In this document: positions 1-35,775 of the stretch, piece after piece | Layout: the number at the start of each line of letters is the position of its first letter | Numbering within the stretch: position 1 is the stretch's first letter | Source: an uncultured Lachnospiraceae bacterium | Lineage (GTDB): Bacteria > Bacillota > Clostridia > Lachnospirales > Lachnospiraceae | Assembly: GCA_947178035.1 (NCBI GenBank) | Contig: CAMWXA010000002.1 | Span: forward strand, 1 to 35,775 | Length of the DNA stretch: 35,775 nt | Direction of reading: 5' to 3' | Program-made: the position numbers and the translations under genes | The notes under the pieces: generated by a model | The model's input: the letters and a program-made list of their open reading frames with translations, nothing else | Databases searched by the model: none | What the model was told of the DNA's origin: nothing

Positions 1-1
1 T

Positions 2-946
2 ACTTATACAGATATGGGTTTTGCCGAATACGAAAATATAACAGTTATAAAGAAAAAAGGGCAATTATTGGACGAATTGCTTTTTGTGGCAGGAAATTTA
101 GTACAAGATGCACAGTATTATTGCGTATTAAGGGATTCCGTGATTGTCAGAGGGAGCATTGCAGAGAAAAGAAGAAACAATAATATTTGCAGAAAACTTG
201 TTAGTTCTGCTCATTATATTGAACAAGTCAAAAGACTATTTGTTCAGCAGCCATATTTAGGCGCTTTGTTTGCGGAAGAACTATTTGATGATGGTTATTT
301 GTCACAAAGTTTTTGTAAGCAGTTTTTGTTGGAAGAACAGGCAGAGCTATTAAGACAAAACGGCTGTCATGCCATGGCGGGAGAACAACTTATAAACCAT
401 GCGGGAAGTTTTTGGGTAAGAGCAGATGTATTGGAAGAAATTGAGAAAAAAAATATAGTTTGCGATCACATCCCAGAGCAGGGGCTTTCAGACATATTTC
501 CATATTTTGTAAAGGCGGCAGGATATTATTCAGGAATGCTCTATAATGCAAACGTCACAGCAAAAGAACATATGTGGGAAAAAGTTTTGTTATATGAACT
601 AATGGATGATGTTGTTTTTTTTGATGAGAATCATTTTAAAAGACAGATATTGGAGGAAAATATTTTGAAGTTTGCCAGCCGTTTTCAAAATATATACATA
701 TATGGAGCAGGGAAGTATGCAAAAAGACTGATCGTTTTTTTAGAAAGAAAGAGAGTAGTGATTAAAAAAATTATTCTGACATCAAAGGTGTCCGAATTAA
801 AATTCATGGGATACCCAGTAAGTGAGATTGATGAAATTTCGCTTGGCGAAAATGAGGGAATCATTGTAGCTATGTCAGAGAGAAACCAGAAGGAAGTAAA
901 AGAGAAACTAAAGATGTATCCAGAGGAAAGTATATATTATGTATAG
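2..946 (+). CDS. Rhamnan synthesis F (RgpF)-like protein C-terminal part, with C-terminal Rossmann-like module; 5' end lies outside the window
   Basis: Frame is open upstream of the ATG at 14 to the window edge (TYTDMGFAEY...), so the gene is probably truncated by the window. 'AGSFWVRADVLEE' resembles the RgpF-type 'GSMFWVRPEAL' motif. C-terminal 'IYIYGAGKYAKRL...' Rossmann-like motif. Confidence 0.6.
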   Translation, partial: TYTDMGFAEYENITVIKKKGQLLDELLFVAGNLVQDAQYYCVLRDSVIVRGSIAEKRRNNNICRKLVSSAHYIEQVKRLFVQQPYLGALFAEELFDDGYLSQSFCKQFLLEEQAELLRQNGCHAMAGEQLINHAGSFWVRADVLEEIEKKNIVCDHIPEQGLSDIFPYFVKAAGYYSGMLYNANVTAKEHMWEKVLLYELMDDVVFFDENHFKRQILEENILKFASRFQNIYIYGAGKYAKRLIVFLERKRVVIKKIILTSKVSELKFMGYPVSEIDEISLGENEGIIVAMSERNQKEVKEKLKMYPEESIYYV

Positions 947-1042
947 CAGGATAAGAGCTGTGGGGAAATAGCTTCGATCAGGCAATTGGTTAAGTTAAAT
1001 ATTTGAAATGGAGAGTGCCAATCATGGACAGGGGGAATATTT

Positions 1043-1471
1043 GTGAATGAGGTAGAAAGACAAATATTGGATATGTATGCAAAAGATTGTAGTGTAGGAG
1101 AAATATCTTATACATTACTAGGTAAAATGCTGGATGAAAAGTTTGTTAAAGAAAGATTGGAATTATTTCAAAAAGAAGAATTCTATTTGTATGCAGGCAC
1201 ATATATGGCGGTTCAACTTTACAGAATTGGTAAAAAATATATTTCAATAAAAGGAATTGTGGATAAAAAAGGTAATATTCCACTCAAAGAAGATGCACCA
1301 GTATTAACACTGGATGAGTTAAGGAAACAATACAATGGTGAAAATCTTATTATCACTTCTGTACGATATTACACAGAAATCAAAGAAGAGTTAATGGAAT
1401 TTATAGATGAGAAAAAAATTTACTATATTGGAGAGCTGATGCAGGGAATAAGCGATCATATAATTGAGTAA
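1043..1471 (+). CDS. Small protein made mainly of the Rossmann-like module shared with neighbours
   Basis: ORF from GTG with AGGGGG about 7 nt upstream. 'FYLYAGTYMAVQLYRIGKKYISIKGIVDKKGNIPLKEDAPVLTLDELRKQ...LIITS' matches the layout of the modules in neighbouring proteins. Confidence 0.6.
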   Translation: MNEVERQILDMYAKDCSVGEISYTLLGKMLDEKFVKERLELFQKEEFYLYAGTYMAVQLYRIGKKYISIKGIVDKKGNIPLKEDAPVLTLDELRKQYNGENLIITSVRYYTEIKEELMEFIDEKKIYYIGELMQGISDHIIE

Positions 1472-1474
1472 TAT

Positions 1475-2092
1475 GTGGGGAAAAATCAAATGTTATATGT
1501 AACATATAATAATATCAATACCAATGCATTTATCGGGATTAAAAAAAAGATTTTGGCGCAGTGCCGCGCGTTTCAGAGAGCATTTGGTATTGTATATTAC
1601 ACGATATATAGTGGACAGATGATGTATTTGCTGCAGAACGGGCGCATAGTAGAAAAAGATTTTGCAGATACGAAGAAAGCATGCAATGAAGTATTATTGC
1701 AATGGATAGTAAAATTGAACATAAAACGGGTTTATATAAGGTATAACCTTTCTGATATTTGGTTTGTAGAATTTCTCAAAAACTTGAAAATAAAAAATGT
1801 GAAATGTATTTTAGAGTTTCCATCATATCCTTATGAAAGTGAAGGGTGGAGGAAACATGCAATTGAGGATGACTATTATAGGGTACAGCTGCATCAGTAT
1901 GTAGATTGCTGTACGACGTACTCAAATTGCAGCACTGTTTTGGACATTCCATGTATTACATTGGTAAATGGAGTTGATATCGATGAGCAACAAGAAAAAA
2001 AGTATAGAAAAAAAGACGGGAGTATTATATTGTTAGCAGTTGCCTCAATGGCAAAATGGCATGGATATGAGCGTGTTATACATGGAATATAG
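1475..2092 (+). CDS. Glycosyltransferase (GT4-like), N-terminal half; ends at in-frame TAG 2090-2092
   Basis: Ends '...LLAVASMAKWHGYERVIHGI*'. This is the GT4 mid-protein 'vg.l..wkG.d..i.g' region and is too early for a complete enzyme. Same frame continues downstream with the C-terminal half. Confidence 0.65.
   Translation: MGKNQMLYVTYNNINTNAFIGIKKKILAQCRAFQRAFGIVYYTIYSGQMMYLLQNGRIVEKDFADTKKACNEVLLQWIVKLNIKRVYIRYNLSDIWFVEFLKNLKIKNVKCILEFPSYPYESEGWRKHAIEDDYYRVQLHQYVDCCTTYSNCSTVLDIPCITLVNGVDIDEQQEKKYRKKDGSIILLAVASMAKWHGYERVIHGI
2090..2092 (+). other. In-frame TAG (amber) codon inside a glycosyltransferase reading frame
   Basis: ...cat gga ata TAG aat tat tat tcc aat...; 1475 and 2093 are in the same frame. 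Confidence 0.85.
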
Positions 2093-2569
2093 AATTATTA
2101 TTCCAATGGAGGACTAAGGAATATTCTATTTAATGTTGCAGGTGAAGGTGGTCAATTGCAGTACTACAAAAAACTTGTAAAGGAGTATCAGTTATATCGT
2201 CATGTAATTTTTCGAGGGCAGTTAAGTGGGGAATCGTTGGATGCAATGTATGACGATTCAGATATTGCAATTGGATCATTGGGATTTTATAAATATGGGT
2301 ATCAATCTGGTGCACCAATTAAGCTGAGAGAGTACTGCGCCAGAGGAATACCATTTGTATACGGATATGATGATATCTCTTTTAATGAAAACAATTATTT
2401 TGCACATAGAGTATCGAATGATTCTGAACCGATTGATATTCAAGAGATTATAGATTTCTATGAAACCGTGTATAATGACAGGGATTTTGTAAAGGATATG
2501 CGGCAATATGCGTTAACAAGCCTGACTTGGGACAGCATATTGCAGCCAGTTATTGATTACTTAAAATAG
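2093..2569 (+). CDS. Glycosyltransferase (GT4-like), C-terminal half in the same frame; no ATG start, ORF-caller start is TTG 2156
   Basis: Translation immediately after the TAG is NYYSNGGLRNILFNVAGEGGQLQYYKKLVKEYQLYRHVIFRGQLSGESLDAMYDDSDIAIGSLGF..., typical of the GT4 C-terminal domain. Confidence 0.65.
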   Translation, partial: NYYSNGGLRNILFNVAGEGGQLQYYKKLVKEYQLYRHVIFRGQLSGESLDAMYDDSDIAIGSLGFYKYGYQSGAPIKLREYCARGIPFVYGYDDISFNENNYFAHRVSNDSEPIDIQEIIDFYETVYNDRDFVKDMRQYALTSLTWDSILQPVIDYLK

Positions 2570-2592
2570 AATACCAAAATGGAGACAATGAA

Positions 2593-3681
2593 ATGAAAAT
2601 AATGCATATTGTTGGAAATCGCCCTCAGTTTATCAAATTGGCACCCATATCAAGAAAACTAAAGAGCTATCAAATAGAAGAAGTGATCATACATACAGGA
2701 CAGCATTATGATGAAAATATGTCAACTATTTTTTTTGAGGAATTAGATATTCCACTTCCAAAAGTGAATTTAAATGCAGGGAGTGGAACGCATGCGCAAG
2801 TGACAGCAAATGTGATAAGCCGGTTAGAAGAAGTGATTATGAATGAGAGACCAGATGGCGTACTTATTTATGGAGATACAAATTCTACGCTTGCGGCTGC
2901 TATTGTCGTCAGCAAATTAAATATTCCGCTTTTTCATATAGAGGCTGGTCCGCGTACACATGATAAGTTCAATCCAGAAGAAAAAAACCGAATCGTAGCA
3001 GACCATTTATCGAATTATCTTTTTGTGCCTGATAAAATATCTGTGAACAACCTGGAAAACGAAGGGATTTCACCGGAAAGAATTGTTTTCTCCGGGGATG
3101 TAATGTATGACCAGTTTCTGTATACAGCAGCCCAGAGTAAGGATAATTTTCCGGAGAATTATCCAGACAATTTTATTTTGATGACATGGCATCGGCAGGA
3201 AAATACATGCAGTCGGGAGCGAATGAAACAGATGTTATCTTTTATTGAACAAATCAATTATAAAATTGTGTTCCCAATACATCCGCGCACTAGGAAGCTG
3301 CTTGTAGAATATCATTTGTGGCAGAGAGCAATGGACAATACAAAGCTGATGATCACCGCTCCAGTAGGTTATAAGGAGATGACCAGTTTATTAAGCCGAT
3401 GCAAAATGTTAATATCCGATTCGGGCGGTGCATCAAAAGAGGCATCCTTTGTAGGAAAGAAATGTTTTTTCCCACTAAAATTAGACGTATGGCCGGAATT
3501 AATTGAGGCGGGATTGATTAATATTGTTGATATAGAAGATGCAGGGTCAGTTCAATACAACATTGAAGCAATGAGGGAAGTTCTGAATTCGGATCAGGAA
3601 TTGCCCAAACCGGATTTCTTTGGAAATGGAAATGCTGCTGAGATTATAGTAAATACAATAAAAAAGGTGCTCAGTGCATAA
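2593..3681 (+). CDS. wbpI: Non-hydrolysing UDP-N-acetylglucosamine/UDP-diacetamido-glucuronate 2-epimerase (WecB/WbpI-like)
   Basis: MKIMHIVGNRPQFIKLAPISRKL, HTGQHYDENMS, YGDTNSTLAAA, HIEAGPRTHDKFNPEEKNRIVADHLS, SDSGGASKEA motifs. Confidence 0.85.
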   Translation: MKIMHIVGNRPQFIKLAPISRKLKSYQIEEVIIHTGQHYDENMSTIFFEELDIPLPKVNLNAGSGTHAQVTANVISRLEEVIMNERPDGVLIYGDTNSTLAAAIVVSKLNIPLFHIEAGPRTHDKFNPEEKNRIVADHLSNYLFVPDKISVNNLENEGISPERIVFSGDVMYDQFLYTAAQSKDNFPENYPDNFILMTWHRQENTCSRERMKQMLSFIEQINYKIVFPIHPRTRKLLVEYHLWQRAMDNTKLMITAPVGYKEMTSLLSRCKMLISDSGGASKEASFVGKKCFFPLKLDVWPELIEAGLINIVDIEDAGSVQYNIEAMREVLNSDQELPKPDFFGNGNAAEIIVNTIKKVLSA

Positions 3682-3703
3682 GTAGTAGAAGGGAAGAAGA
3701 TAT

Positions 3704-4777
3704 ATGAGATACGCACTCATAGGATGTGGAAGAATTTCGCCAAACCATATTGCGGCAGCAAAAAATAATAAACTTGAGATCGCTGCAATATGTGATATCA
3801 ATACATCATGTATGGCGGATAAGATGCTCAAATTTAAACTGAATGAAGGTATTAGGCGTTATACAGATTATCAGGAAATGATCGAGACAGAGAGACCAGA
3901 ACTGGTGGCAATCTGTACAGAAAGCGGAAAACATGCAGAGATTGCATTGTTTTGCATAGAGCATGGATGCAACTGTATTATAGAAAAACCAATTGCGTTA
4001 TCAATAGCAGATGCCGATGCAATCATTTCAGCGTCCATAAAGTATCATGTAAAAGTATGTGCGTGTCACCAGAACAGGTTTAACAAATCAGTTCAGATTA
4101 TCAGGGAAGCGGTGGATATGAACCGATTTGGGAAATTATTCTATGGGACAGCACATATCAGATGGTGCAGGAACCATGAGTATTTTGACAGGGCTTCATG
4201 GAGAGGAACATGGGAACAGGACGGCGGTGCGTTAATGAATCAGTGCATCCATAACATTGACCTTCTTCGATGGATGATGGGCAGTGAGATTGATGAAGTC
4301 GTCGGAATGACGGACAGGCTCAATCATGATTATATAGAAGCTGAGGATGTGGGACTTGCTCTTATCAAGTTTAAGAATGGAAGTTATGGGATCGTAGAGG
4401 GAACTACAGATATATATCCCCAAAATTTGGAGGAAACACTATACATATTTGGAGAAAAGGGAACTGTAAAGGCCGGCGGACAGTCTGTCAATGTGATAGA
4501 AGAGTGGCGGTTTTCAGACTTGCTTGATGATCCGGAGGAAGTGAAAGCAAGATTTCACGAAAATCCACCCAATGTATATGGATATGGGCACACACCGCTG
4601 TATGCTGATGTGATCAATGCCATACAGCAGGACAGGCAGCCCTATGTAAATGCGATGGATGGAAAAAGAGCATTGGAGCTCGTACTTGCAATATACAAAT
4701 CGGCAGCAGAGAGAGGTAGTGTCAAACTGCCATTAAAAGAATGTGCGACAATTGATTTTAAGGGAAGGTTTAGGTAA
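3704..4777 (+). CDS. wbpB: Gfo/Idh/MocA family oxidoreductase, WbpB/WlbA-like UDP-GlcNAcA 3-dehydrogenase
   Basis: MRYALIGCGRISPNHIAAAK nucleotide-binding N-terminus, 'CIIEKPIALS' EKP motif; position next to wbpI/D/E-like genes. Confidence 0.8.
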   Translation: MRYALIGCGRISPNHIAAAKNNKLEIAAICDINTSCMADKMLKFKLNEGIRRYTDYQEMIETERPELVAICTESGKHAEIALFCIEHGCNCIIEKPIALSIADADAIISASIKYHVKVCACHQNRFNKSVQIIREAVDMNRFGKLFYGTAHIRWCRNHEYFDRASWRGTWEQDGGALMNQCIHNIDLLRWMMGSEIDEVVGMTDRLNHDYIEAEDVGLALIKFKNGSYGIVEGTTDIYPQNLEETLYIFGEKGTVKAGGQSVNVIEEWRFSDLLDDPEEVKARFHENPPNVYGYGHTPLYADVINAIQQDRQPYVNAMDGKRALELVLAIYKSAAERGSVKLPLKECATIDFKGRFR

Positions 4778-5292
4778 TGTCATATTTCATACACGAAAGC
4801 AGTTACATAGATGAGAATGTTGTTATAGGAGATGAAACAAAGATATGGCATTTCTGTCACATTCAAGCAGGCGCATCTATAGGTGAAAAATGTTTGCTGG
4901 GGCAGAATGTGAATATTTCCAATAACGTTAATATTGGAAATGATGTAAAAATTCAGAACAATGTGTCAATATATGAAGGAGTTACTATAGAGGACAAGGT
5001 TTTTTTGGGACCGTCCTGTGTTTTTACAAACGACTTAACACCAAGGGCGGAATACCCGAAGGGAAAACAAAATTATCTGCGTACTGTAATTAAAGAAGGA
5101 GCCAGTATCGGTGCAAATGCAACAATTATTTGTGGACATACTATAGGAAGATATGCCATGGTGGCGGCAGGAAGTGTTGTAACGAAGGATATTCCAGATT
5201 TTAGTCTGGCAATGGGAGTACCTGCAAAGATATGCGGAAGGGTTGATAAAAAAGGAAATATTGTCAAAAGATTTGAAATAAAATCCAAGTAA
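4777..5292 (+). CDS. wbpD: Left-handed beta-helix acetyltransferase, WbpD/WlbB-like
   Basis: Hexapeptide repeats (VVIGDETKIWHFCHIQAGASIGEKCLLGQNVNISNNVNIGNDVKIQNNVSI), 'AMGVPAKICGRVDKKG'. TAATG overlap with the previous gene. Confidence 0.85.
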   Translation: MSYFIHESSYIDENVVIGDETKIWHFCHIQAGASIGEKCLLGQNVNISNNVNIGNDVKIQNNVSIYEGVTIEDKVFLGPSCVFTNDLTPRAEYPKGKQNYLRTVIKEGASIGANATIICGHTIGRYAMVAAGSVVTKDIPDFSLAMGVPAKICGRVDKKGNIVKRFEIKSK

Positions 5293-5355
5293 CCTTTAGT
5301 ATATAGCATTTAATTAGTACAGTACAGAGAGCAGAGGGAGACCAGAATAGAAGTA

Positions 5356-6480
5356 ATGGAATTTCGGGATTTAAAGCAGCAATACCAATTACATAAAAAA
5401 GAAATTGACACAGCGATTCAGTCCGTGCTTAACAATACAGATTTTATAAGCGGCAGTAAGGTAAGTCAGTTGGAATCAGAGCTGGCAGAATATGTGGGCG
5501 TAGAACACTGTATTACCTGTGCGAATGGGACAGACGCATTACAGCTTGCACTTATGGCCTGGGATATCGGAATTAGTGATGCAGTATTTGTGCCGGATTT
5601 TACGTTTTTTTCAAGTGCAGAAGTAGTCTCATTTGCAGGAGCAACGCCAATATTTGTGGACATCGATGAGGAAACGTATAATATCGATCCCAAAAGCCTT
5701 GAAATTGCCATTGACTATGTAATTAAAAATACTTCGTTAAGGCCGAAAGTGATAGTAGCAGTTGATTTATTCGGACAGCCGGCGGATTTTGGGCGGATTA
5801 GGCAGATCGCAGAGCAATATGAACTTCTTATTTTGGAAGACGGCGCACAGGGATTTGGAGGCAGAATTGGTTCCCAAAAAGCCTGCAGCTTTGGCGATAT
5901 TGCAACGACTTCATTTTTTCCGGCAAAACCTTTGGGGTGCTATGGGGATGGGGGAGCGGTATTTACGGATAATGATGCGTGGGCTGAACTGGTCAGGTCC
6001 TATTGTGTGCATGGAAAAGGAAAAGATAAATATGATAATGTGCGAATCGGAATGAACTCGCGGCTGGATACTTTGCAGGCAGCGGTTTTGATTGAAAAAC
6101 TCAAATTCTTTGACAATGAGGTTATGCAGTGTAACCAGATTGCAAAAGCGTATACAAAACGACTGAAGGAGTTTGTAAAAGTTCCCATTGTCAAAGAGGG
6201 AATGTATTCAAGCTGGGCACAGTATACCATACGTTTTCAGGACGGGGAAGAACGGGAACGGGCAATAGCGGGATTAAAAGAAAATCATATTCCATCGGCA
6301 ATTTATTATAGGAAGCCTATGCATATACAGAAGGTGTTTGAAGAAAACAAGTATAACAAGTTGGATTACAGCATTGCGGAAAGGACATGTGATTGTTGTC
6401 TGTCATTACCGATGCATCCATATTTGGACAGCGCGAAAGAAGTGGAAAACATTGTCGGAGTGTTAAGGAGTTATTTATGA
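5356..6480 (+). CDS. wbpE: DegT/DnrJ/EryC1/StrS aminotransferase, WbpE/WlbC-like
   Basis: MEFRDLKQQYQLHKKEID, CANGTDALQLAL, LEDGAQGFGG, FFPAKPLGCYGDGGAVFT (PLP lysine). Confidence 0.88.
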   Translation: MEFRDLKQQYQLHKKEIDTAIQSVLNNTDFISGSKVSQLESELAEYVGVEHCITCANGTDALQLALMAWDIGISDAVFVPDFTFFSSAEVVSFAGATPIFVDIDEETYNIDPKSLEIAIDYVIKNTSLRPKVIVAVDLFGQPADFGRIRQIAEQYELLILEDGAQGFGGRIGSQKACSFGDIATTSFFPAKPLGCYGDGGAVFTDNDAWAELVRSYCVHGKGKDKYDNVRIGMNSRLDTLQAAVLIEKLKFFDNEVMQCNQIAKAYTKRLKEFVKVPIVKEGMYSSWAQYTIRFQDGEERERAIAGLKENHIPSAIYYRKPMHIQKVFEENKYNKLDYSIAERTCDCCLSLPMHPYLDSAKEVENIVGVLRSYL

Positions 6481-7748
6481 GTCGATTTCAATATAAGATG
6501 ACAGTGATCGTGCCTTCTTATAATAATGGCCAATATATCAGGCAGGCTTTGGATTCAATTTTAATGCAGAAGGTGGATTTTCGCTATCAGGTGATCATAA
6601 CAGATGATTGTTCACAAGATGATTCACAGGACATCATAAAAGAAAATGAATTAAAATATCCAGACAAAATATTGGCGTTGTATTCAGATAAGAACTGCAG
6701 ATTGTTTCAGAATGTATTAAAAGCGCTAAAGAGAATGGACAGCGAATATTTTTGTGTGTTAGACCCAGATGACTATTGGTCAGATGACAGGCGGCTTCAG
6801 AAAGCAGTGGATTTTTTGGATAAAAATCCAGACTATACAATTTATGGAACAAATGCGTATAAGCTCTATAATGATGGGACTGTTGAACTGTATTACAACC
6901 GCCCTAAAATAAAGGATTATACAAGTACTTATGAAGATTTTTTAATGGAAAAAAGCGTGCTTTCCAATACATTTGCGAGTACCTATAGAAACATATATTT
7001 TTCAAACGGGGTGCCAGAGGAATACGCAAACATCGTAGGATCAAAATTTGAAGAGTCATTCCGGGCTGATTCTGCAAGAAATCTGATTCATCTTAAAAGA
7101 GGAAAAGCATATTTTCTGAATGAAAGTATTGGCTATTCCAGACGACATGGAAAAGGGCTGGCCTCTTGTCTGAAAGAGTATGAACGGTATATCACAGCCG
7201 CGTTTGCACACATTGGCTTTTTTGAATTCTTTGGTAAAGAGCACAAAAAACACTACGAAAAAATGATTAGGAAACTATATACAGCCGCAGTGAAAGCATA
7301 TTATCAGGAGATTGTTTCTGAAAAGATACCGATTATGCCGGAAATGGTCAGAGCGTATTTTTGTACAGTCATGGAATGGCTTCAAACACATCAAAGTCAA
7401 AATCTGGATGTGCGCATCCCCTTTTCGCTGCAGAAGTTCAGCGAGGCAATACAGGGCAAAGTGATTATATGGGGGACAGGAAATGCAGCTTCCCGCATAA
7501 TCGGACAGTATGGTATCCCTATACATCCGGATACCATTTTTGTAGACAACGATATGCGCAGGCAGGGAAAGGAATTTATGGGGAAGATTGTGCAAAGTCC
7601 TGATGTAATCCAGGGCAGGACAGATGCTTTTGTAGTCATCGCAAGCAGTTATGATAAAGAAATCATAAAACAGATTAGGGAACAGGGGCTGTGTCCGATC
7701 GATAGAATAATCAATATTTACGACTATGAAAGAGTGTTTGTTTCATGA
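6477..7748 (+). CDS. GT2 family glycosyltransferase with C-terminal Rossmann-like module
   Basis: MSRFQYKMTVIVPSYNNGQYIRQALDSILMQ..., 'VLDPDDYW'; C-terminus 'KVIIWGTGNAASRII...IFVDNDMRRQGKEFMGKIV'. ATG 6477 overlaps the previous stop. Confidence 0.85.
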   Translation: MSRFQYKMTVIVPSYNNGQYIRQALDSILMQKVDFRYQVIITDDCSQDDSQDIIKENELKYPDKILALYSDKNCRLFQNVLKALKRMDSEYFCVLDPDDYWSDDRRLQKAVDFLDKNPDYTIYGTNAYKLYNDGTVELYYNRPKIKDYTSTYEDFLMEKSVLSNTFASTYRNIYFSNGVPEEYANIVGSKFEESFRADSARNLIHLKRGKAYFLNESIGYSRRHGKGLASCLKEYERYITAAFAHIGFFEFFGKEHKKHYEKMIRKLYTAAVKAYYQEIVSEKIPIMPEMVRAYFCTVMEWLQTHQSQNLDVRIPFSLQKFSEAIQGKVIIWGTGNAASRIIGQYGIPIHPDTIFVDNDMRRQGKEFMGKIVQSPDVIQGRTDAFVVIASSYDKEIIKQIREQGLCPIDRIINIYDYERVFVS

Positions 7749-7776
7749 AAGAGGCGATTGGTAAAAGAGGTATAGT

Positions 7777-8964
7777 ATGAGGAAAGTAATCGTTTCATTG
7801 ACCACATATCCTGCCCGAATAGCAGGAATCAGGAGAGTACTTGACAGTCTGATGAGACAGACTTATAAACCGGATAAGGTAGTAATATCTCTGGCAGAGG
7901 ATCAATTTGATAGGAAAATGGTCCCGGTTGATTTATCACCCTATATTGCAAAGGGGCTGGAGATACATTGGTGTCAGCATGATATGAAAGCACACAAAAA
8001 ATATTTGTATGCACTTCAGGAGTACCACGATTCTTATGTAATTACAGTAGATGATGATTTCTATTATGACTGCTATCTGGTGGAGGAGCTTGTCCGAAAT
8101 GCGGAACGATTTCCGGGATGTGTACTGGCCAGGCGCAGTCATTTAATCACAGCCGACCGATTGGGGAATATCGCACCCTATGAAAAGTGGTGGAGTGAGT
8201 GCATTCATTATGTGGAGAAACCACGTATGGACTTATTTGCTGTGGGGTGCGGGGGGATTCTGTATCCGCCCAATGCGGTCAACCGGGAGGCTTTTAACAT
8301 TGAGAATGTGAAAAGGTACTGTCTGTATGCAGATGATATCTGGCTCAAGATAATGGAACTTATGAATAACACGCCGGTGGTGCAGATTGACACACGTTAT
8401 TATGATATATACCATTCAGAATACAGGCGAGACGGATTATATCAAAACTATAACGGAAACGGTGGAAATGACAAACAGTTACACGAATTGTTAAATGCAT
8501 ATTGCCATTTGTGGGAACAGTCAAAGCCCATTGAGAAGAAAATTTTTTCCGATGGAATGGTATATGAGGATGAAGTGGAAGCAGGAAAGTTGACAGATGA
8601 CAAAAATTATATTGATACGTGGATAAAAGGGCTAGAGAGATATCAAAAAATTGTTTTATATGGAGCCGGAACGATGGCAGAACGAGTTTACAGGATTTTG
8701 GAAAAATACCATTATGAAGATCGAGTCACGGCGTTCGTCGTGAAAGACCCTTTACAAAATCCGGGAGAGATTGAAAAAGTTAAAGTGGTGCAGTATCAGC
8801 AGCTGGATTACAGAGGTGCAGCGTGCATAATATGTTTGAAGAATAAGGAGCAGCAGCTTCTTATGAATCAGGAGCTTTTGAGATCAGGATTGGAAGAATG
8901 GCAGATTCTGCGGCTGAATGACAGGATGCAGCGGATAATCGGCAGACAGTTGGCAAAAGGATGA
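7777..8964 (+). CDS. Glycosyltransferase with C-terminal Rossmann-like module
   Basis: MRKVIVSLTTYPARIAGIRRVLDSLMRQTYKPDKVVISLAEDQF, 'VITVDDDFYYD' DxD; C-terminus 'KIVLYGAGTMAERVYRIL'. Confidence 0.8.
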   Translation: MRKVIVSLTTYPARIAGIRRVLDSLMRQTYKPDKVVISLAEDQFDRKMVPVDLSPYIAKGLEIHWCQHDMKAHKKYLYALQEYHDSYVITVDDDFYYDCYLVEELVRNAERFPGCVLARRSHLITADRLGNIAPYEKWWSECIHYVEKPRMDLFAVGCGGILYPPNAVNREAFNIENVKRYCLYADDIWLKIMELMNNTPVVQIDTRYYDIYHSEYRRDGLYQNYNGNGGNDKQLHELLNAYCHLWEQSKPIEKKIFSDGMVYEDEVEAGKLTDDKNYIDTWIKGLERYQKIVLYGAGTMAERVYRILEKYHYEDRVTAFVVKDPLQNPGEIEKVKVVQYQQLDYRGAACIICLKNKEQQLLMNQELLRSGLEEWQILRLNDRMQRIIGRQLAKG

Positions 8965-11267
8965 GTATGGAAACAAAAAAGGAGTATTTGAATATTTTTC
9001 ATAATATTGCAGAGCAATGGTCTTTTAAGGAGAAATGGATATCAAAACAGGAGACAGATGCGTTTATAAAGCATTTGATTCATGATGAGCTCGATGAGGA
9101 AGAACGCTGCTTTGTACAAAAATATCGTCTCTATGATTGGATATTCCAGTCTTACTATACAGATGAGGAAAGACAGATGCTGGCAGCGTTTTCACAGATG
9201 GCCGGCAAAAGAAAAACAGCAATATATGGTGCAGGGGCAGCCGCCCGTATTCTGCTAAATTGCGGTTTTTACAGACGTGCTGCAGGTGTGATGGCAGCAA
9301 AGAAACCTGGAACAGTGATTTGCGGAAAGCCAATTATGAGTGAGGAACAGATTCTGGCGGCTGGAATATCGCAGATAATCGTCGCGGCAAAAGTGACCAA
9401 TTATGCTGTTATAACAGAACGAATTGCGGATTTCTGTGAGAAGAATGGGATATTATTAAGAGGGCTGAACGGAAGAAACCTGATACAGTGGTATGGTGTG
9501 AGAACGCTGAGGATTAACAGAGAAGACCGGACGTATTTTGAACAGGATATCGAGACATTGAAGGGAGAAATTGACAGACATCGTGTGATTAGTTTTGATG
9601 TGTTTGACACACTGGTTATGAGAAAAGTACTGTATCCCGGGGACATATTCTATATAGTCGGGCAGCGTGCAGGGCTGAACGGGATTTCGCCGGCGTTGTT
9701 TGCAGAAAAGCGAAGATATGCAGAACAGAATAATGAATATGAGCAGAATATCGTCGGTATTTATCATACGCTGCAGGACCTGTTAATGATTACAGAGTCA
9801 GAGCGTGACCGCCTGATGCGATTAGAGATTGACACAGAAATGCAGTTCCTTGTCCAAAGGAAGGAAGTTGTTAAGCTGTTTTGGTATGCTCTTTCTCAAG
9901 GAAAGAGAGTATTTTTGATTTCGGATATGTATCTTCCGGAAGCAATTTTGGAAAAGCTTCTGCACGGTCTTGGAATCGAAGGGTATGAAAAACTGTTCGT
10001 GTCATGTGACTATCAGTGCGGCAAAACGTCAGGACTTTTTCGGATATATAAGGAAATGGTTTCAGGAGAGCAGTGCCTGCATATAGGAGATAATGCGGCG
10101 GCAGATGGTGCGGCGTTTACGAAAGAGGGGATCGATTTCTTCCTGGTACGTTCCGCACGGAATTTGTTAGAATCCTCTAATTTAAAGGAATTGTCTGGAT
10201 ATGTTTATTCCATGAAAGAGCAGAATGCATTAGGGCTGCTTACGGCGCACCTTTTTAATAGTCCGTTCGCACTCAGGCAAGGACATGGAATTTTGCAGAT
10301 TAAGACCTATAGAGAGTGGGGATATGTCTTTTTAGGGATGTATATAGTGGCATATTTTGACTGGCTGACGAGACAGATTAAGAAAAACAATCTTGAGAAA
10401 ATGCTCTTTTCTACAAGAGACGGATATTTATTTTACGAATTATATAACTGGTATCGGGAAAACGTGGACAGCGGCCTGCCAGAGGCGGTTTACTTTAAGA
10501 CATCGAGAAAATTGTGCTATGTGGCATCTCTGGTCGAAGAGGCAGATATTGATTTCTATTTGCGTTATGATGACGTTTATGAACCAGAGGAATTGTTGGA
10601 AAAAAGGTTTTTGATAGAGAGGGAGGACATCAAACCCTATACTGGAATTAGCAGAAGGGAATATATCATGCAGCATAAAGATATAATTTTCCATAAGTCT
10701 GCCCAGGTTCGGGAAAAGTATCGTTCCTATATGCGTGGTCTCGGGTTGTGTGAAGATGGGGAGTATGGATTTTTTGATTCGTATTGCCGGGGAACAGTTC
10801 AATATCTGTTGGAAAAGTTTGTTCCATTTAAACTATGTGGACTTTATCTGGGGAAAATACACAATACATTTCGATTGAATAAAGTACAGTCTTTCTATGA
10901 AGATAAGGGAATCTATTTGCGCCAGGATGATGTCAGGGAAAAAAGGACATTAATGGAGTATTGTTTTTCCGCTCCTGAAACAAATATCATAGGAATGGAT
11001 TCGGATGGAAATTTCTTATATGCCAGGGAATACAGGACTGACAGAGATATCAAACATATGCTTGCGATTCAGGAAGGTGTGAAAGCGTTTTTTGTAGCGT
11101 ATTTTGGACAGTTTCCGCCAGACGAAGAAACATTTAATAACAGTCTGCCCAACGCTGTAATCAATTGCATGGATTTTGTGGATTTGAGGGGCGAGTGCTG
11201 TGATATGGGAACGATAAGGAGCATTGATGACATGGTCAATAAAGGATATGCGGTCTGGAAAGTATAA
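8961..11267 (+). CDS. Large HAD-superfamily protein with N-terminal Rossmann-like module
   Basis: 'KTAIYGAGAAARILLNC' near the N-terminus; HAD motif I 'RVISFDVFDTLVMRK', later 'FLISDMYLPEAIL' and 'CLHIGDNAAADGAAFTKEGI'. ATGA overlap with the upstream gene. Confidence 0.8.
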   Translation: MSMETKKEYLNIFHNIAEQWSFKEKWISKQETDAFIKHLIHDELDEEERCFVQKYRLYDWIFQSYYTDEERQMLAAFSQMAGKRKTAIYGAGAAARILLNCGFYRRAAGVMAAKKPGTVICGKPIMSEEQILAAGISQIIVAAKVTNYAVITERIADFCEKNGILLRGLNGRNLIQWYGVRTLRINREDRTYFEQDIETLKGEIDRHRVISFDVFDTLVMRKVLYPGDIFYIVGQRAGLNGISPALFAEKRRYAEQNNEYEQNIVGIYHTLQDLLMITESERDRLMRLEIDTEMQFLVQRKEVVKLFWYALSQGKRVFLISDMYLPEAILEKLLHGLGIEGYEKLFVSCDYQCGKTSGLFRIYKEMVSGEQCLHIGDNAAADGAAFTKEGIDFFLVRSARNLLESSNLKELSGYVYSMKEQNALGLLTAHLFNSPFALRQGHGILQIKTYREWGYVFLGMYIVAYFDWLTRQIKKNNLEKMLFSTRDGYLFYELYNWYRENVDSGLPEAVYFKTSRKLCYVASLVEEADIDFYLRYDDVYEPEELLEKRFLIEREDIKPYTGISRREYIMQHKDIIFHKSAQVREKYRSYMRGLGLCEDGEYGFFDSYCRGTVQYLLEKFVPFKLCGLYLGKIHNTFRLNKVQSFYEDKGIYLRQDDVREKRTLMEYCFSAPETNIIGMDSDGNFLYAREYRTDRDIKHMLAIQEGVKAFFVAYFGQFPPDEETFNNSLPNAVINCMDFVDLRGECCDMGTIRSIDDMVNKGYAVWKV

Positions 11268-11290
11268 GCGTGAAAGTAGGAGTCGGAGTG

Positions 11291-12727
11291 ATGTGCAGAA
11301 TCTATTTTTTTGGTGCGGGCAGGAAGGGAAGATACTGGCTTTCGTATCTCAAAAATTTTGGGGTATTACCTGCGGGATTTATCGATAATAATAAGGATTT
11401 GTACGGGAGTACATATGAAGATCTTCCGATTTACAGTCCAGACAGCTTAAAGACATGTGCATTTGAATTTGTGGTTATCACCTGCAATGATGAGGAAAGA
11501 ATATATCAGCAATTGCTGGAGCTGGGAGTAGAAAAACGCAAAATTATCGTTGGACTTCACAGTATCCGCAGCCATTTATTATACTATGCAGCAGCAGCGC
11601 AATCCGCAGCTGGCAGGACTGCGGCGAAAGATGAGAATATATGTTCAAATATAAAAATATTGTTTGACCTGCAGAATGGAATGGTTCTGGGCGGAGTTGA
11701 GGCGTGGTCATATGAATTGGCAGGTCAGCTAAAGATGCAGGGTTTCCAGGGAATGTATCTGACAATAGACACTGCCTTGCCTGTATGTGTAGATGAGACA
11801 TATCCAATTCATGCTTTTCAATATAAGGAATACGGGAAAGACTTTGACAGGATACAACAGTGTGTCCATGTGATCACACAAAATCTTCCATGTACCATTA
11901 TTTGTAATTTTCCGCAGTATATATTTTGGGCAGCCTGCACTGCGCGAGGCATGTATCCGGATCAGGTAAGAATCCTATCTGTCCTGCACAATGATGATCA
12001 GACATATTATGAGGCATATAGTTTATGGCAGAAATATATTGACAAGTGTATGGTCATCAGCTCACGCATGGAAGAAAAAATATTGTCATATGGAATGGAT
12101 AAAAAAAGAATCGGCCATATCAGCTGGCAGACAACCTGCAGTGCGGACATTGAAAGAACATGGAATAAGGAAGGCGATCCGTTACGGATTGGATATGCAG
12201 GCAGAATGACTGTGACGCAAAAGCGGGCAGATTTATTTCCTGTACTGGCTGCCAAAATGAAAGAGAGAAATCTCTGTTTTCATATGAACTTAGCGGGAGT
12301 GGGAGAATATAGCAAAACGCTGCAGAGACAAATGGAAGAAGAGAACCTTCAAAATGAAATAGTGCTTGTAGGTTATCTCGACCGACAGGATATCCCCCAT
12401 TTTTGGAGAAAACAAGATATCATGATTAGCTGTTCTGAATGGGAGGGACACAGCATCTCCCAATCCGAAGCCATGGCAGCAGGCGCAGTGCCTGTCATAA
12501 CGGACGTGTCAGGCGCAAGGGATGATGTGACAGACGGATACAATGGTTTTGTCGTGCCTGTGGGTGATATGGATGCTCTTGTAGATCGAATCTGCTATTT
12601 GTATCATCACCGCGATGAATTGGAGCGTATGGGGAAACGTGCGCATGACACAATCTATGCGCGTCAAAAGGACAGGAATCAGGCAGCATATTGGGACAAA
12701 CTGTTAAAGGAAGTGTGGGAATCGTGA
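11291..12727 (+). CDS. GT4-type glycosyltransferase with N-terminal Rossmann-like module (ORF extends upstream to GTG 11270)
   Basis: 'MCRIYFFGAGRKGRYWLSYLKNFGVLPAGFIDNNKDLYGSTYEDLPIYSPDSL' module; 'RIGYAGRMTVTQKRADLFPVLA', 'ISCSEWEGHSISQSEAMAAGAVPVITDVSGARDDV' GT4 signature. Purine-rich SD upstream of ATG 11291. Confidence 0.82.
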   Translation: MCRIYFFGAGRKGRYWLSYLKNFGVLPAGFIDNNKDLYGSTYEDLPIYSPDSLKTCAFEFVVITCNDEERIYQQLLELGVEKRKIIVGLHSIRSHLLYYAAAAQSAAGRTAAKDENICSNIKILFDLQNGMVLGGVEAWSYELAGQLKMQGFQGMYLTIDTALPVCVDETYPIHAFQYKEYGKDFDRIQQCVHVITQNLPCTIICNFPQYIFWAACTARGMYPDQVRILSVLHNDDQTYYEAYSLWQKYIDKCMVISSRMEEKILSYGMDKKRIGHISWQTTCSADIERTWNKEGDPLRIGYAGRMTVTQKRADLFPVLAAKMKERNLCFHMNLAGVGEYSKTLQRQMEEENLQNEIVLVGYLDRQDIPHFWRKQDIMISCSEWEGHSISQSEAMAAGAVPVITDVSGARDDVTDGYNGFVVPVGDMDALVDRICYLYHHRDELERMGKRAHDTIYARQKDRNQAAYWDKLLKEVWES

Positions 12728-14079
12728 AAGCCAAAGTATCTGTGATCTTACCATCACTGAATGTCGTGGATTATATAAAGGAGTGCATGGACAGCGCAGT
12801 CAATCAGTCTCTACAGGAATTGGAAATCATCTGTATCGATGCAGGTTCTACAGATGGAACGCGGGAAGTGCTGGCAGAGTATGCGCGAAGGGATTCCCGG
12901 ATAACCGTACTGGAGAGTGATAAGAAAAGCTATGGGAGACAGGTAAACATAGGATTGGAACATGCATCAGGGGAATACGCAGCTGTTTTGGAGACAGATG
13001 ACTGGATAGAGCGGGACATGTATCAAACCTTGTATGAATGTGCATCAAAAGACCGGCTTGACTATGCCGCTGCAGACTTTGATACCTTTTATCAGCTCCA
13101 GAGCGGAAGCTATTATTTTGTCAGGCAGCATTTGTTCTGGGGGGAACAGCGGGACTGGTATGGAAGGATACTGAACGGAAATCAAATTGCAAGGTTAAGG
13201 GCATCTGACTATGTATTGTGGAAAGGAATTTATAATAGGGAATTTCTGAATACCCATCATATAAGACTGCATGAGTCGGCCGGTGCCGCGTTTCAGGATA
13301 TGGGATTTCTGCAGCAGGTAAAGACATATGCGGCGCGGGCCAGATATATTGATAAAAGTTTTTACAGATACAGACAAGGACGGGAAGGCGCATCTTCCAA
13401 TGGATTGGAGGGACTGCGGTTTTATCAAAAGGAATTTTGGTGGATGGATGACAGTTTGCGACTGACAGGTCTTTTGAAGGGTGTACATAAGAAATATTAT
13501 TACTATACGATGAGCATCTCACTGCTCACAAAGTATGAACAGATTCTGGTCAGCCTGAATGGAAACTGGCAGGACAAACGGTTAAGCGAGCCGTATTTCT
13601 GGTTTCGGGCGCAGCTGACAAGGGCCGTCAGCGAGGGACTCCTGGATGAAACGATGTATGTGACGGCGTTATGGGACCGGCTGATGCTTCTGCTTACATC
13701 ACAGGAGGCACATGCAGGACAGGTCATGGAAGCGCACAGCGGAAAAGAGAAATGCGTTCAGGAGTTTCTCAGGAAGACAAAACGGCGTCCGGTTGTAGTA
13801 TTTGGATGCGGTGTGCGCGGTGAACGGTTAATGCTTTTCTGCGATAGAAATCAAATCAGGATGCACGCGTACTGTGATAATGATACAGCGGTTCAGGGAA
13901 GAAAAAAGTTTGGATTTCCAGTCCTTTCACCAGAAGAGCTGCGAACAGAAGTTTGCGATAAAAATGAAGCAGTGGTATTATCCATGAAAAAAGGTACAAA
14001 ACAGGTCCGTGAGCAATTAGTCTGTATCGGAATTGAAGAAGATCGGATAATTGATGAATTACCAGAAGGAATGATATAA
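12724..14079 (+). CDS. GT2 family glycosyltransferase with C-terminal Rossmann-like module (tandem paralog 1)
   Basis: KVSVILPSLNVVDYIKECMDSAVNQSLQELEIICIDAGSTDGTREVL, 'ETDDWIERDMY'; C-terminus 'RPVVVFGCGVRGERLMLF...AYCDNDTAVQGRKKFGFPVLSPEEL'. GTG start overlaps the previous TGA. Confidence 0.85.
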   Translation: MKAKVSVILPSLNVVDYIKECMDSAVNQSLQELEIICIDAGSTDGTREVLAEYARRDSRITVLESDKKSYGRQVNIGLEHASGEYAAVLETDDWIERDMYQTLYECASKDRLDYAAADFDTFYQLQSGSYYFVRQHLFWGEQRDWYGRILNGNQIARLRASDYVLWKGIYNREFLNTHHIRLHESAGAAFQDMGFLQQVKTYAARARYIDKSFYRYRQGREGASSNGLEGLRFYQKEFWWMDDSLRLTGLLKGVHKKYYYYTMSISLLTKYEQILVSLNGNWQDKRLSEPYFWFRAQLTRAVSEGLLDETMYVTALWDRLMLLLTSQEAHAGQVMEAHSGKEKCVQEFLRKTKRRPVVVFGCGVRGERLMLFCDRNQIRMHAYCDNDTAVQGRKKFGFPVLSPEELRTEVCDKNEAVVLSMKKGTKQVREQLVCIGIEEDRIIDELPEGMI

Positions 14080-14103
14080 ATATGACGAAACGGAGGAAGC
14101 ATC

Positions 14104-15465
14104 ATGCCGAAACTTTCCATCATCCTGCCATCCCTGAATGTGGCAGCTTATATTCGGGAATGCATCGAAAGCGTAATCAGCCAGACGCTGGCTGACATGG
14201 AAATCTTATGTATCGACGCCGGTTCCACGGATGGAACCCGTGAGATTATCAAAGAATACACTGCCAGGGACAGCCGCATTCGATTTATTTTGTCGGACAA
14301 AAAAAGCTATGGATACCAGATTAATCTGGGCATTGATATGGCCAGGGGAGAATATCTTGGTATCGTTGAGACGGATGACAGCATTGAACCAGATATGTAT
14401 GAGGTATTGTACAAAGCTGCATCCGAAAATGACCTCGATTATGTGAAAGCGGGTTTTTACACTTTGGTTACACCTTACGAGGGGGAACGGTATCTTCTGG
14501 AGAACCCGTTAGGCGATACAGAGAAAATATTCTCAGCACGGTATTTTCTGGAAAAAAGGCTGTCCCCCGACGTCTACATATGGAATGGCATTTACAAGCT
14601 GTCATTTCTGCGGGAATTTCAGATTAGATTAAATGAAAGTCCGGGAGCTGCCTTTCAGGATTGCGGATTTCGCTATCTGACAGATATGAACCTTCGGAGA
14701 GGAATGTTCCTAAAAAGGCTTTTTTACAGATACAGACGGGACAATGCTGCAGCTTCAACTTACAATCCCAATTTTGCCCGGTTCAATCTTGAAGAGTGCA
14801 GATACATCAGGGAGCGGATGAAAGCGGATGGCATAACAGACAGGGGAAGACGTGCCTTTATGGCCAGGGAAACGGTGATGATGGCACTTTCCCCTTATAG
14901 GACCTTCCGGGAGCACAGCCTGCCCAATGAGACAGTCCGGTCAGCGCTTGATGAATTTCGCAGCATGATGCTCCAGGATAAGGAACAAGGGCTGCTAAAA
15001 CAGGAGGAAATGCTTCCCGATCATTGGATTGAGATGCGTCTGTTTACAGAGCAGCCAGAGGCTTATGAAGCTTATATTGCCATTAAGGCAGAGGCCGATT
15101 ATGATATCTATGACAATTTTGTGCAGGAGATGGCAGGGAAGAGACAGATTGTCGTGTTCTGTACTGGAAAAGCGGCAAAATTTGCATTGTGTCTGCTGCG
15201 GATGAATCACTTGGAAAATATTGCAGCTGTCTGTGACAATGACAGTGAAAAATGGGGAGGCTGCTTTCAGGGATACAAAATATTTTCCCCTGCAGAAGCC
15301 ATAAAACGGTATCCTGATGCGCATTATCTGGTGGCAAAAAAGACAAATGGGGAAGAAATTCTACAACAACTGAGCAATCAGGGAATTGCACAAGAGCATA
15401 CGTCAATATACAGGCTTCCGCTAAATGCATTTGGAAGCACGAATTTATTTATGAGAGGATTATGA
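14104..15465 (+). CDS. GT2 family glycosyltransferase with C-terminal Rossmann-like module (tandem paralog 2)
   Basis: MPKLSIILPSLNVAAYIRECIESVISQTLADMEILCIDAGSTDGTREII, 'ETDDSIEPDMY'; C-terminus 'RQIVVFCTGKAAKFALCLL...AVCDNDSEKWGGCFQGYKIFSPAEA'. Confidence 0.87.
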   Translation: MPKLSIILPSLNVAAYIRECIESVISQTLADMEILCIDAGSTDGTREIIKEYTARDSRIRFILSDKKSYGYQINLGIDMARGEYLGIVETDDSIEPDMYEVLYKAASENDLDYVKAGFYTLVTPYEGERYLLENPLGDTEKIFSARYFLEKRLSPDVYIWNGIYKLSFLREFQIRLNESPGAAFQDCGFRYLTDMNLRRGMFLKRLFYRYRRDNAAASTYNPNFARFNLEECRYIRERMKADGITDRGRRAFMARETVMMALSPYRTFREHSLPNETVRSALDEFRSMMLQDKEQGLLKQEEMLPDHWIEMRLFTEQPEAYEAYIAIKAEADYDIYDNFVQEMAGKRQIVVFCTGKAAKFALCLLRMNHLENIAAVCDNDSEKWGGCFQGYKIFSPAEAIKRYPDAHYLVAKKTNGEEILQQLSNQGIAQEHTSIYRLPLNAFGSTNLFMRGL

Positions 15466-15466
15466 A

Positions 15467-16159
15467 ATGACATCAGAACAACGGCTGCAGGAACTCCCAA
15501 AGGCTGTCATCAAGTGGTATGAAATCGGGAAGGAAAGCAAAACAGCCTGTATTGTATCCAACTATGGGAACAGCAGACTTATTGCAGAGGCGCTGGAAGA
15601 AAAGGAATTGTGTGTGCGCCGGATACCACTTGAACAGCTGGAGAGCCTGCAGATCAACCATGCGGAAGATAACGAAAAAACGGCTGCCAGCATCTGTGAA
15701 AACGAACATTATGATATCATTATTGCAGTAGATATGATTGAGTATGCCAGTGATGCGGCTGGGGTCCTGGCGCGCATTCGTTCGCTGCTCAGACCAGATG
15801 GAAAACTGATTATGGCGGCGGACAATCGTCTTGGAATCCGGTATTTTTGCGGTGATCAGGACATGTTTAGCGGCAAAAATTATGACAGCATAGAAAATTA
15901 CCGGCACCTGTTTGCGTGGGAGCGCAGAGCGATGACAGGCAGAACCTATTCTAAGGCAGAACTGATTCGGTTTTTAGAAAAAGCAGGCTTTCTGACACAC
16001 CGCTTTTATTCTGTGTTTCCGCGCATTTCCAATCCGCAGCTGCTTCTTGCGGAGGACTATGTGCCAAATGAGGCGCTGGATATCAGAGTGTTTCCGGAAT
16101 ACAACAATCCAGATACAGTATTTCTTATGGAGGAAGAACTCTATCCAGCCCTGATGTAG
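15467..16159 (+). CDS. Class I SAM-methyltransferase-like domain; ends at in-frame TAG 16157-16159
   Basis: 'YDIIIAVDMIEYASDAAGVLARIRSLLRPDGKLIMAADNRLGIRYFCGDQDMFSG' resembles post-motif II/III of class I methyltransferases. Glycine-rich motif I is weak (ACIVSNYGNS). Confidence 0.65.
   Translation: MTSEQRLQELPKAVIKWYEIGKESKTACIVSNYGNSRLIAEALEEKELCVRRIPLEQLESLQINHAEDNEKTAASICENEHYDIIIAVDMIEYASDAAGVLARIRSLLRPDGKLIMAADNRLGIRYFCGDQDMFSGKNYDSIENYRHLFAWERRAMTGRTYSKAELIRFLEKAGFLTHRFYSVFPRISNPQLLLAEDYVPNEALDIRVFPEYNNPDTVFLMEEELYPALM
16157..16159 (+). other. In-frame TAG (amber) codon inside a multidomain reading frame
   Basis: ...ctg atg TAG aac ggg ctg ctc cat gcc atg gcg...; 15467 and 16178 are in the same frame and the translation continues NGLLHAMANGFFIEC. 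Confidence 0.85.
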
Positions 16160-16177
16160 AACGGGCTGCTCCATGCC

Positions 16178-17875
16178 ATGGCGAATGGCTTCTTTATAGA
16201 GTGTCCGCTTCAGGGGAACTGTTCGCCCATACAGCAGGTTACGCTTTCGGGTGAGCGGGGATTTCAGAATGCAATGGCCACGATCATAGGAAACAATGGT
16301 TTTGTCTCGAAGCGTGTGCTGTATCAGGAGGGGAGAGCAAAACTGCAGCAGCTTTCTGAAAATAACGCGTATCTGGCGGCGCACGGCGTCTGTATGATTG
16401 AGGCCAGAGTCACAGAAGACGCATTTGTGATGCCATACATAACAGGGAATCCAGCAAATGAACATTTTCGGGAGCTGCTCCAATGCGATCGGGAGGCATT
16501 TTTAAGAGAATTGGATGCTTTCTGGAATATTATTCTGCATTCTTCGGAACATGCTGCGCCGGATGAGATCAACTGGGAACAGTTTGAGCCGGGGTGGGAG
16601 AAGCGCAGGAAGGACGATCCCAATCGGGATAAATGGAAAAATATCGCATATGGTTCTGAAATGGAGCGGGAAGAGCTGGGCGTGATCCTGAAAAGAGGAT
16701 ATCTTGATTTAGTTTCCCTGAATTGTTTTTACGTGGACGGGTCTTTTGTATTTTATGACCAGGAGCTGTTTCTGGAGAATGTTCCCGCAAAGGCAGTTAT
16801 GGTCAGAACAATCGAGTTTATCTATAAATTCAATGACCAGCTCGACAGGATTCTCCCGAGAGGAGAAGTCTTTGCGCGGTATGGGATGATCGGGTATATG
16901 GCGCTGTATCAGAAATTTATCAGTCACTTTCTGAATGTCCTGCGGGAAGATGACGGACTCTTCGATTACTTCAAAGAAGGGCGCAGGGAATATGGGAAAG
17001 TTATGGAAAACCGCAGGAGAATGAACTATTCTGAGGAGGAATATCCAATGATTTTCAAGGATATTTTTCATCAGACGAAAGGGCGCAGACTATACCTGTT
17101 TGGCTCTGGAAAATACGCAGGACAATTCCGGGAAAAGTACGGGGCGCGCTATCCGGTGAGCGGTTATCTGGATAACGATGAGCGGCGCTGGGGAACAGAG
17201 ATTGAGGGGATTCCAGTGCTTGCGCCGGCGGCGTTGAAAGAGATGAATCCGGCAGAGTACAAAGTGATTATCTGCATCAAAAATTATATGCCTGTTGTCA
17301 ATCAGCTGCACAGAGCGGGAATTCCCAATTACAGTGTATATGACCCTAAGGCGTCCTATCGGGAAGCGGAGAATGCAGAGCGGGAGCATCAGAGCGCGCA
17401 GACAGAGAATAAAAAATACAATATTGGCTATGTGGCGGGGGTGTTTGACCTTTTTCACATCGGGCATTTGAATCTGCTTCGGCGCGCGAAAGAGCAATGT
17501 AACTATCTGATTGTCGGCGTTGTCACCGATGAAGGGGTTATCAGACACAAGAAATCGAGCCCCAAAATTCCGTATGAAGAGCGCATTGCAATCGTGCGCG
17601 CGTGCAGATACGTGGATGAGGCTGTCGAGATACCGCTCGATCAGGGTGATACGGATGAAGCGTACCGACGGTATCGGTTTGATGCGCAGTTTTCAGGAAG
17701 TGATTATGCAGATGATCCAAAATGGATGGCAAAAAGGGACTTTCTGCAAAGGCATGGCGCGGATCTTGTGTTTTTTCCCTATACAGAGGGAGTCAGTACT
17801 ACACAGTTGAAAGAAGTGGTAGATGGGAAAAGCGATGAAAAGGATAGCAGTCTGGAAGGATGGGGGCGTGTATAA
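16178..17875 (+). CDS. Kinase-like region + Rossmann-like module + TagD/CCT-like cytidylyltransferase domain
   Basis: 'YLDLVSLNCFYVDGSFVFYDQEL' resembles an APH/choline-kinase-type catalytic loop/metal motif; 'RRLYLFGSGKYAGQF...GYLDNDERRWGTEIEGIPVLAPAAL' module; 'YNIGYVAGVFDLFHIGHLNLLRRAKEQC' HxGH nucleotidyltransferase motif. No clear SD before ATG 16178. Confidence 0.75.
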   Translation: MANGFFIECPLQGNCSPIQQVTLSGERGFQNAMATIIGNNGFVSKRVLYQEGRAKLQQLSENNAYLAAHGVCMIEARVTEDAFVMPYITGNPANEHFRELLQCDREAFLRELDAFWNIILHSSEHAAPDEINWEQFEPGWEKRRKDDPNRDKWKNIAYGSEMEREELGVILKRGYLDLVSLNCFYVDGSFVFYDQELFLENVPAKAVMVRTIEFIYKFNDQLDRILPRGEVFARYGMIGYMALYQKFISHFLNVLREDDGLFDYFKEGRREYGKVMENRRRMNYSEEEYPMIFKDIFHQTKGRRLYLFGSGKYAGQFREKYGARYPVSGYLDNDERRWGTEIEGIPVLAPAALKEMNPAEYKVIICIKNYMPVVNQLHRAGIPNYSVYDPKASYREAENAEREHQSAQTENKKYNIGYVAGVFDLFHIGHLNLLRRAKEQCNYLIVGVVTDEGVIRHKKSSPKIPYEERIAIVRACRYVDEAVEIPLDQGDTDEAYRRYRFDAQFSGSDYADDPKWMAKRDFLQRHGADLVFFPYTEGVSTTQLKEVVDGKSDEKDSSLEGWGRV

Positions 17876-17878
17876 TTT

Positions 17879-19204
17879 ATGAAAAAAGTCTGTGCAATGG
17901 CAGGTATCGTAGTTAATCCCGAAAAACCAAAGCAGAGTTTTCAGGAACTGAAAGGCGCAGGGATTCGTGAAGTCATGTTCGATTTTGGCTTGCTCGTATC
18001 GCCGGAAGGGATCTTGATCGATCGAAACAGCGGGGAACCGAAGTTCCGGCCGAAACAGAAAAGAAAATCTTATAAAATCATTATTGAGCAGTTCACAGAG
18101 TATGGTTTTCTGCCATCGATAGCAAGATTACCATTTGTCGATGTGAGGTTAAATTCAAACGACAGGTATTCATATGAGGATTTGAACAGGCTGATTTGGG
18201 AGGTGGACAGGGACTGTATCAGAGCTTGTGAGGAGATGGGATGCCACAATATTATTGTGCAGCCTTTATTTGCAGGATTGGAACCGCGGGAGCGATGGGA
18301 GGCAAACCGTGCGTTCTATCTGGCGCTTGCAAAGGAATGTCAGAAGGAGGAGACAAGGCTTTTGCTGATCAATCAGTGCCAAAACCGGAATGGTCATTTC
18401 GTACGAGGCGTCTGCTCGGATGGAGCGGAGGCGGCCTGCTGGCTGGATTTGCTGAACCGGGAAGTCGGAGGAGACCGTTTTGGGTTTTGCCTTGATGTTG
18501 GAAATTGTAATCTCTGCGGGCAGAATATGCAGAGTCTGGCGAAATCCCTGGGAAGCAGGATTCAAGCGGTAATTCTGACAGAGAATGACGGAAAGAATTT
18601 CGCGAGGCTGCTTCCCTTTACCAATGCCTATGGGCGCAGATCCGCAATGGACTGGCTCAGTGTGATCAGGGGGCTTCGCAATATTTCTTTTGACGGATAT
18701 CTGATACTGGAAACAGTCGATACGACGGTTGCTTTCTCTCCGCTCCTGCAGCCTTATCTGGTGCCAGTCTACAAGGCGCTGCTTGACTATTTTGCGATGC
18801 AGATCAAGATTGAGAAGGAGTTAAAAAAATATGAGCGGGTTGTATTATTTGGAGCCGGAAATATGTGCCGCAATTATATGAAGTGTTATGGTGAGAAGTA
18901 CCCGCCGCTTTTTACCTGCGATAACAATCCGAAATTATGGAATACAGAATTGGAAGGACTGGAAGTCAAAGCCCCGGAGAAGTTAAAAAATTTACCAGAG
19001 AACTGCGGCGTCATTATCTGCAATATTTTTTACCGGGAGATAGAGGAGCAGCTGCGCGCGATGGGAATAGAGAATATTGGATATTTTAACGATGAATATA
19101 TGCCGTCTTTTTATGTGGACAGGTTGAGACGGGAAGAAGATGACGAGGAGGCGGATGACATGAAAAATGTTTTTGGCAGGCAGCGAGGGGAGGAACTATG
19201 TTAG
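17879..19204 (+). CDS. Xylose isomerase-like TIM-barrel protein (degenerate metal site) with C-terminal Rossmann-like module
   Basis: 'RFGFCLDVGNCNLCG', 'AVILTENDGKNFARLLPF', 'GYLILETVDT' align to the downstream paralog; C-terminus 'RVVLFGAGNMCRNYM...FTCDNNPKLWNTELEGLEVKAPEKL'. Confidence 0.75.
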   Translation: MKKVCAMAGIVVNPEKPKQSFQELKGAGIREVMFDFGLLVSPEGILIDRNSGEPKFRPKQKRKSYKIIIEQFTEYGFLPSIARLPFVDVRLNSNDRYSYEDLNRLIWEVDRDCIRACEEMGCHNIIVQPLFAGLEPRERWEANRAFYLALAKECQKEETRLLLINQCQNRNGHFVRGVCSDGAEAACWLDLLNREVGGDRFGFCLDVGNCNLCGQNMQSLAKSLGSRIQAVILTENDGKNFARLLPFTNAYGRRSAMDWLSVIRGLRNISFDGYLILETVDTTVAFSPLLQPYLVPVYKALLDYFAMQIKIEKELKKYERVVLFGAGNMCRNYMKCYGEKYPPLFTCDNNPKLWNTELEGLEVKAPEKLKNLPENCGVIICNIFYREIEEQLRAMGIENIGYFNDEYMPSFYVDRLRREEDDEEADDMKNVFGRQRGEELC

Positions 19205-20142
19205 AGGTCGGTGTACAGACAAAAAATGTGGTGGAAGACGAGAATCCGTCAATGGGTTTTGAGATGCTGAGAAAAGCAGGATTTACCTGCGGTGACTTTA
19301 GTCTGAACACTTATCCGCGCAAGGAGAAACAGTATCTTCCAGGTGAAAAGAATTTCTTCGACCAGTCCATTCAGGAACTTGAGCGTTTCTTCCGGCCGCA
19401 TAAAGAGGCGGCAGAAAAGGCAGGGATCCGAATCAATCAGATGCATATGCGATATCCCATCTTTGTGCCGCGGGCAGACGAGGAGATGAATGCTTATCTC
19501 TGGAATCAGACAGCACCGAAAAGTATGGAAGTATGTCACTATTTCAACTGCAGATATATCGTCATTCATGGATTGAAACTGGCATATTATCTGGGATCGG
19601 AGGAATTGGAATGGCAGGAAACGGCCAGATTCATAGATTCCATAGCGCCGCTTGCAAAGGAGATGGGGATTACCATCTGTATTGAAAATCTGTATGAGGG
19701 GATAGGTGGTCATATTGTGGAAGGACCATGCTGTAATGCGAAAAAGGCAGTGCAGCGGATTGACCAGTTCAACGACAAGTATGGTGCGGAGGTGCTCGGT
19801 TTTTGCTTTGATACAGGTCATGCAAATCTCATCGGGATTGATTTTGAGGATTTTATCACAACACTTGGCCACCGCCTAAAAGTGCTGCATATCCATGACA
19901 ATGATGGGATCGCTGATTTGCACCAGATTCCGTTTACCTTTACAAGGACGCGGGAAAATCTGCCTTCTACGGACTGGGATGGATTTGTACGCGGTTTGAA
20001 AAACATCAGGTTTGACAAGGTGCTGAGTTTTGAGACAGCTCCGGTGCTGACTGCTTTTCCTGAGGAGATGAAACAGGAAGTGCTGTGTTTTATCGCAGGA
20101 ATTGGCAGGTATTTTAGTACATCCTGCCAATGTGGCTTATGA
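19198..20142 (+). CDS. Sugar phosphate isomerase/epimerase (xylose isomerase-like TIM barrel)
   Basis: 'ITICIENLYEG', 'LGFCFDTGHANLIG', 'LKVLHIHDNDGIADLHQIPF', 'VLSFETAP' retain the E/D-H/H/E metal-ligand pattern. Confidence 0.85.
   Translation: MLEVGVQTKNVVEDENPSMGFEMLRKAGFTCGDFSLNTYPRKEKQYLPGEKNFFDQSIQELERFFRPHKEAAEKAGIRINQMHMRYPIFVPRADEEMNAYLWNQTAPKSMEVCHYFNCRYIVIHGLKLAYYLGSEELEWQETARFIDSIAPLAKEMGITICIENLYEGIGGHIVEGPCCNAKKAVQRIDQFNDKYGAEVLGFCFDTGHANLIGIDFEDFITTLGHRLKVLHIHDNDGIADLHQIPFTFTRTRENLPSTDWDGFVRGLKNIRFDKVLSFETAPVLTAFPEEMKQEVLCFIAGIGRYFSTSCQCGL
20101..20131. repeat. Perfect 9-bp inverted repeat ATTGGCAGG-N13-CCTGCCAAT at the 3' end of the TIM-barrel gene
   Basis: Read directly at 20101-20109 and 20123-20131; lies between convergent genes; no T-tract follows. 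Confidence 0.7.
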
Positions 20143-20150
20143 GAGGTTCC

Positions 20151-20843
20151 TTACATTAAGCTGGCAAAGATGGAGGCGCCTATGACGGTCATAAGTCCCG
20201 CGACGGCAATGGCCAGACTGCTCATGGCGCCTTCGACTTCCCCGAGTTCCATGGCTTTTGCGGTGCCAATCGCATGGGAAGCAGTGCCAAGTGCCAATCC
20301 CTTGGCGATCGGCTCCTCTATCCGAAAGACTTTGCACACAAATTCCGCGATGACATTTCCAAGAATTCCTGTGACGATGATAACAGCGACTGTGATGGTC
20401 GGGATACCGCCCAGCTCTTCCGAGACGCCCATTCCAATGGCGGTGGTGATCGATTTGGGAAGCAGTGTCACATACTGTTCATGAGTCAGGGAAAACAATT
20501 TTGCCAGCAGAAAGACACTGACAAGGCTTGCGAGCACACCGGCGGTGATTCCACCGGCCACAGCTTTGAGATTTCTCCTGAGCAGCGCAAGCTGCTGATA
20601 GAGGGGAACTGCCAGACAGACAGTAGCTGGCGTCAGCAAATAGCTGATGTACTTTGCCCCTTCATTATAGTGTTTGTATTCTACATTTAGGAGCAGCAGA
20701 ACTGCCATGACACAGACTGTCGCAATCAGCAGCGGATTCAGGACTGCCAGCTTGAATTTCCTTCTGATCAGAAGCCCAATCTCATATGCGGCAAGACTGA
20801 TTACTGCTCCGAAGAAGACCGAGTCTATTAGATATCTATTCAT
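20151..20843 (-). CDS. lrgB: LrgB/CidB family membrane protein
   Basis: LLTPATVCLAVPLYQQLALLRRNLKAVAGG, LLPKSITTAIGMGVSEELGGIPTITVAVIIVTGILG, LGTASHAIGTAKAMELGEVEGAMSSLAI are characteristic. Confidence 0.93.
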   Translation of the reverse strand: MNRYLIDSVFFGAVISLAAYEIGLLIRRKFKLAVLNPLLIATVCVMAVLLLLNVEYKHYNEGAKYISYLLTPATVCLAVPLYQQLALLRRNLKAVAGGITAGVLASLVSVFLLAKLFSLTHEQYVTLLPKSITTAIGMGVSEELGGIPTITVAVIIVTGILGNVIAEFVCKVFRIEEPIAKGLALGTASHAIGTAKAMELGEVEGAMSSLAIAVAGLMTVIGASIFASLM

Positions 20844-21210
20844 TGTCTGAGTGCTCCTTTCTGCGCTGTTCCCTTCGAATCATGTGCTGCGTAACCTGGC
20901 CTGTCACTGCCATGACGATGATGGTGGTCAATATTGTGATGACAGTGACAGGAATCCAGACAGGCTGCAGGGCGGACCAGGAGTCCAGAAGTCCAACCGC
21001 TGCTGGAATGAACATTACCGGCATGATTTCGATCAGGAAGTCTGCAGCTTCTTTGACTTGTCCCAGCCTGATGATTCCAGTGCAGAGTGCCGTCAGCATG
21101 AGAATCAGTCCATAGACGCTCGCTGGAATCGGAAGCGGTATGAATATGTGAAGCAGCTCCCCGAGAAAGGATATAAACAGGATAATTCCAAATTGTCGCA
21201 AGAATTTCAT
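20836..21210 (-). CDS. lrgA: CidA/LrgA family holin-like protein
   Basis: 'LGELLHIFIPLPIPASVYGLILMLTAL...MPVMFIPAAVGLLDSW'. Start chosen at 21210; ORF extends to 21228. Confidence 0.9.
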   Translation of the reverse strand: MKFLRQFGIILFISFLGELLHIFIPLPIPASVYGLILMLTALCTGIIRLGQVKEAADFLIEIMPVMFIPAAVGLLDSWSALQPVWIPVTVITILTTIIVMAVTGQVTQHMIRREQRRKEHSDNE

Positions 21211-21244
21211 AAATTTATCATCTCCCAACTGGTAGTATTAGTAT

Positions 21245-21273
21245 ATCATAAAGCAGACAGCGCAGGATGTCAA
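21245..21273 (-). promoter_or_regulatory. Sigma-70-type promoter for lrgAB
   Basis: On the minus strand TTGACA (21268-21273), 17 bp spacer, TATGAT (21245-21250). Confidence 0.7.
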
Positions 21274-21338
21274 TCAGAATCGCTCGCGGCCTTGAAGAAT
21301 TGTAACTGGGCTATAATTCACAGAATAAACACACCTGA

Positions 21339-21355
21339 TTTAAGTTTCGCTTAAG
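21339..21355 (+). promoter_or_regulatory. OmpR-family response-regulator direct repeat (PmrA/BasR-box-like), overlapping the expected -35 position
   Basis: TTTAAG-TTTCG-CTTAAG; the half-site TTAAGTTTC repeats with an 11 bp period (21340-21348, 21351-21359). Confidence 0.65.
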
Positions 21356-21365
21356 TTTCACACTC

Positions 21366-21371
21366 TATACT
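21366..21371 (+). promoter_or_regulatory. Candidate -10 element (TATACT) of the VTC operon promoter
   Basis: TATACT about 10 bp downstream of the direct repeat and about 45 bp upstream of the ATG at 21416; no good -35, consistent with activator dependence. Confidence 0.5.
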
Positions 21372-21415
21372 CATAGCATAGAAACAAACAACAGAAAAAA
21401 CAAGGGGGAAAAGCG

Positions 21416-22144
21416 ATGGCATATCAGGCAGTATTTAAGCGTTATGAGATGAAGTATATGATGACGAGGAAGCAGTGGAGGGCAGTGCTTGAGGCGATGC
21501 TTCCCTATATGAAGCTGGATGATTTCGGGCATACAACGATCAGAAATGTCTATTTCGACACAGACAGCTACAGGCTGGTGCGGCGCTCCATTGAGAAGCC
21601 GGTTTATAAGGAAAAGTTTCGCATCAGAAGTTACAAGCAGGCAGAGGCACAGGATGAAGTCTTTATTGAGTTAAAGAAGAAATATCAGGATGTCGTGTAT
21701 AAGCGGCGGGAGTCGCTCACACAACTTGAAACATTGGAATGGCTGGTGCGGGATACGCCATTTCCAAAGGCGACACAGATCGGAAACGAGATTGACTATT
21801 TTTTCCAGGTGTATGAGACGTTAAAGCCAAAAGTGTTTTTGTCCTATGAGAGGGAAGCCTTTTATGCATTGGACGGCAGTGATTTCAGGGTGACGTTTGA
21901 TGAAAATATCCTTGCCAGACAGGAAGAGCTCTCACTTTCAAGGGAAGTGTGGGGAGAGCGTCTCATTGGTGAGGAACAGGTGCTGATGGAAATCAAAACG
22001 CCAGCCAGTATACCACTCTGGATGACGCATGTGCTTGCGCAGGAAAAGCTGTACAAAACGTCCTTTTCAAAATATGGAACTGCTTATGAAAAAATAATCT
22101 GCGGACAGCAGGCAGAGACGGAAAGAAAGGTTTTTATCGCATAA
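21416..22144 (+). CDS. VTC-domain (polyphosphate polymerase-like) protein
   Basis: FKRYEMKYMMTRKQWRAVL, 'IRNVYFDTDSYRLVRRSIEKPVYKEKFRIRSY', 'VFIELKKKYQDVVYKRR', 'LSYEREAFYA'. Confidence 0.88.
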   Translation: MAYQAVFKRYEMKYMMTRKQWRAVLEAMLPYMKLDDFGHTTIRNVYFDTDSYRLVRRSIEKPVYKEKFRIRSYKQAEAQDEVFIELKKKYQDVVYKRRESLTQLETLEWLVRDTPFPKATQIGNEIDYFFQVYETLKPKVFLSYEREAFYALDGSDFRVTFDENILARQEELSLSREVWGERLIGEEQVLMEIKTPASIPLWMTHVLAQEKLYKTSFSKYGTAYEKIICGQQAETERKVFIA

Positions 22145-22173
22145 AATTGGGAGATTCGGGAGAGGTTAACAGA

Positions 22174-22872
22174 ATGTTTGGAAATATTTTTAAGGGATTA
22201 TTTGATGCGGAGATGGCAAGTGTGATATCGGTGAAAGATTTTATGATTTGCATTATCAGCGCACTTGTTATAGGATTTATATTGTCAGTGGTGTATATGT
22301 ACAGGAATACATACTCCAAAAACTTTATCGTTACAATCGCCACAATTCCAGCGGTTGCGTGTATGGTGATTATGATGGTGAACGGAAATGTGGGCGCAGG
22401 TGTGGCAACAGCGGGTGCTTTCAGCCTGGTACGGTTCCGATCGGCGCCGGGCACTGCAAAAGAAATCGGCGTAATTTTTATGGCAATGGGAGCAGGCATT
22501 ATCATCGGAATGGGATATATCGCATATGCGTTTTTGTTCGTGATTATTATGGGGGGCGTTGACCTGCTCTATGCACGAATTGACTTTGGCGCGAAGAAAC
22601 ATGCCGCACTGGAACGGACGCTGCACATCACGATTCCAGAGGATTTGGATTATGTGGATGTGTTTGACGATTTGTTTGACCAGTACACAAGCAAGTATGA
22701 GCTTGTCAATGTCAAGACCACGAATATGGGAAGCCTGTTTAAGTTAACCTACCAGATCACATTTCGGGAGGCAGGCAGAGAGAAGACATTTATTGATGAT
22801 GTGCGCTGCAGAAATGGGAATTTGGAAATATCGCTGTCCAATCAGGAAAGCAGTCTGTCAGAGATGATGTAA
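22174..22872 (+). CDS. DUF4956 family membrane protein
   Basis: Several N-terminal TM segments; 'GNVGAGVATAGAFSLVRFRSAPGTAKEIGVIFMAMGAGIIIGMGYI' is typical of the family next to VTC proteins. Confidence 0.85.
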   Translation: MFGNIFKGLFDAEMASVISVKDFMICIISALVIGFILSVVYMYRNTYSKNFIVTIATIPAVACMVIMMVNGNVGAGVATAGAFSLVRFRSAPGTAKEIGVIFMAMGAGIIIGMGYIAYAFLFVIIMGGVDLLYARIDFGAKKHAALERTLHITIPEDLDYVDVFDDLFDQYTSKYELVNVKTTNMGSLFKLTYQITFREAGREKTFIDDVRCRNGNLEISLSNQESSLSEMM

Positions 22873-22959
22873 TGAATTGCTATAATACTGTGTGTCAGGA
22901 GACGTTAAGTGGTTGATGCGAAAACGCTGTAAAGTGTTTCATGGGAGGAGTAGTATAAA

Positions 22960-24849
22960 ATGATGAAAAAAAAGCAAGGCCGCGTTCTGGCGGTTGTGTT
23001 GATGCTCGGTGTGTTTGCGACAGCATGTGGAAATGAAACGGATGTCAATAGGACTGCAGCCGCTGTGGCAGCAGAAGTGGACGGTGCTGCTCATGCAGAG
23101 GACAGCAAAAACGACACAAGTGTCACATCTGATGTGGGTGAAACCGAGACGACAATCGATATTTCCAATCTGTTTTCGAACCGCGATTTGAGCGGTGCAT
23201 ATGACAAGTGCGACAGTATCACGCTATCTGACGCGGGATGCACGACGGATTCCAACAATGTTGTGATTGATGGAAGTACCATTACAATTACCGGAGAGGG
23301 AGATTACATTGTCAGCGGTTCCCTGAGTGATGGAATGATTATCGTTGATGTGGATAAGTCAGAGAAAGTCCAGCTGGTGCTCAATGGCGTGGAGATAACC
23401 TCGAAAACTTCCGCCCCCATCTACGTGAGGAAGGCTGACAAAGTATTTGTGACACTGGCTGACAACACGGAAAATACGCTTGCAAATGGCGGCACATTTG
23501 TGGCAATTGACGACAATAATATTGATGCGGTTATTTTCTCAAAGGATGACTTGACATTGAACGGTACGGGGACTCTTATCATTGATGCGCCTGCAGATCA
23601 TGGCATTGTGTCAAAAGATGAGCTTGTCATTACCAACGGCACCTATCGGATCACCGCTGCATCCCATGGTATGACGGGAAAGGATAGTGTGGCTATCGCA
23701 GACGGTAATTTTGACATCACAGCCGGGAAAGATGCCATACAGTCACAAAACGAGGATGACGACACACTGGGATTTGTTTATATTGCAGACGGCAATTATG
23801 TACTGAATGCGGGGAGTGACGGAATCAATGCGATCAATGAAATATATATTGCGGGCGGATCGATAGTGGTGGAGCAGTCAGAGGAAGGACTGGAGGCAAG
23901 AATCATCAATATCGCCGGTGGAGAGATTGATATTACTTCTTCTGACGACGGAATTAATGCCACCGATAAACGGTCAGAAGCAGCTTCTGCGGAGGCGGTC
24001 TCCGGCGTGTACGCAGGTGTGGGGAATGCAGATTCTGCAGAGGAAACAGCGGAGAGAGGGAAGAGCTTTCAAGGCGGACGCGGAGGATTTGGAGGAGGTA
24101 TGGGCGATACTCAGAGTGACGCGAACATTTATATCTCAGGCGGTGTGATCTGCATTGATGCAGAAGGAGACGGCGTTGACTCAAACGGCTATCTCACGGT
24201 GAGCGGCGGCGAGCTTTATGTGATGGGGTCTTCAAATGGTGGAGACTGTGCGATTGATTATGGAATTGATGCGGCCATAAGCGGGGGCCTTGTTGTGGCG
24301 ACAGGACAGAGTGGGATGGCGCAGAATTTTGGAGCAGAGTCAACACAGGGCAGTATTTTGATCAACACACAGCAGAATGCGGCGGGGAGTGATGTCGTGC
24401 TGCTGGACAGCGACGGCGGGGAACTTGTTGCATGGACAGTCAAAAAAGGTTATAATTCAGTTGTGATCAGCTGTCCGGAAATTGAGAGTGGCAGCACGTA
24501 CACAGTAAAAACGGGTGAGATATCGACTGAAGTAGTGATGGATGGAGTGATTTATGGAGGCGGTTTCGGATTTGGCGGAGGAAGAGATGGCTTTCAAAAT
24601 GGCGGACGACCAGGGGGAAAACAGGGTTTTGAAAATGGTGAGAGACCAGAGGGAACCTGGGAGCTGCCAGACATTGAAAACGGTGAGAGACCGGAGGGAA
24701 TGCCGGAACCGCCGGATATTGAGAGCGGTGAGAGGCCAGAGGGAATGCCAGAGCCGCTGGATACTGAGCGTGGTGAGAGATCAAAGGGTATGACGAAACC
24801 GTCAGACATTGAGAGCGGTGAGGGACCAGAAGGGGCAGCGGAGCGATGA
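22960..24849 (+). CDS. Cthe_2159-like carbohydrate-binding-domain lipoprotein (beta-helix type) with repetitive C-terminal tail
   Basis: Lipobox-like 'VFATACGNE'; repeated 'ITGEGDYIVSGSLSDGMIIVD', 'NGTGTLIIDAPADHGIVSKDELVITNGTYRITAASHGMTGKDSV'; Gly-rich and acidic repeat tail. Confidence 0.85.
   Translation: MMKKKQGRVLAVVLMLGVFATACGNETDVNRTAAAVAAEVDGAAHAEDSKNDTSVTSDVGETETTIDISNLFSNRDLSGAYDKCDSITLSDAGCTTDSNNVVIDGSTITITGEGDYIVSGSLSDGMIIVDVDKSEKVQLVLNGVEITSKTSAPIYVRKADKVFVTLADNTENTLANGGTFVAIDDNNIDAVIFSKDDLTLNGTGTLIIDAPADHGIVSKDELVITNGTYRITAASHGMTGKDSVAIADGNFDITAGKDAIQSQNEDDDTLGFVYIADGNYVLNAGSDGINAINEIYIAGGSIVVEQSEEGLEARIINIAGGEIDITSSDDGINATDKRSEAASAEAVSGVYAGVGNADSAEETAERGKSFQGGRGGFGGGMGDTQSDANIYISGGVICIDAEGDGVDSNGYLTVSGGELYVMGSSNGGDCAIDYGIDAAISGGLVVATGQSGMAQNFGAESTQGSILINTQQNAAGSDVVLLDSDGGELVAWTVKKGYNSVVISCPEIESGSTYTVKTGEISTEVVMDGVIYGGGFGFGGGRDGFQNGGRPGGKQGFENGERPEGTWELPDIENGERPEGMPEPPDIESGERPEGMPEPLDTERGERSKGMTKPSDIESGEGPEGAAER
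24631..24840 (+). repeat. 45-bp in-frame tandem repeat (15 aa, '(E/N)xGERPEGmpEpxDIE'), four full copies plus a partial
   Basis: Units at 24631-24675, 24676-24720, 24721-24765, 24766-24810 and partial 24811-24840. Confidence 0.9.
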
Positions 24850-25532
24850 GACTGTTACTGGCTGAGGATGAAAGGTCGCTTTCCAAGGCGATTGTGACAA
24901 TTCTCAAGAAAAATAATTACACAGTTGATGCGGCGTATGATGGTATCGAGGCGCTGGAATATTTAGAGTCCAATGCGTATGACGGTGTGATACTGGATGT
25001 GATGATGCCGCGCATGGATGGAATCAGCGTGCTGCAAAAGATTAGAAAGGAAGGGAACAGTGTTCCGGTGATTATACTGACAGCGAAGGCGGAGGTGGAT
25101 GACAAAGTGCTGGGACTTGACAGCGGGGCAAATGACTACCTCACAAAACCGTTTGCCGCCAAGGAGCTGCTGGCACGCATACGCGCCATGACAAGAAACA
25201 GCGCCGCGGCCGCACAGACAGACTCCAAGCTGCACTTTGGGAACATCACACTCGACTGTGCGACCTTTACGCTGGCGTCGCCTTTTAATAGCTTTGTTCT
25301 TGCAAACAAGGAATTTCAGATGATTGAGCTCTTGATGCGCAATCCGAGACAGATTATCTCGGCAGAGCAGTTTACAGACAAGATCTGGGGTTTTGAGGCC
25401 AATGCTGAGAGCAATGTGGTGTGGACCTACATTTCTTATCTGAGGAAAAAACTTGTGGCGCTCAAGGCGGATGTGGAGATCAGGGCAAGAAGGAATGCCG
25501 GATATTCTTTAGAAGAAAGTGCAAAGATTTAG
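24846..25532 (+). CDS. OmpR/PhoB-family response regulator
   Basis: 'MRLLLAEDERSLSKAI', 'VILDVMMPRMDGI', 'ILTAKAEVDDKVLGLDSGANDYLTKPFAAKELLARIRA', C-terminal winged helix. Confidence 0.93.
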   Translation: MRLLLAEDERSLSKAIVTILKKNNYTVDAAYDGIEALEYLESNAYDGVILDVMMPRMDGISVLQKIRKEGNSVPVIILTAKAEVDDKVLGLDSGANDYLTKPFAAKELLARIRAMTRNSAAAAQTDSKLHFGNITLDCATFTLASPFNSFVLANKEFQMIELLMRNPRQIISAEQFTDKIWGFEANAESNVVWTYISYLRKKLVALKADVEIRARRNAGYSLEESAKI

Positions 25533-25553
25533 AGAGGATATGGAGGATTTCGA

Positions 25554-26855
25554 ATGATAAAAAAGCTGCGTGTCAAGTTTATCATTTTATCGACAATATC
25601 GCTTTTGTTATTGCTGGGTATTATTGTGATATCCAGCAATTTACTGACTTACAGAGAACTGATAACGAATGCGGACAAGGTACTTGACATGATAGTCAGT
25701 CATGATGAGCGGATGATGCCAGTGCCGCCCTCTGACAAAAAGGAATTCCCGCCGGACAGTACAGATGACCAGCACATGGATTTTTGGGGAAGGCTGGGGC
25801 GAAATAAGCTTTCTCCTGAAATTATGTATGAAGCGCGTTTTTTTACAGCAGACCTTTCCGCAGTCGGAGATGTGATCGCGGTGGGAACGGATCGGATTGC
25901 CATGGTGGATGAGGAGGAAGCTTTTGCGTATGCTGCGCATGTTTACCGGAAGAAGAGTGACAGAGGATTTATCGGAGAGTTTCGATATGTAAAGCTTTAT
26001 CAGGACAATGGGAATGACCTGCATGTCATTTTTTTGGACTGTGGCAGAAGTCTCTTTACATTCAGAAATGCACTTTTGACCAATTGCCTGATTTCCTTTT
26101 TGGGATTTATCGCAATTTTTATTGTCATAGTTGTTTGTTCTAAGAAAATTGTGAGACCAGTATCAGAAAGCTACGAGAAACAGAAACAATTTATCTCTGT
26201 GGCGGGACATGAGATTAAGACCCCCGTTACCATCATTGATGCCGATGTAGAAATACTTGCTATGGAGTTCGGGGAGGAAAACGAATGGCTTCAGGATATC
26301 AGTAAGCAGACGAAGCGTATGGCAGCGCTCACCAATGACCTGCTGACATTGTCACGTATGGATGAGAACCGGCAGCAGTTTACGATGATTGATTTTCCGA
26401 TATCAGACATCGTGGGTGAAACCGTTCAGTCGTTTCAGACATTGGCGCACAGCAGAAACAGAAATATCATAGCGGAGATTGCGCCCATGCTTTCCTGCTG
26501 TGGTGATGAGAACAGTATCCGGCAGATTGTGGGAATCCTGCTGGAAAATGCGATCAAATACACAAAAGAGAGCGCGGATGGCAGCAGTGGTACGATTCTG
26601 CTGAAACTTGAGAAGAAGAACCACAATCTGTACCTGAGTGTAAAAAACAGTGCGGAGCCTGTCAGCGAAGAACAGCTCAGACATTTTTTCGATCGCTTTT
26701 ATCGGACAGAACAATCAAGAAACTCGGAAACTGGTGGGTATGGCTTAGGGCTGTCCATCGCAAAATCGATGGTGGAGGCACACAGAGGCCGGATAACTGC
26801 ATCTGCGCCAGATCGGGAAACAGTGCAGCTTACAGTCATCCTTCCAATGAAATAA
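25554..26855 (+). CDS. Sensor histidine kinase
   Basis: Two TM segments; H-box 'FISVAGHEIKTPVTII', N-box 'LLENAIKYT', 'GYGLGLSIAKSMVEAH'. Confidence 0.93.
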   Translation: MIKKLRVKFIILSTISLLLLLGIIVISSNLLTYRELITNADKVLDMIVSHDERMMPVPPSDKKEFPPDSTDDQHMDFWGRLGRNKLSPEIMYEARFFTADLSAVGDVIAVGTDRIAMVDEEEAFAYAAHVYRKKSDRGFIGEFRYVKLYQDNGNDLHVIFLDCGRSLFTFRNALLTNCLISFLGFIAIFIVIVVCSKKIVRPVSESYEKQKQFISVAGHEIKTPVTIIDADVEILAMEFGEENEWLQDISKQTKRMAALTNDLLTLSRMDENRQQFTMIDFPISDIVGETVQSFQTLAHSRNRNIIAEIAPMLSCCGDENSIRQIVGILLENAIKYTKESADGSSGTILLKLEKKNHNLYLSVKNSAEPVSEEQLRHFFDRFYRTEQSRNSETGGYGLGLSIAKSMVEAHRGRITASAPDRETVQLTVILPMK

Positions 26856-26865
26856 GAGAGCAGGG

Positions 26866-28281
26866 CTAACTTTTTTCCACTTTTTCCAGTGTAAAGATAA
26901 ATTCTGTTCCGACGCCCTCCGTGCTGATCACATTGATATTTTCATTGTGGGACTGAATGATTTCTTTCGTGATGGAAAGTCCGAGTCCAGTGCCCTTTTT
27001 GTCCTTGCCGCGCGAGAGATCTGTCTTATAGAAACGGTCCCAGATCAGCCGAATGCTGTCTTTGGGAATGCCGATGCCGCTGTCTTTTACAGATACGAAC
27101 AGTTTGTTTGACTTTTCCACGGTTTCGATTTTAATGGAGGAGTTTTTGTGGCTGAACTTGATGGCGTTATCCACCAGATTGTAAAGCACCTGTTGAATTT
27201 TGACCATATCTGCATTGACATACATTTCGTCGCCGGTGAGAACTAGTTCGATGGAAATCAGTCTTTCACGGCAGGTTCCCTCGAAGGAGATCGCGGTGTT
27301 TTTGATTACCTGATTGATATCAAAGTTGCTCCGGTCGAGTATCATGCCCTTTGTAGTCAGGTTGTTGAGTGTGAGCAGGGAATTGGTCAGTTTGGTCAGG
27401 CGGTCAGTTTCATTCAGAACCACACGGATATATTTTTCGTGCATCTCAGGAGGAATCGTTCCGTCTAGCATTGCCTCGAGGTATCCCCGCATCGAGGTGA
27501 GCGGGGATCGGAAGTCGTGGGAAATATTGGCCACGAGCCGTTTCTGGTTGTCCTCACTCTTTGCGACTTCGCTTGCCATGTAGGCGAGCGAGGCGGCGAG
27601 ATAGCCGATCTCGTCCTCGCTGTCAAGCTGAAACTCGTACCGAAAATTACCGATCGCATACTGTTCTGTCGCGTGTGTGATCTTGCGCAGCGGCAGATAG
27701 ACCATTTCTGTGAAGAAGAGCAGGATTATCAGTGACAGCAGAAAAAGGATAATCAGCGTGATGTAGGATATATTCAGAAGCGAGTTGCAGGAAGTCTGCA
27801 GTTCATCGACGGATGCATGGATAACCACATAGCCTTTTACCTTGTATTTGGAGGTAATCGGTGCAAATGCAGATATCATTTCCTTGTCAAACATACCAAA
27901 AAAATTTCCTGTCGTATAAAAGGAATTTCCGGTAATGGTAGGGCTGAAGTTCGGAATTGTGACGGGATTCTCAATCTCGGGCGGCGAGCTGGAATCCAGC
28001 ACGATAAGCCCAGATGGATTTACAATCCAGATTGAGGCATCCAGAAAAGTGCCGATTGCCTCAATCTGGCGCCATACGGATTCGAGCGTAATCTCGCTGT
28101 TGTATAAATCCGCAGCGTAGGAGTCAGATATCAGCAGGGCTTCTTTGTATAAAGAGTCGGCGCGCTCGCGCTTCATGTGTTCAAGTGTCATGCTGGATGT
28201 AAAAGTAGCCACAACAATAAAACCAAAAAATGCAAAAATAAAATAAGCCAGTACAAATTTTAAATAGAGTGTCCGCTTCAA
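26866..28281 (-). CDS. Sensor histidine kinase with HAMP domain
   Basis: N-terminal TM, HAMP region, 'LVANISHDFRSPLTSMRGYLEAMLDG', 'LVDNAIKFSH', 'GTGLGLSITKEIIQSH'. Confidence 0.95.
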   Translation of the reverse strand: MKRTLYLKFVLAYFIFAFFGFIVVATFTSSMTLEHMKRERADSLYKEALLISDSYAADLYNSEITLESVWRQIEAIGTFLDASIWIVNPSGLIVLDSSSPPEIENPVTIPNFSPTITGNSFYTTGNFFGMFDKEMISAFAPITSKYKVKGYVVIHASVDELQTSCNSLLNISYITLIILFLLSLIILLFFTEMVYLPLRKITHATEQYAIGNFRYEFQLDSEDEIGYLAASLAYMASEVAKSEDNQKRLVANISHDFRSPLTSMRGYLEAMLDGTIPPEMHEKYIRVVLNETDRLTKLTNSLLTLNNLTTKGMILDRSNFDINQVIKNTAISFEGTCRERLISIELVLTGDEMYVNADMVKIQQVLYNLVDNAIKFSHKNSSIKIETVEKSNKLFVSVKDSGIGIPKDSIRLIWDRFYKTDLSRGKDKKGTGLGLSITKEIIQSHNENINVISTEGVGTEFIFTLEKVEKS

Positions 28282-28329
28282 TGCAAATCCTCATTTCTTT
28301 TTAAGATATATAAGCAGTTCCTTATTCAG

Positions 28330-29031
28330 TTAATTCCGAACCTCAAATTTGTATCCAACACCCCATATCGTTGAGATACGCCAGGATTCATGGTCCTTGA
28401 TTTTTTCGCGGAGACGCTTGATGTGCACGTCAACAGTGCGCGTGTCACCGATATAATCATACCCCCAGATCTGATTGAGCAGCTGGTCTCTTGTGTATAC
28501 ATGGTTTGGCGATGCTGCGAGAAAGTACAGCAGTTCGAGCTCTTTGGGCGGCATTTCCACAGTTTTTCCGTTATATATTACAGAGTAATTGGTCAGATTG
28601 ATGGTGAGGTCTGGATAGGAAACCTGCTTGGCGTCAGAAGCAGGTTCCGCCGGAGCGGCAGCCTTGTAGCGGCGCAGAACTGCTTTTACACGCGCGACAA
28701 GCTCCTTCGTGTCAAAAGGCTTTTCCAGATAGTCGTCGGCGCCTAGTTCCAGGCCAAGTACTTTGTCAAACACCTCGCCTTTTGCAGACAGCATAATAAT
28801 CGGAGTCTGCGATTTCTGCCGCACTTCGCGGCAGACCTGATAGCCGTCAATGCCTGGCAGCATCAGGTCTAAAAGAATCAGGTCCGGTGCAAATCCATTC
28901 ATCTCCTGCAGTGCAGATTCCCCGTCATACACAATCTTTGTCTCGAAGCACTCCTTGGTCATATACAAGGAAATCAGATCTGCAATATTTTCATCATCAT
29001 CAACAATCAGTATTTTTTGTTTGTTAGCCAT
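28330..29031 (-). CDS. OmpR/PhoB-family response regulator (ORF extends to 29088; start chosen at 29031)
   Basis: 'MANKQKILIVDDDENIADLISLYM', 'LILLDLMLPGIDGYQVCREVR', 'GADDYLEKPFDTKELVARVKAVLRR', 'TRDQLLNQIWGYDYIGDTRTVDVHIKRLREKI'. Confidence 0.95.
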   Translation of the reverse strand: MANKQKILIVDDDENIADLISLYMTKECFETKIVYDGESALQEMNGFAPDLILLDLMLPGIDGYQVCREVRQKSQTPIIMLSAKGEVFDKVLGLELGADDYLEKPFDTKELVARVKAVLRRYKAAAPAEPASDAKQVSYPDLTINLTNYSVIYNGKTVEMPPKELELLYFLAASPNHVYTRDQLLNQIWGYDYIGDTRTVDVHIKRLREKIKDHESWRISTIWGVGYKFEVRN

Positions 29032-29105
29032 GTTCTCTTCCTTTATTTTTATTTGCTCAGAAACTGTTAATAAATAACTTGTTAACACTTCCTTAATATT
29101 TGTAC

Positions 29106-31514
29106 CTATTTAAATTCCACAATCGTCACTCCGGCATCTCCTTCGCCGTACTCGCCAAGATGGAAGGATTTCACATAGGAAACACGCTTTAAGTGTTTCT
29201 GGACAGCCTGCCTCAGCGCACCTGTCCCTTTGCCATGCACGATACGAACGCTGGGAGCGTGGGATAGGTATGCATCATCGAGATATTTGTCGAGCTCCGA
29301 AAGTGCTTCGTCCACCGTCCTGCCAAGCAGATTGATTTCCGGGGAGATGGTGGCAGCTTTGGACATGCCGATACTTCCACCGCCGGAGCGTTTGGTGGTG
29401 CCTGTGCTGCCATAGCCTTTTTTGTAGGCGGCAGTGCCGGACAACATATCCTCGTTGATCAATACCAAGTCCTTGATATTGACTTTAGAGCGGATAATTC
29501 CACACTGGACAAAGAGATCACCCCTGGCATCCGGCTTGGAGGAAACGGTGCCCTTTAATCCCATGGATACGACTTTTACCATGTCTCCGGGCTTAATCTG
29601 GCTTGCCTTTAAAATCTTGTGCGTGGGCTTTTCCTGAGGAGAAGAAAGCTTTGCATTTTTTTCTGAAATCTTGTCGCGTACCCTGGTGCGGGCTTTTTCC
29701 AAATCCTGAATCGAGGTTTTGCCGGTGTTGGCCTTCTGAAAGCCGCGAATAGTCTCGTCGGCGATATCTTTGGCTTCCTGCAGTATTTTGCGGGCCTCCT
29801 CGTTCGCTTCGCGCAGTATTTTTTCCTTCTGCGCATCGAGTCGCTCCTGTTTCTGCTCAAGCTTCTTTTTCAGGGATTCTATTTCGGCCTTGTAGCTCTG
29901 GATTTCATTGCGCTCGTTTTCGATTGTGCGTCTGCTTGTCTCGAGATCAGCCAGAAGATCCTCAAAGCTTTCCGCCTCCTCACTGATGTGTTCCCTTGCA
30001 GACAAAATAATCTCGTCGGGCAGACCGAGCTTTGATGAGATGGCAAAGGCATTGCTCTTGCCAGGAATGCCGATGAGAAGCCGGTATGTCGGGCGGAGTG
30101 TCTCCACGTCAAACTCACAGCAGGCATTTTCCACATAGGAGGTGGTGAGAGCAAATACCTTGAGCTCGCTGTAATGTGTGGTTGCCATCGTGCGGATTCC
30201 CTTGTCGTGCAGGTGTTTTAAGATGGCAATAGCGAGCGCAGCGCCTTCAGTCGGGTCTGTGCCAGCGCCAAGCTCATCGAAAATGCAGAGTGAATTTTCA
30301 TCCGCATTTTTCAGGATAGAGATGGTGTTTGTCATATGGGCGGAGAAGGTGGACAGGTTCTGCTCAATACTCTGCTCGTCGCCGATGTCCGCGTACACTT
30401 CTGTAAACACACCAAGCTCGGAACGGTCAAGTGCGGGTATGTGAAGTCCAGATTGTCCCATCAGCGCAAAGAGTCCGACGGTTTTGAGTGACACTGTCTT
30501 TCCGCCGGTGTTTGGGCCAGTGACCACCAGGAGGTCGAAGTCTTTGCCGAGACTGATATCGATAGGGACTACTTTTTTCTTATCCAACAGGGGGTGGCGT
30601 CCCTTGCGGATGTTAATATAGCGATCCGGGTTAAACAGCGGGCGGGAAGCGTTCATGTCAACGGCGAGTCCCGCTCTTGCAAAGATAAAATCAAGCTTTG
30701 TCAGAAGGCGGAAATTGTTGGCGAGCTCTTCTGTGTGCTCCCCCGCAGTGGCGCTCAATCCGGCAAGAATGCGCTCAATCTCTTCCTTCTCTTTCAGGGC
30801 GAGCTCTTTGAGCTGGTTGTTTAAATCCACAACGACAGCGGGTTCAATAAAAAGCGTGGAACCAGTGGAAGACTGGTCGTGAACCATTCCTGGGACATTT
30901 CCCTTGTGTTCGGATTTGACAGGAATGCAGTAGCGGTTGTTTCGCATCGTGATCACTGCGTCCTGCAGATAAGTACGACAGCTTCCGTTTACCATGTTTG
31001 TAAGCTGGTTGTGTATTTTTTCGTTCGTCAGGCTGATGCTGCGCCGGATGTGCCTGAGTGCAGGACTTGCGTCATCGGCGATTTCTTCCTCGGAAATAAT
31101 GCAGCGGTTAATCTCATTTTGGAGCGGTGTCAGCGGTTCGAGATTGGCAAAATATGCCTGCAGATTGTCCTCAATCTCCTCGTCATGCTCGGAGCGTGCG
31201 AAGGCTTTGGCTCTTGTGGCACAGGCAAGAGAAGCTGAGATTTTCAACAGTTCAACGGCTGAGAGGGCACTTCCAATTTCCAGCGATTTGATGCTGAAGC
31301 GGATGTCCTTGTTTCCGCTAAAGTGAATCCGCCCGCCTTTTACCAGGCGTGTAAACGCATCAGCAGTTTGCTGCTGTGCTTCCTCGATTTGCCTGAGGTC
31401 TGTCATCGGCGTCAGTTTTTGGCACAGCTCCTTTCCAGGAGCAGAGCTTGCCTTATCGACGAGCAGCGTGATGATTTTATGATATTCAAGTATTCGTAAT
31501 GCTTTGTCATTCAT
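29106..31514 (-). CDS. mutS2: Endonuclease MutS2
   Basis: 'LLVVTGPNTGGKTVSLKTVGL' Walker A, 'SLCIFDELGAGTDPTEGAALAIAIL', 'ATTHYSELKVFA', C-terminal Smr domain 'INLLGRTVDEALSELDKYLDDAYLSHAPSVRIVHGKGTGALR'. Confidence 0.97.
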   Translation of the reverse strand: MNDKALRILEYHKIITLLVDKASSAPGKELCQKLTPMTDLRQIEEAQQQTADAFTRLVKGGRIHFSGNKDIRFSIKSLEIGSALSAVELLKISASLACATRAKAFARSEHDEEIEDNLQAYFANLEPLTPLQNEINRCIISEEEIADDASPALRHIRRSISLTNEKIHNQLTNMVNGSCRTYLQDAVITMRNNRYCIPVKSEHKGNVPGMVHDQSSTGSTLFIEPAVVVDLNNQLKELALKEKEEIERILAGLSATAGEHTEELANNFRLLTKLDFIFARAGLAVDMNASRPLFNPDRYINIRKGRHPLLDKKKVVPIDISLGKDFDLLVVTGPNTGGKTVSLKTVGLFALMGQSGLHIPALDRSELGVFTEVYADIGDEQSIEQNLSTFSAHMTNTISILKNADENSLCIFDELGAGTDPTEGAALAIAILKHLHDKGIRTMATTHYSELKVFALTTSYVENACCEFDVETLRPTYRLLIGIPGKSNAFAISSKLGLPDEIILSAREHISEEAESFEDLLADLETSRRTIENERNEIQSYKAEIESLKKKLEQKQERLDAQKEKILREANEEARKILQEAKDIADETIRGFQKANTGKTSIQDLEKARTRVRDKISEKNAKLSSPQEKPTHKILKASQIKPGDMVKVVSMGLKGTVSSKPDARGDLFVQCGIIRSKVNIKDLVLINEDMLSGTAAYKKGYGSTGTTKRSGGGSIGMSKAATISPEINLLGRTVDEALSELDKYLDDAYLSHAPSVRIVHGKGTGALRQAVQKHLKRVSYVKSFHLGEYGEGDAGVTIVEFK

Positions 31515-31525
31515 GATTGTTCTCC

Positions 31526-32659
31526 TTAATAAATCCCCCGGATACCAGTGTCGCTGTCCAGGGTATTCATGTTATATAGCAGCAATACATCCGTTATCTT
31601 GTCATGATCGGACAGAAAGGAGGAGGGGCCATCCCTGTAATAGCGGGTGTCAAACACATATATTTTTCTGTAGTGGTGTGCGAGAAAAGGCACGATAGAA
31701 TTCGCATAGCTGTCCTTGATCAGCATAAGTTCATCCTGCGATGATGCGGCCTTGTTCTCAATTTCGATCAGTGGATGTATATTGTTGAGGAAGAGGGAGT
31801 ACTTATCCTTTTCCTCCAAATAGTCAAGATTGTACAGGCTGTCGGTCACTTCGCCTGTATCAATGTAGGTGACAGTAAGGTCATCTTCCGGGTTTGTGTA
31901 TATCGTGATTGTGTCTTTTTTGTGGCTGTAATCGTTCACCTTAGAGTACAGTGTGCCGGCAAAATCTTCTGTGACAGTCTGTGCTGTCAGTGACTCGAGC
32001 GATACAGGGGTAAGTCCTTTTGCGTCACAGTATGCAAGATAACCATAATAGGCGCCGAGCGTCGTCCAGTGATGGTCGGTGCGGTAGTAGAGCTGCCCCT
32101 GAGAGGCGCCGTCAGAAAGCCAGTCACTGCAGTCGATGGCGGGAATACCAGATGCATCATAGATAGCAGATGCTGTTGCCATCTGATCGGACATGGGAGC
32201 ATACGTTGGAAGCTTATCGCTGTATATGGTAACAGCTGTCGGCACCAGCATCAGGTGGATATCAAGCGCTGTCTGGTCAAGTTTTTCATAAAATTTGACC
32301 AGTGTGTCAGTGATTCGCTCCGTGTTTTGCGGCTTTGCATAAGGCTCGATGAGATAATCGTCTTCTGCCACATAGATATGGTTGATTTCTTTCCGGCCGA
32401 CGGCAATCTCTGCCCTGCTCTTTAACCCCACAAAAAAATCCCGCTGCGGAAAGTGGTCGGCGAGCCAGTCATTGATTGAATCTGTGTACGCTCCGTCAAA
32501 AACCGCCTTTGCGGACAGCGGTGGGAGTTTTGTAAGATATCTGTTTTCATTTTCTGAAAATTCTTTCTTAGGACTGATAAGAAAACACACTGCCATTGAT
32601 AATATACCAATACAGATAAGAAATACCACAGCCCTTTTTATTTTAACATTCGTAATCAT
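31526..32659 (-). CDS. DHHW-family (AlgJ/AlgX-like) protein
   Basis: 'FSENENRYLTKLPPLS', 'DSINDWLADHFPQRDFFVGLKS', 'YYRTDHHWTTLGAYYGY', 'LMLIKDSYANSIVPFLAHHYRKIYVFDTRYY'. Confidence 0.88.
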   Translation of the reverse strand: MITNVKIKRAVVFLICIGILSMAVCFLISPKKEFSENENRYLTKLPPLSAKAVFDGAYTDSINDWLADHFPQRDFFVGLKSRAEIAVGRKEINHIYVAEDDYLIEPYAKPQNTERITDTLVKFYEKLDQTALDIHLMLVPTAVTIYSDKLPTYAPMSDQMATASAIYDASGIPAIDCSDWLSDGASQGQLYYRTDHHWTTLGAYYGYLAYCDAKGLTPVSLESLTAQTVTEDFAGTLYSKVNDYSHKKDTITIYTNPEDDLTVTYIDTGEVTDSLYNLDYLEEKDKYSLFLNNIHPLIEIENKAASSQDELMLIKDSYANSIVPFLAHHYRKIYVFDTRYYRDGPSSFLSDHDKITDVLLLYNMNTLDSDTGIRGIY

Positions 32660-32689
32660 AGGTGTTGCCCTTTTTAAAACCTGTTTTGT

Positions 32690-34105
32690 CTAGAAACGGA
32701 AGTACAAAAATGGATTGTAGGTGTCGCTGACCATATATGCCGTTGACAGCACAAAGAGCAGCAGAACACTCAAACCAGCCAATGCGGACAAAACACAGCT
32801 TTTTCCGCGGCTGAGCGAAGCTGCCTTCCGGCAAAGCCACGGGTATACGGGACAGGCCAATATACATGCGATGACAATCACAATACCATAATTGCCCAGG
32901 TACCAGAGGAAGCGTGTGTCTGCCAGTGTATTTGATGCAAAGGAGAAGAGCAGGGTGATATAATTGCCAAGCGCTCCCATATCAGTGATTGCAAAAATCA
33001 CAAATCCAAACACCACAATCAAAAACGCATAGGTATGCTGGATCCATCGCGGCAGTTTGGCAAGTGCTTTTCCCCAGACATATTTTTCTAACATGAGCAG
33101 AATACCATAGTAGACGCCCCATAAAATGAAATTCCAGGATGCCCCATGCCACAGGCCTGTCAGAAACCATACCACTGCAATATTGAGCAGATGGCGGGGC
33201 ACGCCTTTCCTGTTTCCGCCAAGGGGAATGTATACGTAATCGCGGAACCATGTGGACAGTGAAATATGCCAGCGCCGCCAGAAGTCCGTCACAGAGATGG
33301 CAGTCAGTGGATAGCGGAAATTTTCATTGTAGTCAAATCCGAGCATCCGCCCCATTCCGATCGCCATATCACTGTAGGCGCTGAAGTCGAAATAGAGCTG
33401 AAAGGTGAAGCAGAGTGCACCAAGCCATGCTGTTGCAACGCTTGTTTCTGATGCGCCGAGAGCGCATATCTCTTCCCATAAAGCGCCTGCCTGATTCGCG
33501 ATAAGCACCTTTTTAAAGAGGCCTGTCATAAAGCGCAGAAGACCTTGTTCCATCTTATCCAATGTGATGTTTCTGTGATGAAGTTGTTCCTGTATGTCTG
33601 CAAAGCGCACAATCGGACCGGCGACCAGCTGCGGAAACATAGATACATATGTGAGGTATGCGGTATAACTGTGCTCCGCTTTCACCTCGCCGCGGTACAG
33701 GTCGATGATATAGCTCATCGTCTGAAACGTATAAAAGCTGATACCAACTGGAAGATGCATATGCGGCTGTGCAAACTGTGTGCCCAATAGTCCATTTACG
33801 GAGGCGATGACGAAATCGGCATACTTAAAAAAGGCAAGGATGGACAGATTGATACAAATGCTGCAGCACAGGAAAAATGTCCTCCTGCATTTTGTCGTGC
33901 CGAAACGTTCCATAAGCCGTCCATTTGTGTAGTCAAGCACAGTGGAAAAGAGCATCAAAAGAATGTATAGCGGCTCTCCCCATGCATAAAAAATCAGGCT
34001 GAAAATAAGCAAAATCCCATTTTTCCATGAAAATGGGACCGCATAGTACAAAATCAGGCAAAGCGGCAGGAAGAAAAACAGAAACGGAATACAGCTAAAG
34101 ACCAT
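32690..34105 (-). CDS. MBOAT family O-acyltransferase (AlgI/DltB-like)
   Basis: 'ISVTDFWRRWHISLSTWFRDYVYIPLGGNRKG', 'TGLWHGASWNFILWG' and many TM segments. Confidence 0.95.
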   Translation of the reverse strand: MVFSCIPFLFFFLPLCLILYYAVPFSWKNGILLIFSLIFYAWGEPLYILLMLFSTVLDYTNGRLMERFGTTKCRRTFFLCCSICINLSILAFFKYADFVIASVNGLLGTQFAQPHMHLPVGISFYTFQTMSYIIDLYRGEVKAEHSYTAYLTYVSMFPQLVAGPIVRFADIQEQLHHRNITLDKMEQGLLRFMTGLFKKVLIANQAGALWEEICALGASETSVATAWLGALCFTFQLYFDFSAYSDMAIGMGRMLGFDYNENFRYPLTAISVTDFWRRWHISLSTWFRDYVYIPLGGNRKGVPRHLLNIAVVWFLTGLWHGASWNFILWGVYYGILLMLEKYVWGKALAKLPRWIQHTYAFLIVVFGFVIFAITDMGALGNYITLLFSFASNTLADTRFLWYLGNYGIVIVIACILACPVYPWLCRKAASLSRGKSCVLSALAGLSVLLLFVLSTAYMVSDTYNPFLYFRF

Positions 34106-34117
34106 GACAATCCTCCG

Positions 34118-34639
34118 CTAAAATAATCCGCTTTCAATAATATCCGAAATCGCGTCTGCGCTGTCGGATATCACAAGCCATATATAGTTATCCTTCGTCT
34201 GAACTTTGCTCTTTTCGACAATCGCAAACTGCTCAGGGATATAATTTTCCATCTCGTTCTTCTTCTCATCGACGACTGTCTGTAAGCAGTTGGTAAGCTC
34301 CTCTAAATCATCGGTACTTTTGACTTTCATGATAATGACAGTCTCGGCCTGCGCTGCGTCCTCAGACATGGAAAAGACGTATTCTTCGAGGGCTGCGGCA
34401 TCAATGCCGTAATAGTTTTCGATAAAGTCATCATCCATGCATTGAGGGGACTTTAGGGACACTGCCTGCCCGATTTCCTGATAGATTTCTTCGATGGATT
34501 TTGCGGTCTTTTCGCTGTCTGAATTGGTGCTTTGTTCTGTGTCGTTGGCTGTGGGTACAGTTTTGTCCGAACATCCGGTGCAGATTAGTGCGGCAGCCGC
34601 GAAAGCTGCCATAGTCTTTATGTATTTTAATTTACGCAT
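34118..34639 (-). CDS. DUF4358-like lipoprotein
   Basis: Lipobox 'ALICTGCSDK'; 'IYQEIGQAV...YYGIDAAALEEYVFSMSEDAAQAETVIIMKVKSTDDLEEL'. Confidence 0.8.
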   Translation of the reverse strand: MRKLKYIKTMAAFAAAALICTGCSDKTVPTANDTEQSTNSDSEKTAKSIEEIYQEIGQAVSLKSPQCMDDDFIENYYGIDAAALEEYVFSMSEDAAQAETVIIMKVKSTDDLEELTNCLQTVVDEKKNEMENYIPEQFAIVEKSKVQTKDNYIWLVISDSADAISDIIESGLF

Positions 34640-34644
34640 AATTG

Positions 34645-35646
34645 TTATCTCCCTTTTGTTGATTGAGAAGTGTCTGCTTCTAATATCGTTTCCATTTTGG
34701 ATTTACTGTCTTTGGTTTCGGTTTCTGTACTTGGAACGGTCTCTGTCTCACTGTCTACACCTGTCTCTGATTCCACTTCTGTTGATGCAGACTGCATATT
34801 TGCATAGTTAATGAGTTCGGACTCCCACAGAGCATAGGCGGTGTTGGAGAGATGTACATAACCGTCGCTGCAGTACTGCTTATCGAGATTTCCCTTTCCG
34901 TCGGATAGGAGTGTACACAGATCAATATACCCCCAACCGTTTTCTTCTGCCATTTCCTGCAGCAGGATATTGTACTGAGCGATGTTTTCATTGTTCAATT
35001 TTCCTTTGCCTTGGTCTGACAGTGTGTAAGTCACGCTGACAATATGAATCTCGATGTCTGGCGAGGTCTCTAGTATCTTGTCAATAAGCGCTTTATACTG
35101 GTCGCGTGCACCCTCCAATCCAAGGATGCTGATATCGTTCATGCCTAGAAGGATAAAAGCACGCTTGCTGCCAATGAGCGGGACTGCATTCCACACCTGA
35201 TATTTTTTCCCTTTGTACATGGGATGGACGCTGTCGCTGGTGACAGGCTTCATGGCGTTAAAGGCCGAGTAGCTTCCCACTGCCAGAAACTGGATATTGT
35301 GCACATAGGATTTCTGCTTGGCACTGTAATTTCGAAATCCGAGCATAATGGAATCGCCGATAAAGACAGAGTCGCTGTAGTATGCTGCGAGTTCCTCGTC
35401 AGTCAATTTGGGCGTTTCGGATGAGTCTGCTGGATTTTCTTTTGTCACATTTTCTTTTGATAAATCTTCTTTTGATAAATTTTCTTTTGATAAATCTTCC
35501 TTTGATGAAGATTCTTTTGTTGTGGCTGTTTCTGTTTGTTCATCGCCGGGTGCTGCATACACATATTCTCCCGTATGATTGCCGAAAACAAGCATTACTG
35601 TAAGCATAGCACACAAATAAGTTCGTTTTTTCACTATTTTTTTCAT
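34645..35646 (-). CDS. Secreted SGNH/GDSL-type hydrolase with low-complexity N-terminal linker
   Basis: Signal peptide; 'DSVFIGDSIMLGFRNY', 'FILLGMNDISILG', 'CSDGYVHLSNTAYALWE' blocks. Confidence 0.85.
   Translation of the reverse strand: MKKIVKKRTYLCAMLTVMLVFGNHTGEYVYAAPGDEQTETATTKESSSKEDLSKENLSKEDLSKENVTKENPADSSETPKLTDEELAAYYSDSVFIGDSIMLGFRNYSAKQKSYVHNIQFLAVGSYSAFNAMKPVTSDSVHPMYKGKKYQVWNAVPLIGSKRAFILLGMNDISILGLEGARDQYKALIDKILETSPDIEIHIVSVTYTLSDQGKGKLNNENIAQYNILLQEMAEENGWGYIDLCTLLSDGKGNLDKQYCSDGYVHLSNTAYALWESELINYANMQSASTEVESETGVDSETETVPSTETETKDSKSKMETILEADTSQSTKGR
35434..35508 (-). repeat. 15-bp in-frame tandem repeat (KE(D/N)LS pentapeptide) in the SGNH protein linker
   Basis: Units of 'a(t/c)(c/t)ttcttttgataa'-type sequence every 15 bp, five units. 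Confidence 0.85.
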
Positions 35647-35698
35647 ATATTTTCCTCTTTATCGTCTGTGTTGATAAAAATATTCTTATACAAAGGAT

Positions 35699-35727
35699 AT
35701 TCTAACATTATTTTTTTATTACTACAA
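35699..35727 (-). promoter_or_regulatory. Candidate promoter of the SGNH/DUF4358/MBOAT/DHHW transcription unit
   Basis: On the minus strand TTGTAG (35722-35727), 17 bp, TAGAAT (35699-35704), in AT-rich intergenic DNA upstream of 35646. Confidence 0.4.
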
Positions 35728-35775
35728 GGGATTTTTGCGTAGTAGGGATGTGAAATTTTTGTCAAAATTCAAAAT

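Follow-up and report, generated by a model that had tools for sequence, protein, structure and literature searches.

A methyltransferase-like, kinase, Rossmann and cytidylyltransferase fusion of Lachnospiraceae as a candidate two-step activating enzyme for surface-glycan substituents

A family of fusion proteins found mainly in Lachnospiraceae is, on balance, best read as an enzyme that joins two activation steps for a substituent of surface glycans, in which a small hydroxyl compound would be phosphorylated and then activated with CTP. The member analysed here lies at positions 15467-17875 of a 35,775-nucleotide stretch of DNA (the window; forward strand, as are all features of the gene and of its three neighbours given below). 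As in its relatives, this gene encodes, in the same frame, a methyltransferase-like domain, a kinase domain, a Rossmann-like module and a cytidylyltransferase. In the proposed mechanism, the kinase domain would use ATP to phosphorylate a hydroxyl group of a small polyol, sugar or amino alcohol. The TagD/CCT-type domain would then use CTP to convert this phosphate to a CDP-linked donor with release of PPi, and a separate transferase (a TagF/TagB-like Glyphos_transf protein, or LicD) would move the phospho-X group onto the glycan. The methyltransferase-like domain may act as an inherited scaffold that lacks a SAM motif, and the Rossmann module probably serves to dock the enzyme onto partners that carry such a module too. 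No description of this four-module fusion was found in the literature searched.

A scan of the collection yielded 179 relatives. The best 80 were kept, almost all of them from Lachnospiraceae, and nearly all of these 80 carried the four modules in one ORF. The 16 aligned homologues from the same genus were each a single ORF, mostly of 736-816 aa. One longer fusion, of 1159 aa, occurs in Lachnospiraceae bacterium A4 (L047, 8001-11477); its additional C-terminal region (about 360 aa) resembles a polysaccharide-synthesis glycosyltransferase. At an E-value of 1e-40, a methyltransferase-kinase profile matched 32 of the 397 genomes sampled from the family, including the genome from which the window derives; at 1e-60, the full profile matched 4 of 399 genomes across the phylum, two of these four in another family. 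An earlier note on this DNA had proposed four modules in one polypeptide. The modules are real, were correctly placed and share one ORF in relatives, and all peptides quoted in that note were found where it had put them, but an in-frame TAG (16157-16159) splits the window copy.

The methyltransferase-like domain (15467-16102) gave a partial Pfam match to Methyltransf_23 (E 2.5e-7). Residues N120, R121, F127, C128 and G129 were present in 73 of 73 aligned sequences and the DNRLGIRYFCGD motif was kept. The SAM-binding glycine loop, however, was gone, and a strict SAM motif I occurred in none of the 73. The suspicion, raised from the weak motif I of the window copy (ACIVSNYGNS), that this domain is non-catalytic was thus borne out across the family as far as sequence can tell, and the domain is probably not an active methyltransferase.

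For the kinase domain (16178-17062), neither Pfam nor a PDB sequence-profile search returned a kinase match, and fold comparison was therefore used. AlphaFold modelled the full protein, from an alignment of 73 sequences, with a mean pLDDT of 90.1 and a pTM of 0.83; a separate model of residues 232-532 (16160-17062) reached a pLDDT of 88.5. Foldseek matched the latter model to APH(3')-Ia (E 4.7e-6) and LicA (E 1.7e-4), both with prob 1.00, as well as to macrolide kinases and Rio1. TM-scores were modest (about 0.42), which supports the fold class and not a close kinship. The candidate site residues were K282 (16310-16312), conserved in 71 of the 73 sequences, and D414 (16706-16708), N419 (16721-16723) and D431 (16757-16759), conserved in 72 each. 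Among 70 single-copy loci, the kinase site read K-D-N-D-Q-E in 67 and R-D-N-D-Q-E in three (L071, L087 and L088, with Arg in place of K282), and the catalytic Asp, Asn and Asp were retained in every one of these fusions. The region described earlier as resembling APH and choline kinases is accordingly seen, in the predicted model, to have a kinase fold, also within the segment 16178-17040 where, according to the note, absence of such a fold would have spoken against its reading. The model and conserved residues support an APH/LicA-type small-molecule-kinase fold with catalytic Asp, Asn and metal-binding Asp.

The Rossmann-like module (17075-17362), called shared in the note, is common to neighbouring glycosyltransferases and to the next gene: residues 537-646 of the fusion match the gene starting at 17879 with 32% identity. 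The module showed a weak NeuD-type match, and G546, G548, D569 and N570 were present in 73 of 73 sequences. Apparent proteins with only Rossmann and cytidylyltransferase modules in one genome (G026) proved to be contig ends.

The cytidylyltransferase domain (17411-17839; Pfam PF01467, E 2.8e-16) was, together with the partial methyltransferase match, all that Pfam recognized in the fusion. Its motifs are HIGH (17456-17467) and PYTEGVSTT (Tyr at 17780-17782). Foldseek matches to the full model were mainly cytidylyltransferases, led by the glycerol-3-phosphate cytidylyltransferase GCT (1coz; TM 0.89, rmsd 1.9) and followed by Fom1, CCT and Pcyt2, with methyltransferases further down the list. 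HxGH and K695 occurred in all 71 sequences that have this domain, so that the TagD/CCT-type assignment was upheld and the catalytic residues, whose absence would have spoken against it, are in place. In the RTEGISTT signature, Arg is replaced by Tyr (Tyr772) in 71 of 71; GCT has Arg, while Fom1, which was crystallised with bound HEP-CMP, likewise has Tyr and shows its last motif in the same PYT..SST form. The score against NCBIfam TIGR01518 (g3p_cytidyltrns) was 73.4 bits, far below the cut-off of 165.4, and PRK11316 (HldE) was matched via its nucleotidyltransferase domain at 48.7 bits, likewise far short of its cut-off (521).

Tandem copies of the fusion family linked the two activities. In four of five loci with two such copies (L053, L054, L099, L120 and L186), the cytidylyltransferase-bearing copy had lost kinase residues, while its neighbour, without a working cytidylyltransferase, kept the kinase site (in one case with Asp changed to Glu). 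In L053 and L054, one copy without cytidylyltransferase had an intact kinase site, and the site of the cytidylyltransferase-bearing copy read I-D-K-D-Q-E or K-N-H-N-Q-A. In L099, a copy with a ruined cytidylyltransferase and kinase site K-E-N-D-Q-E accompanied one with K-N-H-N-Q-G. The cytidylyltransferase copy of L186 read T-D-R-E-Q-E, next to a copy with intact kinase and no cytidylyltransferase, and in L120 both kinase sites were intact. In a tree, the ruined kinases fell in two lineages, that is, two separate losses. Fisher's test for kinase loss in tandem versus single-copy loci gave p 4e-6, or 0.004 with the two losses as events, values that are only rough because of shared ancestry. These complementary losses indicated that kinase and cytidylyltransferase probably serve one pathway, in which both activities would be needed and could be divided between neighbouring copies. 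They support the coupled kinase and cytidylyltransferase logic suggested in the earlier note.

Genes around the fusion were in part conserved. A GT2 glycosyltransferase with a C-terminal Rossmann-like module (14104-15465; Pfam) lies directly upstream, and this GT2 cluster was found near the fusion, almost always upstream, in 64 of 80 loci (the best 80 of the 179 relatives). Downstream, the gene at 17879-19204 combines an AP_endonuc_2 TIM barrel, with a degenerate metal-site pattern, and a Rossmann module of this kind in one protein. This is a second case in the window of a degenerate catalytic domain joined to such a module, and it adjoins an AP_endonuc_2 TIM barrel with a conserved E/D/H/E pattern (19198-20142; Pfam E 6.1e-21). 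TIM-barrel genes of this type lay downstream in most loci with enough sequence; a tally of TIM barrels fused to the Rossmann module, from iterated searches contaminated through that module, was left out of account. Glyphos_transf genes, counted with only the catalytic part as query because full-length iterated searches were contaminated by the shared Rossmann module, occurred in 25 loci, all upstream and on the same strand. LicD occurred in nine. Of the 69 loci with 6 kb or more of upstream sequence, 34 thus had one or the other. No such transferase was found in the 35,775-nt window, whose contig starts inside the cluster, and none was within reach in half of the loci. In the same genus, several stand-alone cytidylyltransferase paralogues adjoin LicD or Glyphos_transf genes; one of them (G000:C22:6295-7503), 39% identical to the domain of the fusion, lies about 110 bases from a LicD gene.

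Homologues with fewer modules gave an indication of origin. A kinase-only profile retrieved, at E 1e-34 or better, Lachnospiraceae methyltransferase-kinases that have an intact SAM motif and no cytidylyltransferase (L187, L188). Two further proteins lack the Rossmann module but unite methyltransferase, kinase and cytidylyltransferase: in L193 (5883-7904) the methyltransferase is intact and the SAM motif kept, and in L190 (5358-7169) the motif is lost. The fusion family therefore apparently derives, judging by these homologues, from methyltransferase-kinase proteins of the glycan-terminator type. A likely route leads from a terminator-like methyltransferase-kinase over gain of a cytidylyltransferase to loss of SAM binding, presumably in this order. 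The genome of the window also encodes a methyltransferase-kinase-like protein (L012; G000:C157) with an intact SAM motif, whose gene immediately follows that of an ABC-transporter ATPase. This protein, a candidate glycan terminator, matches the profile in its methyltransferase part but not in its kinase part.

Several characterised systems share parts of this architecture. In the LicA/LicC plus LicD system, a kinase, a cytidylyltransferase and a transferase act in the order proposed here, and LicA was among the fold matches. Choline kinase (LicA) and phosphocholine cytidylyltransferase (LicC) are, unlike the fusion, separate proteins in described lic loci, although a fused LicCA exists in Treponema. 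TagD shares the fold and HxGH motif of the fusion's cytidylyltransferase, which, in contrast to TagD, is joined to a kinase. HldE, which acts on heptose, also unites a kinase with a nucleotidyltransferase, the latter from the same superfamily; that kinase is of the ribokinase type and the product is ADP-heptose. By analogy, CDP-activated substituents have precedents in bacterial surface structures: for the type A glycan of C. difficile, a model proposes CDP-threonine together with a TagF-like transferase (PMC10714395), and Campylobacter has CDP-glucitol (PMC10918830).

The main rival to the two-step reading is glycan-end phosphorylation. Like WbdD or the Klebsiella O7 terminators, the kinase would then phosphorylate a growing glycan at its non-reducing end, with the cytidylyltransferase acting on that phosphate or in a separate step of the locus. 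The order methyltransferase-kinase is indeed known from enzymes that phosphorylate glycan ends and not small molecules (PMC3482155, PMC11231755), which counts against the two-step reading. The N-terminal terminator part of Klebsiella pneumoniae O7 ORF6 combines a methyltransferase with an APH-like kinase that acts on the glycan end, was missed by domain annotation and is encoded in a glycan locus (PMC11231755). It differs from the fusion, to which it is likened by description and not by sequence, in having a working SAM site, in placing a methyl-phosphate on the glycan end and in lacking cytidylyltransferase and Rossmann modules. In WbdD of E. coli O9a, the domain order is the same and the spacing described for D351/N356/D369 resembles that of D414/N419/D431, but the kinase is eukaryotic-protein-kinase-like, the SAM site is active and no cytidylyltransferase is present (PMC3482155). 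WbdD was absent from the top 50 Foldseek matches of the fusion's kinase, among which APH and LicA were best. Glycan-end phosphorylation is further favoured by the Lachnospiraceae methyltransferase-kinases, which resemble the fusion in domain order and are homologous to it in their methyltransferase and kinase regions, and by the position of the fusion gene among glycosyltransferases. Against it, loss of the SAM-binding loop makes methyl-phosphate capping unlikely, and the complementary losses in tandem copies are easier to reconcile with two steps that follow each other on one compound than with capping of a glycan. Moreover, TagD/CCT-type enzymes of known function act on small phosphates. This alternative is consequently considered rather unlikely, and a variant in which a rebuilt terminator phosphorylates a glycan or lipid-linked oligosaccharide and adds CMP, yielding a CDP-capped, activated glycan that is passed on as a block, appears very improbable. 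If the kinase-like domain were instead a pseudokinase or substrate-binding scaffold, the cytidylyltransferase alone would act on a phosphate made elsewhere, such as glycerol-3-phosphate. The failure of sequence searches to see any kinase and the low TM-scores, which also weigh against the two-step reading, as well as the persistence of some copies with a ruined kinase site, point in this direction. However, the catalytic Asp, Asn and Asp are retained in 72 of 73 sequences and have decayed only in loci whose second copy provides them, which makes a non-catalytic kinase domain quite unlikely. The two-step reading is preferred because it combines these conserved residues and the kinase fold with a GCT-like fold and intact HxGH, with complementing tandem copies and with Glyphos_transf or LicD genes near fusions and paralogues, even though such transferases are missing from the window and from the reach of half of the loci.

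As for the window copy itself, it may lack activity, may have been misread or may yield two separate pieces. A search of its own genome found a single full-length copy of the fusion gene, with one TAG inside, located between the methyltransferase-like domain and the kinase where relatives are open. The ORFs on either side (15467-16159, 230 aa; 16178-17875, 565 aa) share one frame, which upon read-through spans 802 aa. Since relatives have one ORF, the family does contain a true fusion, which in this copy is either broken or misread. That the copy is a pseudogene, from which no function follows for the organism, or that its two halves are produced and function as individual proteins, is a serious possibility: after the in-frame TAG, the next in-frame ATG falls at the kinase boundary, and a second gene in the window is cut in the same way. 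The latter, glycosyltransferase-like gene (1475-2569) is interrupted by an in-frame TAG at 2090-2092; a gene in C170 of the same genome, 49% identical to it, is open. On the other hand, no evident Shine-Dalgarno sequence precedes the ATG at 16178, and comparison with L048 gave 81/74/61 identical, synonymous and nonsynonymous codons before the TAG and 228/205/126 after it. This similar constraint on both sides indicated a recent break or a sequencing error, and a defect of this kind would touch the window copy only and not the family. In the 73-sequence alignment, varied and mostly polar residues stand at the TAG position (Glu 31, including the window row, entered as Glu by choice; Lys 16, Gln 8, Asp 6, others). 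Recoding of TAG was not supported: TAG is an ordinary terminator, found at the end of 67 of 271 ORFs (250 aa or longer) from 21 sampled stretches of the genome, and none of the tRNAs found in the assembly (76% complete) has a CUA anticodon reading UAG.

The fusion architecture recurs in surface-glycan loci of gut Lachnospiraceae, with a kinase that no Pfam kinase model sees. If the two-step reading holds, the fusion would point to CDP-activated substituents in glycans of largely uncharted chemistry and would suggest how a terminator-like methyltransferase-kinase came to produce activated donors. With their complementary losses, the tandem copies offer a direct test of the coupling between the two steps.
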